Of a DNA stretch of 64,000 nucleotides, positions 1 through 64,000 are shown one piece after another. This DNA comes from Eudoraea adriatica DSM 19308 (GTDB lineage: Bacteria > Bacteroidota > Bacteroidia > Flavobacteriales > Flavobacteriaceae). Every line of letters starts with the position of its first letter. Position 1 is the first letter of the stretch. A program made the position numbers and the translations under genes. Below the pieces are notes generated by a model that saw only the letters and a program-made list of their open reading frames with translations, had not been told where the DNA came from and did not search any database. The stretch covers positions 62,001 to 126,000 of the forward strand of contig NZ_KB907549.1 of NCBI RefSeq assembly GCF_000382125.1, in the 5' to 3' direction.

Positions 1-382
1 ACCAAAAACATCTTTTTGGTGCGGATTTCAAATTAGAAAACATCCGAAAATCATTTAAAGGAAAAAGTTCTAATTAGAGTTACTAATGCTTAAAAAGTTG
101 ATTTTAAACCATGTGCTTTTTGGCAGACCTTATGTATGTCCATGGCTTATTAGTTCTAATAGTTGTGATAACCACATATATATGACTTTTTGTGTTCTAT
201 AAATATTGCTGGTAATTAGTTTTATTGTAAACAATACATTAGTATATTTGCCCCGCAAAATATTAGCGTATTTTGTAGGGTAGCGCAGCTTCCACCTCCC
301 CCACCTACGCCAAGGCTTCGGTGGATTCGGTGGACAGGCAGCTTCGGTGAACTAGTTGTAAAGACCAAGTAATAAAATAAAA
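1..382. other. Non-coding region upstream of tRNA-Arg
   Basis: No convincing protein gene is seen here. A match to the Bacteroidota -7 consensus TAnnTTTG lies at 243-250 (TATATTTG). A TTG at 225-227 lies upstream but is spaced only 15 nt away, so the promoter match is partial. A GC-rich patch at about 281-352 repeats the motifs CTTCGGTG and TTCGGTGGA and contrasts with the AT-rich surroundings. It looks like a dispersed intergenic repeat rather than coding sequence. The antisense reading frame across the tRNA is an artefact of the tRNA. Confidence 0.45.
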
Positions 383-456
383 GGTCGCGTAGCTCAGCTG
401 GATAGAGCATCTGCCTTCTAAGCAGACGGTCACAGGTTCGAATCCTGTCGCGATCA
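383..456 (+). tRNA. tRNA-Arg (anticodon TCT)
   Basis: A full cloverleaf can be drawn. The acceptor stem GGTCGCG (383-389) pairs with CGCGATC (449-455), with one G-T wobble, and A456 is the discriminator. The D arm is GCTC...GAGC. The anticodon stem TCTGC/GCAGA carries loop CTTCTAA, so the anticodon is TCT, reading AGA. The T arm is ACAGG-TTCGAAT-CCTGT. CCA is not encoded. An intrinsic terminator follows at 467-494. The last 16 bases of this gene (441-456) plus following bases recur at 599-615 and 3865-3885, which suggests it has served as an integration target or has been partly duplicated. Confidence 0.97.
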
Positions 457-466
457 CTTAAGAATG

Positions 467-494
467 AAAAGTCCACATACGTGGGCTTTTTTTA
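467..494 (+). terminator. Intrinsic terminator of tRNA-Arg
   Basis: AAAAGTCCAC (467-476) pairs with GTGGGCTTTT (481-490) across the loop ATAC, with one G-T wobble, followed by a run of T. It lies 10 nt after the tRNA. Confidence 0.85.
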
Positions 495-598
495 TTTGAG
501 TGAGATTTGAACTTGTTCAGGAATCGAAGTGAGAATAAAAAAGAACAAATCTTTGATTTGTAACTTTTCATTTAGACTACGGAGAAGGAAGGATATTC

Positions 599-615
599 AA
601 TCCTGTCGCGATCAC
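599..615 (+). repeat. Second copy of tRNA-Arg 3' end (att-like)
   Basis: These 17 bases (AATCCTGTCGCGATCAC) are identical to 441-457 of the tRNA-Arg locus. The preceding bases do not form the rest of a tRNA. A separate terminator hairpin follows at 625-652. Confidence 0.85.
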
Positions 616-624
616 GACACTCAA

Positions 625-652
625 AAAACCACGCTTCATGCGTGGTTTTGTA
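625..652 (+). terminator. Hairpin terminator after second tRNA-tail copy
   Basis: AAAACCACGC (625-634) pairs perfectly with GCGTGGTTTT (640-649) across the loop TTCAT. It sits 10 nt after the second tRNA-tail copy, as a tRNA terminator would. This supports a former tRNA or att context. Confidence 0.75.
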
Positions 653-705
653 TTTTCTGAAGTGTTGAAAGCTCAGGCTTTCATAAATGAAGGAAATACA
701 AAATA

Positions 706-731
706 ACAAGGCAACGCCTTGTGTGGTTTTT
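706..731 (+). terminator. Terminator-like hairpin
   Basis: ACAAGGC (706-712) pairs with GCCTTGT (716-722) across the loop AAC, followed by GTGG and a run of T. No gene is seen directly upstream on this strand, so its role is unknown. Confidence 0.45.
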
Positions 732-768
732 TATTTGCTGCATTGAACTTAAAGGAAAACCGTCTTTG

Positions 769-790
769 TCCTCCGCAGTGCAGCGGAGGA
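769..790. repeat. GC-rich perfect inverted repeat
   Basis: TCCTCCGC (769-776) and GCGGAGGA (783-790) form an 8-bp perfect stem around AGTGCA. It sits in a GC-rich patch (about 755-885) that is unlike the AT-rich neighbours and has no convincing coding sequence. It resembles a dispersed intergenic repeat. Identity cannot be settled without genome-wide comparison. Confidence 0.5.
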
Positions 791-928
791 GGAAGGTAAT
801 CCTATTGGCAGGATGCCACCGCACCAGCCACTCCTTCGCGTTGCTGCTTTGGAAGAGCATGGTGGCCCTTCACTGTCACCATAACTTTAATATTATTCGA
901 AAAGCGGGTAAATCTAAATGCTTTTTTT

Positions 929-1576
929 TTAGTTTGCATTAATAACTTTACCCGAACCCGAAATATTGGCTTCTATAGTCGGTGCTCCTTTGTAATAAAC
1001 ATCCCCACTACCTTCTATATTTACATTTAATATACCCGTAGGGTGAACTTCACAATCGCCACTGCCAATTATTTCTACATTACAATCTGACACAATGAAT
1101 TGAAATCCTTTGAGTATTCCATTTCCCTCATTCTCCACTGTCAAACTTTCAGCGCGCCCTGTTACACTAATGTTTCCGGTTCCAGAATTGTAGATATTAA
1201 AGTTTCCGCTTTCATTAACATTGGATATGACAAAATTGCCAATTCCCGTATTTTCAATTCCAGTGATCCTTTTAGAAACAATATTGGCTTTTAAACTTAT
1301 ATCCCTGTAATTTCGATCATCCAAATACAGTCTGAGCTCATTATCTACCACTTCGGTTTTTACCCGTTGGATTATATTGTCATCTGCCGTAATCTCTACG
1401 GATTGAAAGTCACCTTGGGTAATAGTAACTTCGAAAACACCTTCACTACTAACTTTAGTAAATTCGGCAACATTTCTAAATTCTGAAATTGGGGTTCCGG
1501 AACCTGCAATAGTATCCTTGGTACATGCAGTTAAACTAAATAGTAAAATACAGATTAAAATAATAAAGCGTTTCAT
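929..1576 (-). CDS. GIN-domain (DUF2807) lipoprotein
   Basis: A 215-residue putative cell-envelope lipoprotein. The N-terminus MKRFIILICILLFSLTAC is a type II signal peptide with the lipobox LTAC, so Cys18 would be acylated. The rest reads as a right-handed beta-solenoid head-GIN domain, with short repeating strands rich in Gly, Asn, Ser and Val (for example NSGTGNISVTGRAE, IIGSGDCEVHPTG, IEGSGDVYYKG, ISGSGK). Such proteins are common in Bacteroidota and mostly of unknown function; some are thought to bind or shape surface carbohydrate. It stands alone on the minus strand, about 180 nt downstream of the CPBP protease gene, inside the interval bounded by tRNA-tail repeats. Confidence 0.85.
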   Translation of the reverse strand: MKRFIILICILLFSLTACTKDTIAGSGTPISEFRNVAEFTKVSSEGVFEVTITQGDFQSVEITADDNIIQRVKTEVVDNELRLYLDDRNYRDISLKANIVSKRITGIENTGIGNFVISNVNESGNFNIYNSGTGNISVTGRAESLTVENEGNGILKGFQFIVSDCNVEIIGSGDCEVHPTGILNVNIEGSGDVYYKGAPTIEANISGSGKVINAN

Positions 1577-1755
1577 AATACTTGGATTAGGGTTATAATT
1601 GTTTTATAATTCTTCTTTGGATGGATTAGCCGAATTAAGTTTATGGGTAATTCTCTGATTCGTGTGAAAATTCCGTTCATATACACTACCCATCTTGAAT
1701 ATTGTCTTGTGTCATGATTTGATATTTAATTAAACTCGGGTTTATAAAATTAATC

Positions 1756-2505
1756 TTATCCTATTATGTTCGTTATGAGTATAATTAATGGTATGCCATT
1801 AAGAGTAGCATGAGAGATCAGGAATATGGTGTTATTTTGATATCTCTGCGTTATATAGGACATAAATAGTGCGCCCGGCAATACCATAACTGCGTTATAT
1901 GGTGCAAACAAGTGAAATGATGTCCATAATAATCCATGCACGATCCATGTATATTTGCCATGAGTCAATTCCTGACGCGGCCATAAATAGCCCCGCCATA
2001 AAATCTCTTCTCCTACCACATTTAAGAAATATAACAAAAGAAAAAGGCCCAGTAGCCACCAATTACCATGAACATTAAAGCCGGCAAATGTTTCGCCATT
2101 ATTCATGAAATTCGTTACAACCTCAGGTGTAGGAAATACATCGTGTATTTTTTTAATTACAGGAAAGGCAAATTTATAGACTATAAGATATGAAGCTGTA
2201 TCAACTGCCACGAAAAGAATCGTCCATAACCACATTTTTCCTTTTATAGGTTTGTATCGAAAACGAGCCTTTAGCGCCTTCCAGTTCCATGGATTTCCTT
2301 CCGTTCTATAGCCGTACAGAGCAACAAAAAAGAACAAAGCAAAAGGCGAAATATAGGTTAAAAACAGCATCAGTTGGCTTGCTCCTAATTGATCGAGATA
2401 GGGTATAATAACGCGTTCATTAATCAGGAACAGCACTGCTGCGCCTAAAAATATAACTAAGGAAGTTAAGAATGGGATGGGCTTAATTTGCGATTGTGGT
2501 TTCAT
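1756..2505 (-). CDS. CPBP-family intramembrane metalloprotease (CaaX protease-like)
   Basis: A 249-residue polytopic membrane protein with about six to eight hydrophobic segments. The CPBP/Abi signature is complete. Motif 1 is EEILWR with Glu166, Glu167 and Arg171; motif 2 has FH with His198; motif 3 is SHATLN with His232 and Asn236. These residues form the metal-dependent glutamyl protease site of the Rce1/CPBP family. Bacterial members act in processing of peptides, immunity to bacteriocins or membrane stress; the substrate here cannot be told. It follows the membrane AraC gene on the same strand, but a terminator (2583-2619) separates them. It is an accessory gene inside the tRNA-tail-bounded interval. 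Confidence 0.9.
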   Translation of the reverse strand: MKPQSQIKPIPFLTSLVIFLGAAVLFLINERVIIPYLDQLGASQLMLFLTYISPFALFFFVALYGYRTEGNPWNWKALKARFRYKPIKGKMWLWTILFVAVDTASYLIVYKFAFPVIKKIHDVFPTPEVVTNFMNNGETFAGFNVHGNWWLLGLFLLLYFLNVVGEEILWRGYLWPRQELTHGKYTWIVHGLLWTSFHLFAPYNAVMVLPGALFMSYITQRYQNNTIFLISHATLNGIPLIILITNIIG

Positions 2506-2582
2506 GACATTTAATAAAGTTGCTCTTCATTTGATTTTGATGGGATAAAGGTGCTTTAGATTTACAAGAAAATCGACCGAAT

Positions 2583-2619
2583 AAAAAAAGTCGAACCAAT
2601 TTATGTGTTCGACTTTTAA
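2583..2619 (-). terminator. Intrinsic terminator after the AraC gene
   Basis: AAAAAGTCGAAC (2585-2596) pairs with GTTCGACTTTT (2607-2617). Read on the minus strand, the hairpin is followed by a T run, 30-odd nt after the AraC stop codon. Confidence 0.85.
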
Positions 2620-2650
2620 ATCTTAAGGCGTACGACTTTTTTCTCAGACC

Positions 2651-3802
2651 CTATGTACTATATTGTTTTCGATATTGAGTAGGGGTTAGTTTAGTGTATT
2701 TTTTAAACGCGGTATTAAAAGAAGATTTTGAATTAAATCCCACTTCGTACAATATTTCAAGTATAGTAAGATCACTTTTAGAGGCATCTGCCAATATTTC
2801 CATGGCTTTTTTGATGCGATATTCATTCACAAAATCAAAAAAATGCTGATTAAGATTATGATTAATTAAAATCGAAAGTTCTTTCGTTGGTAAATTTAAT
2901 TGTTTCGAAAGATCATAAATACTTAAGGAGGGTTCCAGATAAGGCGCTTTTGTTATCATATGACTTTTTAGTTTGATTAAAGCCTCATAGCTTTCTTTAT
3001 CTACTGCTGCCGGAGTTGCTTTTCGAGGACTTCGAGCAATAAGTTGTTTAACAAGAAGTTGTTTTGAATCTACCCTTCCGTAGAGTTCTGGTGTTTTCAG
3101 GGCCTTGATCACAAGCCAGCAAATAAATAACAAAGCCGATAGTCCTGTTATGGTCATTGCTATCTCATATAGTTCATCCAAATCATTTATCATCAATGCA
3201 TTTTTGAATGTAGAAACCACTATTTCTATTGCAATTAATGTTATAAGCGTAATCAGCCAATTGTAATAATTTACGTTACCATTTGAATAATTTTCCAGGA
3301 GTAATTTTTTCGATCTCAGAATTACAATGTAACATGCAATAATATATGCAGTGGCCTGAGCATGAAGCAAGAGATATACTAACTTAAATTCAATAATTAA
3401 ACCGTCACTAGCTCTTAATAATTCTATTTTCTTATCAAAATCTGCCAAATAGAATCTTGGACTCAGTAAGAGGATAGCAATCACAAATGGAAGAGTATGC
3501 CAGAGATGTTTGCCTTTTAATCTAAAATCTTCATAGGTTACAGAACATATATAAAAATATAAAAGAGGTGGGCTTAAAAAGAGTGATGTATTTAGAAGTA
3601 ACGCAAATCCGGGATAATATGGACTAATTAATTGACCACTTAGTACTGTAGCGGAATCAATGGCACCGATAATTAAATAGAATGAAATAAGAACGTTTGA
3701 TGATCTGTTCTCAGATTTTAAGGAGAGTAAATAGAAAGCGAAAAATAAACTTAAAAATGCAGTGAGAATATTAAGAATCTCAGCTATAGAATTTATGACC
3801 AT
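2651..3802 (-). CDS. Membrane-anchored AraC-family transcriptional regulator
   Basis: A 383-residue protein with two parts. Residues 1 to about 235 hold seven or so hydrophobic helices. The C-terminal ~110 residues form an AraC-type double helix-turn-helix: the first helix pair is near SIYDLSKQLNLPTKELSILIN, and the second reads LEILYEVGFNSKSSFNTAFK followed by KYTKLTPTQYRK. Membrane-embedded AraC regulators of this shape are widespread in Flavobacteriia, and their inputs are mostly unknown. A -7-like TATTTTTG (3820-3827) sits just upstream, about 40 nt from the third tRNA-tail repeat. The promoter is therefore right at the edge of the candidate island. Likely targets are the neighbouring CPBP gene or itself, but this is inference. 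Confidence 0.88.
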   Translation of the reverse strand: MVINSIAEILNILTAFLSLFFAFYLLSLKSENRSSNVLISFYLIIGAIDSATVLSGQLISPYYPGFALLLNTSLFLSPPLLYFYICSVTYEDFRLKGKHLWHTLPFVIAILLLSPRFYLADFDKKIELLRASDGLIIEFKLVYLLLHAQATAYIIACYIVILRSKKLLLENYSNGNVNYYNWLITLITLIAIEIVVSTFKNALMINDLDELYEIAMTITGLSALLFICWLVIKALKTPELYGRVDSKQLLVKQLIARSPRKATPAAVDKESYEALIKLKSHMITKAPYLEPSLSIYDLSKQLNLPTKELSILINHNLNQHFFDFVNEYRIKKAMEILADASKSDLTILEILYEVGFNSKSSFNTAFKKYTKLTPTQYRKQYST

Positions 3803-3819
3803 ATCATTAAAACTGAAGT

Positions 3820-3827
3820 CAAAAATA
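3820..3827 (-). promoter_or_regulatory. Candidate -7 element for the AraC gene
   Basis: On the minus strand this reads TATTTTTG, a full match to TAnnTTTG, 18 nt before the ATG. No good -33 TTTG is found at the expected spacing, so support is partial. Confidence 0.4.
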
Positions 3828-3864
3828 GCGATTTGTGAAATGATTATCTGCCATCGATGGAGTA

Positions 3865-3885
3865 AATCCTGTCGCGATCACTTAA
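3865..3885 (+). repeat. Third copy of tRNA-Arg 3' end (att-like)
   Basis: Positions 3865-3885 match 441-461 over 21 bases. Beyond that the similarity continues in degenerate form (AAAAGTCCA, the terminator's 5' arm) to about 3900. The 5' part of the tRNA is absent. It marks the right end of the candidate island. Confidence 0.85.
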
Positions 3886-3945
3886 AGCAAAAAGTCCATT
3901 ACGCAAGTTAGGGATCTTAATATTGGCTAAACCAAACTATCTGAA

Positions 3946-6900
3946 TTAATTAGAAACAACCACTTTAAAACGGGAAGTGGATTCTCCATCCCTGATATTA
4001 ATAAAATAAACCCCATTGCTCAAAAAAGAAAGGTCCAGGGGGTTCTTACCTTCAAATTGTTTTACCAATTGTCCTGCAATAGTATGCACTGAGATAATGC
4101 TATTATCAGATGTTCCGGGCAGATTAAGATAATCGGATGTAGGGTTGGGATATGCTATTATTTTGTCTGAATAAGAAATTATTTCCAAAAATTCGCCTTC
4201 ACAGGGCAGACCGGATTTTAAACTAACGAGATCGCCGTTGTTCACGGGGTAACTGAACTGATTACTATCAAATGTTCCTTTTAGCTCATTATTTACAGTA
4301 AGTACATAGGGCGGAGTACCTATATTAATCTCGAAATAGGTTTTAGAGGATAATCCCTGAAATTCTGTCTTTGCCGTAATATCCAGGGGTTCTATTTCCG
4401 GTATATTTAAGTCATAGCACTGTTCAAATGCCGGCTCATTTTCCACCCTTAAACAGATGGTATACATGCCGGGTGCAAGATTTTCAATTTCAATTTCCCG
4501 GTTAAAAGAATATTCCTGACCATTAATAATTGCGACATAATCATAATACTCCTTAGCATCAATAGATATGGCCCCATCATTAAGATCCAGGCAACTTTCG
4601 CCAATAGTCTTGACCAGAAAATTATCCGGTTTCAAAGTAACCAGTCCCTCAAAATATTCCCGGGCTAAACCAAATGCCTCCTTACCAATTTTATCGCCAA
4701 TTATGCGTCCCGGAATGTCATCTATAGGTGGATGAATGCCTCCCCAAATGCGCGATAAACTGGTCTGATCTGAAGCATCCCTGTAAGTAGCCCATTGCAA
4801 GGTCAGGTTCTCGCTGGGTCCGCTTTCAAAAACTAAAAAATTGTTCTGTTCAATATCAAATATTCCCATTCCTCCCGGAAAATAGGCATCACCTGTAAGC
4901 AGGGTAAGTACTTCTGCGGCAGCACGCGAAAAAGTGGAATGGCCCGAAAGATAACCTGCAAAAGGTGGTGTAACAAATGTGGGGCGCTGATAAGGCCACC
5001 AGCGGGTTCCAAGGATCCAGTCTACTCCGGCAATATCTGTGGACGCGTTATTAATAAAATCCGGCCCTTTCCATGCAAATATTTTAATTTTTCCAACATT
5101 CTCGTCTCCAACTCCCGCCAGAGGGTCTCCACTTTCAATCAATTCAATTCTCCCCGGAATAAGGGGTAAACCCTGTGGATGATAGCTCGGTAGCATTGCA
5201 TTAGTGCTTTGACCGTTAGAGGCCATATAACGAATAGCTGAAATTGGCCTTATATAGTCGTAATAACCTTTTATTCCCCAGGCGTTTACAGCAGCATCGT
5301 GCATTGCACCGCCCAGAGCTAAATAAGCCTTTACATCCCACTCTAAATCGGTTACTACAGAACCTTCCCCACCAAACTGTTTTACTGTTTCCGGATGATC
5401 ACTTACATAATTCAATATGGTGAACCAATGACCGGGAGGAGTTTCTGAATCCGGACCATCTGCCCAAAATTCTGCGAGCACCCTGGCATAATCGGCCCTT
5501 TTAACCAACTGTGGTTCATATGGTGCTTGTGTAGCGGGATTTAAATTATGCCCCGTGCCAATATCACCTCCTTCCATGAAATTATAAAAGGACTGATATT
5601 CCTCAAATGTTTCGGGGTACAAGGCAATGTCTACATTACCCAGAGCCCCCGGAGAAATATCTATTAAGGTAGGATCGTCAGGGTCCAAATGGGAAGACCA
5701 GGACGCCACCAATGCAAAATGCCATTTATAAGGATCGGCAAAACCATTTTCGGAGGAATTGTCTATTCCCGGAGGAGCACCCGGATTATTGTAAATATAG
5801 CTGTCAAAACCATTGTTTAATATCTCCAAATCTGAAGGTTTGAGTGCAAATGGTTTAACCTTCCCCCATTCCGGGCTTAGAAATTCAGGAACAGGACCAT
5901 CAATTAAATTTCCACTCTGATCTATAAAACTTTCAAAGGCAAGGGGTTGCCATCTGTTAGGGTCGTTTAATTCAACAACATCGACATAGTTTTCCAAAGA
6001 AAGCGGACTGTTTACCGGATTGTAGTCCTGATTTTCATAGCCATTTTCTTCATTAGCTCCGTCCTGATAGCCAAATTCTATGAGTTTTGATGCCAAATAA
6101 TTACCTAAGGCCGCATAGGACCCGGACGAATAATCTATGTTTTGAAAGGTGGGGTCATAGCCCAATTCAGTAAACAAGGCGTTAAAATTTTGCAAGGCAG
6201 AAACTGCCCTTGGAGAATCAGAGAATCTATGAAAAAGTAATCTATAAAGGGCGTAGCTTAATATTTCATGCCTGGCAGCCTCCAGGTCTTCCGGGGACGA
6301 TATGCCATCAAATGCACAGTAAAAATCCTTAAAGGTCTTTCCAAGAAATACGGTTTCAGCTGTATCGTCAAACAAGGCCCAGGCATCGTACATAGCCAGT
6401 GAGCTATGAAAAAGGTTGCGCGCATGAACCGTTGGCCGGGCCAGATCAAGGCGTATGGCCTCTAACAATACCTCATTCCATTGGCGAGCAACAGACCAAT
6501 CCGGATTGGTAGTTCCACCTCCATTACCTCCACCATTTGGGTTTCCATTGTTTTCAACAGGGCTGGACCCTTCCACAAGTGTGATTAATTGATTAGAAGA
6601 TACATTTTCAAAACGATCTTTTAAGCCGCTTAGCCAGGTAACCTCAACATAATCTGCCTCAGTGGCCGCTCCCAAGCCAAAAAATTCTGAAAGACTGTTC
6701 TGGCTGATAAAGCCCTCACCACACATGGTATATCTATAGTTTACCTCTTGTCCTACCCCTATTTCAATATAAGATCCGATACCCATGCTATTGCTCTGAG
6801 TTCCCTGAAGTTTTACTTTTAGCCAGTTATTTTGTGTCGCTGTCCGGTTTGCCCATAGGTCTATGGGCTGATCCGCAATATTTACCACGGCAATATCGGG

Positions 6901-8055
6901 TAGGCCATCGTTCTGTATATCCCCAATGGCATTTCCATAACTGGCTTTAATATTATTTATAAAACCTGCATTGGAAGGAATTGTGTAATTACCACTTCCA
7001 TTGTTTTCATAATATGCCGATGGAGGCCTTCCGTCAGTGCCATCAAGATGGCTACTCACATATAAATCGAGGTCACCATCATTTTCACTATCTAAAAATA
7101 TAGCACCCCAGCCATAACCATCATAACGCGTACCATTGCCCTGTGCTACATTGCTAAAAGTCCCATCTCCATTATTCATTAAAAATGCATTCCCCAGCAC
7201 ACTACCGGATAAAAACGCAGGGTAAATATTGGTGACGTAAATATCTAACCATCCGTCATTATTGTAATCGTCAACGGTGGTTGACATCCCATCCATAAAA
7301 AGATTCATCCCGGAGGAACTGCTTACATCCTGGAAGGTGCCGTCGCCCCTGTTTCTGTATAAGAAATTGGGCAATTCGTCCTTGTCATTGGCCAAAAAAA
7401 GGTCCTGATACCCATCCCGGTCGTAATCTATGAAAGCTGCACTTTGGGTAAGGTATCCTATTGATGGCAGGCCCGCAGATAAGGTCACATCTGTAAAGGT
7501 GCCATTATTATCGTTGCGGTAAAGGAGATTATAATTTAACCTGTCCGGGTCTCTTACAGAAAGAAATACATCAAGATCACCGTCATTGTCATAATCTCCC
7601 CAGGAAGCTCCCCAATATTCTGAAGCCTGAGGAGCAATTCCTGAGACAGCGAGGATATCTGTGAACGTATTTCCGCCATCATTCCTGTAAAACCAACATC
7701 TACCCTGATCACTGGTAGCAAAAAAATCATTGTCCCCATCGTTGTCGAAATCCACCCATAGGGCCTGGCGGGCATAGGTTCCTCCGCTACTAATGGGTAG
7801 TTCAATGATTTCAAATTGCCCACCGGTATTTCGTAGAAATTGAAAGTCCCGGTTAGCTGAGGCCGGTATGGTAATATCGTCCCAGCCATCATTGTCAAAA
7901 TCCATAAATGAGATTCCCGGCCCATGAAAAATAGGTATTGATCCGTAAATCACTTCTTCATTCACAAATTCGGTTAAGCTTTCCTCAAAAAGGGCCTGGC
8001 CATAACCCGGAAAACAACAAAACAGCAGTAAAAGGGGGGGTATAATTTTCCTCAT
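3946..8055 (-). CDS. Secreted FG-GAP/UnbV plus vanadium-haloperoxidase-like protein with T9SS sorting domain
   Basis: A 1369-residue exported protein with an N-terminal signal peptide (MRKIIPPLLLLFCCFPGYGQA). Residues ~35-400 are FG-GAP/VCBS repeats with many Asp-rich calcium loops (DFDNDGWDD, DYDNDGDLD). Residues ~405-490 form an ASPIC/UnbV (CRTAC1-type) domain. Residues ~520-1160 match the vanadium-dependent haloperoxidase/PAP2 superfamily. The signature is complete: KX6RP (K-GYYDYI-RP, ~930), SGHS (~1035) and SRX5HX3D (SRIWGGIHPPID, ~1100). The C-terminus (from about YPNPTSDYLNL) is a T9SS type A sorting domain, so the protein should reach the outer surface or medium. Activity could be halide oxidation or phosphatase; the sequence cannot separate these. 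A -7 element TATCTTTG lies 22 nt before the ATG. The gene is divergent from the next T9SS gene. Confidence 0.9.
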   Translation of the reverse strand: MRKIIPPLLLLFCCFPGYGQALFEESLTEFVNEEVIYGSIPIFHGPGISFMDFDNDGWDDITIPASANRDFQFLRNTGGQFEIIELPISSGGTYARQALWVDFDNDGDNDFFATSDQGRCWFYRNDGGNTFTDILAVSGIAPQASEYWGASWGDYDNDGDLDVFLSVRDPDRLNYNLLYRNDNNGTFTDVTLSAGLPSIGYLTQSAAFIDYDRDGYQDLFLANDKDELPNFLYRNRGDGTFQDVSSSSGMNLFMDGMSTTVDDYNNDGWLDIYVTNIYPAFLSGSVLGNAFLMNNGDGTFSNVAQGNGTRYDGYGWGAIFLDSENDGDLDLYVSSHLDGTDGRPPSAYYENNGSGNYTIPSNAGFINNIKASYGNAIGDIQNDGLPDIAVVNIADQPIDLWANRTATQNNWLKVKLQGTQSNSMGIGSYIEIGVGQEVNYRYTMCGEGFISQNSLSEFFGLGAATEADYVEVTWLSGLKDRFENVSSNQLITLVEGSSPVENNGNPNGGGNGGGTTNPDWSVARQWNEVLLEAIRLDLARPTVHARNLFHSSLAMYDAWALFDDTAETVFLGKTFKDFYCAFDGISSPEDLEAARHEILSYALYRLLFHRFSDSPRAVSALQNFNALFTELGYDPTFQNIDYSSGSYAALGNYLASKLIEFGYQDGANEENGYENQDYNPVNSPLSLENYVDVVELNDPNRWQPLAFESFIDQSGNLIDGPVPEFLSPEWGKVKPFALKPSDLEILNNGFDSYIYNNPGAPPGIDNSSENGFADPYKWHFALVASWSSHLDPDDPTLIDISPGALGNVDIALYPETFEEYQSFYNFMEGGDIGTGHNLNPATQAPYEPQLVKRADYARVLAEFWADGPDSETPPGHWFTILNYVSDHPETVKQFGGEGSVVTDLEWDVKAYLALGGAMHDAAVNAWGIKGYYDYIRPISAIRYMASNGQSTNAMLPSYHPQGLPLIPGRIELIESGDPLAGVGDENVGKIKIFAWKGPDFINNASTDIAGVDWILGTRWWPYQRPTFVTPPFAGYLSGHSTFSRAAAEVLTLLTGDAYFPGGMGIFDIEQNNFLVFESGPSENLTLQWATYRDASDQTSLSRIWGGIHPPIDDIPGRIIGDKIGKEAFGLAREYFEGLVTLKPDNFLVKTIGESCLDLNDGAISIDAKEYYDYVAIINGQEYSFNREIEIENLAPGMYTICLRVENEPAFEQCYDLNIPEIEPLDITAKTEFQGLSSKTYFEINIGTPPYVLTVNNELKGTFDSNQFSYPVNNGDLVSLKSGLPCEGEFLEIISYSDKIIAYPNPTSDYLNLPGTSDNSIISVHTIAGQLVKQFEGKNPLDLSFLSNGVYFINIRDGESTSRFKVVVSN

Positions 8056-8579
8056 CTAGCTCTTTCCAATTCTGTTCAAAGATATAATTTTACTAATTAC
8101 CCATCCATTTTTTTTAAATCCTTACTACGTTTAAGAAACTCATAAAAAGGGGTATAAGGTTTATAAAGGATTGCTTATTTTCAGAACCTTCCACAAGCGC
8201 ACCTCGTACAATTTTATATGATCAAACATTGCAAAGAATACAATTTTCAAACCCATTTTTTTGCATTATGCCAAAAAAGATTTCTAATTGTGTCATTTAT
8301 CCTAAAAATCCAACATTACATCACCTTCGGCAAAAAATAAATAATTATAACCGAATTTTATTAATATCTTGGCTCTATCCAATCCTCCCCGGATTTTACC
8401 TGAAAAAGTAATGGCTTTAAGAAAATGAAATTTAGTCGTATCTTAGTCCTACCTCTTAGCTATTATTAAACTAACTCAAGTGCTTTTCCCAGGTCTTGCC
8501 TGCATGATTTATTCCCCCAGTTAAAAAAGGACGTGGCAGATATACATCCTTAAATAATAACCAAAAACTGATTTGTCAA
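8056..8579. other. 524-bp divergent intergenic region between two T9SS genes
   Basis: This spacer is AT-rich and holds the promoter of the leftward gene (8077-8084). I see no clear TAnnTTTG match for the rightward gene, only TATCTTGG- and TATCTTAG-type partial matches. Short frames inside (for example around 8229-8411) show no protein-like composition. Confidence 0.5.
8077..8084 (-). promoter_or_regulatory. -7 promoter element of the haloperoxidase-like gene
   Basis: On the minus strand this is TATCTTTG, an exact TAnnTTTG match, with its last base 22 nt before the ATG. The -33 region is weak (ATGG at 19-21 nt). Confidence 0.55.
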
Positions 8580-11500
8580 ATGTGGCACTTTTACTCAAAT
8601 ATTTTTTTACTTGTTAACAAGGCGCGTCATGGGAAGGCAGGATTGCTTAAATATGCGGGTTTATTTTTGTTAGTAAGTTTTTTAACATCCCCAATTACCG
8701 CACAAAAAGGTAATAACAATAGAGATGTTACGCTTACTGCCTGCATGGAAGATATTGGCAATGGGCTATACCGGGCCTATTTTGGGTACACCAACCCTAC
8801 CAACAAACCTATTACTTTAGACAGCCCTGAAGACAGTTATATTTTTTTAAGTGATAGGATAGATGAGTCTGAATATGAGGGGATTCAAAAATTTCCGGGC
8901 ATCAACGTTTTTGAGCCCGGCACCCATGAAAAGGTAATTCCGGTAGTCTTTGCAAAGGGCGGACATGCCAAATGGACGGTGGTTTTTGACCAATCCAACG
9001 AGGTTAAAATCAGGGTAGATTCCAACTCCCAGCTTTGTGAAGCAGATAGCTTTATTGTTCCGGTCATAGGTCCGGGAAATGGAAAATCAATAGGATTTAT
9101 TACTCCTGAACTTATCTCATTGGGTGCAGGGACTGCCGGTAATAATCCGTCAGATGTAATTTATCAGATAGATTCCAATGAAAAAGTACTTATACAAATA
9201 ATTCCATTTAACGGGCAAACTCAGGCCGTAATTGATGTGCTGGAGGACGTTTTTAGCCTTACTTATGATGGTAATAATTTGCAGAATTCCGATTTCATCG
9301 TTGATCCAGAGGTTATTAAATTGGAGGGGCTGAAGGCAATTGATGTCTTTTTCCCAATCAACAGACTACTCCCGAAACCGCCTTCGGAGCCTCAAGTTCC
9401 TGTCCTTGCAGATTATTTTGATATCATTAAAACGGCGCAGGCATTGTACACCCCTTTTACTTCAGGTGTTGCAGAGGAAACAGGTGATGCTGTCACACAG
9501 GGAGATGCCGCCCAAACCTCGGATATTGTCCGCGAATCGTTCCGTATTGTAACGGCTGATGGCAGTCGGCCTGTAGACGGCAGTGGCATAAAGATTGGGG
9601 TGATTTCCAATAGTTTTGATGCCAATCTCCCTGAACCAGGGCAACCAACCAATGAAGCCATAGACGTAGGGAACAGGGATCTTCCGGGGACCAAGGGAAT
9701 AGGCAACCCTATCTATGATACACCTGTCCAGGTACTTAAAGATTATCCGTACACCTTTTCCCAAATATCCGATGAAGGAAGGGCCATGCTTCAAATTGCT
9801 CATGATATTGCACCGGGTGCGAGCCTGGCATTCAGTACCGGAGTTTTATCTCCCAGGGATTTTGAACTGGCTGTGCAAAATTTAAATAGTGCTGAAGCCG
9901 ATATTATTACCGATGATATTACATTTCCGGGAGAACCCATGTTTGGTCTGAGCAACATTGGACGTGCTATCCGGGAATTTACCAATTCTGGTGAAAACTT
10001 TTATTTCACTTCTATCGGGAATTTTTCTAACAATGCCTACCAGGCTGTATTTCAGGCTTCCGGCAGCGCTGATATCCCCGATTTTGTTCCAGACCCCGAA
10101 GCCGTGGCACACGTGTTTGGAACCAATCCGGATGGTTCCGATGATATTTACCAAAGATTCAGGGTAAAAGCAGGTGAGACCTATATGATTGTCACACAGT
10201 GGGCCGAATCCTTTGCATCACAAGACAACAGTCTAGGGGCAACCAACGACCTGGATTTTTGGGTGGTAGACGATCAGGAAAGACTGCTCGTAGGAAATAA
10301 TTATTATAACAACACCAAGGATCCCATTGAATATAGCACTTTTAAAGCAACTGCAGATGGCGAAGCTAATTTTCTGATTACCAGTGCCAATGGAAATCCG
10401 GGTAGCCTGGCGTTCAGGTACATCATCTTTGTTGCAAACAGTTTGGAGGTATTGGAGTATTTTAACGGCGCACCAACTATCAGCGGGCATGCCCTCACTC
10501 CGGAAGCATTTGCTATTGGTGCGGTAGATTTTCGCAAAGCGGCTAATCCTGTACCCCAGCCATTTTCTTCCTATGCAGGTACACTTTCAGATGGCTCCAC
10601 GCCGCAGGCTACATTGGCTTCCTATGACGGTGTAAATACCAATGTTCTTACAATAGGCCAGAACGAAGTGGCAGGCGTACCTGTAGATGGGGATGAATTT
10701 AAAAACTTTTTTGGTACTTCAGCTTCGGTTGTTCATGCAGCGGCGGCATTCGCATTAATGAAATCAGCATTGCCTTCATGGTATGGGGAACAATTTGTTG
10801 ACATACTACAACTTTTTAAAGATACAGCAGTCCCGGCTGGTAATCCCGACCAGCTTGGAGCCGGTGTAGTCAATGCGGTTGGAGCATTTAAACAAATTGC
10901 AACACAGACCGCCCTGATAACGGATTTTATAACAGAAGAAGGCAAGGTGGTGAGTGCAGAAGATTTTGAACTAACCATTAATGGCCTCTATTTTCCTGAA
11001 GATCCTAAGCTATTCTATGGTGATGAAGAACTGGAAATTACCTCATCCAGTGAGACCGAGATAATAGCTCTGGTAGGTCCTTTTACTGGTAACGAGCCTG
11101 TTACGGTGTTTACAAATTCAACAGTGCCCGAAGGAACAGACGGAGGTAAATCCAATCCGATTTTATTATTGGATGATGGTAAATTAGCCATTAATATTAT
11201 TGCAGATGACGTTTCCATAGAATATGGGCAGGACTATGAGCAATTATTCGATTTTACGGTAGAAGGGCTTCCCGAAGGTGTTACTTTTGAAAGCCTTGGG
11301 CTCCCCGAAGTAATTTTTACAACCCCTGCTGTACCGCCTTATCCCAAGGTATTTAATTATGTTATTTTTCCCTCTTTTGACCTTGACAACGCCACACAGG
11401 AACAAGTGGATGCTTTAGAAGGGTTCGTAGTTAATTTTAAAAGTGGGTCTTTTACGGTGACCAAAAGGGCCCTTACCATAATTCCGGAACCTGTGGTTAC

Positions 11501-13043
11501 TACCTATGGGGAGGCAATTAACCTTGAGCTGAATTACAACTATGCTAATCCAGGAAATATATCAAATAATACAGAATTCCTGGCCAACATTTCACAGGCA
11601 CACAATGCAACATTTTTTGAAGATAATACCCTGGCTTTGATTAACAGGTTTAAAGCCGTCGTGAACACAGCAGAGTTTTTAGATTTGTTGGATGGCGGCA
11701 GTTGGATGGCAACAGAGAATACCCTTCTTAACAGGTTTAAAGCTGTGGTTAATGGAATGGACCTTATTGATCTGGATGCACAGGATCTTGATAATTATAT
11801 AGAAAGTAGAGATAATTCTATAGAAAATAGATTTAAGGCTGTCGTAAACAGATTCAAGGCAGTCGTTAACGGAGAAGATCTGTTAACAGGTAAGGTGTTT
11901 TTTGAAAACAGGTTTAAAGCCGTAGTCAATGATGGTGACCTGGGAGGCACTGAGGATGGAAATGATTATTCCCCTGTATTTGCGGTGCTCCACGCAGACG
12001 ATGATTCCGAAACTGGCGGCAATGTCTCTAATTTCTATTCCGTAAACCTTATTACAGGACTCGATGTAACCCCAATACCGGAAGTGCATTATTCCTATCC
12101 CGGTGCTTTATTTGCGCCTATCGGTGCGAATTTTAATATTACTTACGATTCCAGCACCATTACGGTAAATCCGGCTACATTAGTAGTTGAAACCGGAGAC
12201 CTGATAATTGATCAGGGAACCATCATAGACACTTCCCTCATAAGCACTACTATTGAAGGCTACGAATATGATGAAACTCAGGTGGATGTATTCCCTGATG
12301 GCATCCCATATATCTTTGAAGATGCCAATGGGCTTGCCTATACTCCCGGTGCAACCGGAATCTATTTTATTAAAATAGCGGAACCCCGAAATTATGAGAT
12401 TGAATATAGTAATATTGGAACGCTATATATAAATCCTACCGGTAATAACCTTCGAAAAATAAGGACTTACCTGGATTGTGTGGAGGAAAATTTCAGTGAT
12501 CCTGATGGTTTGTTTTATATTGCACATTACCGTTATGAGAACCCTAATGAAGAGACTATTTATATAGCCGAAGGACCGGAGAATCAGTTAACCGGGCCGG
12601 CAGCGGCTACCAGCATGGGGGAATTACCCTTTATCTTTTTACCGGGCCAGGGCACTTTCTCAATTCGTTTTAATGGGAATACACTGAAGTGGGAACTTAC
12701 AAGCAGGGACAGCACACATAAAAGTTCAACAACGTCCAATGCCAATGCCAATGACAACAGGTGCGATTCGGGAATTTCAGGTACGGATGCGTCCTTTATT
12801 TTGCATCCGAATCCTGTGAATGGCCTTAGGAATGACATATTGTTCATTGATCAGAATATTTCGGAGGTTGTTACCCTTGATATATTTGATTTCTATGGGA
12901 TTTTATATCTTAACACTTCCTTGGATGGCAGAAATAGCCCGGTTACACATGAAATTAATATGGCTGACTACCCTGAGGGCATGTATTTTATAAGGATCAC
13001 CTCCAAAGACGATGTTAATGTCTATACGGTGGTAAAAGACTGA
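8580..13043 (+). CDS. Giant T9SS surface protein: S8/S53-like protease domain, MBG domains and NRFKAVVN repeats
   Basis: A 1487-residue exported protein. Residues 1-42 form a long signal region ending in PITAQ. Residues ~330-770 resemble the S53-like branch of subtilases: GVISNSFD (~340-347), DEGRAMLQIAHDIAPGA with Glu399 in the place usually held by His, and GTSAS with nucleophile Ser714. The Asp expected in an SDSF motif is Asn344, so activity is uncertain. Residues ~870-1240 contain MBG-type Ig-like domains (for example KRALTIIPEPVVTTYGEA). One of these is interrupted by five copies of NRFKAVVN. The C-terminus (LHPNPVNG... to the end) is a T9SS sorting domain. The ATG at 8580 gives a complete signal peptide. 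A TPR-cyclase gene follows 14 nt later and is probably co-transcribed. Confidence 0.85.
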   Translation: MWHFYSNIFLLVNKARHGKAGLLKYAGLFLLVSFLTSPITAQKGNNNRDVTLTACMEDIGNGLYRAYFGYTNPTNKPITLDSPEDSYIFLSDRIDESEYEGIQKFPGINVFEPGTHEKVIPVVFAKGGHAKWTVVFDQSNEVKIRVDSNSQLCEADSFIVPVIGPGNGKSIGFITPELISLGAGTAGNNPSDVIYQIDSNEKVLIQIIPFNGQTQAVIDVLEDVFSLTYDGNNLQNSDFIVDPEVIKLEGLKAIDVFFPINRLLPKPPSEPQVPVLADYFDIIKTAQALYTPFTSGVAEETGDAVTQGDAAQTSDIVRESFRIVTADGSRPVDGSGIKIGVISNSFDANLPEPGQPTNEAIDVGNRDLPGTKGIGNPIYDTPVQVLKDYPYTFSQISDEGRAMLQIAHDIAPGASLAFSTGVLSPRDFELAVQNLNSAEADIITDDITFPGEPMFGLSNIGRAIREFTNSGENFYFTSIGNFSNNAYQAVFQASGSADIPDFVPDPEAVAHVFGTNPDGSDDIYQRFRVKAGETYMIVTQWAESFASQDNSLGATNDLDFWVVDDQERLLVGNNYYNNTKDPIEYSTFKATADGEANFLITSANGNPGSLAFRYIIFVANSLEVLEYFNGAPTISGHALTPEAFAIGAVDFRKAANPVPQPFSSYAGTLSDGSTPQATLASYDGVNTNVLTIGQNEVAGVPVDGDEFKNFFGTSASVVHAAAAFALMKSALPSWYGEQFVDILQLFKDTAVPAGNPDQLGAGVVNAVGAFKQIATQTALITDFITEEGKVVSAEDFELTINGLYFPEDPKLFYGDEELEITSSSETEIIALVGPFTGNEPVTVFTNSTVPEGTDGGKSNPILLLDDGKLAINIIADDVSIEYGQDYEQLFDFTVEGLPEGVTFESLGLPEVIFTTPAVPPYPKVFNYVIFPSFDLDNATQEQVDALEGFVVNFKSGSFTVTKRALTIIPEPVVTTYGEAINLELNYNYANPGNISNNTEFLANISQAHNATFFEDNTLALINRFKAVVNTAEFLDLLDGGSWMATENTLLNRFKAVVNGMDLIDLDAQDLDNYIESRDNSIENRFKAVVNRFKAVVNGEDLLTGKVFFENRFKAVVNDGDLGGTEDGNDYSPVFAVLHADDDSETGGNVSNFYSVNLITGLDVTPIPEVHYSYPGALFAPIGANFNITYDSSTITVNPATLVVETGDLIIDQGTIIDTSLISTTIEGYEYDETQVDVFPDGIPYIFEDANGLAYTPGATGIYFIKIAEPRNYEIEYSNIGTLYINPTGNNLRKIRTYLDCVEENFSDPDGLFYIAHYRYENPNEETIYIAEGPENQLTGPAAATSMGELPFIFLPGQGTFSIRFNGNTLKWELTSRDSTHKSSTTSNANANDNRCDSGISGTDASFILHPNPVNGLRNDILFIDQNISEVVTLDIFDFYGILYLNTSLDGRNSPVTHEINMADYPEGMYFIRITSKDDVNVYTVVKD
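11643..11930 (+). repeat. Five in-frame copies encoding NRFKAVVN
   Basis: Copies start at 11643, 11730, 11826, 11847 and 11907 (residues 1022, 1051, 1083, 1090 and 1110). Copies three and four share one Asn. All five translate identically, although synonymous changes occur at every one of the eight codon positions. Spacing is irregular (29, 32, 7 and 20 residues). The block sits between the two halves of what reads as one MBG domain. Confidence 0.95.
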
Positions 13044-13057
13044 TTACAGGAACCGAT

Positions 13058-15055
13058 ATGAATATAGTGGGAAATAAAACAATCTTTGCAGCCCTGATCT
13101 GTTGCGCATTATTTTCGGCTAGGTCAATAATGTCCCAGGAATCTCAAATGGACAGTTTAAAGACTGTGGTTCAGTCAGGGAAGCAGGATACTTTGCAGGT
13201 TAATACCCTGAACGCTCTGAGCGTGGCCATACTTCAGAACGAGGATATTTCTGAATCCCTGGTCATTTCCAAAAAAGCCGCAGAACTTGCCGATGAACTT
13301 GGATATTTACGGGGAAAGGCATATGCAGAGAAGAATATTGGGATGGCTTATTACTATCAGGGGGACTTTATGGAAGTGCTGGACCACTGGACAAAATCTC
13401 TTGAAATTTTTGAATTCATTGAGGACAGCCAGGGTATAGCCAACCTATCTAACAATTTGGGGGCGGTGTATTACAGCCAGGGAAGTAATACGAAAGCCAT
13501 CGATTATTACCTGCGATCTTTAAGTATCGCCGAAAAAATACAGGACACTTTGCGTATTGCCTCTGCTTTATTAAATATTGGTGGGGTGTATGGTGATAAC
13601 CCCAATGATTACGATTTGGCCCTGGAATATTTTAACCGAATCCCAAAGTATTTGCCGGCAATAGATAAACCCCAAATAACTACTTCCTATTTAATGGGTG
13701 AAGGCGAGATCTATCTGCTACAGGGTAATTACAGGGAAGCATTGAAATACTATCAGGATGCCCTGCCGTTGACCCTTAATACCGCTGATAATACGGATAA
13801 CCTTACCAAATTAGGGATCGTAGAATTTAAAATGGGTGAAAAACAGAAGGCAATATCCTATCTGGACCAGGCCTATCAAAATGCAAAAGAGAATAACCAA
13901 CAATTGCAAATGGTTCAGACTCTGATTGAACTTGGAAAGGTCTATCAAAACGATGATTTTGCAAAAGCACTGAGTGCATTCCGGGAAGCGGAATCTTTGG
14001 CCAATGAAATGGGCATCAAATTTGAATTGAAGGATATTTATGAAGGTTTATCCATGGCATATGCCAATCAGGGAGATTATACCAATGCCTTCAAATACCA
14101 AACACAGTTGATTGCTGCCAAGGACTCCTTGTTTAATGTAGAAACTGATGATAAGATCCGCGGCCTCCAATTTGATTTTGATTTGGAAAAGAAAGAGGAT
14201 GAAATTGGATTACTTGAGAAAGAGGCAGAGATTACCCAGTTGCTCGCAAAAAGGCAAAAATATGTAATCTATGGCACTATTTTAGGGCTGCTTTTCGTCT
14301 TTATCCTTGCTGTAGGATCTTACAAAAGATACCGTTACGTTAAGAAAACCAATAAGATCATCGAAGAGGAGAAAAACCGATCCGAAAACCTGCTGCTCAA
14401 TATCCTTCCGGATGAAACCGCCCTGGAATTGAAGCAGAATGGAAAGGTAAAGGCCAAAAAATTTGAATCGGTGACCGTAATGTTTACAGATTTTAAAGGA
14501 TTTACCAGTTATTCACAGAACCTTTCCCCGGAATTGCTCGTTAAAACTGTAGATTATTATTTTTCGAAGTTCGATGCCATTATGGAAAAATACGACCTTG
14601 AAAAAATAAAAACCATTGGCGATGCCTATATGTGCGCAGGGGGTTTACCCTTTCCTACCAAAGACCATCCCTATAAAATGGTACAGGCCGCATTTGAAAT
14701 TGCCCAGGTGATGGAAGAAACCAGGCGCAACACGCCTAAGGATATCGTTCCTTTTGATGTCCGTATTGGCATCAATACTGGTGTCATTATTGCCGGAGTG
14801 GTGGGAACCAGAAAATTTGCCTATGACATCTGGGGAGATACAGTTAATGTGGCAGCACGCATGGAATCCTTATCGGAACCGGGAAGGGTAAATGTCTCTC
14901 AAAGTACGTACCTGCTTATCAGGGACCGGTATAATTGTGAACACCGGGGGCAAATACATGTCAAGAACAAGGGCATGATGGATATGTATTTTGTGAATGG
15001 TCTCAAAAAAGAGAAAATGCCAAATATTGAAAAAGAGAGTACAATTAATATCTAA
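13058..15055 (+). CDS. TPR-repeat membrane adenylate cyclase (class III)
   Basis: A 665-residue protein. It begins with a signal-like segment to about residue 25, followed by six or seven tetratricopeptide repeats (~30-370), a short coiled coil (DLEKKEDEIGLLEKEAEITQ) and a transmembrane helix (~405-425, VIYGTILGLLFVFILAVGSY). The C-terminal catalytic domain is of class III. The two metal-binding Asp are in FTDFKGFT and KTIGDAYM. The adenine-specifying Lys is in EKIKTIGD and its partner Asp in YDIWGDTVN; the transition-state Arg is in VAARMES. All are present, so cAMP synthesis is expected, with the TPRs facing the periplasm. The ATG lies 14 nt after the surface-protein stop codon. This coupling suggests the cyclase reports on, or is regulated with, that protein. 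Confidence 0.9.
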   Translation: MNIVGNKTIFAALICCALFSARSIMSQESQMDSLKTVVQSGKQDTLQVNTLNALSVAILQNEDISESLVISKKAAELADELGYLRGKAYAEKNIGMAYYYQGDFMEVLDHWTKSLEIFEFIEDSQGIANLSNNLGAVYYSQGSNTKAIDYYLRSLSIAEKIQDTLRIASALLNIGGVYGDNPNDYDLALEYFNRIPKYLPAIDKPQITTSYLMGEGEIYLLQGNYREALKYYQDALPLTLNTADNTDNLTKLGIVEFKMGEKQKAISYLDQAYQNAKENNQQLQMVQTLIELGKVYQNDDFAKALSAFREAESLANEMGIKFELKDIYEGLSMAYANQGDYTNAFKYQTQLIAAKDSLFNVETDDKIRGLQFDFDLEKKEDEIGLLEKEAEITQLLAKRQKYVIYGTILGLLFVFILAVGSYKRYRYVKKTNKIIEEEKNRSENLLLNILPDETALELKQNGKVKAKKFESVTVMFTDFKGFTSYSQNLSPELLVKTVDYYFSKFDAIMEKYDLEKIKTIGDAYMCAGGLPFPTKDHPYKMVQAAFEIAQVMEETRRNTPKDIVPFDVRIGINTGVIIAGVVGTRKFAYDIWGDTVNVAARMESLSEPGRVNVSQSTYLLIRDRYNCEHRGQIHVKNKGMMDMYFVNGLKKEKMPNIEKESTINI

Positions 15056-15230
15056 TGTTACATATTTAAGAAGAAAGACTTCTTTATTGATTAAACTTTA
15101 GGCCGTATAAGGAATAGTAACACTTCTTAAAGCAAAAGACTAACTATATGGTTAAACCAAATATGGAAGATTGTTTAGGGTTTTGATGAAGTCCATTAGA
15201 CTCGTAACAGAATAATCTTTTAAAATTTAG

Positions 15231-16241
15231 TCAATCGTACATCTCAGAAATTTCAGCGCCACTCAACGCTTGATTGTAAATAGAGAACTCATCAATATCA
15301 CCTTGATAAAAATTACCGCAAAGGGTAGTTCCCCCAATATAAAGATCGAGTGACGTCGTAAAATCGGCATCTAAGGCTATTGCAATTGAATTCTCTACGA
15401 GACCATCGAGGTAAAGAGTCATTGTATTATTTTCCCGAACCAATACGGCAAAGTGCCATGCACCATCATTCACAGCATCCAAAGAATTCAAGGTATATGT
15501 AGTTGATAAATCGGCAACCACAGATAGGGTACCGTCACCGGATTGAAGAAATCCAATTGAAGGTCCAACTTCAGTATCACCGCAATTGGTATTGCTTTTA
15601 TTCCAAATGAACATTTCATCGGGACTGCTACTTTTAAACCAGGTTGAAATCGAAAAATTGGTGGTTCCAAGGGCGTTTTCTGGCGCTGAGGTTATCTGTA
15701 TGTTTTGATTTATACCATCAAAAGAATAGGCGCTGTTCTCATTTCCAAATCTATCCATTGTTAAATTTGCTCCATTAACTGTTCCGTTATTTCCATTTCC
15801 GGATTCATCATTGGCATTTCCGTTAAATGGATAATATGCTATCGGAAGAATTGATAATTCACAGTCCTCATCAACAAGGCCATCGCAATCGTCATCTATT
15901 TGATTGCCACAAATCTCCTCTTGCCCAGAATTAATTTGGTCATCGGAATCATTGCAATCTACTTCACCACAGACACTGGCAATATCAAAATAGCCATCTC
16001 CATCCATATCTACCGCATCTCCATGTCGCTGATGCGCTCCAAGAGCATTATTACTTATATTAATTATATGCCCATTATGACAAACATCTGTTTTTGACTT
16101 TGTGGAAGTAGAAACATCCCCGGTATTAGGAACTGGGTTAAGATCACCTTCATTTAACCTATCCAACTGACATGAATATTGTATGGCAAAGAAGCAAAAT
16201 AGAAATAAATTTAAAATATAGCTATTTAGGAATTTAGTCAT
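15231..16241 (-). CDS. Lipoprotein with MopE-type metal-binding motif and LamG domain
   Basis: A 336-residue lipoprotein. The N-terminal signal ends in the lipobox-like YSC (Cys24). Residues ~75-130 carry Asp-rich repeats (DMDGDGYFD, DCNDSDD, DDDCDGLVDEDC) typical of the MopE-related putative metal-binding motif. Residues ~135-335 form a LamG/concanavalin-A-like jelly roll (AYYPFNGNANDESGNGNNG, WHFAVLVRENNTMTLYLDG, IDEFSIYNQALSGAEI). This is the usual LamGL signature of proteins that bind surface carbohydrate. It stands convergent to the TPR-cyclase. The -7 element TATATTTG lies at 16262-16269, 20 nt upstream of the ATG. The ligand is unknown. Confidence 0.85.
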   Translation of the reverse strand: MTKFLNSYILNLFLFCFFAIQYSCQLDRLNEGDLNPVPNTGDVSTSTKSKTDVCHNGHIINISNNALGAHQRHGDAVDMDGDGYFDIASVCGEVDCNDSDDQINSGQEEICGNQIDDDCDGLVDEDCELSILPIAYYPFNGNANDESGNGNNGTVNGANLTMDRFGNENSAYSFDGINQNIQITSAPENALGTTNFSISTWFKSSSPDEMFIWNKSNTNCGDTEVGPSIGFLQSGDGTLSVVADLSTTYTLNSLDAVNDGAWHFAVLVRENNTMTLYLDGLVENSIAIALDADFTTSLDLYIGGTTLCGNFYQGDIDEFSIYNQALSGAEISEMYD

Positions 16242-16261
16242 AATAGCAAATAATTTTTTTA

Positions 16262-16269
16262 CAAATATA
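16262..16269 (-). promoter_or_regulatory. -7 promoter element of the LamG lipoprotein gene
   Basis: On the minus strand this is TATATTTG, an exact TAnnTTTG match, 20 nt upstream of the ATG. The -33 box is not clear. Confidence 0.5.
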
Positions 16270-16365
16270 TATTTTAAAAGCTTGTTAGCATTCTCGACTA
16301 TACGAATAGCCCTGTTGCATAAACTTTTAATGACGCAAATTCGCCTCCCACCATGTTCGCAATGA

Positions 16366-16647
16366 TCAATGATCTGAACATTCTATTAGCACTTGCGGCA
16401 TGGCTGGTAATTCCGGTTCTTCTTCATCAAAGTTTCCGGGGTCTGAATTATTGAATTCCAATCCAAGCGTAAAACTTTTACTGATTTCCACAAAAGCCGT
16501 TGTGTTCACAATTGGTATAGTGGCTTTATTCTGAGATTCGGAACCTAGCTGCTGATGAAGCCCAGGCATGATGCGTAGCCTGCCTATATAATTAACCCTG
16601 TGAAAAGGAATATAAAGCAGGCCAAGGTCGCATTTGGCTTTGATTCC
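16366..16647 (-). pseudogene. Remnant of a beta-barrel-like gene (3' part)
   Basis: An open frame of about 94 codons runs from the end of the monooxygenase gene to a stop at 16366. It reads as protein-like sequence (CDLGLLYIPFHRVNYIGRLR, then IMPGLHQQLGSE and SFTLGLEFNNSD). The alternation of polar and hydrophobic residues and the MPGLH/LGLEF turns resemble the last strands of an outer-membrane barrel or transporter. There is no signal peptide and no good start except an internal ATG at 16569, so I read it as the truncated end of a former gene. It could instead be a chance frame. Confidence 0.35.
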
Positions 16648-16676
16648 TATTTTCCCAATCCTAAACCGGCGCCGGG

Positions 16677-18209
16677 CTAATTTTGAAGAAAATCAGGCAC
16701 CAGGCTTTTTAACCCAAATTGCACCCTGCCACGCAATCCTGCTTTTACAATATGGTTATACGTACTTATAGGAAGTTTCTTTATTATTTCATGTGAAAGT
16801 TTAACTTTCCTGCCCGGACCGCGCAGTCTGAATTGCGTAGCCTGTGTAGGCCCATACATGAGATGCAACCAAAGTTTCGGGCGCAGGAAAAAGTATTTTC
16901 GAAGAGGCGGGTTGCAGCCAATAATTTTCGCCATGCCATTCATATATCCATGGTAATCCACCAAACTGCGTATTCGATCTGCATTTTCTTCAAATTGTTC
17001 ACGGTATATGCTAAAATCTTTTTGTGCTACTTCATCCATTTCATGCGGATCCGGTAATTTCATATCCCCATTAAAAATTAGCGCACAATAACGTGATTGC
17101 ATTTCCATGATTGGGAACTGACTTCCAAAACCGGGTCTCGCCCACCCTATCCAAGCTATGCGATCGCCATATTCGGGATGAAACATATGCTTATACATCT
17201 TCCTGGGATCGCAGGTCTTGAGTCCTTCTGGCATAAAGTCTACTCTATTCTGGTAACCGGTACAAAAAACAATAGTATCAATATCCTCAATACAAGTGCC
17301 TTCTGCATCGGTTAACTTAGCACCCCCCTTTTCCACTTTGGTAATAGCCCCCACTACCTTACATCCATGATGTGCAATTGCCTTGGGTAAGGCAAGGGTT
17401 TTGGTCCCAAATATGCCCCAGATGCCACGCTGAGCTGTAATTTTTTCATTGAGGTCTGCCAGGGCATCAAAAACGGGGTCTTGCCTTGCTCGCTCGAGTT
17501 TTAGGACAAATGGACTTAACTGTTTGCCATATTCACGGGGCAAATCCCATATTCCGCGATGTGTGGAAACATCAGCTGCATGTCCTCCGCGTCGGCGCGG
17601 AACCACCCATCCGGTAGATTCACGGAGACTTACCCAACATTCTTTGGCTACCTTGGAAATTTCATAGGCCACATCAGATCCTGATTCACCGCCGCCTACA
17701 ACAAGCACTCGCTTACCCTCAAAATCGTTTGCATTTTTATAGTCCCTGGAATGTGAATAGGAAACCTTGGTTAGTTCTTTTTGCCAGTCAGGGTATTTGG
17801 GTACATTATTATTTCCTATCGCCAAAATAAGGCGTTTGGTTTCTATTAATTCATCAGATGCCAGTCTAATCTGCCAATGATCTTCTTCAATTGAAACAAC
17901 TTCAGCCACCTTGCTGCCATAACGTATGTGTTCTTTCACCCCAAAATGGCCGGCATAGGAATTCCAATAGGAGACGGCTTCATCCTTACTCCAAAAATGA
18001 TGGTCATTGCCTTCGCCTACCCAGAAATCCGAAAACATGCTAAAAGTTACGGAAGAGGTGAGGATAAGGTTGTCATACCCCTTTGAAAAAACGCCCCCAA
18101 GAGTATCTGACTGCTCCAAACACAAAACGTTCTTTATCCCTTTTTCGAGAAGTTCTTTTACGGCAACTATTCCTCCCGGACCTGCTCCTATTACTACACA
18201 GTTATACAT
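16677..18209 (-). CDS. Flavin-containing monooxygenase-like oxidoreductase
   Basis: A 510-residue FAD/NAD(P)H enzyme. The FAD-binding Rossmann motif GAGPGG is at residues 8-13. A second dinucleotide motif, GGGESG, at 172-177 should bind NAD(P)H. A degenerate FMO fingerprint (SYSHSRDY) is near 150-157, and a FCTGY-type motif lies near 310. These match the class B flavin monooxygenases that oxygenate N or S atoms or ketones. The substrate is unknown. The start ATG lies one base after the stop codon of the upstream 172-residue gene (TAA-A-ATG), so the two are translationally coupled and probably act together. Confidence 0.88.
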   Translation of the reverse strand: MYNCVVIGAGPGGIVAVKELLEKGIKNVLCLEQSDTLGGVFSKGYDNLILTSSVTFSMFSDFWVGEGNDHHFWSKDEAVSYWNSYAGHFGVKEHIRYGSKVAEVVSIEEDHWQIRLASDELIETKRLILAIGNNNVPKYPDWQKELTKVSYSHSRDYKNANDFEGKRVLVVGGGESGSDVAYEISKVAKECWVSLRESTGWVVPRRRGGHAADVSTHRGIWDLPREYGKQLSPFVLKLERARQDPVFDALADLNEKITAQRGIWGIFGTKTLALPKAIAHHGCKVVGAITKVEKGGAKLTDAEGTCIEDIDTIVFCTGYQNRVDFMPEGLKTCDPRKMYKHMFHPEYGDRIAWIGWARPGFGSQFPIMEMQSRYCALIFNGDMKLPDPHEMDEVAQKDFSIYREQFEENADRIRSLVDYHGYMNGMAKIIGCNPPLRKYFFLRPKLWLHLMYGPTQATQFRLRGPGRKVKLSHEIIKKLPISTYNHIVKAGLRGRVQFGLKSLVPDFLQN

Positions 18210-18210
18210 T

Positions 18211-18729
18211 TTATACTATTAAATTTTTAATTTTTAAATCGGCTAATTCAAATAAGGGTAACATATCATGATCAATATCCTGCTTTTCAATAATATCCAG
18301 GTCATAACCGGCACTCAGATCCGGAGGCAGGACTTCAATTATCCCGGTATATCGTAATGGACTTCCGGAAAAAGTATCTATAGTGATAATTGAGATTACA
18401 GCAACACTATGTTCTTGATCAGTGCGAAAATCATTTTTTATCCAATCCGGCAATATCACAGGTACCATGCCAACGGTTTGCTTTTCATAATGAACTTTGG
18501 ATTGTTGCAGGGTTTTTCCAAGCAGGCCTCCCGCGAGTATCGTCTGATGAACCTCTTTAATAGGTTTGTGATCTGTATTATAGAACCGGACAACCCCTAC
18601 CGTCCTCGAAACATCCTCCTTATCTCTGAGGTGTACAATCCTTATTTCACTATCCTGGTGAATTATTTCACACGAAATGGGGCCATAAAGCTTCTCAAGA
18701 GCAGCGGTATGCAATTTTTTGCTATTCAT
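18211..18729 (-). CDS. Unrecognised 172-residue protein coupled to the monooxygenase
   Basis: I do not recognise the family. The protein is soluble, with no signal peptide or membrane segment. It has alternating beta-type stretches (EIRIVHLRD, TVGVVRFYN, SVAVISIITID) and a Gly-rich turn (ILAGGLLGKTL). The layout, a central sheet with a Gly-Leu-Leu-Gly loop, is loosely like the chorismate-lyase/UTRA fold, but that is only an impression. It is the first gene of a two-gene unit: its TAA is one base from the ATG of the flavin monooxygenase. It could supply, carry or modify the substrate of that enzyme. Confidence 0.7.
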   Translation of the reverse strand: MNSKKLHTAALEKLYGPISCEIIHQDSEIRIVHLRDKEDVSRTVGVVRFYNTDHKPIKEVHQTILAGGLLGKTLQQSKVHYEKQTVGMVPVILPDWIKNDFRTDQEHSVAVISIITIDTFSGSPLRYTGIIEVLPPDLSAGYDLDIIEKQDIDHDMLPLFELADLKIKNLIV

Positions 18730-19020
18730 CTAAATTAGAGTGCTATTCCCGGTTATACTTTTTATAATTCTCATTTTTACCATTTCAGATACAAGACTTC
18801 AAGGGCCTTATTATTGTCGCCTAAAATACACAAAAATTAAGAATGGCCTGTTGATTTTTGGTATCTATTGGCAAATGTCGCCGGCCTGTAGGAATCTTCG
18901 CAAAACATTGTTAAACAAACTCACATTTTAGAAATTACGTTATACGGTACCAATAAATTTTGTAAATTCCACTCATTATTATTTTTATTAAGACCAACCA
19001 CAACTATTTTCCTGCCAACT

Positions 19021-22000
19021 ATGCTAAAAACTATATTGCACACCTGCCTGAAGAACTTTGGCTTATTTATTTGTTTCTTCTTAATAGCGACCTCACCTCT
19101 TTTGGCCCAGAAACAATTGGGCAAACCAATTATTACAAATTATAAATACCAGGATTATGGTGCCGGACCTGCTAATTGGTGGGCATTGGAAGATGATAAA
19201 GGAATAATGTATTTCGCAAATGGTGCCGGGATTTTGCAATATGATGGAGTAAACTGGAAGATAATCAGGTTACCAACTGTTGGAGGTACGCGGTCGTTAA
19301 AAAAAGATAAGCATGGCACTATTCATGTTGGTGGTATAGGCGAATTAGGATATTTGGAAGCAGATGAAAAAGGAGAATTTCAATATAAGTCGTTGCTAAA
19401 TGAAATTCCTGAAGAACACAGGTCTTTTAAGGATGTTTGGGAAATAGATTACCATAAGGGGCGGATCATTTTTAGAACAGAATTTAAATTATATGCCTGG
19501 GATGGTGAAAACATGAAAGTGATTACCTCTGAGGATGGTTATCACGTAGGTAATATTGTAAATGACACCTATTACTTGCGTATTTGGGGGGTAGGTCTCT
19601 GTATCTTGAAGGATGATGACACTTTTGAGCTTGTGCCGGGAGGAGAAGCGTTTACCAGCGAACGTATTTATACAATCTTGCCTTATGATGAAGATCAATT
19701 GCTTATTGGTACAAGAACCCAGGGGTTTTTCCTATATGATGGAAAAGAATTTAAACCTTTTAAGACAGAAATAGATGCCTACGTTAAAGATAAATTATAC
19801 CTGCCGGGAGTAGCCCTGGATGATGGTCGTTTCGTGTTAAATACTTTTAGTGATGGCGCTTATTTAATTGATCATGATGGAAAATTAGTACAGAAGTATA
19901 CCACAGATAATGGTTTGCAGGATGGGAGCGTGGATTATGTATATGTAGATTCGAGAGGTGTTCTTTGGATTATGCTCTTAAATGGAATTTCCACTACCAA
20001 CCTTAATTCCTCATTTACCTTGATGGATTCCGATATGGGGTTGTCTACAAATGTGGTCAATGCTGTTTACAGGTTTAATGGAACCCTTTATTTGAGCAAC
20101 AACGATGGTGTTGCTTATTTGGATGAAGATGAAAAAGTGATTAAAAATATACCCGGCACCTTTGGTCAGGGAACTAATTTTTTGGAATTAAATGACAGGC
20201 TTTATGTGGGAACCAATGGGATGGGCTTTGTTGAAATTACCGGGACAACCTTTAGGTATGTTCGGGAAAATGTCGATTATGATTTTAGAGCCGGTCAAAT
20301 TTATCAGTCAAAGAAAGATCCAAAGCGTGTATATGTATCACATCAGCAAGGAATAATAAGTTTTTATTTTGATGAGGGTAAAAATCAATTGGTAGAAGAA
20401 TCATTCACCAATGAACCAACCAGAAGTAGTGCTAATATGACTGAAGCTTCTGATGGAAGTTTGTTTGTAGAGTCTAGTGTAGAAAGACAGGTAATACGTA
20501 TTTATCCCAAAATAGTTGATAATAAACTAAGTTTCTCGGATTCGAAATTTGATTACCTGGATACCGGAAATGGATTGCCGAATTCCAGAATATTTTTTGT
20601 GGAAGCCGGGGAAGAAACTGTTTTCTGGGCATCAGAAACCAAGCAGTCTCTTACTTTTGATGAAAGTAAAAACCGTTTTGAAGAAAAAAAATTCTTTTTT
20701 GGCGACCAGGTAGATTTTGACACGCCCGGAACTAATTTTTATAAAGATGATCGGGATAACCTGTGGTTTGATGTGGGATCCGGATTAATGGTGGCCTCAA
20801 AGGATTCTAATGGAGATTATACCATTAACAAAGATACTTTTAAGGAACTTAAGAATAATCGAATCTGGACTATTTACGTTGAGGATTCCAGAGAGAATGA
20901 CACCCAATTGGCATGGTTCACAGGTCCTGATGGGGTTATAAGATATGAAGGAAATCTTGCTAAACCATTTGTTCCCAACTTCAATGTAGAATTGAGAAAG
21001 TTGGCTATTACGGGAGATTCTCTTATATATGCCGGCAATTCAGATTTTCCTGAAGGTCTTAAAATATCCTATGACCAGAATAATGTAACTATTGGCTATG
21101 CAGCCCCCTTGTTTATTGGGCAAAATGAAATGCAATATAGCACCCAATTAGAAGGCCTTGACAAAACATGGTCTGAATGGACCAAACAGGCATCCAGAGA
21201 GTATATCAATCTTCCGCCCGGAAAATATAGTTTTAAAGTAAAAGCGCAAAATGTATATGGGGATGTCTCAGAAGAAAAAACTATCGGCTTTAATATTATT
21301 GCGCCCTGGTATAAAACCTGGTGGGCTTATACACTGTATCTCTTAGGCTTTCTCCTTCTCGTCTACGCTATTGTAAAAACCAGGACTAACATCTTAGTAA
21401 AACAGCAAAAAGATCTGGAAGAAAAAGTGGAAGAACGCACCAAAGAAGTACAACAGCGTCTGGAAGAGTTGGCCACAGTAAACCATGTAAGTAAGGCGCT
21501 AACCGAAAAATTAGAACTTAATGAACTGATACAGCTTGTAGGTAATGAAATGAAGAAGCTTTTTAAATCGGATATTACTTATCTGGCCTTGTTAGATGAA
21601 GAAAAAGGGATTATCAATTTTCCCTACCAGGATGGGGATGATATGCCTCCCATGGATTTTGGGGAGGGATTCACTTCTAAAATTATTCAGAGCGGTGAAT
21701 CTTTATTAATAAACAAAGATACCGATATAGTTGCCCAGTACGACAAGTATGGGATCGCCCAGACGGGCAAGCGGGCTATCTCCTATTTAGGGGTTCCCAT
21801 TCCTGTGGAAGATAAAATTATTGGAGTATTAAGTGTACAAAGCACGCAATTGGCCAGCAGGTTTAATCAGGAAGATAAAAACTTGTTGAGTACAATTGCA
21901 ATTAACGTGGGTATTGCCCTTCATAATGCAGAACTTTATGAAGAAGCCAAAGGTGCCAAAGCAAAAGCAGAGGATGCCAATGAAGCGAAAAGCGCCTTTC

Positions 22001-23400
22001 TGTCTACCGTAAGTCATGAATTACGTACCCCATTGACATCTGTATTGGGTTTTGCAAAAATCATCAGGAAAAGGCTCGAAGAAAAAATATTTCCTGCGGT
22101 GACCGTTGATGATCAAAAAATAAAGCGAACCATGCAACAGGTTAGCGAAAACCTTAATGTGGTGGTGTCTGAGGGGGAGCGCCTTACCAATTTGATCAAT
22201 GATGTTCTGGATCTCGCCAAGATAGAATCAGGCAAAATGGAATGGAATAAAAAGCCTATTTTCATCCAGGACGTCATCAGCAGGGCCATAGCCAGTACAT
22301 CTTCCCTGTTTGAAGAGAAAAAGCTAAGCCTGAAGAAAAAAGTTGCTGATGATCTTCCGGTAGTCAGTGCAGATGAAGATAAGCTGATACAGGTGGTTAT
22401 TAACCTCTTGTCCAATGCCGTTAAATTTACGGATAAGGGATCTGTCATTATTGAAGCATCTCTGGACAACGGACAAATAATTGTTGAAGTACAGGATACC
22501 GGGATAGGAATTTCGGAGGAAGACAGGCACAAGGTATTTGAACGTTTCAGGCAAGCCGGGGATACACTTACCGACAAACCCAAAGGCACAGGACTGGGCC
22601 TTCCCATTTGCAGGGAAATCATTGAACATCACGGCGGTATTATCTGGATGAAAAGCACAGAAGGAGTTGGGAGTACATTTTTCTTTACCATTCCTGTTAT
22701 GGGAGAAGGATCGGATAAGCCTCCAATTCAACTCGACAGAATCCTTAAAAGCTTAAAAAAACAAATTAAGCACTCCTCTCTTAAAACGTTGAAAAAGGCG
22801 CAGACTATTTTAGTGGTGGATGATGATACGCCTATCCGGTCTTTACTGCGGCAGGAACTTACAGAGGCGGGGTATGAGGTAAAAGAAGCCGCCAATGGCA
22901 AAGCGGCCCTGGACATGGTGCGCTTATCAAAACCGGATTTAATAATTCTTGATGTCATGATGCCCGAAATAAACGGATTTGATGTGGCGGCAGTACTAAA
23001 AAACGATCCGGCAACTATGGACATCCCAATAATCATTTTGTCTATTGTACAGGACAAAGAACGGGGATATAAGATTGGTGTAGACCGCTATCTTACGAAA
23101 CCAATAAATACAGAACATTTGTTTCATGAAGTAGAGGAACTTCTGGAACAGGGCGTATCCAAGAAAAAAGTACTGGTAGTTGATGAAGACGCCTCAGCCG
23201 TTAAAACGCTGACCGAAGTATTAAATGCCCGGGGCTACAAAGTAGTGGAGTCTACTTCCAAGGACTTTTTGGAAACAGCTACTAAATCCAAACCGGATAT
23301 CATAATGCTAAACTCCGTTTATAATGGGGATCAAAAAATAATAAAAGACCTGAAATTGCAGGAAGGAATGGAAAATGTTATGTTTTTTATCTACGAGTAA
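19021..23400 (+). CDS. Hybrid histidine kinase with Reg_prop/Y_Y_Y sensor, GAF, receiver and pseudo-receiver
   Basis: A 1459-residue one-protein two-component system. A signal peptide (ending TSPLLAQ) exports a beta-propeller sensor (Reg_prop repeats, ~35-680). A Y_Y_Y domain follows (~700-765, ending in INLPPGKYSFKVKAQN), then a transmembrane helix (~770-795). Inside the cell lie a coiled coil, a GAF domain (~820-975), HisKA with His999 in STVSHELRTPL, and HATPase_c (N box NLLSNAVKF, DTGIGI, GTGLGLPICREI). Next is a full receiver (DDD, ILDVMMPEINGF, TKP). A second receiver-like stretch follows in which the phospho-acceptor Asp is Asn (IIMLNSVYN). It stops early, at about beta strand 4. The gene heads a three-gene unit with a response regulator and a cyclase. 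Confidence 0.92.
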   Translation: MLKTILHTCLKNFGLFICFFLIATSPLLAQKQLGKPIITNYKYQDYGAGPANWWALEDDKGIMYFANGAGILQYDGVNWKIIRLPTVGGTRSLKKDKHGTIHVGGIGELGYLEADEKGEFQYKSLLNEIPEEHRSFKDVWEIDYHKGRIIFRTEFKLYAWDGENMKVITSEDGYHVGNIVNDTYYLRIWGVGLCILKDDDTFELVPGGEAFTSERIYTILPYDEDQLLIGTRTQGFFLYDGKEFKPFKTEIDAYVKDKLYLPGVALDDGRFVLNTFSDGAYLIDHDGKLVQKYTTDNGLQDGSVDYVYVDSRGVLWIMLLNGISTTNLNSSFTLMDSDMGLSTNVVNAVYRFNGTLYLSNNDGVAYLDEDEKVIKNIPGTFGQGTNFLELNDRLYVGTNGMGFVEITGTTFRYVRENVDYDFRAGQIYQSKKDPKRVYVSHQQGIISFYFDEGKNQLVEESFTNEPTRSSANMTEASDGSLFVESSVERQVIRIYPKIVDNKLSFSDSKFDYLDTGNGLPNSRIFFVEAGEETVFWASETKQSLTFDESKNRFEEKKFFFGDQVDFDTPGTNFYKDDRDNLWFDVGSGLMVASKDSNGDYTINKDTFKELKNNRIWTIYVEDSRENDTQLAWFTGPDGVIRYEGNLAKPFVPNFNVELRKLAITGDSLIYAGNSDFPEGLKISYDQNNVTIGYAAPLFIGQNEMQYSTQLEGLDKTWSEWTKQASREYINLPPGKYSFKVKAQNVYGDVSEEKTIGFNIIAPWYKTWWAYTLYLLGFLLLVYAIVKTRTNILVKQQKDLEEKVEERTKEVQQRLEELATVNHVSKALTEKLELNELIQLVGNEMKKLFKSDITYLALLDEEKGIINFPYQDGDDMPPMDFGEGFTSKIIQSGESLLINKDTDIVAQYDKYGIAQTGKRAISYLGVPIPVEDKIIGVLSVQSTQLASRFNQEDKNLLSTIAINVGIALHNAELYEEAKGAKAKAEDANEAKSAFLSTVSHELRTPLTSVLGFAKIIRKRLEEKIFPAVTVDDQKIKRTMQQVSENLNVVVSEGERLTNLINDVLDLAKIESGKMEWNKKPIFIQDVISRAIASTSSLFEEKKLSLKKKVADDLPVVSADEDKLIQVVINLLSNAVKFTDKGSVIIEASLDNGQIIVEVQDTGIGISEEDRHKVFERFRQAGDTLTDKPKGTGLGLPICREIIEHHGGIIWMKSTEGVGSTFFFTIPVMGEGSDKPPIQLDRILKSLKKQIKHSSLKTLKKAQTILVVDDDTPIRSLLRQELTEAGYEVKEAANGKAALDMVRLSKPDLIILDVMMPEINGFDVAAVLKNDPATMDIPIIILSIVQDKERGYKIGVDRYLTKPINTEHLFHEVEELLEQGVSKKKVLVVDEDASAVKTLTEVLNARGYKVVESTSKDFLETATKSKPDIIMLNSVYNGDQKIIKDLKLQEGMENVMFFIYE

Positions 23401-23429
23401 AATAAATCAAAAAAGAAATTAATTATTAT

Positions 23430-23807
23430 ATGGGACAAAAATTACTGATAGTAGATGATGAAGCTCACATCAGAATGTTAATTGAGCAAACATTGGAGGA
23501 TTTGGAGGATGAAGGGGTAGAATTATTGTTTGCTGAGAATGGTGAAGAGGCATTAAACTTAATAAAGGAAGAAGAACCAAATCTTGTATTCCTCGATGTT
23601 ATGATGCCTAAAATGAATGGAATGGAGGTTTGTCAGATAGTAAAAAAAGAGCTCAATTTAGCACATGTTTACATTATACTTTTAACTGCAAAAGGTCAGG
23701 AAGTTGATCGGCAAAAAGGGCTTGATATGGGCGCAGACCGATACATGACAAAACCTTTTGACCCCGATGAGATGCTGGCTGTCGCGGAAGAAATACTGAA
23801 AGTATAG
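23430..23807 (+). CDS. Single-domain response regulator
   Basis: A 125-residue CheY-like receiver with no output domain. The acidic pair is in IVDDEAH, the phospho-acceptor Asp in VFLDVMMPKMNG, the conserved Thr in LLTAKG and the Lys in MTKPFD. It lies 29 nt after the hybrid kinase and 2 nt before the cyclase gene. It most likely passes phosphate from the kinase, perhaps to or alongside the cyclase. Confidence 0.95.
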   Translation: MGQKLLIVDDEAHIRMLIEQTLEDLEDEGVELLFAENGEEALNLIKEEEPNLVFLDVMMPKMNGMEVCQIVKKELNLAHVYIILLTAKGQEVDRQKGLDMGADRYMTKPFDPDEMLAVAEEILKV

Positions 23808-23809
23808 GA

Positions 23810-25507
23810 ATGACCCGGCAAACAGATTCTAAATATTATTTAAAAGCCCTGAAAAATATCTTAAGGAAAGGAAAAAAATCACAATCCGCCTTGAGTGATA
23901 TCGCTTCGAAACTGGGATTAAATTTCGGGGTAATCGGATGTGACGAGATGCTGCTATTCGGCACTATCAGTGAGGGGTTTCAATCTTTTAACTTAAGTCT
24001 GGATGACGTTGTCTATGGTCGGTTACTGACGTCAAATGAGGATGGGAGATTATTAGCCAATATGTTAATGGTCCTGGTTGAAAAAGAACTCGAAAAGAAA
24101 AAAATTGGAAATGAGGTTTTAGGCCTGTATCGGGAAATAAATATGATCTATAGTTTTAGTGAGATGATCTCTGAAAAAATAGATGAAAAATCAATTGCAG
24201 AGATGGCCCTTACAGAAGCCTCTCAAATTATTAATTCAACACATGGTCTCTTTTTAATTTATGAACCGAAACAAAATGAAGTAGTTGAACTTGCTTCATT
24301 TGGCCTGAATCCTGAGAAAGAAAAGAACATCCATAAACTCAATGTTCTGCTCAAAGAACTGATTAGCAGGGGTACATCGGCCATTGTACCTTCAAATAAA
24401 ATCATAAATAATCCGGCATTAAACCATCTGAAGACAATTATGTATGCCCCGCTTAAGGTGAAACACCGAACCCTGGGCATGGTTATATTGGGTAATAGTG
24501 AAGAAAAAGAATTCACGGCAGCTGAATTAAAACTACTTACTACAATTTCATTACAATCGGCAGGCGCTCTGGAAACTGCCCACCTTTATCAGAAAGGACT
24601 AAAGGAGGCAAAGGAACGGGAAGAAGCTATCAGGTCTATTCACGAAGTAAGTCAAAAATTTGTTCCAAATGAGTTTATTAAATCCCTGGGGAAAGACAGA
24701 CTTACGGAAGTATCTTTAGGTGATCTCGTAGAAAAAGAAGTAACTGTGCTTTTTGCCGATATCAGGGAATTTACGACAATATCAGAGAATCTGGACCCTG
24801 AAGACAACTTCCTTTTTATAAATTCCTTTAATAAAAGGATGGGGCCTATTGTACGTAAAAACGACGGATTCATTATGCAATATCTGGGTGATGGCTTTAT
24901 GGCGCTTTTCCCTAATGGTTCCCAGACCGCATTGCGAGCTTCGGTTGAAATGCATTCAGAACTAAGGATATTTAATGAAGAAAGAGCAGTTAAAGAACGT
25001 TTCCCGATAAAACTTGGAATCGGGATGCAAAATGGTAATCTTATAATGGGCATTACAGGCGATATAGAAAGACTGGATGCAGCAATTATATCGGATACTG
25101 TGAATACGGCTTCAAGAATTGAAGGGCTTTCCAAACATTACGGGTCTTCTATTTTATTAACAGACAACTGCAAAAATAATCTGACCCATCCGGAAGAGTT
25201 TGATTTCAGGTATTTAGGACCTGTTCAGGTAAAAGGAAAACAAAAACCTATAGATCTTTACGAATGTATAAACGGTGACAACGAACAACTTTCAAAGCAT
25301 AAATTAGCAACCCTTAAAACCTTTGAAGAAGGTATGAAACAGTATTTCATGAAAGAATTTGCAATGGCTGCCGTAACATTTCAACAAATTGTAAAAAAAG
25401 AACGAAGTGATAGTGCTGCCAAATTGTTTCTAAACAGGTCGGCCCACATGATAACACAGGAAACCGGTGACGACTGGAAGGGAATTGCTACTATATCTTC
25501 CAAATAA
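23810..25507 (+). CDS. GAF-domain class III nucleotidyl cyclase with altered substrate residues
   Basis: A 565-residue cytoplasmic protein. An N-terminal helical part (~1-100) is followed by a GAF domain (~115-260) and a class III cyclase domain (~300-480). It ends with a C-terminal tail predicted to be helical. The metal-binding Asp residues are present in LFADIREFT and QYLGDGFMALF, as are the Asn/Arg of SDTVNTASRIEG. The Lys that normally selects adenine (DKYIGDA in typical enzymes) is Gln here (MQYLGDG), and the Thr/Asp partner position reads Ala (AAIISDTVN). Substrate choice or activity is therefore uncertain. The ATG follows the response-regulator stop by 2 nt, so the two are tightly coupled. 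Confidence 0.88.
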   Translation: MTRQTDSKYYLKALKNILRKGKKSQSALSDIASKLGLNFGVIGCDEMLLFGTISEGFQSFNLSLDDVVYGRLLTSNEDGRLLANMLMVLVEKELEKKKIGNEVLGLYREINMIYSFSEMISEKIDEKSIAEMALTEASQIINSTHGLFLIYEPKQNEVVELASFGLNPEKEKNIHKLNVLLKELISRGTSAIVPSNKIINNPALNHLKTIMYAPLKVKHRTLGMVILGNSEEKEFTAAELKLLTTISLQSAGALETAHLYQKGLKEAKEREEAIRSIHEVSQKFVPNEFIKSLGKDRLTEVSLGDLVEKEVTVLFADIREFTTISENLDPEDNFLFINSFNKRMGPIVRKNDGFIMQYLGDGFMALFPNGSQTALRASVEMHSELRIFNEERAVKERFPIKLGIGMQNGNLIMGITGDIERLDAAIISDTVNTASRIEGLSKHYGSSILLTDNCKNNLTHPEEFDFRYLGPVQVKGKQKPIDLYECINGDNEQLSKHKLATLKTFEEGMKQYFMKEFAMAAVTFQQIVKKERSDSAAKLFLNRSAHMITQETGDDWKGIATISSK

Positions 25508-25546
25508 TCCTGACTTAATACATAAACTGACATACCAAACATAACT

Positions 25547-26434
25547 ATGGAACTACAAATAAAAAATTTAAACAAAACCTATTCCAATGGCGTTCAAGCC
25601 CTGAAAGATGTCAACCTTACCATACCGCAGGGAATGTTTGGGCTTTTAGGACCAAATGGCGCAGGAAAATCATCCCTTATGAGAACACTGGCTACTTTGC
25701 AACAGGCAGATTCCGGCACGGTAACTATGGGTGATATAGATATTTTGAAGGATAAAGCCAAAGTACGGGAAATACTTGGGTACCTGCCGCAGGAATTTGG
25801 AGTATATCCGAAAATAAGTTCCTATAATATGCTTAATCATATTGCTTCGTTAAAAGGAGTCTCCAATAAATCTGAGCGCAAAGACCTGGTAGAGTCTTTA
25901 TTAAATAAGACCAATTTATGGGACGTTCGTAATAAAAGCCTTGGCACCTATTCCGGGGGCATGAAACAACGCTTTGGCATTGCGCAGGCATTGATTGGGG
26001 ATCCCAGCTTAATTATTGTAGATGAACCCACAGCCGGTTTAGACCCGGCAGAACGCATTAGGTTTCATAATTTATTAAGTGAGATTGGGGAGAATACGAT
26101 CGTTATTCTATCTACCCACATTGTAGACGATGTTTCCAATCTGTGCAACAATATGGCTATCATATGCCTCGGAGAGGTGGTAGCGAAGGGGAATCCCTCT
26201 GAACTAACTGAGAACGTTAAAGACAGGATATGGAAAAAGGGAATAGAAAAAGGAGATCTGGAAGAATATCAGTCTGAAATGCAGGTGATTTCCACTTATC
26301 TAAAGGCAGGGCAAACCATAATTCATGTGCTTAGTGATGAGCGGCCCGATTCCACTTTTGAACCCAGCAAGGCCAATTTAGAGGATGTTTATTTTGCCGA
26401 GATCTCATCCAGAATGGAGCGAATCACAGATTAA
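25547..26434 (+). CDS. ABC transporter ATP-binding protein
   Basis: A 295-residue ATPase of the ABC-2 export type. Walker A is GPNGAGKSS, the signature is YSGGMKQRFGIAQAL, Walker B is LIIVDEPTAGLDP, and the switch His is in LSTHIVDD. It pairs with the membrane gene that begins 28 nt later and lies 39 nt after the cyclase gene, so the export system may share the signalling transcript. The exported molecule is not known. Confidence 0.93.
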   Translation: MELQIKNLNKTYSNGVQALKDVNLTIPQGMFGLLGPNGAGKSSLMRTLATLQQADSGTVTMGDIDILKDKAKVREILGYLPQEFGVYPKISSYNMLNHIASLKGVSNKSERKDLVESLLNKTNLWDVRNKSLGTYSGGMKQRFGIAQALIGDPSLIIVDEPTAGLDPAERIRFHNLLSEIGENTIVILSTHIVDDVSNLCNNMAIICLGEVVAKGNPSELTENVKDRIWKKGIEKGDLEEYQSEMQVISTYLKAGQTIIHVLSDERPDSTFEPSKANLEDVYFAEISSRMERITD

Positions 26435-26462
26435 GCAATTCATCACTCAAAAACTATCCAGT

Positions 26463-29400
26463 ATGTTTAAAGAAATATTCCTCTTCGAGATAAAGTACAG
26501 ACTAAAACGGCCTGCTACCTGGGCCTATTTTGGCATCCTATTCGTTTTCGGGCTTATTGTGGCCATTGGTGGTAACGGACCGGCCTCAGAAAAAGTATTT
26601 GTCAATTCTCCGGTCGCCATAGCAACTATGCTAAATACAATCAGCATTTTTGGTATAATGCTGGCCAGCGCTATCATGGGGGTGCCGGTGTACAGGGATA
26701 TTGAGCATAAAACAGAAAACTATTATTTTACCTACCCTATTAGCGAAAAGGGCTATATTTCAGGTCGGTTTTTTGGCTCGCTTTCCGTGTTGTTTTTAAT
26801 TAGCCTTGGCCTCCATCTGGGCCTAATTATAGGCTTTATGATAGGTCCGTATGCAGGCTACGAGGAGCCTGAAAGATTTACCTCCTTTAATTTTTGGTAC
26901 TATTTACAACCTACCATAATTCTCTACTGGAGTAATTTTTTCTTTGCCGGATGTATCTTCTTTTCTTTGGTGAGTTTAACGAAGAGAGTTATGCTGGCTT
27001 ATGCAGGTGGCGCTATTCTCTTTATCACCTACCTGATAACTTTAACACTAACCCAGGATATAGACAATAAAGCTTTGGTTAGTCTCCTGGATCCATTTGG
27101 GTTTGGTACCTATAATAACATTATTGAATACTGGACTCCGGAAGAGCAAAATACCTTAATGGTTCCTTTTAAAGGGATGCTTGTATGGAATCGTGTCCTC
27201 TGGGTGGGACTTGGCTTGACAGCCCTTTTATATACCTTATTTAGGTTTGATTTTCAACGCTTTCTCAGCAGGAGTTACCGTACTAAAAAAAGAAAAAACC
27301 TGGAAGAAGATACTAAAGGTTCTGCAATTCATACTCGTATTCCCGAGGTTGCCAAGGTTTATTCCAATGCACTCAATGTAAAACTCCTTTTCAAGCTCGC
27401 CATTATAGAGTTCAAAAATATTATCAGGGATAATTTCTTTATTGCTATTCTGGTTGCCGCAGTACTTTTCTTGTTTTTTGGTGCCTGGTTTGGCTTTCCT
27501 GTTTATGGTACCCCCTCCCTACCCCTTACCTATTACATGCTGGAGGTAAAGGACTTTGAGTTTATAATTTTAATATTTGTGTTGATTGTTTTTATGACAG
27601 GCGAAGTCCTCCACAGGGAACGAAATGTCAACTACGATCAGATATTCGGTTCGCTGCCCATCCCTAATGGTATTATTTATGGCTCTAAATTCCTTGCACT
27701 TACCTTTGTAAGTTTTCTGTTGGTAAACCTAATTCTTATCAGCGGAGTTTTTAATCAGGTAATAAAAGGTTATTTCAATTTTGAGTTCGATAAGTATTTC
27801 ACTGACCTGTACCTGATTGAATTTCCGAAGTACATCATTTTTGTGATGCTTGCCTTTTGCGTGCATTCTTTGGTAACCAAAAAATTTATTGGCCATGTGA
27901 TTGCCATTGCTATCTGGGCAACACTTTTTGGGTTGAATAGCTTTCTGGATGTAGATAACAATCTATATCTATACAGCTATGCCCCCGGATATACGGTTTC
28001 GGACATGAATGGCTTCGGGCATTTTGGCACTTCGCTTTTTTGGTTCAGACTTTATTGGCTGGCATTTGGGGCTATACTTACCCTTTTGGGTTTTCTGTTT
28101 TGGAAACGGGGTACCGATTCCGGGAGTAAAGCGCGCCTTCAAATTGCCCGCGGTAGATTAAAAGTAAGCACGCTTTCCTCTATAGTTCTGTTAGTCCTTA
28201 TATGGTTGGGTTCCGGAGTCTTCATAAACTACAATACCAAAACATTAAATAATTATAGGACCGAGAAGGCAGGTACCATAGCTTCTGCTGATTATGAGAA
28301 GCAACTAAGCCAATATTACCGGAAAACGCAGCCCAAGGTTATTGATGTAAAGGTAAATGCAGATCTGGTTCCGGAAAAGCGGAGGGCTACTATCAAAGTG
28401 ACATATAAGATGGTAAACAAATCGAACGAAACCATTGATTCTCTTCATCTCAACTGGGGAGGACCGGGCATCTTCCATAAAAAAGTTGAAGACTTCAAAA
28501 TAGATGGAAAAACGCCCGTTCTTGGTAAGAAATACGAAGCTTTTGGTTATGAAATCTATTCCCTGGGTAAAAGCATGCAGCCCAATGACACCCTGGTTAT
28601 GGAGTTAAGCGTAACCGGTTCTTTTAATGGGTTTCCCAATGAAGGCAGTGGATCGGACATTGTATACAACGGTACATTCCTTAATAATAACTTTTTCCCC
28701 TCTTTCGGCTATTCCACGGAGAGTGAATTAACAAGTGATCAGGACCGCAAGAAATATGAACTCCCTATCAAAGATTATCAACTTCCTCCACAGGACGACG
28801 AATGGGGTTTGCAAAATCTTTTGTTTAACGACGATGCAGATTATGTAACTTTTGAGGGGACCGTAAGCACGGCTCCGGATCAGATAGCAATTATGCCGGG
28901 CTATTTGCAAAAAGAGTGGGAAGAGAATGGTAGGAGGTATTTCACTTATAAGATGGAAGGTGATTTGGATTTCTTTTACAATATTTCCTCAGCAAGGTAT
29001 AATGTGCATAAGGAGGTTTGGACCGGTAAAAATGGAGAAAAAGTTAATATCGAAATTTTCCATCATCCAACACATACTTATAATATGGATCGTTTTGTAA
29101 AAGGGGTGCGACATTCACTGGATTATTTTGCTGAAAATTATGGCCCTTACCAGTACCGTCAAATGAGAATCCTGGAATTTCCACGCTATTCCACCTTTGC
29201 ACAGTCCTTTCCCAATACCGTTCCATTTGCGGAGAGTTTTGGTTGGGTAGGAGATTTTAGTGACCCTGAAGATCTGGATTATGTATATACAGTAACGGCG
29301 CACGAAGTGGCACATCAGTGGTGGGGACATCAGATTACCCCTTCAGCTACCAGGGGTTCCAACCAGATATCAGAGTCAATGGCAGAATATTCTTCCCTAA

Positions 29401-30107
29401 TGGTGATGAAAAAAGAATATGGCGTAGATGCCATGCAGGAATTCCTCAAAGAAGAACTGGATAACTACTTAAGGAGCAGGGCAAATGAAAGTAAATTTGA
29501 AAAAACACTGCTCGATAATGACAATCAGGCCTATGTCTGGTACAGAAAAGGCGGACTTATACTGTATGCCTTACAGGATCTTGTGGGAGAAAAGAATCTA
29601 AATAACGCATTCAGAAGTTATGCAGATTCTGCAGCTTTTCGACCTAAAGCGCCATTTACGAATACAAAGGAATGGTATCATTTTATACATACAGCCACTC
29701 CGGATTCTTTAAAATATTATCTGGAAGATAGTTTTGAGAAAATCACCCTGTATTCCAATAAAACTTCCAATGCAACATATAAGCAATTGGAAAATGGACA
29801 ATACGAGGTTACTATTGATGTGCAAAGCGGCAAAAGTCATTTTGACGGGAATGGAAAACTCCTCGGTTCACCGGAACAGCCAAATGTTCTGGAAATTGGG
29901 ATTTTCGGGGAAGATGTAAAGAATGATTTGGGAATGACAGTTAAATCGCCCATTGTATTGGAAAAAAAATGGGTGAAGCCCGGTGAAAGTTCCTTTACTT
30001 ATACGGTCGATAAAATGCCCATCAAAGCGGGAATTGATCCTTATAATAAAATGATTGACCGAATTCCGGACGACAATTTGATAGCTGTGGAAGAAAAACT
30101 TGAATAA
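26463..30107 (+). CDS. ABC-2 permease fused to M1-family aminopeptidase
   Basis: A 1214-residue fusion. I choose the ATG at 26463 (MFKEIFLFEIKYRLKRP); the longer frame from 26385 overlaps the ATPase gene and adds only non-permease sequence. Residues 1 to ~570 hold two ABC-2-type permease halves with about twelve membrane helices. After a final helix near 590, the rest is a periplasmic gluzincin: HEVAH (His947, Glu948, His951) followed by the third zinc ligand Glu in SESMAEYSS. The membrane/peptidase fusion is a known Bacteroidota family. It is thought to couple transport to peptide cleavage, but its substrate is undefined. The partner ATPase is directly upstream. Confidence 0.92.
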   Translation: MFKEIFLFEIKYRLKRPATWAYFGILFVFGLIVAIGGNGPASEKVFVNSPVAIATMLNTISIFGIMLASAIMGVPVYRDIEHKTENYYFTYPISEKGYISGRFFGSLSVLFLISLGLHLGLIIGFMIGPYAGYEEPERFTSFNFWYYLQPTIILYWSNFFFAGCIFFSLVSLTKRVMLAYAGGAILFITYLITLTLTQDIDNKALVSLLDPFGFGTYNNIIEYWTPEEQNTLMVPFKGMLVWNRVLWVGLGLTALLYTLFRFDFQRFLSRSYRTKKRKNLEEDTKGSAIHTRIPEVAKVYSNALNVKLLFKLAIIEFKNIIRDNFFIAILVAAVLFLFFGAWFGFPVYGTPSLPLTYYMLEVKDFEFIILIFVLIVFMTGEVLHRERNVNYDQIFGSLPIPNGIIYGSKFLALTFVSFLLVNLILISGVFNQVIKGYFNFEFDKYFTDLYLIEFPKYIIFVMLAFCVHSLVTKKFIGHVIAIAIWATLFGLNSFLDVDNNLYLYSYAPGYTVSDMNGFGHFGTSLFWFRLYWLAFGAILTLLGFLFWKRGTDSGSKARLQIARGRLKVSTLSSIVLLVLIWLGSGVFINYNTKTLNNYRTEKAGTIASADYEKQLSQYYRKTQPKVIDVKVNADLVPEKRRATIKVTYKMVNKSNETIDSLHLNWGGPGIFHKKVEDFKIDGKTPVLGKKYEAFGYEIYSLGKSMQPNDTLVMELSVTGSFNGFPNEGSGSDIVYNGTFLNNNFFPSFGYSTESELTSDQDRKKYELPIKDYQLPPQDDEWGLQNLLFNDDADYVTFEGTVSTAPDQIAIMPGYLQKEWEENGRRYFTYKMEGDLDFFYNISSARYNVHKEVWTGKNGEKVNIEIFHHPTHTYNMDRFVKGVRHSLDYFAENYGPYQYRQMRILEFPRYSTFAQSFPNTVPFAESFGWVGDFSDPEDLDYVYTVTAHEVAHQWWGHQITPSATRGSNQISESMAEYSSLMVMKKEYGVDAMQEFLKEELDNYLRSRANESKFEKTLLDNDNQAYVWYRKGGLILYALQDLVGEKNLNNAFRSYADSAAFRPKAPFTNTKEWYHFIHTATPDSLKYYLEDSFEKITLYSNKTSNATYKQLENGQYEVTIDVQSGKSHFDGNGKLLGSPEQPNVLEIGIFGEDVKNDLGMTVKSPIVLEKKWVKPGESSFTYTVDKMPIKAGIDPYNKMIDRIPDDNLIAVEEKLE

Positions 30108-30639
30108 TTGTTCAGGGATAATTATTGAATTGTAATTAGCAGTACGGTGAATATTGACTTAACTACTTAAATACAAAATCTCTACATGACCAGCATTTGC
30201 CGTAGTATTTCGTAAAATATAAATAGTGGGTTTAGGAAAAGGAATTGGTGATTATTTGATGACTCCTACTAATATATTATTCATTTTTAGCGGTTTAACA
30301 CTTTATTTGGAATAGTATTTTAAATAAAATGTATCTTTGGATTGTTAAAAGGTCAGAAAGCTTGCCTTTATTTCGATCTACCCGGATCTTTAATTTACTC
30401 CCGCTCTCTTTAGTTTTTAATAGCAATAGTGCAAAAAACATTTTATAAGCCGATACGAAGAAGAAGTGATTCTGGTTTAGATATTATTTTTGGTGAAAAG
30501 TAATTTTCCTCATATACATCAATTAGTTTCTTCAACATTCCTCAAATTATTTACCGTCAGAAAACATTAGTGAACAAGCATATTTGGTGTCCATTAATTT
30601 CATATGCCGGTTTAAAGCTTCAAACTAAATAATTACAAT
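30108..30639. other. 532-bp AT-rich intergenic region before the desaturase
   Basis: No protein gene is supported here. It contains a promoter candidate at 30306-30339 and a second TAnnTTTG match, TATTTTTG, at 30485-30492 without a clear -33 box. If the first is used, the desaturase mRNA has a leader of roughly 290 nt, long enough for temperature-responsive structure, but I see no defined riboswitch. Confidence 0.45.
30306..30339 (+). promoter_or_regulatory. Candidate promoter upstream of the desaturase-csp pair
   Basis: TTTG (30306-30309), a 22-nt spacer and TATCTTTG (30332-30339) fit the Bacteroidota TTTG/TAnnTTTG promoter, although the spacer is at the long end. Confidence 0.5.
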
Positions 30640-31749
30640 ATAGAAACGCCAAAATTTTCAGAAAGATCGGGTTCCGACTTTTCAAAGACATTAAGAAAAA
30701 GAGTAAAAATCTATTTCAAATCAAATGATCTAAGTATACATGCCACCAAAAGCATGGTTGTAAAAACAATACTTATGTTATCACTATTTCTTTTACCAAT
30801 GATCATTATCAACAGTGGTCTTATAAGCACTGCCTTGATACTTTTCGTGCTATATATTATTAGTGGATTGGGAATGGCAGGAATAGGTATGGGAATTATG
30901 CATGATGCCATTCATGGTTCCTATTCTGGGAATAAATACGTTAATAAATACCTGGGATACTCCATGAACCTAATAGGTGCGAATGCAACTGTATGGAGAA
31001 TTCAGCACAACGTATTGCATCATACCTACACAAATATAGAGCAAGCAGATGATGATATAAATCCTCCTGCTGTCCTGCGATTTTCACCTCATGCCAAAAA
31101 GAATTGGTTTCATAGGTTTCAACATATATATGTTTGGGCTTTCTATGGACTGTCTACTATTTCCTGGATTACTTCAAAGGATTTTGTAAGAATAAATCGC
31201 TATAGAAAGCTAGGGTTTTTTAGTAAAAAAAATGAATTTAAAACAGAACTGGTGAAATTAATAGGATGGAAACTTCTCTACTACACCTATGCATTAATCC
31301 TGCCACTTTTGATAGTACCACTGGCACCATGGATTATTATTCTGGCTTTTCTAAGTATGCATTTTGTAACCGGTATTTTGATCAGCATTGTATTTCAGGT
31401 GGCACATATAATGCCTAGTGTAGAATTTCCCTTACCTGATGGAAATGGTATACTAGAAGGCGACTGGCATGCACATCAACTAGCAACCACTAGTAATTTT
31501 TCACCTAGAAGCGGGTTATTATCCTGGTTAATTGGGGGGCTAAATTTCCAGATAGAGCATCACTTATTGCCAAATATTTGCCATATTCATTATAAAAAAA
31601 TATCAGGTATAGTACAACAGACGGCAAAGGAATATGGTATTCCCTATCATATCAAAAAAACACTCAGAGCCGCTATTTGGGATCATATAAAAATGCTTCG
31701 AGAATTAGGCAGAGTAGAACCGGTTGTAGCACCGGCGATAATGAATTAA
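30640..31749 (+). CDS. Membrane fatty acid (acyl-CoA/acyl-lipid) desaturase
   Basis: A di-iron membrane desaturase with all three histidine boxes: HDAIHGS, QHNVLHHTYTN and QIEHHLLP. Four hydrophobic segments are visible. The first ATG is at 30754, but the frame upstream is clearly coding. It reads ETPKFSERSGSDF then SKTLRKRVKIYFKS, the usual N-terminus of this family, and stops at a TAA at 30613. The best start in that stretch is ATA at 30640, directly before ETPKFS and after an A-rich leader; no ATG, GTG or TTG exists there. I give the ATA start, making 369 residues. The enzyme would keep membranes fluid in the cold, in line with the cold-shock gene 36 nt downstream. Confidence 0.88.
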   Translation: METPKFSERSGSDFSKTLRKRVKIYFKSNDLSIHATKSMVVKTILMLSLFLLPMIIINSGLISTALILFVLYIISGLGMAGIGMGIMHDAIHGSYSGNKYVNKYLGYSMNLIGANATVWRIQHNVLHHTYTNIEQADDDINPPAVLRFSPHAKKNWFHRFQHIYVWAFYGLSTISWITSKDFVRINRYRKLGFFSKKNEFKTELVKLIGWKLLYYTYALILPLLIVPLAPWIIILAFLSMHFVTGILISIVFQVAHIMPSVEFPLPDGNGILEGDWHAHQLATTSNFSPRSGLLSWLIGGLNFQIEHHLLPNICHIHYKKISGIVQQTAKEYGIPYHIKKTLRAAIWDHIKMLRELGRVEPVVAPAIMN

Positions 31750-31785
31750 TATATAAAAAAATAATTAATAATAAATATTTAAATA

Positions 31786-31977
31786 ATGACAGAAGGAACA
31801 GTAAAATTTTTTAATAGGACCAAAGGATTTGGTTTTATAAAACCAGTTGATTCAGACGAAGACATCTTTGTTCACCAAAGTGGCCTTATCGATGAAATTC
31901 ATGAGAATGACAACGTAAAGTTTAATTTGGAAAGAGGACAAAAGGGAATGAACGCAGTAAATGTGGAAGTAATCTAA
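31786..31977 (+). CDS. Cold-shock domain protein
   Basis: A 63-residue single CSD protein. The RNA-binding motifs RNP1 (KGFGFI) and RNP2 (DIFVHQSG) are intact. Such proteins act as RNA chaperones that melt secondary structure. It lies 36 nt after the desaturase on the same strand and is followed by a good terminator at 32004-32029, so the two genes can form one cold-response unit. Confidence 0.97.
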   Translation: MTEGTVKFFNRTKGFGFIKPVDSDEDIFVHQSGLIDEIHENDNVKFNLERGQKGMNAVNVEVI

Positions 31978-32003
31978 AACCTGAAAACCAAATATTTTAG
32001 ACT

Positions 32004-32029
32004 AAGCCATCATAACTGATGGTTTTTTT
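32004..32029 (+). terminator. Intrinsic terminator after the cold-shock gene
   Basis: AAGCCATCA (32004-32012) pairs with TGATGGTTT (32017-32025), with one G-T wobble, across the loop TAAC, and runs into a T tract. Confidence 0.85.
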
Positions 32030-32234
32030 ATTTCCGTAATTTGTAATAGAACAATAATAAGAATTTATAATATAGATTTAAAAGTAACTCGCCAAAGCCA
32101 GAAGGCCAATTATAAGAAATAATATAAAAAAAAGGTAAAACTAAGGATGTCTATATCTTCCAAAACCCCTTAGGTAGTGCAAAAGTTTTCTACTTTTTAA
32201 TTTGTAAATTGGGGTATATTAGAAACTATACATT

Positions 32235-32888
32235 ATGGAGTCATATAGATTCAAAATTCTTGCATTTAATGCATGTATCCTTGCCACCATGGCATTTGCG
32301 GTCGAGACCTTTGCCCAAGTTAAGGAAAATGTAAATTTTAAGGCCGGGATTGCGGCTTACCAGGCCAACAACCTGCCTCTGGCTTATAAAGAGTTTCTCA
32401 CGGCTGCCAGCTCTGGCCATGCCGATTCCCAATTTAATTTGGCTTTGATGTATGAGCACGGTATTGGAGTTGCCAAAGATGAAAAGGAAGCGGTTGTTTG
32501 GTACGGTAAATCTGCTGCTCAGGATAATTCAGCGGCGCAATACAACCTGGGAGTGCTCTATGAAAATGGACGCGGCACAGCGGTTGATTTCGCAAAAGCC
32601 AATGAGTGGTATCGTAAGGCCGCCGTTCAGGGTGATCCGCTGGCCATAGGCAACCTGGGTATGCTTTATATACGGGGACAGGGTGTAAAAGAAAACAGGA
32701 TCGCGGGCCTTGCGCTATTATTGGTTTCGGCTACCATGGATCCATCGCCTCAAAACCATGCCAAACAAAATATTTCAACTACCCAGGGCCTATCTTCTGA
32801 AATGATTGCAGAAGCCCAGGTACTCGCACAGGAACTGAGCAGTGCGAATAACTTTCTGAACCCTCTGGATAATTATTTGAAGGAATAG
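32235..32888 (+). CDS. Exported Sel1-repeat protein
   Basis: A 217-residue protein with a signal peptide (cleavage near TFAQ). Three Sel1-like repeats follow, recognised by pattern: SQFNLALMYEHGIGVAKDEK, then AQYNLGVLYENGRGTAVDF, then AIGNLGMLYIRGQGVKENR, from about residue 70 to 165. Sel1 repeats form alpha solenoids that scaffold protein contacts. It is monocistronic; the partner is unknown. Confidence 0.9.
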   Translation: MESYRFKILAFNACILATMAFAVETFAQVKENVNFKAGIAAYQANNLPLAYKEFLTAASSGHADSQFNLALMYEHGIGVAKDEKEAVVWYGKSAAQDNSAAQYNLGVLYENGRGTAVDFAKANEWYRKAAVQGDPLAIGNLGMLYIRGQGVKENRIAGLALLLVSATMDPSPQNHAKQNISTTQGLSSEMIAEAQVLAQELSSANNFLNPLDNYLKE

Positions 32889-33155
32889 AAGAATAACTCT
32901 TTATTTTTATTATGCTGTCGTTATTCCTGATACTGATCCCTGAGGTACCGGATTTGAGATAATTTATCCTGTACAGTCCGGAAATTTATTTCTGCACAAT
33001 CCCAAATATCAGGAAAATCTTGGCTCATTAAGAAATTAGTGTTAAGTTATTATCACTTTTTTTATAAATCTGTAATTAATTCAAAAATTTTGTTTTCATT
33101 TGTTTTGTCAAACAAAAAATCACTTGTGAGACATTAAAGCTTTTAGCTGCACATC

Positions 33156-33326
33156 ATGAACCGTGTTTATACGTTCGGGATTTTGGGAATTAGGAAGTCA
33201 AACCCAATATCTGCTTATCGGATAAGTAACCGAAATATAGAGCTAACTTCCGCTATTACCGCAATTTCTTCGAGCCAGCACGGCTACTTTTTTATTCCTA
33301 CTACGGCAAAACAAATAATTATTTGA
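33156..33326 (+). CDS. Possible leader ORF upstream of speA
   Basis: A 56-codon frame starts at ATG 33156 and ends at TGA 33324-33326, 84 nt before the arginine decarboxylase start. It is rich in isoleucine, and its end, SSQHGYFFIPTTAKQ, resembles the threonine leader upstream of thrA (NQHYFAATTATATPKG). The nucleotides around 33273-33305 can be aligned with 50482-50510. I see no TAnnTTTG promoter or intrinsic terminator nearby. A frame of this length could arise by chance, so this is a candidate only. The rest of the 522-bp spacer 32889-33410 shows nothing clear except an AT-rich hairpin at 33099-33116. Confidence 0.3.
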   Translation: MNRVYTFGILGIRKSNPISAYRISNRNIELTSAITAISSSQHGYFFIPTTAKQIII

Positions 33327-33410
33327 AGTTGAGAACTAAAGCCTCCGCTTTTTACGTATAAGTGTGAGCAATTTTATTAAACCAAGTTTTCAATATCTAT
33401 ATATACTCAA

Positions 33411-34886
33411 GTGAATACAAAATACATCGATCTGATTAATCAGACATTTGATTTTCCTCAGGATGACCTATCTCTGGAGGAAAATAATTTACGGTTTCAC
33501 GGCATAGACCTTCTAAGCCTTGTAGAAACCCATGGAAGCCCATTAAAATTTATTTATTTACCCAAAATTTCTGATAATATTAACCGCGCCAAAACATGGT
33601 TCAACAATGCCATGAAAAAAAATAATTATGGTGGAAAATATTATTATAGTTATTGCACCAAAAGTTCCCATTTTTCCCATGTTCTTAATGAGGCCCTCAA
33701 GAATGATATTCATATTGAAACTTCTTCGGCCTTTGACATTAATATTGTGGAACATCTTATAGAGTCAGGTAAAATTAAAAACGATACTTATGTAATTTGT
33801 AACGGGTACAAAAAGCCGCAATACATTGAAAACATTGCCAGGCTCATTAATACAGGTCATCAAAATTGCATTCCCATCATAGATAACTATGAAGAAATAG
33901 ATTTACTTTCAAGAGAAATTAATGACACTTTTAAAGTAGGGATTCGTATTGCTTCCGAGGAAGAACCTAAGTTTGAATTCTATACCTCACGTCTGGGCAT
34001 TGGCTATAAGAACATCATTCCTTTTTACGAAAATCAAATTAAGAATAATGATAAGGTAGAACTAAAAATGCTCCACTTTTTTATCAATACAGGGATCAGG
34101 GATAATGCCTATTACTGGAACGAATTGCTAAAATGTCTCAAGGTATACGTGCGTCTTAAGAAGAACTGCGTCTCTCTGGACAGCTTAAATATTGGGGGTG
34201 GATTTCCCATCAAAAACTCACTTGCTTTTGAATTCGACTATGAGTATATGGTAGACGAAATTGTCAATCAAATAAGTCTGGTCTGTAAAGAAGCTGATGT
34301 TCCTGTACCACATATTTATACAGAATTCGGAAACTTTACTGTTGGGGAGGCCGGAGGAGCTATTTATCAGGTTTTGTATCAGAAGCAACAAAACGACAGG
34401 GAAAAGTGGAATATGATCGATTCTTCTTTTATTACCACCTTGCCCGATACCTGGGCAATTAACAAACGCTTTGTGATGCTTCCCATTAATCGCTGGGACA
34501 GTGAATACGAAAGAGTTTTGTTGGGAGGGCTTACCTGCGATAGTGATGATTATTACAACAGTGAGCAACATATGAATGCTATTTACCTTCCCAAATTTAA
34601 GAGAGACAAACCTTTGTATATTGGCTTTTTCAATACCGGGGCATACCAGGAAACCCTGGGGGGCTTTGGCGGATTGCAGCATTGCTTAATACCACAGCCA
34701 AAGTATATTTTAATTGATAAAGATGAGAATGGAAGAATAATCTCTTCTGTTTATAAACCGGAACAAAGTTCGGATCAAATTTTAACCATTCTGGGTTATG
34801 ACATGGCAAAAGTCAAACCTGTCGATAAATCTCAGAATGGAGAATACCTTACCGAAGCATTATTTGACAATTATTCTAAAATATAA
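33411..34886 (+). CDS. speA: Arginine decarboxylase (PLP fold III)
   Basis: A 491-residue fold-III PLP decarboxylase. The Schiff-base Lys is Lys84 in SYCTKSSHFSH. The PLP-phosphate Gly-rich loop is LNIGGGFPI, and the dimer-interface Cys is in GLTCDSDD. This is the compact Bacteroidota form, lacking the large insertions of E. coli SpeA. It converts arginine to agmatine. The start is GTG at 33411. Agmatinase begins 6 nt after its stop, so the two steps from arginine to putrescine are encoded together, which strongly supports arginine as the substrate. Confidence 0.9.
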   Translation: MNTKYIDLINQTFDFPQDDLSLEENNLRFHGIDLLSLVETHGSPLKFIYLPKISDNINRAKTWFNNAMKKNNYGGKYYYSYCTKSSHFSHVLNEALKNDIHIETSSAFDINIVEHLIESGKIKNDTYVICNGYKKPQYIENIARLINTGHQNCIPIIDNYEEIDLLSREINDTFKVGIRIASEEEPKFEFYTSRLGIGYKNIIPFYENQIKNNDKVELKMLHFFINTGIRDNAYYWNELLKCLKVYVRLKKNCVSLDSLNIGGGFPIKNSLAFEFDYEYMVDEIVNQISLVCKEADVPVPHIYTEFGNFTVGEAGGAIYQVLYQKQQNDREKWNMIDSSFITTLPDTWAINKRFVMLPINRWDSEYERVLLGGLTCDSDDYYNSEQHMNAIYLPKFKRDKPLYIGFFNTGAYQETLGGFGGLQHCLIPQPKYILIDKDENGRIISSVYKPEQSSDQILTILGYDMAKVKPVDKSQNGEYLTEALFDNYSKI

Positions 34887-34892
34887 TTTAAA

Positions 34893-35837
34893 GTGAAAAC
34901 AAACAATAACTATGCGGGGATCCCACAAGATCTGGCACAACTTGAAAAAGCAAAGATTGTTCTTATCCCTGTTCCTTATGATGGAACAAGCACATGGGGT
35001 AAAGGAGCAGACAAAGGGCCAAATGCCTTTTTGGAAGCTTCAGAGAATATGGAACTCTATGATATTGAAACGGATACGGAAGTCTTCAAACAGGGTATAT
35101 ACCTGGCCGATGAAATTTTAGAAAATAGCAGCCCGGAAGCTATGGTTAATGCGGTGCATAAAACCACTAAAGAATATATCAAACGCAACAAATTTGTGGC
35201 TCTCATAGGAGGAGAACATTCAATTTCTATTGGAAGTATCAGGGCATTCAATGAGTGCTTTGAGAACCTGAGCGTTTTACATATTGATGCACATGCAGAT
35301 TTAAGAAAAACTTATCAGGGTACCCAGTATAACCATGCATGTGCGGTCCATGAAGCATCGCAACAGACAAATTTGGTTCAGGTAGGAATACGCAGCATGG
35401 ATACTATTGAGAAAACCTATATGGATCCGGAAAAGACTTTTTTCGCACATGAAATGTTGAGTAACGAGTATTGGATGGACAATGTTATAGATCAACTTTC
35501 TGATAACGTTTTTATCACTTTTGACCTTGATGCACTGGATCCTTCCATCATGCCTTCTACGGGTACACCTGAACCCGGTGGATTATTGTGGTATGAAACC
35601 CTCGAATTTCTTTTACAGGTTTTTAAGGAGAAAAACGTTGTTGGGTTTGATATGGTTGAATTATGTCCCAATAAGAATGATAAATCCCCCGATTTCCTTG
35701 CCGCCAAATTATTTTATAAAATGTTGACCTATAAGTTTAAAGGGCAAGAGGCCGAAGATGATTATGATAATACTTATGATACCGATTTTAAATCCGTATC
35801 CAATACCAATTTCAAATTTGACGATGACGAAGACTAA
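34893..35837 (+). CDS. speB: Agmatinase (ureohydrolase)
   Basis: A 314-residue arginase-superfamily enzyme. Metal ligands are visible in GGEHSIS, DAHADLR and DLDALDP. It hydrolyses agmatine to putrescine and urea. The start is GTG, 6 nt after speA. The acidic tail (~300-314) overlaps the next gene by 14 nt, so translation of the third gene is coupled to it. Confidence 0.93.
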   Translation: MKTNNNYAGIPQDLAQLEKAKIVLIPVPYDGTSTWGKGADKGPNAFLEASENMELYDIETDTEVFKQGIYLADEILENSSPEAMVNAVHKTTKEYIKRNKFVALIGGEHSISIGSIRAFNECFENLSVLHIDAHADLRKTYQGTQYNHACAVHEASQQTNLVQVGIRSMDTIEKTYMDPEKTFFAHEMLSNEYWMDNVIDQLSDNVFITFDLDALDPSIMPSTGTPEPGGLLWYETLEFLLQVFKEKNVVGFDMVELCPNKNDKSPDFLAAKLFYKMLTYKFKGQEAEDDYDNTYDTDFKSVSNTNFKFDDDED

Positions 35838-36801
35838 AGGAGCTATCTCTGCATTTATTGAAGATCATTTTTTACATTTTAACGCGGCTGCCCTTGTTGA
35901 TGCTGCAAAAGGATACGAAGCACAGTTAAACAATGGTTCCAAAATGTTAGTTTCACTTGCTGGTGCCATGAGTACAGCAGAGCTGGGTAAAAGTTTTGCA
36001 GAAATGATAAGGTCTGATAAGTTGCATATCATTTCCTGTACCGGTGCAAATCTGGAAGAAGACATTATGAATCTGGTGGCGCATTCGCATTATAAAAGGG
36101 TGCCCAACTACAGGGATTTAACCCCGGAGGATGAATGGAGCTTACTGGAAAAAGGACTAAACCGGGTTACAGATACCTGCATTCCTGAAGAAGAGGCTTT
36201 TAGAAGGTTGCAGCGGCATATTTTTAAAATATGGAAGGATGCCGAAAAAGCAGGAGAGCGCTATTTTCCTCATGAATATATGTACAAATTGCTACTCTCA
36301 GGGGTACTGGAAGAATATTACGAAATAGACCTGAAGGATTCATGGATGTATGCCGCCGCCGAAAAAAATTTACCAATGGTGGTACCCGGATGGGAAGACA
36401 GTACCATGGGAAATATTTTTGCGAGTTACGTAATGAAGGGAGAACTAAAGGCCAGCACCATGCGATCTGGTATTGAATATATGACATACTTAGCCAACTG
36501 GTATACAAAGAATTCGAAAAATGGCATTGGGTTTTTTCAAATAGGAGGCGGTATTGCAGGTGATTTTCCCATATGTGTGGTTCCCATGCTCACCCAGGAC
36601 CTTGAAATTGCAGACACACCCTTTTGGAGTTACTTCTGTCAGATTAGCGACTCAACAACGAGCTATGGCTCCTATTCGGGTGCAGTCCCCAATGAAAAAA
36701 TTACCTGGGGCAAATTGGATATTGGCACCCCAAAATTTATAATCGAAAGTGATGCCACTATTGTCGCACCTTTGATTTTTGCTTACTTACTAAACATGTA
36801 A
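35824..36801 (+). CDS. Deoxyhypusine synthase-like polyamine enzyme
   Basis: A 325-residue protein of the deoxyhypusine synthase family. The start is ATG at 35824 (MTKTKGAISAFIEDHF), inside the end of speB; the longer upstream frame is only the speB overlap. The catalytic Lys that forms the enzyme-butylimine intermediate is kept (Lys297 in ITWGKLDIG), as is the C-terminal strand ESDATIVAPL. Bacteria lack eIF5A, so bacterial members are thought to transfer the aminobutyl group to a free amine, giving homospermidine or a related polyamine. The position directly after speA and speB fits use of putrescine as acceptor. The true product is not shown by the sequence. Confidence 0.88.
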   Translation: MTKTKGAISAFIEDHFLHFNAAALVDAAKGYEAQLNNGSKMLVSLAGAMSTAELGKSFAEMIRSDKLHIISCTGANLEEDIMNLVAHSHYKRVPNYRDLTPEDEWSLLEKGLNRVTDTCIPEEEAFRRLQRHIFKIWKDAEKAGERYFPHEYMYKLLLSGVLEEYYEIDLKDSWMYAAAEKNLPMVVPGWEDSTMGNIFASYVMKGELKASTMRSGIEYMTYLANWYTKNSKNGIGFFQIGGGIAGDFPICVVPMLTQDLEIADTPFWSYFCQISDSTTSYGSYSGAVPNEKITWGKLDIGTPKFIIESDATIVAPLIFAYLLNM

Positions 36802-36825
36802 AACTGAAATAATTGAATTGACACT

Positions 36826-37125
36826 ATGCGAAGAGTAATTGTAGATTATAAGAAATTAAATAATGATATCCTGGATCTTTTGGTGACCAAATATCCTGAC
36901 GGATATGATGAGGATGATATTATAACCTTTAAGAACGCACAGAATGAAGTTATTGAATCGGTAGAAGTAAGAACTGATGATACCATTTATCTGGTAAAAG
37001 TCAGCAAACGATTAGTAACTGCTATGGAAGACCATGCTGATGATGAACCAGATGATGATGATCTTGATGAACAGGATGATCATGATTTCGATGAGAATCC
37101 GGAAAATGAGGATTCTGAAGATTAG
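36826..37125 (+). CDS. Small acidic protein at the end of the polyamine operon
   Basis: A 99-residue protein. Residues 1-70 form a small alpha/beta domain (MRRVIVDYKKLNNDILDLLV, YPDGYDEDDIITFKN, VRTDDTIYLVKVSK). Residues 72-99 are almost entirely Asp and Glu. I do not know a function; similar short acidic proteins occur in Bacteroidota as hypothetical proteins. It lies 24 nt after the DHS-like gene. A polyacidic tail could bind polycations such as polyamines, but that is speculation. Confidence 0.8.
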   Translation: MRRVIVDYKKLNNDILDLLVTKYPDGYDEDDIITFKNAQNEVIESVEVRTDDTIYLVKVSKRLVTAMEDHADDEPDDDDLDEQDDHDFDENPENEDSED

Positions 37126-37249
37126 GCCGGTCTAATCCGTGTAAATCATAGGAAAGACCATGTAAATTTGGAAATATGATTATTTAATAAAAATTAGAGA
37201 TTTTCTTAGCAATAACCCATATCCCTGATAGAGGAACCTTTCTTTTCAA

Positions 37250-39298
37250 TTATTCCGGATACTCAACCCTGAGATGGTAGATATTGGTTAATTTGTGCTT
37301 AAGTACCTTCTTAATCATTTGAATCTCTTTAAAGGTAATATTCGCATTCAAAAACTGATTTGCATTCATTTGCCCTGTAATGATCTTCTCAACAAATTCA
37401 TCAATGACCTGATATGTCGGGTTAGTTAAACTCTTGGAGGCCGCTTCTACGGAATCGGCCATCATTAAAATTGCAGTCTCTTTAGAAAATGGAATGGGCC
37501 CGGGATACCTGAAATCAGATTCCTTAACAGCTTCATCCAATTTCTGCTGTTTCTTATAAAAATAGTAAACCAGGTTGGTTCCATGATGCGTTCTTATAAA
37601 ATCGATAACCCTGTCCGGTAAATTAAATTTTCTGGCCAGTTCTATTCCCTCAATGACGTGATTTATAATTATTTTGGCACTTTCTTTGGGGTCCAGATCG
37701 TCATGCGGATTTATACTGGTTACCTGGTTTTCTGTAAAATAAGTGGGGTTGTTCATTTTACCAATATCATGGTATAAAGCCCCTACCCTGACCAGCATTG
37801 CATTTGCCCCAACTTCATTGGCCGAAGCTTCTGCCAGATTGGCAACCTGCAGAGAATGGTGAAAAGTTCCCGGCGCCTTATTGGCAAGTTCCTTAAGCAA
37901 TTTGGAATTGGTGTCAGATAATTCGAGTAAGGAAACATCGGAAACCATACCAAACACTTTTTCGTAGATGTAAATAAGGGGCTGGGCAAACAAAGTAATC
38001 ATACCGTTTAAAAAGAAAAATCCAAATATGTACCAGTTCAAATTGTCCAGGTTGCCTTCATGAATAATATGAAAAGCAAAATAACCTATGATGTAGATAA
38101 GTGTTATCTGGCCTACAGAAATAAATAAGTTAGCCCGCTTATAGAGTTCAGAGACCGTCAGAATGGTTACTATCCCTGCAATGATCTGAAGAAAAATATA
38201 TTCAAAGCTGTTAGGAACTACAAATCCCAAAATAAGTACGGTTAAGACATGTACAAAAAGGCCTAACCGGGCATCAAAGAAGGTTTTAAGAATTAAGGGC
38301 ATTATACATAATGGTACCACAAAAACATAAGTCTCATTGTATTTTACCACAAGTGTGGTTATTAATACCATTAGCAAAATATTAAAGAATATGAAGGTCA
38401 CCTTTACATTGTTCCTGAATACTTCTGGTCTGTATTTTTTGAGAAACAAAAACAACATGATAAGAACCAAAGCAACTAAAATAGTATACCCAAAAAGGAT
38501 AAAATAATAGTTGTTTTCTGTCCATAATTCCGATTCATATTCCGCTTTTAAGGACTCCAGAATTTTTAAATTCTCCGATTCTACAACCTCTCCCCTGGCA
38601 ATTATTAGCTTTCCCTCATCTACATTGCCTCTTGTAATGGAAATCTCGGAAATAGCCTCTTCCAATTCTCTTTTCGTAAGTTCTTCATCATAGGAAACAT
38701 TAGGTTGCAATACCTCAAAGAAAAGTGTCTTAAAGTCAGATTCATAGCTTCCAAGTCTTCTGGTTTCCAGCATCGCGCTGATTGAATCATTCAAAGTACT
38801 CATTCTATATAAGGCCTCAGGTTGCACCAGCCTTGCTTCCCCTTCTTTTATCAGATAAAGACTATTCTTTGAAATCAGCTTGTCCACATTTGCTATGAAT
38901 CCGTGCGTATATATGGTATCCAGAAATTCTTTGCCCAGCTGTTGCAAAATACGCCGGGATCTGTTGCTAAATTTTTCAGCACCGAAAACAACAGGGAATT
39001 TTTCTTCAAAAATCTGGTAAGCCCGGGCAGCCAATTTTTCATCGTAATTATAATAATCTATCTGACTACTTTCTATGGCATTTTTCTCTTCGGCAATTTC
39101 ATCGGCTGTCTTCTTAATGGAAAAGTCAAAAGGCGCATAAAGGTTTTCGTATTGCCAAGGTTTACCCTTCTGAAATTCATATTTAAACTTACCTCCTCTT
39201 GGAAAGAAAAATACAATACAGGCTATGGTAACCACATAGAGAATATACTTGTAAATAAGTGATTGATTTTTATAAACGCCGTCCAAGGTTTTCCCCAT
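37250..39298 (-). CDS. PgpH-type 7TM-HD phosphodiesterase
   Basis: A membrane HD-domain hydrolase of 682 residues. The N-terminal helix and extracytoplasmic 7TMR-HDED domain (~25-270) are followed by seven membrane helices (~275-450) and a cytoplasmic HD domain. The metal site HD is in LYHDIGKMNNP, with further His residues in TFHHSLQVA and RTHHGTN. PgpH of Firmicutes degrades c-di-AMP; the same role is likely here. I choose the ATG at 39298 (MGKTLDGVYKN), because the longer TTG start overlaps the -7 promoter element TATTTTTG at 39317-39324. Confidence 0.9.
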   Translation of the reverse strand: MGKTLDGVYKNQSLIYKYILYVVTIACIVFFFPRGGKFKYEFQKGKPWQYENLYAPFDFSIKKTADEIAEEKNAIESSQIDYYNYDEKLAARAYQIFEEKFPVVFGAEKFSNRSRRILQQLGKEFLDTIYTHGFIANVDKLISKNSLYLIKEGEARLVQPEALYRMSTLNDSISAMLETRRLGSYESDFKTLFFEVLQPNVSYDEELTKRELEEAISEISITRGNVDEGKLIIARGEVVESENLKILESLKAEYESELWTENNYYFILFGYTILVALVLIMLFLFLKKYRPEVFRNNVKVTFIFFNILLMVLITTLVVKYNETYVFVVPLCIMPLILKTFFDARLGLFVHVLTVLILGFVVPNSFEYIFLQIIAGIVTILTVSELYKRANLFISVGQITLIYIIGYFAFHIIHEGNLDNLNWYIFGFFFLNGMITLFAQPLIYIYEKVFGMVSDVSLLELSDTNSKLLKELANKAPGTFHHSLQVANLAEASANEVGANAMLVRVGALYHDIGKMNNPTYFTENQVTSINPHDDLDPKESAKIIINHVIEGIELARKFNLPDRVIDFIRTHHGTNLVYYFYKKQQKLDEAVKESDFRYPGPIPFSKETAILMMADSVEAASKSLTNPTYQVIDEFVEKIITGQMNANQFLNANITFKEIQMIKKVLKHKLTNIYHLRVEYPE

Positions 39299-39316
39299 AG
39301 TAGAAAATATCTTCTT

Positions 39317-39324
39317 CAAAAATA
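39317..39324 (-). promoter_or_regulatory. -7 element of the HD-domain gene
   Basis: TATTTTTG on the minus strand, an exact TAnnTTTG match 18 nt before the ATG at 39298. It also decides the start, because a TTG start at 39319 would lie inside the promoter. Confidence 0.5.
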
Positions 39325-39416
39325 GAAAATAATAGCGTTACCTATTGCCTTTTAGAGACTAAACACGGTTCATTGCACTTTAATTTATTAATTTCGCATA
39401 GTTAATCGATTTACAT

Positions 39417-40592
39417 ATGAAAGAGGTAGTTATTGTGTCTGTAGCCAGAACACCTATTGGTAGTTTTATGGGTTCTTTATCGACTATTCCGGCTCCAAAG
39501 TTAGGGGCCATAGCTATAAAAGGCGCCATGGACAAAATAAACCTAAGTCCTGATATAATTGATGAGGTGCTTATGGGTAATGTAGTACAGGCAGGAACGG
39601 GACAGGCACCTGCAAGACAGGCTGCGATTTTTGCCGGTATCCCTGACTCGGTTCCCTGCACCACAGTAAATAAAGTCTGTGCATCCGGGATGAAGGCAGT
39701 AATGCAAGCCGCGCAATCTATTGCGCTGGGGGACACTTCTGTTGTCATTGCAGGGGGTATGGAGAATATGAGCCTTATTCCACACTACGTTCATATGAGA
39801 ACCGGTCAAAAATTTGGTCCTTCAACACTAATAGACGGTATGCAAAAAGATGGTTTAGTTGATGTTTATGACCAAAATGCAATGGGCGTATGTGCAGATG
39901 CCTGTGCTATTGAACACAATTTTAGCAGGGAGGAGCAGGATCAATTTGCCATTCAGTCTTACAAACGATCTGCAGAGGCTTGGAAATCTGGCAAATTCAC
40001 CAATGAAGTTGTCCCGGTTGAAGTACCGCAGCGCAGAGGTGAACCAATTGTTGTAAATGAAGATGAAGAATTTAAAAACGTTAAATTAGATAAGATACCT
40101 GCACTGCGACCTGCCTTTACAAAAGACGGTACAGTTACAGCGGCCAATGCATCTACAATAAACGACGGAGCCGCGGCCCTGGTGTTAATGAGTGCCGAAA
40201 AAGCAAACGAAATGGGTTTAAAACCCATTGCAAGCATAAAAAGTTATGCCGATGCAGCTCAGGAACCAAAATGGTTTACTACTGCCCCCGCCAAAGCACT
40301 GCCCAAAGCAATTGCCAAAGCCGGTATAAAAATAGACCAAATAGATTATTTTGAGTTTAACGAGGCTTTTGCCGTAGTAGGACTAGCCAATATGAAACTA
40401 TTAAAACTCAGGGATAATAATGTAAATGTAAACGGTGGTGCGGTATCCCTTGGACATCCGCTGGGTTGCTCCGGAGCCAGAATAATAATTACCCTTCTAA
40501 GTGTTTTAGAGCAAAATAACGCTAAAATAGGCGCTGCCGCCATCTGCAATGGAGGAGGTGGGGCTTCGGCTATTATTTTAGAAAGAAACTAA
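39417..40592 (+). CDS. Acetyl-CoA C-acetyltransferase (thiolase)
   Basis: A 391-residue thiolase II. The nucleophilic Cys is Cys88 (VNKVCASGMKAV), the activating His is His347 (GHPLGCSGAR), and the second Cys is Cys377 (CNGGGGASA). The family normally makes or cleaves acetoacetyl-CoA. It is divergent from the HD-domain gene and followed at 20 nt by the SH3-NlpC gene, a common Bacteroidota neighbourhood whose logic is unclear. Confidence 0.95.
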   Translation: MKEVVIVSVARTPIGSFMGSLSTIPAPKLGAIAIKGAMDKINLSPDIIDEVLMGNVVQAGTGQAPARQAAIFAGIPDSVPCTTVNKVCASGMKAVMQAAQSIALGDTSVVIAGGMENMSLIPHYVHMRTGQKFGPSTLIDGMQKDGLVDVYDQNAMGVCADACAIEHNFSREEQDQFAIQSYKRSAEAWKSGKFTNEVVPVEVPQRRGEPIVVNEDEEFKNVKLDKIPALRPAFTKDGTVTAANASTINDGAAALVLMSAEKANEMGLKPIASIKSYADAAQEPKWFTTAPAKALPKAIAKAGIKIDQIDYFEFNEAFAVVGLANMKLLKLRDNNVNVNGGAVSLGHPLGCSGARIIITLLSVLEQNNAKIGAAAICNGGGGASAIILERN

Positions 40593-40612
40593 TATAGCTG
40601 TAAAGACAGCCT

Positions 40613-41365
40613 ATGCATCACGGTATTTGTAACCTTAGTATAGTACCAATAAGAATTCTTGCTGAAGATGCAAGCGAGATGGTAACCCAACTTCTCTACG
40701 GGGATCATTTTAAAATCCTGGAAAAAAGAAAATACTGGAGTAAAATTCGCGATGACTTTGATGGTTGCGAAGGATGGGTTAGAAATAACCAATTCATCCC
40801 TATATCCAGGGAGGATTCTAAAACCCTTAAAAGTTCCGGGGGGGCGAGATTCTCAGCAGATCTGGTATCTTACGTCAGTGATGGCAATACCGCACTAATT
40901 CCGGTAGTACTGGGATCAGCTGTCAATAATTCCAAATTTCTTAGTCATAAATTTGAAGGTGCCTTAGTAGGCTCGGAAGACGGAAAATCGAATCTGATAA
41001 TTACCGCACTTCACTATCTGAATGCACCCTACTTATGGGGTGGAAAAACCCCTTTTGGGATAGATAGCCCGGGCTTTACACAAATGGTTTACAAAATAAA
41101 TGGCCATAAACTACTAAGAAGGGCAGAAGAGCAGGCAACACAGGGCGAAGCTTTGAGTTTTATTGAAGAAAGTGAACCCGGAGACCTGGTTTTTTTTGAT
41201 AACAAGGAGGGGCAGATTAATCACGTAGGACTAATTATGCAAGATAATTTTATAATCCATGTCCATGGAAAAGTAAGAATAGACAGGCTGGATCATACTG
41301 GTATCTTCAATACAGAACAGAGGAAATACACCCATAAATTAAGGGTCATAAAAAAAATCGTATAA
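40613..41365 (+). CDS. SH3b-NlpC/P60 protein with catalytic Cys replaced
   Basis: A 250-residue protein with an N-terminal SH3b domain (~5-65) and a C-terminal NlpC/P60 fold (~125-245). In active members the motif is GIDCSGFTQ; here it is GIDSPGFTQ, with Ser152 and Pro153 (codons AGC CCG). The other catalytic positions, His204 (INHVG) and His216/His218 (IHVHG), are kept. The peptidoglycan-peptide hydrolase activity is therefore probably lost or greatly altered. There is no obvious signal peptide, and the start follows the thiolase stop by 20 nt. A bidirectional terminator ends the unit. Confidence 0.9.
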   Translation: MHHGICNLSIVPIRILAEDASEMVTQLLYGDHFKILEKRKYWSKIRDDFDGCEGWVRNNQFIPISREDSKTLKSSGGARFSADLVSYVSDGNTALIPVVLGSAVNNSKFLSHKFEGALVGSEDGKSNLIITALHYLNAPYLWGGKTPFGIDSPGFTQMVYKINGHKLLRRAEEQATQGEALSFIEESEPGDLVFFDNKEGQINHVGLIMQDNFIIHVHGKVRIDRLDHTGIFNTEQRKYTHKLRVIKKIV

Positions 41366-41402
41366 AAAAACCCCGGTAATTAGTTTGCCGGGGTTTTTTT
41401 TT
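41364..41402. terminator. Bidirectional intrinsic terminator
   Basis: AAAAAAACCCCGG (41364-41376) pairs with CCGGGGTTTTTTT (41388-41400). It is flanked by A and T runs and so can end both the SH3-NlpC gene and the convergent TPR gene. Confidence 0.92.
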
Positions 41403-41420
41403 GAAGAATTACTATTTGAG

Positions 41421-42689
41421 TTATTCCCCAAGTAACTTCTTAATTCTCATAAAATTCTCAGTATCACCCAATGCCCCATAAATATTTTTAAGTTGGGTAA
41501 GAACCCCCGGGTTGTCTGGCTTTAATTTTAGTGCATCTTCCAAAATAACCGCGCCTTCCCTGAACAAATCATCTTTCTGCTTCTTTAATTCTTCGTAACG
41601 GGCTATATCCGCTTTGGAACTACCTAAACTATTCATTTCGTCAATCAGGCCATTACCTTCATCTACGTAGGTTGTTGACAGATTCAATTGAGCATTAACA
41701 TAATTGGGATCAATCTCCAGTGCCCTTTTATATGCATTACGGGCTCCCTCTATATCACCTTGTTCCATATTAATTACACCTATGTTATACTGCAAATCTG
41801 CATTATCCGGAGCCATTCGAGATGCTTCTGCCATAAGGGTTTTAAATTTATCCTTATCGCCCAGTTTATAATGTAAATTGGCTTCGTTAAGGAGTAAATT
41901 AACATCATCCGGATTACTTGCCCTGGCATCTGCAAACGCCTGAAGTGCTTTATCATCCTGACCCAATTGAGAATAGATTAAAGCCATGTTTTTAACAATC
42001 TCAGCGTTCTTAGAAGGTGATTTTTCATCTACGGGGTCTTTATATGCCCCTGATTTTACCATTAAATCCCTTTGTGTCTTTTCCATTGTCTCTTCTACAC
42101 CGGTCTCTATATTTGTAGCTTTATATACTACTCCACTACCATCATATTTAATATCTCTTAATTCCTCGTAATAACCAAGAGCTTCCTCATAAAGACCGCC
42201 ATTTACAGCACTACTTGCTGCATAATACAAGTAAATAGTGTCTTTAGGACTGATCTTATATCCTAAATAGAGTTTTTCTGCGGCGCTCTTGAATTCCTTT
42301 TTACTGTTGTCGTCAACGGCAGAATTCACTAAATCAGCAGTAATAGCGGCCATTCGCTGATTTGTTTCGTCAGAATACTTTCCCTTACCACCTTCAATAG
42401 TAAGCACCTTATTAAATGAGTCAATTGCCTCATTAAAAGCAGCATCATCGCCCTTATTGGCAAGATCAGCATACGTTTTACCTCTTAGGAAGAAATACTC
42501 AGCCTGGACTTTTTCATCTGCTCCACTGATCATTCCCTGTATACCATCTAAAGATGCTTTAGCCGATGCTGCATCACCAGATTTTAATGCTTTATCCGCT
42601 GCTTTAAGTTCTCCTTTCTGTGAAAATCCGGCTAGTGCTACGCACATCAATGCCAGAGTTAAAAGTTTAGTCTTCATTTTAAAATTCAA
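41421..42689 (-). CDS. Exported tetratricopeptide-repeat protein
   Basis: A 422-residue protein with signal peptide MKTKLLTLALMCVALAGFSQ; the true start may be the second Met (42677). TPR motifs are clear in the C-terminal half (ALIYSQLGQDDKALQAF; NEANLHYKLGDKDKF; YNIGVINMEQGDIEGARNA, then ALEIDPNYVNAQLNL). TPR solenoids mediate protein contacts, probably in the periplasm here. It lies 22 nt after gyrA on the same strand and is likely co-transcribed with it. Confidence 0.9.
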   Translation of the reverse strand: MNFKMKTKLLTLALMCVALAGFSQKGELKAADKALKSGDAASAKASLDGIQGMISGADEKVQAEYFFLRGKTYADLANKGDDAAFNEAIDSFNKVLTIEGGKGKYSDETNQRMAAITADLVNSAVDDNSKKEFKSAAEKLYLGYKISPKDTIYLYYAASSAVNGGLYEEALGYYEELRDIKYDGSGVVYKATNIETGVEETMEKTQRDLMVKSGAYKDPVDEKSPSKNAEIVKNMALIYSQLGQDDKALQAFADARASNPDDVNLLLNEANLHYKLGDKDKFKTLMAEASRMAPDNADLQYNIGVINMEQGDIEGARNAYKRALEIDPNYVNAQLNLSTTYVDEGNGLIDEMNSLGSSKADIARYEELKKQKDDLFREGAVILEDALKLKPDNPGVLTQLKNIYGALGDTENFMRIKKLLGE

Positions 42690-42711
42690 TTTACGTATTA
42701 GTGTTTATTAA

Positions 42712-45246
42712 TTATTCTTTATCGTTTTCAGTAGTATCCGTATCAAGAGCCGTGCCATCTTCCGTTTTCACTTCAATATCCATGATATCTACTTCATCCA
42801 GATTATCTTCATCCTTCATTACTTTCGCAACGGCTGCTATGGAATCAGTTTCTTTGAGGTTGATCAATTTAACACCCTGTGTTGCCCTGCCCATAGTACG
42901 CAAATCATCAACGCTCATCCTTATAGCTATTCCTGATTTATTTATAATCATTAAGTCGTCAGAATCCGAAACATTTTTAATGGCCACAAGGCCTCCGGTT
43001 TTTTGAGTTATGGAGATCGTCTTTACGCCTTTTCCACCCCTATTGGTAATCCTGTAGTCATCAATATTCGATCTTTTTCCATATCCATTTTCTGAAACAA
43101 CCAATATTTCATCATCAAAATTATGTACAGAAACCATACCTATGACTTCATCATTATCATCTGCCAATTTTATACCCCGCACACCAGATGCGCTTCGTCC
43201 CATTGGCCTGGTTTTACTTTCTTCAAACCTAATGGCCTTCCCGGATTTAAGACCCAGTAAAATCTGGCTGGTACCCGTAGTTAATTTGGCTTCTAACAAT
43301 TCATCATCTTCTCTTATGCCAATGGCAATAATTCCATTTTGCCGAGGCCTGGAATACTGTTCCAGAGAAGTTTTTTTAACCGTACCTTTTTTAGTGGCCA
43401 TAATAACATAATGGCTATTCACATATTCTTCATCCTTCAGGTCCTGGGTGCAAATAAAAGCTTTTACCTTATCATCCTGCTCAATATTTATAAGGTTTTG
43501 AATGGCCCTTCCCTTTGATGTTTTGCTTCCTTCCGGTATTTCATAAACCCGCATCCAAAAACACTTTCCCTTCTGGGTAAAGAATAACATATATTGATGG
43601 TTGGTGCCAACAAAAAGATGTTCAAGGAAATCCTCGGTCCTGGTAGATGAAGCTTTTTGCCCTACTCCTCCCCTGTGCTGCGTTTTATATTCACTCAGCG
43701 GGGTCCTTTTAATATAGCCTGCATGAGATATCGTTATTACGACCTGTTCGTCAGGAATCATATCCTCTATACTAAGGTCACCACCGGCAAAATTTATTTC
43801 TGATCTTCTTTCGTCTCCATAACGTTCTTTTACATCAAGAAGCTCATCTTTTATGATCTGCATTCTGCGATCCTTATTAGCCAGAATATCTTTTAAATCG
43901 GCAATAGTTTTTATGATCTCATCGTATTCCGAACGCAATTTATCTTGCTCAAGACCAGTAAGCTGGCGAAGGCGCATCTCCACAATGGCCTTGGACTGTA
44001 TTTCGGATAATTTAAATCTCTCCATGAGGTTTTCCCTTGCCTCATCCGGATTGGAAGATGCTCTGATGATAGAAATAACTTCATCAATATTATCAGATGC
44101 AATAATGAGCCCTTCTAAGATATGGGCGCGATCTTCCGCTTTTTTCAGCTCAAAGGTTGTGCGCCTTACCACAACTTCATGCCTATGCTCTACAAAATAA
44201 TGAATGATCTCCTTTACATTGAGCAATTTCGGCCTTCCTTTGACCAGTGCAATATTGTTAACACTAAAGGATGACTGCAGTGCCGAATATTTGTATAATG
44301 TATTGAGGACAATATTAGGTATGGCATCCCTTTTAAGGATATATACAATGCGCATTCCCTTTCTGTCAGATTCATCCCTGATTGAAGCTATGCCATCAAT
44401 CTTTTTGTCATTGATCAAATCCGCAGTCTTTTTTATCATGTCCGCTTTATTGACCTGATATGGAATTTCAGTGACAATTATACATTCCCTGCCCTGAACT
44501 TCTTCAAAAGTGGCTTTCGCCCTCATAACAACTCTGCCGCGCCCTGTATGAAAAGCTTCTTTTACACCATCGTATCCGTATATAATACCCCCGGTTGGAA
44601 AATCCGGAGCTTTAATATGGGTAATTAGCTCATCAATCTCAATATCTTTATTGTCAATATAGGCAATTGTCCCATCTACAACCTCAGACAGGTTGTGTGG
44701 AGGCATATTGGTTGCCATACCAACTGCAATACCCGAGGCACCATTTATTAATAAGTTTGGTATCCGCGTAGGCAGAACTGTCGGTTCTTTGAGGGAATCA
44801 TCAAAATTGAGTTGGTGATCTACGGTATCTTTATCAATATCTGCCAGCATTTCATCGGCAATCTTGCGCATGCGAGCTTCCGTATATCTCATTGCCGCCG
44901 GGCTATCACCATCAATAGAACCAAAATTACCCTGCCCGTCAATCAGCATATACCGCAGACTCCATTCCTGAGCCATCCTCACCATACTGTCATAAACAGA
45001 TGTATCACCATGGGGGTGATACTTACCTAAAACTTCCCCGACAATCCTTGCAGATTTCTTGTGCGAACTTGATGAACGAACACCCAAATCGTGCATTCCA
45101 TATAAAACTCTCCTGTGAACCGGCTTTAAACCATCCCTGACATCGGGAAGGGCACGTGACACAATGACCGACATTGAGTAGTCAATGTAGGCTGATTTCA
45201 TTTCATCTTCAATGTTGATGGGGATCAATTTTTCTCCTTCAGCCAT
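42712..45246 (-). CDS. gyrA: DNA gyrase subunit A
   Basis: An 844-residue type IIA topoisomerase subunit. The active-site Tyr121 is in [10 protein letters not shown]. The quinolone-resistance region reads [10 protein letters not shown], with Thr82 and Asp86 at the positions of E. coli Ser83 and Asp87. A GyrA-box-like motif (QHRGGVGQK) begins the C-terminal DNA-wrapping beta-pinwheel, which favours gyrase over topoisomerase IV. The C-terminus is acidic. The subunit cuts and rejoins DNA to introduce negative supercoils with GyrB. Confidence 0.97.
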
Positions 45247-45506
45247 ATAAAAAACTTATTGCTTTGATGTGTTTAAAATATCAGGCCAATATACGCAAAA
45301 TCAAAGCATGCAGAGTACATTCCAAGGAGTTTATTAAAGAATTTATTAACACATCCGGATAGTAATTTAGTTAATAATAAGGTTGTTAATTTTTTTGTAA
45401 ATCCGTGTTTTTTTCGTCATTTAGTCCAAGTTTGTCGAATATAGGTACGGTATTTGCCGTTCTTATAATAAGATTTACTAATTTTATTACTGAATAAGAA
45501 AATTTT

Positions 45507-48056
45507 ATGGATGATAATTTTTCACCAAGGGTAAAGGATGTAATTGCTTACAGCAAGGAAGAGGCATTAAGGCTGGGTCATGATTTTATTGGTACCGAGC
45601 ATTTAATGCTGGGTTTACTGCGTGACGGAAATGGCAAAGCAATCAGCATTTTGGATGCCCTGGATGTAGACCTGGATCACTTAAGACGAAAAGTTGAGAT
45701 TTTGAGCCCGGCAAATCCAAATTCCGGAGGGATTCAAAAAGATAAAAAAAATCTTCATCTTACAAGACAGGCAGAACGCGCATTGAAAACGACCTTTCTA
45801 GAAGCTAAATTGTTTCAAAGCTCTTCAATAAATACCGCACATTTACTTTTATGTATCCTGAGAAACGAAAACGATCCTACCACAAAATTACTTCACAAGC
45901 TCAAAGTGGATTATGATGGTGTGAAAGATCAGTTTAAATCCATGATCACAAGTGAGGATGACTATATTGACTCCCCTACCTCTGAATCGTTTCCAAGTGA
46001 TTCTGATGAACCGGTAGAAGGTAAAGAAGGTTCTTTTGGTTCTGCTTCAGGTCAAAAAGGAAGCAAAAAATCCAAAACACCTGTTCTAGATAATTTCGGA
46101 AGAGATTTAACGCGTCTTGCAGAAGAAAACAAATTGGATCCTGTTGTTGGCAGGGAGAAAGAAATTGAACGAGTATCGCAGATACTAAGCAGAAGAAAGA
46201 AAAACAACCCACTTTTAATTGGGGAACCCGGTGTTGGTAAAAGTGCAATTGCGGAAGGTTTGGCGCTGCGAATCATAAACAAAAAAGTATCCCGGATCCT
46301 TTACAATAAAAGGGTGGTCACCTTAGACCTGGCTTCGCTGGTTGCCGGCACGAAATATCGCGGTCAGTTTGAAGAGCGGATGAAAGCCGTAATGAATGAA
46401 TTGGAAAAAAATGATGATGTCATCCTGTTTATAGATGAGATCCATACTATAGTGGGTGCTGGAGGCGCTACAGGCAGCCTGGATGCTTCAAATATGTTTA
46501 AACCGGCTTTGGCACGGGGAGAGATTCAATGTATAGGAGCAACTACCCTTGATGAATACAGACAGTATATTGAAAAAGACGGCGCGCTCGAAAGACGCTT
46601 CCAAAAAGTAATGGTAGAGCCAACTACAGTGGAGGAAACCATTGAAATATTAATGAATATTAAAGGGAAATACGAAGATCACCACAATGTAAATTATACT
46701 GATGAAGCCATTTTGGCCTGTGTTAAGCTTACAAACAGATATATGACCGACAGGTTTTTGCCGGATAAAGCAATAGATGCTTTGGACGAAGCTGGTTCAC
46801 GGGTACACATAATAAATATGGATGTTCCAAAACAAATTCTTGAATTGGAAAATCAGCTGGAAGACGTGCGCGAGCTGAAGAATAGTGTAGTTAAGAAACA
46901 ACGTTATGAAGAAGCGGCGAAACTTAGGGATGATGAAAAAAGATTAGAAAAAGAACTTGCAGTTGCCCAGGAAAAATGGGAGGAAGACAGTAAACTTCAC
47001 AGGGAAACGGTAAGTGAGGATAATGTGGCTGATGTGGTTTCTATGATGAGTGGAATTCCGGTAAATAAAATAGCACAGACTGAAAGCAACAAACTTGCTG
47101 AATTGCCAAATCTCATTAAAGGGAATGTTATTGGGCAGGATGAAGCTGTTGCGAAAGTTGCGAAAGCCATACAAAGAAACAGAGCGGGTCTTAAAGATCC
47201 GAATAAACCTATAGGCTCATTCATTTTCCTCGGACAAACAGGTGTTGGTAAAACCCAGTTGGCCAAGGTGTTGGCTCAGGAGCTTTTCGATTCTGAAGAT
47301 GCCTTGATCAGGATTGATATGAGTGAGTATATGGAAAAATTTGCCATTTCCAGACTAGTTGGTGCTCCTCCCGGTTATGTGGGGTACGAGGAAGGCGGAC
47401 AACTTACTGAAAAAGTCAGACGCAAACCTTATTCTGTAATTCTATTGGATGAAGTTGAGAAAGCACACCCGGATGTTTTTAACATGTTGCTTCAGGTATT
47501 GGATGATGGTTTTTTAACGGATAGTCTGGGTCGCAAAATAGATTTCAGAAATACGATCATTATAATGACCTCGAATATTGGTGCCCGCCAGCTCAAGGAC
47601 TTTGGACAAGGCGTAGGTTTCGGAACAGCAGCAAAAAAATCACAGGAACACGACCACCATAAGAGTGTCATTGAAAATGCCCTGAAAAAGGCGTTTGCTC
47701 CGGAATTCCTTAACAGAATAGATGATGTGGTTGTATTTAATCCGCTGGAGCGCGAACATATTCACAAGATTATCGACATTGAATTAAATAAGCTTTACGA
47801 AAGAATTAAGGATATTGGATACGATCTGAATTTAACGGATAAAGCCAAAGATTATATTGCCGATAAAGGTTTTGACAAACAATACGGTGCACGACCTTTG
47901 AAAAGAGCGATTCAGAAATATATCGAAGATGCCCTGGCTGAGGAAATTGTAAATTCTAAACTCGAAGAAGGAGATAGTATTTTCATGGACCTGGATGAAA
48001 AGAAAGATGAATTATCTATTAAGATAAAAAAATCTAAAAAGGGCTCCAAAGCATAG
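45507..48056 (+). CDS. clpC: ATP-dependent Clp protease ATP-binding subunit ClpC
   Basis: An 849-residue Hsp100 unfoldase. It has two Clp_N repeats (~1-145) and a first AAA+ domain (Walker A GEPGVGKSA, Walker B LFIDEIH). A middle domain with a UVR-type motif (YEEAAKLRDDEKRLEKEL) follows, then a second AAA+ domain (GQTGVGKTQ; ILLDEVEKAH) and a C-terminal D2-small domain. The UVR motif and length identify ClpC rather than ClpA or ClpB. It feeds proteins to ClpP and is divergent from gyrA. A terminator follows at 48079-48109. Confidence 0.96.
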   Translation: MDDNFSPRVKDVIAYSKEEALRLGHDFIGTEHLMLGLLRDGNGKAISILDALDVDLDHLRRKVEILSPANPNSGGIQKDKKNLHLTRQAERALKTTFLEAKLFQSSSINTAHLLLCILRNENDPTTKLLHKLKVDYDGVKDQFKSMITSEDDYIDSPTSESFPSDSDEPVEGKEGSFGSASGQKGSKKSKTPVLDNFGRDLTRLAEENKLDPVVGREKEIERVSQILSRRKKNNPLLIGEPGVGKSAIAEGLALRIINKKVSRILYNKRVVTLDLASLVAGTKYRGQFEERMKAVMNELEKNDDVILFIDEIHTIVGAGGATGSLDASNMFKPALARGEIQCIGATTLDEYRQYIEKDGALERRFQKVMVEPTTVEETIEILMNIKGKYEDHHNVNYTDEAILACVKLTNRYMTDRFLPDKAIDALDEAGSRVHIINMDVPKQILELENQLEDVRELKNSVVKKQRYEEAAKLRDDEKRLEKELAVAQEKWEEDSKLHRETVSEDNVADVVSMMSGIPVNKIAQTESNKLAELPNLIKGNVIGQDEAVAKVAKAIQRNRAGLKDPNKPIGSFIFLGQTGVGKTQLAKVLAQELFDSEDALIRIDMSEYMEKFAISRLVGAPPGYVGYEEGGQLTEKVRRKPYSVILLDEVEKAHPDVFNMLLQVLDDGFLTDSLGRKIDFRNTIIIMTSNIGARQLKDFGQGVGFGTAAKKSQEHDHHKSVIENALKKAFAPEFLNRIDDVVVFNPLEREHIHKIIDIELNKLYERIKDIGYDLNLTDKAKDYIADKGFDKQYGARPLKRAIQKYIEDALAEEIVNSKLEEGDSIFMDLDEKKDELSIKIKKSKKGSKA

Positions 48057-48078
48057 CACATTGTAAGAATTTAGTCAT

Positions 48079-48109
48079 AAAGGGATCAAGTTAATTGGTC
48101 CCTTTTTTT
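48079..48109 (+). terminator. Intrinsic terminator of clpC
   Basis: AAAGGGATCAA (48079-48089) pairs with TTGGTCCCTTT (48095-48105), with one wobble, and is followed by more T. Confidence 0.88.
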
Positions 48110-48256
48110 ATTTCCCTGGATTACAAAAAGTAAGAATAAGAATACACCTGGATTTACCTCAAACCATATAAACGATATATATGCCTTTGGTCTAATATTT
48201 TTCGGAAAACTTGTACAAGCCTATACTTTCGTCTTAGACACACTAAACTATATGAA

Positions 48257-48658
48257 ATGAAAGTCGGACCGGCTAAGAAAATAATTATAGTCAAAGAATA
48301 CAACTTAGATATTGGTACCGTTCAGGTATTCGAAAATCACATGGTTGCCATCTTTGACGAAGGGGCAACACTCACCCTGGAAAGGGCCTATCAAATTATA
48401 GGAATTTCAGAGATCCATTTTAGAGATAAAAATTTTGGTATTATCAGTCTCAGAAAAAATTCCTATGCTATAGATCCTACTATTTACAGTTATTTAAGGG
48501 AGTTAAAAAATCTTAAGGCATTTGCTGTTGTATCCGTAAAGGAAGTAGATATGCATAATTTTAAAATTGAAAAACTCTTCTTTAAAAAACCTATGAAATT
48601 TTACATTGATTATAACAATGCACTCGCCTGGGTGAAAAGAAGAGTGCGTCAGAAGTGA
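48257..48658 (+). CDS. Small STAS-like protein of unknown function
   Basis: A 133-residue soluble protein with alternating beta and alpha stretches (VQVFENHMVAIFDEGATLTL, AFAVVSVKEVD, FYIDYNNALAWVKRR). The final segment has the look of SpoIIAA/STAS-like flavobacterial proteins. I cannot name a function. Its promoter may be TTCG-N19-TACTTTCG (48201-48231), one mismatch in each box. Its stop codon (48656-48658) directly abuts the stop of the convergent nnr gene, with no spacer. Confidence 0.75.
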   Translation: MKVGPAKKIIIVKEYNLDIGTVQVFENHMVAIFDEGATLTLERAYQIIGISEIHFRDKNFGIISLRKNSYAIDPTIYSYLRELKNLKAFAVVSVKEVDMHNFKIEKLFFKKPMKFYIDYNNALAWVKRRVRQK

Positions 48659-50203
48659 TCATTCTTTTTTTGCTGTGTTTTCAGCATCCATAGGCGGCAC
48701 ATTAAACAAATCAGTGAAAGCAGGCCCAATTCCATTTATTATGGCGGTTGCAGTCAGCGCCTGATATCCCAGCTTTTCAATTGCTATGTCTGCTGCCCGA
48801 CCATGCAGGTATACGCCAAAAATAGCTGCCTTCACAGGTTCATATCTCTGTGCCATTAATGAAGTAATCATTCCTGTTAGCACATCCCCGCTTCCTGCGG
48901 TAGCCATACCCGGATTTCCTGTTGTATTTATATATCCCTGATCGTCATAGATCACAATAGTATGAGCATCTTTAAGTACGAGGATGCAATCGTAGGTTTT
49001 AGAAAATTGTTTAGCCTTTTCCAGCTTATCAAAATCATCTGCCCAGGCACCCAACAATCGCTTCAATTCTCCTGGATGCGGTGTGAGTATAGTTTTTGGA
49101 GGAAGCTTTTTTAATAATGATTTATTTAGGGAAATAATATTCAGTCCATCAGCATCGATTACCAATGGAGCTTTTAATGAATCTAAAAATTCTGTGAATG
49201 CTTTCTGTGTCTTTTCCGTAGTTCCCATTCCAATTCCCATTCCTATAACATCCGGCTCAATTTTCACAGAAATATTCAAAATTTCCTTTTCGCCTTCATC
49301 AGTTAGAACCATAACTTCGGGCAATGAACTCTGCAATGGAATATACCCGCACTGCGGCACATAGGCCGAGACCAACCCACTCCCCGTTGTAATACAGGCG
49401 CGTGAAGCAAGGGAAACGGCCCCGATTTTCCCATAGCTGCCCCCAAGAATCAAAGAATGTCCATAAGTGCCTTTATGCGAAAATTTTTCCCTTGGGATAT
49501 AATAACTTAAAACTTCATTTTTGCCAATAAGCTCGAAGCTGGCATGGGTCTGTTCTATATATTTTTGAGACAAACCAATATTCAAAATTTCCCATTGATT
49601 AGAGAATACCCCAGTTTCCGGCAAGAAAAAAACAAGTTTGGGAAACTGAAAACTAAGCACATAATTAGCTTTTACAACTGATTTTAAATTTTCAACAGCA
49701 CGATCTAAAAACAAACCCGATGGAACATCAACGGAAACAACAAAAGCGCCTGAATTATTTAGATGTTCAATAATCTGCCCTACCCATTTGTCCGGTGATC
49801 TGTTTAATCCGATCCCAAAAAGAGCATCAATAACAATTTCTTCCGAATCAATTGAAGGAAGTCCCGTATCCGGGTTCATAAAATATGGCCAAATCTTACG
49901 ATCTTTTAATCGTTCCAAATTAGCAAGAAAATCGGGAGACCTCTTTTTGCTGTAGTTTACAACAATTACTTCAATATTATACCCATGTTCCTGCAAATGC
50001 CTGGCCAGGGCCAATCCATCTCCACCATTGTTTCCAATCCCACAAAACAATTTAATTTTTACCTGTGCCCCCTTCAGCCTGTGGTGCAGCCAGTTGAAAA
50101 GTTGAATAGACGCCCTTTCCATAAGTTCATAACTATTCATGTTTTGCTCTGCCAATGTAAATTGGTCAGCTGCGTAAATCTGCTTGGCCGTAAATATCTT
50201 CAT
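48659..50203 (-). CDS. nnr: Bifunctional NAD(P)H-hydrate epimerase/dehydratase
   Basis: A 514-residue metabolite-repair enzyme. The N-terminal YjeF_N domain (~1-215) epimerises S/R NAD(P)HX; its signature is GNNGGDGLALARHL. The C-terminal ribokinase-like domain (~220-500) dehydrates S-NAD(P)HX using ADP or ATP. Its motifs are GSYGKIGAVSLASRAC and ATAGSGDVLTGMI, and the catalytic Asp is in the latter. Both domains are complete. The gene is divergent from the threonine operon. Confidence 0.95.
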   Translation of the reverse strand: MKIFTAKQIYAADQFTLAEQNMNSYELMERASIQLFNWLHHRLKGAQVKIKLFCGIGNNGGDGLALARHLQEHGYNIEVIVVNYSKKRSPDFLANLERLKDRKIWPYFMNPDTGLPSIDSEEIVIDALFGIGLNRSPDKWVGQIIEHLNNSGAFVVSVDVPSGLFLDRAVENLKSVVKANYVLSFQFPKLVFFLPETGVFSNQWEILNIGLSQKYIEQTHASFELIGKNEVLSYYIPREKFSHKGTYGHSLILGGSYGKIGAVSLASRACITTGSGLVSAYVPQCGYIPLQSSLPEVMVLTDEGEKEILNISVKIEPDVIGMGIGMGTTEKTQKAFTEFLDSLKAPLVIDADGLNIISLNKSLLKKLPPKTILTPHPGELKRLLGAWADDFDKLEKAKQFSKTYDCILVLKDAHTIVIYDDQGYINTTGNPGMATAGSGDVLTGMITSLMAQRYEPVKAAIFGVYLHGRAADIAIEKLGYQALTATAIINGIGPAFTDLFNVPPMDAENTAKKE

Positions 50204-50385
50204 TTCCCAAATGAAAGTTAGATCCTGGAATAACCCTTTAAAGCAATACCCTTGTTTAAAATAGCCTTTCTTGTTTAGGTTTAAATTTCAAATTCCATTG
50301 TATGGCAATCAATCATCCCAAAAGAACTATTTTTTGTAAAAATATTTGAAAAAGATTGATGACTTCGCAAAAATAGCATGAATTA

Positions 50386-50416
50386 TTTGATAAGGGGCTC
50401 AAAAGTCCTACTTTTG
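50386..50416 (+). promoter_or_regulatory. Promoter of the threonine operon
   Basis: TTTG (50386-50389), a 19-nt spacer and TACTTTTG (50409-50416) match the Bacteroidota housekeeping promoter exactly. Transcription should begin near 50423, about 13 nt before the leader-peptide ATG. Confidence 0.8.
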
Positions 50417-50435
50417 AATTGTTATCATAGCCATT

Positions 50436-50531
50436 ATGAAAATTATATCGGACATAAACAGATGGGCTTTATCCCATGCCAATCAGCACTATTTTGCTGC
50501 TACAACCGCCACTGCTACCCCTAAGGGGTAA
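50436..50531 (+). CDS. Threonine-operon leader peptide (candidate attenuator)
   Basis: A 31-codon ORF lies between a strong promoter and thrA. It begins MKIISDINRWAL, and its last ten residues read ATTATATPKG, with four Thr codons within six (ACA ACC GCC ACT GCT ACC), just before the stop. The start also holds three Ile codons. This is the design of amino-acid leader peptides that sense charged tRNA, as in the E. coli thr leader, though the sequences are unrelated. A 6-bp hairpin TACCCC-TAA-GGGGTA (50516-50530) overlaps the end of the ORF. thrA starts 78 nt later. No T-rich terminator is visible, so the control step after stalling is unknown. Confidence 0.75.
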   Translation: MKIISDINRWALSHANQHYFAATTATATPKG

Positions 50532-50609
50532 TATTCTACATATACGTCCGTATTCATTTAAATTCACTCACAACACCGGTATCAATTGCGCAATTAATAA
50601 AATATAATA

Positions 50610-53054
50610 ATGAAGATTTTAAAGTTTGGAGGTACTTCAGTAGCCAATGCACAACATATAAAACGGGTTCAGAATATCGTCAAAAATTTGGATGGAAACA
50701 AGATGGTTGTTGTAGTATCAGCTCTCGGGGGAATTACAGATTTACTCTTAAAAACGGTTGATTTGGCATCCATGCAGGATGAGAACTATAGAGATTGTCT
50801 ACGTGAAATAGAGGCCAGGCATATAAAGACCATTAAAGAACTTATTCCAATTCAATTGCAAAGTGCCATTTTAAGCAAAGTGAAAAGCGAATTAAACATT
50901 CTGGATACGCTGGCCGAAGGGGCATTTCTAATTGCTGAAAAGACCCCTAAGTTAACCGACAAGGTTGTAAGTTTTGGCGAACTTTTATCTTCTTATATTA
51001 TCAGTGAATTCTTCATCTCAGAAGGTATGAATTCTGCATTTAAAGATAGTCGGGAACTAATCAAAACCGATGATGTGTATGGAATGGCCGGTGTGGATTT
51101 TAAAAGCACAAATGGCTTATGCAAAACATATTTTTCAAATTCTAAAAACAACATAACCGTCATTCCCGGATACATTTCTTCATCAACCAAAGGCAATTCA
51201 ACAACCTTAGGCAGAGGTGGTTCTGATTATTCAGCAGCCATAGTGGCCGCTGCCATCGATGCCGCAGAATTACAAATATGGACAGACGTTAGTGGCATGT
51301 ATACGGCTAATCCAAGGATAGTTAAACAGGCAAAGGCCATCCCACAGATCTCGTATGAAGAGGCAATGGAATTATCCCATTTTGGAGCTAAAGTTCTTTA
51401 CCCACCTACCATTCAACCTGTACTGTCGAAAAACATACCTATCCTCATTAAAAATACTTTTGCCCCGGAAGAACCGGGTACTTTAATAGCCAAAAACCAA
51501 AATTTCCTTGGCAAATCCGTAAGGGGCATTAGCAATGTAGAGCATATTACGCTTCTCTCATTGGAAGGCCCCGGAATGATCGGGATACCGGGTATTTCAA
51601 AGCGCTTTTTTGAAGTGCTTTCCCAGGCCGGTATAAGTGTTGTGCTTATAACGCAGGCATCCTCAGAGCATTCAATTTGTGTTGGAATTTCTGATAATGA
51701 TGCCGCAACTGCAGAATCATTGGTAAACACGGCTTTTGAATATGAAATAGCTACAAATAAAATTAAACCGGTTATTGTAGAAAGTGAACTCGCCATCATT
51801 GCCCTGGTAGGAGATAATATGAAAAGTCACCAAGGCCTAAGCGGAAAGATGTTCAGTGCATTAGGTAAGAACAATGTAAATATCAGGGCTATTGCACAAG
51901 GCGCTTCAGAAAGGAATATTTCGGCCGTTATTAAAAAGGAGGATGTAAAAAAGGCCCTGAATACTTTACACGAAGAGTTTTTTGAGGAAAATATTAAGCA
52001 ATTAAACCTCTATGTAATGGGCGTGGGCAATGTGGGTTCCAGGTTTATTAAGCAAATCGAAAATCAGAAAAAATATCTTAAAAAGAACCTTAAACTAAAT
52101 CCGCGGGTCATTGGATTGTCTAATTCGAGAAAAATGGTTTTTGATGAGGATGGGATACCCTTGGAACGCTGGGAAGAGATGTTGGAAGAGGGTGAAAAAG
52201 CGGATAAGATCAGGTTTTATGAAAACGTCTTAAAATATAACTATCGCAATAGCATTTTTGTAGATAATACCGCCAGCGAAATTGTGGCTGAGACTTACTC
52301 TGATTATTTAAAACGAAGTGTTTCAGTAGTTACCTGCAATAAAATAGCCTGTTCTTCGGACTACGAAAAATACAGGAACCTTAAAGAGCTTTCACGGGAA
52401 TATAATTCTCCATTCTTATTTGAGACTAATGTGGGTGCCGGATTACCGATCCTAGACACTCTGAAACATTTGATAGCCTCCGGAGATAAGATCAACAAAA
52501 TACAAGCTGTACTATCCGGGAGCCTGAATTTTGTTTTTAATAATTTTGATGACTCTACCACTTTTCACGATGTTGTTAAAAGAGCCCAGGAGGAAGGATT
52601 TACTGAACCGGATCCAAAAATAGATCTCAGTGGCATTGATGTAATGCGAAAAATTTTAATCCTGGCACGGGAAAGTGGTTATAAACTGGATATAGAGGAA
52701 ATAGAGAACAAGTCATTTTTACCCGAAGAAAGTTTGGCTGCCACCAATAATGAGGACTTTTATGCTTCCCTTACTGCCTATGAAAAATCCTTTCAGGAAC
52801 TTTATGCAAAGGCGGTTTCTTCTGAAAGCAAGTTGAAATATGTTGCAGAATTTGCAAATGGAAATGCCAGTGTTGGATTAGAGCAAATCCCCAAGGGTCA
52901 TGATTTTTATAATTTAGAGGGAAGTGATAATATTGTACTCTTCTATACGGAAAGATATCCCAACCAACCGTTGATTATCAAAGGGGCCGGGGCCGGTGCG
53001 GATGTTACTGCATCCGGCATTTTTGCAGATATCGTAAGAATAGGAAATTTTTAA
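50610..53054 (+). CDS. thrA: Bifunctional aspartokinase/homoserine dehydrogenase
   Basis: An 814-residue fusion. Residues 1 to ~290 form the aspartokinase (KFGGTSVA at the N-terminus; GRGGSDYSAA). Two ACT regulatory domains follow (~310-455), where threonine inhibits such enzymes. Residues ~460-814 form the homoserine dehydrogenase, with the NAD(P) motif VMGVGNVGS and the catalytic region FTEPDPKIDLSGIDVMRK. It opens the pathway from aspartate to threonine and makes homoserine. It is first in thrABC, 4 nt before thrB, and lies behind the leader ORF. Confidence 0.97.
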   Translation: MKILKFGGTSVANAQHIKRVQNIVKNLDGNKMVVVVSALGGITDLLLKTVDLASMQDENYRDCLREIEARHIKTIKELIPIQLQSAILSKVKSELNILDTLAEGAFLIAEKTPKLTDKVVSFGELLSSYIISEFFISEGMNSAFKDSRELIKTDDVYGMAGVDFKSTNGLCKTYFSNSKNNITVIPGYISSSTKGNSTTLGRGGSDYSAAIVAAAIDAAELQIWTDVSGMYTANPRIVKQAKAIPQISYEEAMELSHFGAKVLYPPTIQPVLSKNIPILIKNTFAPEEPGTLIAKNQNFLGKSVRGISNVEHITLLSLEGPGMIGIPGISKRFFEVLSQAGISVVLITQASSEHSICVGISDNDAATAESLVNTAFEYEIATNKIKPVIVESELAIIALVGDNMKSHQGLSGKMFSALGKNNVNIRAIAQGASERNISAVIKKEDVKKALNTLHEEFFEENIKQLNLYVMGVGNVGSRFIKQIENQKKYLKKNLKLNPRVIGLSNSRKMVFDEDGIPLERWEEMLEEGEKADKIRFYENVLKYNYRNSIFVDNTASEIVAETYSDYLKRSVSVVTCNKIACSSDYEKYRNLKELSREYNSPFLFETNVGAGLPILDTLKHLIASGDKINKIQAVLSGSLNFVFNNFDDSTTFHDVVKRAQEEGFTEPDPKIDLSGIDVMRKILILARESGYKLDIEEIENKSFLPEESLAATNNEDFYASLTAYEKSFQELYAKAVSSESKLKYVAEFANGNASVGLEQIPKGHDFYNLEGSDNIVLFYTERYPNQPLIIKGAGAGADVTASGIFADIVRIGNF

Positions 53055-53058
53055 TTAA

Positions 53059-53979
53059 ATGAATAAAATTAAAGTCTTTTGTCCGGCTACTATTGCTAAT
53101 ATTTCCTGTGGATTTGATGTCCTTGGTTTGGCCCTGGAGGCAATAGGAGATGAAATGATCGTGCAAAAGACAAAAGAACCCGGTATCAGAATCTCTAAAA
53201 TAACAGGGCAATCCTTACCCCTTGAAACAGCAAATAATGTTGCCGGGGTAGCGGGATTGGCCTTTTTAGAACAAAGCAATTATACTGGTGGGTTTGAGAT
53301 TGAAATTCACAAAAAGATTAAAGCCGGGAGTGGAATTGGCAGCAGTGCTGCAAGTGCTGCAGGCGCTGTATGGGCTATGAATGAGCTTCTGGATAAGCCA
53401 TTTTCACCTATTGAACTTGTAAAATTTGCCATGCAAGGCGAGGCCTTAGCCAGCGGCGTGGCGCATGCAGATAATGTAGCGCCTGCCATATATGGTGGAT
53501 TTACCCTGGTGCGTAGTTATGAACCCTTGGATATTATCAAAATAAATACTCCCCCTGAATTGTTTGCTTCGGTGATTCACCCTCAGATTGAAGTAAAGAC
53601 ATCAGATTCTAGAAAAATTCTTAAAACATCCATTTCTTTAAAAGACGGGATAAAACAATGGGGAAATGTTGGCGGACTCGTATCCGGACTTTTCCTTGAA
53701 GACTACGACCTGATTGGCAGGTCTTTGGTAGACCACATTATAGAACCAATCCGCTCCATGTTAATCCCTGGTTTTGGGGATGTAAAATCAAAAACAATGA
53801 AGGCAGGGGCATTGGGCACCGGAATTTCCGGATCGGGGCCTTCTATTTTTGCCTTGAGCAGAGGAAAAGAAACGGCAGAGAAAGTGGCAGAAGCGATGAG
53901 GAATGTATACCTCAATATTGGTGTGGATTATGACGTATATGTATCAAAAATAAATACCAAAGGAATGCATAAAATATAA
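53059..53979 (+). CDS. thrB: Homoserine kinase
   Basis: A 306-residue GHMP kinase with motif 1 near CPATIANISCGFDVLG, the phosphate loop GSGIGSSAASAAG, and motif 3 GTGISGSGPSIF. It phosphorylates homoserine. It starts 4 nt after thrA and 30 nt before thrC. Confidence 0.97.
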   Translation: MNKIKVFCPATIANISCGFDVLGLALEAIGDEMIVQKTKEPGIRISKITGQSLPLETANNVAGVAGLAFLEQSNYTGGFEIEIHKKIKAGSGIGSSAASAAGAVWAMNELLDKPFSPIELVKFAMQGEALASGVAHADNVAPAIYGGFTLVRSYEPLDIIKINTPPELFASVIHPQIEVKTSDSRKILKTSISLKDGIKQWGNVGGLVSGLFLEDYDLIGRSLVDHIIEPIRSMLIPGFGDVKSKTMKAGALGTGISGSGPSIFALSRGKETAEKVAEAMRNVYLNIGVDYDVYVSKINTKGMHKI

Positions 53980-54009
53980 TTTTGACTTTTTATTCCTTAA
54001 AACCGGTAA

Positions 54010-55305
54010 ATGAAATTTTATAGTTTAAATAATAAAGCTGCGGATGTATCCTTTAAAGATGCTGTTTTAAGAGGAATAGCTCCCGACAGAGGTTTGTACT
54101 TTCCACGGGAAATAAAACCATTACCTGCTTCTTTTTTTGAGAATATTGAAGAACTATCAGATCACGAAATTGCCTTTGAGGCAATAGAACAATTCGCCAG
54201 TGATAGTATACCTGAAATTAAATTAAAAGAAATTATAACCAGCGTGTTAGATTTTCCCTTTCCCGTTGTTGAATTGGAAAAAAACGTAGCAACTTTAGAG
54301 CTTTTTCATGGGCCCACACTTGCTTTCAAAGATGTAGGGGCCAGGTTTATGGCACAAAGCCTCGGCTATTTCTCAGAGGGTGAAAACAGTGAGGTAACAG
54401 TGTTGGTAGCTACTTCTGGAGATACAGGCGGGGCAGTAGCTAACGGCTTTTTGGGCGTCAAAGGTGTTAATGTGGTAATATTGTACCCAAGTGGTAAAGT
54501 CAGTGATATCCAGGAACGTCAGTTAACAACTTTGGGACAGAATATTACGGCTCTTGAGGTTAATGGCAATTTTGACGATTGCCAGAATATGGTTAAAACT
54601 GCATTTTTAGATTCGGAACTGAAGTTTGAAATACAATTAACCTCAGCAAATTCAATAAATGTTGCCAGGTGGTTACCACAAATGTTTTATTTTTTATTTT
54701 CCTATAAAAAACTTAAAAGCAAGAAGCGACCCATAGTATTCTCTGTCCCCAGTGGTAACTTTGGAAATATTTGCGCAGGGATGGTAGCCCAAAAACTAGG
54801 CATGTCGGTTGCACATTTTATAGCGGCAACAAATGTAAATGATACGGTACCGCGTTTTATGCGTACACAAGAATATACTCCTGTGACTTCAAAAGCTACT
54901 ATTTCTAATGCAATGGATGTAGGAGACCCCAGTAATTTTATTAGGATTAGGAATCTTTATAAAAATAATTTTACCGAATTAAGGAATAATTTGTCCTCGT
55001 ATTCCTTTACCGATGAACAAACAAAACGTGCAATCCTTGAAATTTATAATAGCAGCAGCTATATAGCTGATCCCCATGGTGCTGTAGGATATTTAGGTCT
55101 GAAAGAATATCAGAAAGACAACCCGGATACCTTTGGTGTATTTTTGGAAACAGCGCACCCTGTTAAGTTTTTAGACGTAGTTGAAGAAACCCTAAAATTG
55201 AACTTGCCAATTCCTTCTCAGATTCAAAATGTATTGGAGAAAAAGAAAGTTTCTGTCAATATTGATACTTACGATGAACTTAAAAGTTATTTGTTAGGCA
55301 AATAA
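54010..55305 (+). CDS. thrC: Threonine synthase
   Basis: A 431-residue PLP fold-II enzyme. The Schiff-base Lys is in GPTLAFKDVGARFM, and the phosphate-binding loop is in ATSGDTGGAVANG. The N-terminal motif NNKAADVSFKDAVLRGIAPD is typical of the long bacterial form. It converts O-phosphohomoserine to threonine and completes the operon. Confidence 0.97.
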   Translation: MKFYSLNNKAADVSFKDAVLRGIAPDRGLYFPREIKPLPASFFENIEELSDHEIAFEAIEQFASDSIPEIKLKEIITSVLDFPFPVVELEKNVATLELFHGPTLAFKDVGARFMAQSLGYFSEGENSEVTVLVATSGDTGGAVANGFLGVKGVNVVILYPSGKVSDIQERQLTTLGQNITALEVNGNFDDCQNMVKTAFLDSELKFEIQLTSANSINVARWLPQMFYFLFSYKKLKSKKRPIVFSVPSGNFGNICAGMVAQKLGMSVAHFIAATNVNDTVPRFMRTQEYTPVTSKATISNAMDVGDPSNFIRIRNLYKNNFTELRNNLSSYSFTDEQTKRAILEIYNSSSYIADPHGAVGYLGLKEYQKDNPDTFGVFLETAHPVKFLDVVEETLKLNLPIPSQIQNVLEKKKVSVNIDTYDELKSYLLGK

Positions 55306-55346
55306 TGTATCTTATATCTGGTAGTCATAAAACATTGTGAAGGCAA

Positions 55347-55378
55347 ATTGAGCTATCTATTAATTTTCTATAAATTTG
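55347..55378 (+). promoter_or_regulatory. Promoter of gcvT
   Basis: ATTG (55347-55350), a 20-nt spacer and TAAATTTG (55371-55378) lie 21 nt before the ATG at 55400. This also argues against the upstream TTG (55376) as start, because it would lie in the -7 box. Confidence 0.7.
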
Positions 55379-55399
55379 CGCAGCTTAAATCGAAGAAAT

Positions 55400-56485
55400 A
55401 TGAAGAATACGGCTTTAACTAAAACTCATGAAGCACTCGGAGCTAAAATGGTTCCTTTTGCAGGATATTTAATGCCGGTATCTTATGAAGGTGTTAATGC
55501 CGAACATGAAACTGTGCGAAAAGCAGTGGGCGTCTTCGATGTTTCTCATATGGGAGAATTCCTGGTTGAGGGACCCAGCGCTTTAACGCTTATACAAAAG
55601 GTTACATCAAACGATGCTTCAAAACTCACGGTTGGAAAAGCCCAATACAGCTACTTCCCAAATGAATCCGGGGGTATTGTGGATGACCTCATTGTATACA
55701 GGGTAAAAGAAGAAGTCTTCCTTCTCGTCGTTAATGCCTCTAATATTCAAAAGGATTGGGATCATATTTCCAGGTACAATGAATCTATTGGTGCCGATCT
55801 AAGAAATATATCGGATAACTACTCTTTATTGGCTATACAAGGGCCAAAAGCGGTAGAATCCATGCAGTCTTTAACCTCTGTAGATCTTTCTGCCATAAAG
55901 TTCTACAATTTTGTAGTAGGTGATTTCGCCGGGATAGAACACGTTATAATTTCAGCAACAGGTTACACAGGTTCGGGCGGTTTCGAAATCTACTGCAAAA
56001 ATGAGGAAGTAAAACAAATTTGGGATAGCGTTCTGGAAGCAGGTTCTGCCTATGGAATTAAACCAATTGGTTTGGCTGCAAGGGATACGCTTAGATTAGA
56101 GATGGGCTATTGCCTTTATGGGAATGACATTAATGATGAAACCTCTCCGATGGAAGCCGGCCTGGGTTGGATTACAAAGTTTAGCAAAGACTTTGTGAAC
56201 AGTGAAGGTCTTGCAAAAGAAAAGGAGCAACCACTAAAACAAAAATTAATTGCCTTTGAATTGCAGGAACGTGGAATCCCAAGGCAAGGTTATGAAATTG
56301 TAGATGGAGAAGGCAATAAAATTGGCTATGTTACCTCAGGAACAATGTCTCCTTCACTGAATAAGGGTATTGGCCTGGGTTATGTAAAAACAATGTTCTC
56401 GGATCCGGGAAGTGATATTTATATACAGATACGTAAGAATACAGTAATGGCAAAAGTGGTGAAATTACCATTTTATAAAACTTAA
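55400..56485 (+). CDS. gcvT: Aminomethyltransferase (glycine cleavage T protein)
   Basis: A 361-residue T protein. It binds tetrahydrofolate and takes the aminomethyl group from lipoyl-H protein, releasing ammonia. The N-terminal motif [20 protein letters not shown], the central [10 protein letters not shown] and the region [11 protein letters not shown] with the following [14 protein letters not shown] are all typical. The ATG at 55400 is preferred over a TTG 24 nt upstream, which overlaps the promoter. Next to the threonine operon it fits a broader glycine/threonine one-carbon theme, though it has its own promoter. Confidence 0.95.
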
Positions 56486-56515
56486 ATTCTTTTTGCGAAC
56501 GAAGAGGGTACGAGT

Positions 56516-57343
56516 GTGAAAGACGGAGGAAAGAAAATACTTATTTTAGGGGGTAGCGGTTTTATCGGGAATGCTATTTACAAGGAACTCTGCAATTATT
56601 TTGACACCTATGCTACGTATTGTTCGTCCGGAAGCTCCTTCGAAGAGAACAAACAATTTATAAGGTATGATATGCTGGAAGATGATATCTATCAACTTCT
56701 GGAACAAATTCGTCCGCAAATAATTATTTCCGCCTTAAGGGGTAATTTCGGTGCCCAAATTCAGGCCCATCAGCATATGGCGGAATATCTCATTAAAAAC
56801 GACTGCAGACTATACTTCTTATCTTCTGCCAATGTATTTGATGCATATAGTAAATACCCATCATATGAACAAGATAAAACCTTATCTGAAAGCGTCTACG
56901 GGAGACTAAAAATCAGAATAGAGAATATGCTTTTGCGATTACCTAAGTCCAAAATGGCAATTTTAAGGATCCCAATGGTATTTGGGAATTCATCGCCCCG
57001 GGTAAAGGAAATGAAGAAATTTATTTGGAACAATGAACCAATAGAAGTTTTCCCGAACCTGATTGTTAATGTAACAAGCATTAGCAAACTTACCCAGCAA
57101 ATCCATTACCTCATTAATCGAAATAAGATTGGAATTTACCATTTGGGTAGTTATGATTTGGTTCACCACGAAGATTTTATAAAAGATATTCTTGAAAGGA
57201 TTGGGAGCTTCAATCCTATTTTTAAGAGGGTGTTCACCACAAATGAGGAGCGCTACCTGGCAGTTTTACCCAAAGACAATAAACTTCCCAAAAACCTTCG
57301 TATTAGTTGCCAGGAAATTATTGATCATCATGTTATTGGCTGA
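56516..57343 (+). CDS. NAD-dependent epimerase/sugar-nucleotide reductase-like protein
   Basis: A 275-residue extended short-chain dehydrogenase of the RmlD/epimerase type. The Rossmann motif is ILGGSGFIGNAI near the start. The Tyr/Lys pair expected for catalysis is in VYGRLKIRIE. Start is GTG at 56516, 30 nt after gcvT, so the two are probably co-transcribed. The substrate is unknown; a nucleotide sugar is likely from the family. Confidence 0.85.
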   Translation: MKDGGKKILILGGSGFIGNAIYKELCNYFDTYATYCSSGSSFEENKQFIRYDMLEDDIYQLLEQIRPQIIISALRGNFGAQIQAHQHMAEYLIKNDCRLYFLSSANVFDAYSKYPSYEQDKTLSESVYGRLKIRIENMLLRLPKSKMAILRIPMVFGNSSPRVKEMKKFIWNNEPIEVFPNLIVNVTSISKLTQQIHYLINRNKIGIYHLGSYDLVHHEDFIKDILERIGSFNPIFKRVFTTNEERYLAVLPKDNKLPKNLRISCQEIIDHHVIG

Positions 57344-57412
57344 TTTATAAGAAACCTGACTATTCTTAAATTCACAATTCGATTTTTTCTAACTTTAGGA
57401 AAAATAAAACTT

Positions 57413-57697
57413 ATGGAAAAACTAAGTGAAGATGAAGTAACTAACAGGTTAAAAAACCTGAATGGTTGGGAATATAAAGACGGCTCCATTGAACGCAGCT
57501 ATAAGTTTAAAAACTTCAAAGATGCCTTTTCAATAATGACGCGGATTGCGTTTGAATGCGAGCAACAAAATCACCATCCGGATTGGTCCAATGTGTATAG
57601 CTCCCTTAATATTCGATTGAATACGCATGACGCTGGGGGTATAACCGACAAAGATTTTAAGCTTGCAGATAGTATTGAAAAGATAGTGGGTGGTTAG
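57413..57697 (+). CDS. 4a-hydroxytetrahydrobiopterin dehydratase
   Basis: A 94-residue pterin-4a-carbinolamine dehydratase. The conserved His residues are in QNHHPDWSNVYSSLNIRLNT with the later THDAGG. It recycles the pterin cofactor of aromatic amino-acid hydroxylases and may also serve folate or molybdopterin metabolism. The spacer before it holds a partial -7 element (TAACTTTA). Confidence 0.93.
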   Translation: MEKLSEDEVTNRLKNLNGWEYKDGSIERSYKFKNFKDAFSIMTRIAFECEQQNHHPDWSNVYSSLNIRLNTHDAGGITDKDFKLADSIEKIVGG

Positions 57698-57720
57698 TTT
57701 TTTGACTTGTTCTGGTCTTC

Positions 57721-57751
57721 CTTGTAGCACCATTTTAAATTGTTAAATTTG
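57721..57751 (+). promoter_or_regulatory. Promoter of yebC
   Basis: CTTG (57721-57724), a 19-nt spacer and TAAATTTG (57744-57751), 28 nt before the ATG. It matches the Bacteroidota consensus. Confidence 0.7.
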
Positions 57752-57778
57752 CTTCCGGGAAATAGCATTCGTTAATTT

Positions 57779-58489
57779 ATGGGAAGAGCATTTGAATTTA
57801 GGAAAGCGCGTAAAATGAAGCGATGGTCAGCAATGTCCAAAGCTTTTACGCGAATTGGCAAAGACATTGTTATGGCTGTTAAGGAAGGAGGCCCCGATCC
57901 GGATGCCAATTCACGTCTTCGTGCCGTTATTCAGAATGCCAAGTCTGTGAATATGCCCAAAGACAATATTGAAAGAGCCATCAAAAGGGCTTCCGATAAG
58001 TCCCAGGGCGATTTTAAAGAGGTATTATTTGAAGGCTATGCACCCCATGGAATAGCCATTTTAATAGAAACAGCCACGGATAATAATACCAGGACTGTGG
58101 CCAATATACGTAGTTATTTTAATAAATGCGACGGAAGCCTTGGCACATCCGGGTCTGTTGAGTTTATGTTTGACCATACCTGCAATTTTCGCATCAACGC
58201 AGAAGGAATAGATCCGGAGGAAATTGAGTTAGACATGATCGACTTTGGTGCGGAAGAGGTCTTTGTGGATGACGATGGCATTCTGATCTATGCCCCTTTT
58301 GAGAGCTTTGGAGCCATTCAGAAGGAACTGGAATCGCGAAATATTGAAATTCTGTCTTCAGGATTTGAAAGAATCCCGCAAATCACCAAGGAACTTTCCC
58401 CCGAAGAAGTGGAAGATGTTGAAAAGCTCCTGGAAAAAATTGAACAAGATGATGATGTGCAGAATGTGTATCATACAATGCAGGAATAA
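57779..58489 (+). CDS. yebC: YebC/PmpR-family protein (TACO1-like)
   Basis: A 236-residue protein with the full YebC signature. The N-terminus is MGRAFEFRKARKMKRW, followed by the motif GGPDPDANSRLRAVIQNAK and then MPKDNIERAIKRA. Members act on translation of difficult codon runs or as DNA-binding regulators; the two roles cannot be separated from sequence. Confidence 0.95.
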   Translation: MGRAFEFRKARKMKRWSAMSKAFTRIGKDIVMAVKEGGPDPDANSRLRAVIQNAKSVNMPKDNIERAIKRASDKSQGDFKEVLFEGYAPHGIAILIETATDNNTRTVANIRSYFNKCDGSLGTSGSVEFMFDHTCNFRINAEGIDPEEIELDMIDFGAEEVFVDDDGILIYAPFESFGAIQKELESRNIEILSSGFERIPQITKELSPEEVEDVEKLLEKIEQDDDVQNVYHTMQE

Positions 58490-58736
58490 CTCCCACTTAG
58501 CATAGTCATTAACAGTCTAAAGTATCATATAATCCCAATCATTAGTTGAGATCAGGTGAACGCCATTACACAGACTCACTTTAAGGATAAAGCGGCTACT
58601 CCAATTTAGTGGAATGACTGACTAAGGTCATTGCAGAAAGGTTATAATCACTCTAATTTTATTTAGTTCATAGCGCTTATTACTAAAAATGCTAAAGCTG
58701 AACTAAAACTATTGATTAACCTAAAAATCCTGGACT

Positions 58737-59225
58737 ATGAAAACACTAAGCAATATATTTTTATTCGTTCCATTATTCGCCTTTTTACTACTCTCCTGTT
58801 CGGAAGATGATCCGGAAGAATTAGTTAAAGAAGGAGGGCCATTTGAAATTAGTGCATTGGCAGGCAGCTGGGAAGCTACCTCGGCCAGTTTTAGTGATGG
58901 AAATACAAATTTTCTTGATCTAATAAACGAAGGAGGAACTGTAACCCTTACTGTCCAAAGCAGTGGCAGGTTTACTTTAACCATCAACCCTTCAGATAGG
59001 CCATCCTATACCACAAGCGGAGAAATGTTCTGGGAAAAATTTGAAGGACAATATTATTTCGCTATCGAATGGGCCAATTATCCCGGAGATTGGGATACTT
59101 ATGGGGCAACTCTAACATCGAATACTTTTACCATAAATGGAGGATTCGAATCCGGAGAATATGATTTTGACAATGATGGTAATTTCGAATCCGCCAGCAT
59201 TAGCTTTACGTTCGTAAGGAGTTAA
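58737..59225 (+). CDS. Lipocalin-like lipoprotein
   Basis: A 162-residue lipoprotein with lipobox LLSC (Cys21). The rest is beta-rich (LAGSWEATSASFSDG, GTVTLTVQSSGRFTLTI, FEGQYYFAIEWANY) with the GSW motif typical of lipocalin-like Bacteroidota proteins. The ligand is unknown. Its stop overlaps the stop of the convergent acyltransferase gene by 4 nt. Confidence 0.8.
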   Translation: MKTLSNIFLFVPLFAFLLLSCSEDDPEELVKEGGPFEISALAGSWEATSASFSDGNTNFLDLINEGGTVTLTVQSSGRFTLTINPSDRPSYTTSGEMFWEKFEGQYYFAIEWANYPGDWDTYGATLTSNTFTINGGFESGEYDFDNDGNFESASISFTFVRS

Positions 59226-59758
59226 GAATATTCCGGGATTTTACCAACAACACCCTTATAGAATTCCCTGTAGGTTTGAAGGTCTCCTTCCATATCATTT
59301 GTGGTGTATTTAGGTTCTGAAATCTTAACTTCTTTTTTACCAAAATCAAAGGCTACCATTACTATGGGAACTTTTGCCATTTTGGCTATGTAATAGAATC
59401 CGGTTTTCCATTTTTGTACTTTTTTACGCGTGCCCTCCGGAGCCAATGCCAATCGAAATCGCTTGCGTTCATCAAATATTTTTGTGATTGCGGCAACTTT
59501 GTTCTGGCTTTTACTTCGATCTATCGGAGTACCCCCCATCCATCTAAAATACCATCCAAACGGAGGCCTGAATAGGCTTTCCTTTCCAATATAATTAATT
59601 TCCTCATTAAAAACCCTCCTTACCAGCAAACCCAGTAAAAAGTCCACCCAACTCGTATGGGGGGCAACAATTACAACGCATTTATCTACTTGGGGAAAGT
59701 CACCAATTAGTTTCCACTTAAGTATTTTAAAAAATATAAATTTAGCAAGTTGGTGCAT
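59222..59758 (-). CDS. Glycerol-3-phosphate/lysophosphatidate acyltransferase-like protein
   Basis: A 178-residue PlsC-family acyltransferase. Motif I, HTSWVD, carries the catalytic His and Asp; motif III is LAPEGTRKK. It would transfer an acyl chain to a lysophospholipid or related acceptor at the membrane. It is shorter than PlsC itself (about 240), which is usual for this Bacteroidota subgroup. Confidence 0.9.
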   Translation of the reverse strand: MHQLAKFIFFKILKWKLIGDFPQVDKCVVIVAPHTSWVDFLLGLLVRRVFNEEINYIGKESLFRPPFGWYFRWMGGTPIDRSKSQNKVAAITKIFDERKRFRLALAPEGTRKKVQKWKTGFYYIAKMAKVPIVMVAFDFGKKEVKISEPKYTTNDMEGDLQTYREFYKGVVGKIPEYS

Positions 59759-59869
59759 AGAAGCAGTATATGGGATTTATATTGGTGTTATCGCCTTAAA
59801 TTAATCAAAATCCAAAGATCCCAAATAGAATCAAATGTCAATAATGGTAGAATTAATAAACCCCTAAGG

Positions 59870-60997
59870 TTATATTTTCTCGTAAATAGATCTCAATTTC
59901 TCGGGAGTTATGTATTTTGCCCAATCTTTACCCAGGGCATTTTCCCATAGCGGCACCATGCCCATTGATACCTTGATCATAGTATTGAACTGGTCATCAG
60001 TTAAATTTGCGCATATTCCTTTCGGTAGCTGAATATCATGCTTTTCCATCATTTCATTAAATTTGGCTACCCCATCCGGATAATACTCTCCCAAATGTTG
60101 AAAAACAAGACAATTTCCAATACCATGTCTTGTGCCCAGCAAATAAGAAAGCCCATAACTCATTGCATGCGCAACACCTACCTGGGAATAGGCAATACTC
60201 ATACCTCCATGCCATGAAGCCATCATTAGCTTATCTCTGGAGTCTGCATCGGAAATATCGCCCAGGAATACTTCTTCACATAATTCCAGGGCTTTTTCTC
60301 CATAACTCTGACTAAATGCGTTCAGATAGGTTCCGTTAAGCGATTCTATACAATGAATAAAACAATCCATCCCGGTATAGAACCATTGTTCTTTAGGCAC
60401 GCCATGGAGGAGATCAGGATCCAGAATAACCTGGTCAAATGGCGTAAAATCGGAATTTATACCAAGTTTTTTTTCAGGACCAAGTAAAACTGTCGTTCTG
60501 GACACTTCTGCCCCTGTGCCACTTATTGTTGGTATCCCAACATGATAAACTGCCGGATTATGTACTAAATCCCAACCCTGATAATTGGACGAAGAGCCCT
60601 CGTTATTTAGCATTATCGCAACAGCTTTAGCAAGATCTAACAAAGTACCTCCGCCAATGCCCACGATAGCTGAAGGTAATTCTGAAAAATCCTCTTTTAT
60701 AGTGCTTACCAAATCATCTACTTGTCCGGTTTTTGGTTCTTTATCCGCTGAAATCAATACAATTCTATCCTGATATAAAATCGGAATCCTGTCAATCAGG
60801 GCCGAATTTTTAAAAACATCATCAACAAGGTAGATTGCAGGAGCTTCATTGCTGTTTCTATGAGGCATAAGTATTTCTCCTAACTGGTCAAAGCTACCTT
60901 GTCCGAATACCACACGGGGTACCATTGGGAAATTTCTGTAAGGACCTTTTGTTCTCTTGGCACTTTTTTCTAATTGTAAGTCTTTCTCTTCTTCCAT
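59870..60997 (-). CDS. Iron-containing alcohol dehydrogenase, probable Kdo 8-oxidase (KdnB)
   Basis: A 375-residue group III metal-dependent dehydrogenase. The nucleotide loop is GIGGGTLLDLAKA. Metal ligands lie in GMDCFIHCIES and VAHAMSYGLSYLLGTRHGIGN. With kdsB two genes upstream, the best match is KdnB, which oxidises carbon 8 of Kdo as the first step to 8-amino-Kdo. The aminotransferase partner KdnA is not in the window. The gene starts 4 nt after the HAD gene, in one unit. The alternative is a general alcohol dehydrogenase. Confidence 0.8.
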   Translation of the reverse strand: MEEEKDLQLEKSAKRTKGPYRNFPMVPRVVFGQGSFDQLGEILMPHRNSNEAPAIYLVDDVFKNSALIDRIPILYQDRIVLISADKEPKTGQVDDLVSTIKEDFSELPSAIVGIGGGTLLDLAKAVAIMLNNEGSSSNYQGWDLVHNPAVYHVGIPTISGTGAEVSRTTVLLGPEKKLGINSDFTPFDQVILDPDLLHGVPKEQWFYTGMDCFIHCIESLNGTYLNAFSQSYGEKALELCEEVFLGDISDADSRDKLMMASWHGGMSIAYSQVGVAHAMSYGLSYLLGTRHGIGNCLVFQHLGEYYPDGVAKFNEMMEKHDIQLPKGICANLTDDQFNTMIKVSMGMVPLWENALGKDWAKYITPEKLRSIYEKI

Positions 60998-61001
60998 GTG
61001 T

Positions 61002-61703
61002 TTATTCGAGATATTTTAAAATTTCTGATAGTGTGTTTAATGTCAGGTGGCTATTATCATGCTCCTCGGGAGCTATATGTTCATGTGCCCATGTCGTATG
61101 AAAAGGCACATGTACCGCCTTGGCACCTATATTCATAATAGGCAAAACATCTGACTTCAATGAATTACCGATCATTAAAAATTCATTGGTTTTAATCTCC
61201 AGATGGTCCAGTAAATTTTTATAATTTTCTTCTTTTTTGTCACTCAAAACCTCAACATGGTGGAAATATCTGGTCAGGCCGGACCTTTCCAATTTTCTCT
61301 CCTGATCTAAGAGATCTCCTTTAGTAAGGACAATTAACCTGTATTTCCTGGCCAGTTTTTGCAACACTTCCTCCACACCCTGTAAAAGTTCTACAGGCCT
61401 GGTAATCATTTCCTTTCCAAGATTTAAAATTTCAGTAATCGTCTCGGGAGGAACATTATTATTTGATAATTCCATTGCAGATTCAATCATGGAAAGCATA
61501 AAACCTTTTATTCCATAACCATAGAGTTCTAAGTTATTCATTTCCATTTTAAAAAGCTCCTGATCTACCTTATTCTTTGTTTCATAATTTTCAAGAAGTG
61601 CTGCAAACTTTTCCTCCGCCTCCCTGAAATATGTTTCATTAACCCAGAGCGTATCATCCGCATCGAAGCCAACAACTTTAATATTACTAAAATCTAATTC
61701 CAT
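61002..61703 (-). CDS. HAD-family hydrolase
   Basis: A 233-residue HAD phosphatase. Motif I is GFDADDTLW (nucleophile Asp), motif II is LTKGD, and motif IV is [10 protein letters not shown]. It overlaps the end of kdsB by 10 nt and precedes the kdnB-like gene by 4 nt. It may dephosphorylate Kdo-8-phosphate or a related sugar, but the family is broad. Confidence 0.88.
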
Positions 61704-62425
61704 ATTGCTTTGGCTTTCTCAAGATCTTCAGGAGTGTCAATTTCAATTCCATTTACATCCGTTTCCACCATTTTAATTTTTTTCCCATATTCCAAATATC
61801 GAATGGCCTCAATTTTCTCCGCAGCTTCAAGAGTTAACATAGGTAAACTCCTAAAATCCATAAGTGCCCTCTTTCTGAAAGCATAGACGCCTTTATGTTT
61901 AAAATAGTTAATTTGCATATCTGTTGACCTCAGATAAGGAATAGCCGACCTCGAAAAGTACAGTGCGAAATTTCTGTTATCAACAATTACTTTCACAATA
62001 TTCGGGTTATGTATCTCGTCTGAATCCTTAATTTTTGTCATTAAAGATGCCAAATCAATTTCCTCGTTTAAATCATTTTCGAATACATCCAGCATACTAA
62101 CTAAACTCTCCTTATCTGTAAAAGGTTCATCTCCCTGTATATTTACAATAATATCAACTTCCATGTCATTCACCGCTTCCGCTATTCTATCGCTCCCGCA
62201 TTCGTGTTCTTCCTTACTCATAATTGCCTTCCCGCCTTCTTTTATGATAGCATCAAAAATAATAGGGCTGTCTGTTACCACATAAACCTCATCAAAAAGA
62301 TTAGTCTTTAAAGCGGCCTCGTTTGTACGCACAATGACTGGTTTTCCAGCCAAATCCTGCATCAATTTTCCCGGAAATCTGGTTGCCGCGTAGCGGGCAG
62401 GTATCATGGCGATTATTTTAGTCAT
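61694..62425 (-). CDS. kdsB: 3-deoxy-manno-octulosonate cytidylyltransferase
   Basis: A 243-residue CMP-Kdo synthetase. The N-terminal nucleotide motif is [16 protein letters not shown]. The sugar-binding stretch is [10 protein letters not shown] with NIQGDEPF, and [13 protein letters not shown] completes the family pattern. It activates Kdo for lipid A core assembly. It starts a tight three-gene unit with the HAD and kdnB-like genes and is preceded by the DUF4126 gene. Confidence 0.96.
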
Positions 62426-62438
62426 TGATATAATTTTA

Positions 62439-63008
62439 TTAATGTTTAACTCTTGGTCTTAGTCTGCGATAAATTGTAAAAATAAAAACCAGGATTATTA
62501 TAACCAGTACCATAGCTAATATTGGTGCAAATATCGATGCTGTAGTAACAACAATGGCAGTTCCCGATTCTAATGTTGATACCAAAGGGTTTGCGAGGCC
62601 TCCTGTTGTTGAAGTGGAGACTACCCTTCCTGCTGCAGATGCCCCCTTTATTGCGGTTGCGGTTCCGCCCCCGGCTATAATAGCGAGAGACCAGGTTACC
62701 ACCGGATCCAAATCAGCTAACGTAGAAACCATTACGGCAGTACCTGCAATTGCTGCAAGGGGTATAGCCATGCTGTCGAGTAAATTATCGACCCAGGGAA
62801 TAAAATAGGCCATTAATTCTGCCAACGTAGCCACTCCAAGTACAATTAATGCTGCCAGACTTCCAATCCAAACCCAGTTTTGATTTAATTCCCAAACCCC
62901 GAAATGGGCCGCAAGGCTGAGCGCAAACAAAGGCAAAAAAACCCTAAATCCGGCCGAAGCAGCAAGTCCAATCCCAAGAAATATGCTAATTATTGTTTCC
63001 GATGTCAT
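62439..63008 (-). CDS. DUF4126 membrane protein
   Basis: A 189-residue protein with about five hydrophobic segments and many Gly/Ala-rich helices ([34 protein letters not shown]). This is the DUF4126 pattern; no function is established. I start at the [11 protein letters not shown] (63008) rather than the GTG six codons upstream. It stands 13 nt before kdsB and may be co-transcribed. Confidence 0.85.
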
Positions 63009-63041
63009 TACAAAAATCCCTAGCACTAAATTAAGTCATTC

Positions 63042-64000
63042 CTAATCAACAAAAAAATCACTTTTGAACCCTATAAGGTATAAATTTTTCTTTGCCCTTG
63101 TTACCGCGGTATAAAGCCAGCGCAAATAGTCACGGTCTATTCCATTAGGAAGATAAGGTTGTTCTACAAATACAGTATCCCATTGGCCTCCCTGAGATTT
63201 ATGACAGGTTATGGCATAGGAAAACTTTACTTGTAAGGCATTGAAGTACTTGTTATTCTTTACGCCCAGAAAACGCTTGTATTTAGATTTTTCATGAGCA
63301 TAATCGTTTTGCACTTCCTGGTATAGCCTATTCCCGTCTTCATAGGACAAAGAGGGTGTATCTGCCCTTATTGTGTCTAATAACAATACCGTCTCCAATG
63401 GCCTTTGGTTTGGGTAGTCTACCATTTTCACTTTTACCTCAGCAAATTTGAATCCATAGAGTTCCTTAATGGAAAATATCTCAAGTATTTCAATAATATC
63501 GCCATTTGCTATAAAACCAGCTTCAGAATTGGGTTTTAACCAGAAGTAATTATTCTTTACTACCATCATGTAATCCCCAGGGGCAAGCTCATTTTCCAGG
63601 TATAAAATTCTGTTTCTGATGTTTTCATTGTACAAATTTGCTCTTTTGTTTGAGCGCACAATAAGGACGGTCTCTTCCTTGCCATTTTCCCGGTAAGAAT
63701 TATCAATTGCCTCCTGAATTTCATAGCCATCAACAAGTCTTATTATGTCTTTATATGGCTCAACATCAAATTTAAATTCCTCCAGGTATCCAGATTGCAG
63801 TTGCTCCCTCAGGTTGGTCGCATTCAATAATATGCCTGAGTTCTCTGCCTGTCTGACTACTTCATCTAATTCAAGGGTTATTACTTCTTTATTATAATTG
63901 TACGATAGTTTTTCGCTATCTAAAGCAGGGCTGATTTGCAAGTGAACCGGAGGTAATTGTGCGGTATCGCCAATCAAAATGAGTTTACAATTATGTCCGG
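63042..64000 (-). CDS. RecD-like SF1 helicase, 5' end beyond the window
   Basis: The C-terminal ~319 residues of a RecD/UvrD-like ATPase; coding continues in frame to the window edge (GHNCKLILIGDTAQLPPV), so the apparent start near 63977 is false. Motif III (LIGDTAQLPPV) opens the visible part. Motifs V (AITCHKSQGGQWDTVFV) and VI (WLYTAVTRAKKNLYLI) close it. These are the ATP-binding and coupling motifs of the short single-gene RecD-like helicases of Bacteroidota, probably used in DNA repair. The Walker A region lies outside the window. Confidence 0.88.
   Translation of the reverse strand, partial: GHNCKLILIGDTAQLPPVHLQISPALDSEKLSYNYNKEVITLELDEVVRQAENSGILLNATNLREQLQSGYLEEFKFDVEPYKDIIRLVDGYEIQEAIDNSYRENGKEETVLIVRSNKRANLYNENIRNRILYLENELAPGDYMMVVKNNYFWLKPNSEAGFIANGDIIEILEIFSIKELYGFKFAEVKVKMVDYPNQRPLETVLLLDTIRADTPSLSYEDGNRLYQEVQNDYAHEKSKYKRFLGVKNNKYFNALQVKFSYAITCHKSQGGQWDTVFVEQPYLPNGIDRDYLRWLYTAVTRAKKNLYLIGFKSDFFVD

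Follow-up and report, generated by a model that had tools for sequence, protein, structure and literature searches.

The window, a stretch of 64,000 nt of the Eudoraea adriatica DSM 19308 genome, carried the threonine operon thrABC on the plus strand, preceded by a promoter, a short leader ORF, and a linker, with a divergent gene on the other strand. The features of this locus (positions counted from the first letter of the window) were as follows:

Start at 50203, minus strand: divergently oriented gene encoding YjeF and carbohydrate-kinase domains
50386..50389, plus strand: TTTG, upstream promoter element, read from the sequence
50409..50416, plus strand: TACTTTTG, -7 box (TAnnTTTG), from the sequence and the published consensus
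50436..50531, plus strand: leader peptide ORF of 31 codons plus stop, from the ORF listing and frame conservation
50462..50477, plus strand: H1, hairpin within the ORF, ATGGG/CCCAT, from the window fold
50502..50519, plus strand: control codons 23 to 28, ACA ACC GCC ACT GCT ACC (Thr, Thr, Ala, Thr, Ala, Thr)
50516..50530, plus strand: H2, hairpin TACCCC-TAA-GGGGTA, from the window fold and conservation
50532..50609, plus strand: 78-nt linker with C at 0.21 and G at 0.08, lacking a canonical terminator
50538..50551, plus strand: ACATATACGTCCGT, part of an AT-rich tract, then TCCG, recurring after H2 in relatives
50610..53054, plus strand: thrA, fused aspartate kinase/homoserine dehydrogenase of 814 aa
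53059..53979, plus strand: thrB, homoserine kinase with GHMP kinase domains
54010..55305, plus strand: thrC, threonine synthase

The two promoter boxes TTTG and TACTTTTG were both present at a spacing of 19 nt, just as the initial annotation of this DNA had proposed. According to the part of the Flavobacterium psychrophilum transcriptome paper covered here (PMC9723704), the consensus TAnnTTTG is located at -12 to -5 in that species; by analogy with this position, transcription of the window operon would start near 50421, about 15 nt 5' of the leader ATG. Of the 85 dereplicated leaders (sampling given below), 76 had the same box at most 160 nt upstream of the H2 end, compared to a rate of 0.07 in mononucleotide shuffles; 55 of these 76 boxed leaders had TTG 17 to 26 nt upstream of the box, and 69 had an in-frame ATG followed by a frame open through the last Thr codon.

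The leader ORF translated as MKIISDINRWALSHANQHYFAATTATATPKG, in which Thr occupied codons 23, 24, 26, and 28 (four in six codons), and three codons (Pro-Lys-Gly) separated this Thr run from the stop. The 31-codon ORF and its Thr run had been described in the initial annotation with correct coordinates and counts, and so had the location of thrA 78 nt past the leader stop, with thrB and thrC next. The nearest relative (L001; ThrA identity 92%) had VTTTTTTPKG where the window had ATTATATPKG; thus, two Ala codons of the window run were found at positions where L001 had Thr.

The sequence comparison was applied to the window together with three samples of relatives: (i) a close set of 80 fetched loci with a ThrA relative, 78 of which had usable upstream DNA (L012 and L013 were dropped, their upstream DNA being unusable); (ii) a family sample of 149 genomes, 114 of them with thrA, in which 80 of the 113 other matching genomes were taken for upstream DNA and 79 of the 80 stretches were usable (L203 had no identifiable thrA start); and (iii) a class sample of 159 genomes, 32 of them with the gene, in which 29 loci were read besides the window's own and two matching genomes yielded no locus. 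The window, the 78 close loci, and the 79 family-sample loci made up 158 leaders, of which 129 passed a filter on H2 pattern and distance and 85 remained after dereplication; 84 of these 85 could be placed in frame.

An upstream ORF with at least four Thr in ten codons was found in 58/78 close loci, 40/79 family-sample loci, and 12/27 class-sample loci of other families, while dinucleotide shuffles gave rates of 0.037, 0.018, and 0.037, and the opposite strand gave 0, 1, and 1 such loci, respectively; the f1 loci of the class sample had it in 2/2 cases, with 0.150 in shuffles and 0 on the reverse strand. This threshold of four Thr was missed by 20/78 close and 39/79 family-sample loci. With at least three Thr, the counts rose to 76/78, 61/79, and 16/27 (other families), and the shuffle rates rose to 0.236, 0.144, and 0.181.

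The ten codons before the hairpin were then compared across reading frames in the 84 dereplicated Flavobacteriaceae leaders: Thr stood at 3.10 in frame versus 0.05 to 0.17 out of frame, Ile at 1.85 versus 0.30 to 0.42, no in-frame stop occurred within these codons, and the Thr codons of the runs were divided into ACT (97), ACA (78), ACC (59), and ACG (26). This pattern reflects selection acting on the codons of the run and not on the nucleotide letters. The Ile enrichment was visible in the relatives and could not be seen in the window alone. The comparison with relatives that the initial annotation had suggested as a check thus came out in its favor, with frame, start codon, and Thr run all kept.

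A feature absent from the initial annotation was H2, the hairpin over the last leader codons. It took the form ACCCC-NNN-GGGGT in the window, where its 5' arm began with the last Thr codon (ACC, 50517-50519) and its 3' arm reached into the leader stop codon (50529-50531). The strict form CCCC-N3-5-GGGGTA[AG] was found in 75/79 close leaders, the window included; the exceptions were L018, L055, and L068, which had none, and L067, which had a weaker form. In relatives, the stop codon fell within the H2 loop or the 3' arm, or followed that arm by as much as about 20 nt. Many family-sample loci had AACCC/GGGTT in place of the H2 letters, and L116, L120, and L123 had ACGGG/CCCGT (seen by eye); the last Thr codon still began the stem in both variants. 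The pattern CCC-N5-GGGTAA occurred at 21 places in the genome, and among the 20 that were checked (L104 was left out) a control-codon run was found only at the thr one.

Folding above shuffles was found for three regions of the 85 leaders: the H1 region (p=1.5e-7), the H2 region (p=1.8e-15, partly circular as the leaders were chosen by the H2 pattern), and the H3 region past the linker (p=4.8e-8); there was no such excess in the linker (mean z 0.13) or near the beginning of the leader (p=0.32). Within the window, neither the H2 pattern (4 matches with at most one mismatch versus 2.59 expected) nor the stability of the overall leader fold (z -0.19) was unusual; the case rests on conservation. 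H2 itself was almost invariant in sequence and therefore provided little covariation evidence. A mutual-information scan of 61 aligned leaders yielded mostly noise. The centroid fold showed a long-range helix, CGGAC (50449-50453)/GTCCG (50546-50550), which is not claimed here: it had p=0.40 in the 85 leaders, against a permutation p of 0.035 to 0.039 in the 49 leaders that dereplication left of 82 close ones. L038 and L065 were excluded from the mutual-information scan and the permutation test; these two loci had an intact leader and hairpin about 170 nt 5' of thrA, about 100 nt farther than the other relatives.

Natural loss cases were also recognized: L018, L055, L067 (Pricia), and L068 (Eudoraea) had a missing or altered hairpin together with a weak or absent Thr run, and no such Thr leader was found upstream of thrA in L055 and L068.

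Short ORFs were frequent in this part of the window, 86 of at least 25 aa overlapping positions 48000-57000, as would suit a chance ORF with no role; the conservation of frame, codons, promoter, and hairpin alike makes that reading extremely improbable. With the frame-specific Thr/Ile run and H2 both conserved, there is good support for a leader peptide that senses Thr/Ile, and the leader very probably controls thrABC through the ribosome, with charged tRNA-Thr (and tRNA-Ile too in many relatives) as the signal sensed. Leaders of the same genome with His, Trp, and Phe runs, each ahead of the corresponding genes (given below), also speak for this reading, as do the promoter box, the in-frame ATG, and the folding of the H1 and H3 regions. 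The loci with fewer than four Thr, the two Ala codons in the run of the window, and the ordinary stability of its fold speak against it. The features established by comparison were a short ORF just behind a TAnnTTTG box, one open frame, and a Thr/Ile run ending at H2. When threonine is scarce, the ribosome would stall on the run and cover the H2 5' arm plus the C-rich run, and thrABC would be transcribed; when threonine is ample, the ribosome would get to the stop codon and depart, H2 would close, and more transcripts would end early.

For this clade, a canonical intrinsic terminator was not the output step. Such terminators, taken as a hairpin of -6 kcal/mol or below with 6 or more T in 8, were sought up to 200 nt from thrA. 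None was found in the window between leader and thrA; the counts were 2/79 for the close leaders (the window not among the two), 13/79 for the family sample, and 8/29 for the class loci, and several terminators of the latter two samples stood apart from any Thr leader. Since a canonical terminator was lacking in the window (77/79 close leaders in all) and the GGGG arm of H2 had no conserved partner, classical attenuation is not supported in the window's clade. The layout of attenuation announced in the initial annotation accordingly stood in its sensing half; for the window and for most of its clade, the scans found no canonical terminator and no conserved antiterminator. A role of H2 as the opening pair of arms in a switch of the trp type was also considered and was unsupported in the clade for the same want of a conserved GGGG partner.

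Terminators with a complementary antiterminator strand were found before thrA in L121, L122, L124, L127, and L205, the last belonging to the window's family (these duplexes had no shuffle control). L121, L122, L124, and L127 came from one other family (f41), and their Thr/Ile leaders had seemingly textbook attenuators; L125 resembled this type with a weak Thr run, and L202 had a terminator by eye, the automatic step having chosen another hairpin. Leaders of such design were also found in the window's own genome, each with a terminator plus an antiterminator duplex: (i) a 17-codon leader MRNKNTHHHFYTCTQAR with HHH before hisG (L216, C3:427954-428418 region; terminator -15.7 kcal/mol and duplex -15.1); (ii) an 18-codon WWW leader before a trpE-like gene (L217, C9:62921-63676 region; terminator -20.0 kcal/mol and duplex -8.1), which matched RF01692 Bacteroid-trp; and (iii) a 23-codon leader MTRNYFWNGTYFYFFFKRSTGLF with FFF before pheA (L220, C7:96798-97334 region; terminator -11.6 kcal/mol and 2:3 duplex -15.1). 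No leader was seen by eye before ilvD, the two examined leuA-like genes (L221 and L222), or the second AK-HSD paralogue; this paralogue (L082, C7:112290-114692) is likewise an AK-HSD fusion, shares 38% identity with ThrA, and lay within a longer open frame, with no evident leader.

These thr, his, trp, and phe leaders lend some weight to classical trp-type attenuation in the window itself, with a terminator and antiterminator overlooked by the scans, such as a weak, factor-assisted H3. H3 was indeed found in 49/85 leaders at a steady place (start at a median of 29 nt after H2 and end at a median of 36 nt before thrA), and folding predicted that the freed GGGG arm pairs with some partner (mean probability 0.79). 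However, H3 had a U-rich tail in 7/49 cases and was absent from the window, L002, and L004, and pairing of the GGGG arm with the downstream region was slightly worse than in shuffles (p=0.004, 85 leaders); taken with the scarcity of canonical terminators in the close leaders, this makes an overlooked trp-type attenuator unlikely.

The position of H2 at the control codons would also fit H2 itself being an atypical terminator whose formation is blocked by the stalled ribosome, and H2 was followed by a U-rich tail in a few relatives (L189, L193, L206, and L112, and, with a longer stem, L074 and L080). The tail was nevertheless AT-rich, not U-rich, in the window and most relatives, and a ribosome completing the ORF would also cover H2, with RNA polymerase just beyond; this possibility is as doubtful as the preceding one.

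Rather lower still stands translational control, in which the stalled ribosome would alter access to the thrA start: a leader-thrA gap of 78 nt and the placement of H3, which many relatives have just 5' of the thrA start region, are consistent with it, but masking of the leader moved the predicted openness of the thrA start only from 0.537 to 0.559 (p=0.08; higher in 49/85 leaders).

Rho-dependent termination ranked ahead of the overlooked or factor-assisted terminator, the H2 terminator, and translational control, and is the best guess for the output step, at a confidence well short of even. It is favored because the linker was C-rich and G-poor, Rho is encoded in the genome, and the other outputs were less supported. 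The linker had a mean C of 0.202 and G of 0.088 versus 0.164 and 0.157 in background upstream regions, C exceeded G over the Thr run plus linker in 82/85 leaders versus 47/99 background regions, and a C-G difference of at least 0.12 was found in 32/85 versus 1/99; the 99 background regions came from the 78 close loci only and were not independent. The YC density over the Thr run plus linker, 0.110, was above the background (0.082) but close to that of thrA coding DNA (0.104), a point against Rho. Rho would load on the Thr run together with the linker, rich in C and poor in G, and part of this site would be masked by the stalled ribosome; the scarcity of G in the linker may have causes other than Rho. 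Read in this way, the thr leader of Flavobacteriaceae may, still more tentatively, be a minimal switch without terminator or antiterminator: one hairpin would sit on the last control codon, the C-rich ACN run would double as part of the Rho-loading site, and the stalled ribosome would shield the transcript from Rho.

The AT-rich tract after H2, together with TCCG (noted by eye), was kept while the remaining linker varied, G being at most 0.06 at +7 to +13 after H2 in the leaders. None of the four output readings accounts for this tract.

The window stretch matched no Rfam leader family at the gathering threshold, and three unrelated weak matches, none of them a leader family, were found up to E=10; in NCBIfam and Pfam, 0 families matched the thr leader peptide, such short peptides being hard for profiles. 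RF00506, the Thr leader family of proteobacteria, was thus not among the matches, and the remark of the initial annotation that the peptide is unrelated to the proteobacterial thr leader agrees, as far as recognizable similarity goes, with the searches of all three databases. E. coli thrL is a short ORF with a run of Thr and Ile codons before thrABC. The flavobacterial leaders resembled it in having a short ORF with a Thr/Ile run ahead of thrABC and differed from it here in the lack of a family match, in that no terminator/antiterminator was found, and in the last control codon lying within the hairpin. The mgtL uORF is another short ORF, one linked to Rho. Among uORF systems where ribosome stalling acts together with Rho is the topAI uORF of E. 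coli (PMC12121999, portion covered). The resemblance to the threonine leader is that a ribosome stalled on a short ORF controls the next gene; the signal of that type of uORF is antibiotics or other stress, and a part for Rho in the threonine leader is a prediction.

Among the main texts of open-licence PMC papers, no report of a thr leader in Bacteroidota was found. The F. psychrophilum transcriptome paper, in the part covered, presents indications that amino-acid operons are attenuated by leader peptides, with pheA and hisG elements named, and the word threonine is not in its main text; its attenuators share with the present leader the bacterial family and the placement before amino-acid operons, and a leader peptide was proposed for them from structure and transcription (PMC9723704). 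The covered portion of the Bacteroides thetaiotaomicron map (PMC7366714) deals with leader-like sORFs in general and contains neither threonine nor thrA, and that of Korolev et al. (PMC4833913) gives a statistical treatment of leader genes in which threonine is not covered. Because Bacteroid-trp and the F. psychrophilum elements were already known, the present finding does not amount to a first discovery of control by leader peptides in Bacteroidota; what it contributes is threonine, as a further amino acid apparently under such control there.

The Bacteroid-trp RNA (RF01692) is among the closest known systems, a leader-peptide RNA of Bacteroidota that matched the trp leader of the window's own genome; it differs in its Trp codons and in that this trp leader had a canonical terminator, unlike the thr leader. 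Two output designs were found in one genome, (i) terminator-bearing leaders before his, trp, and phe genes and (ii) a thr leader lacking one, and this allows one to test directly how a sensing module works after losing, or never having had, a terminator.
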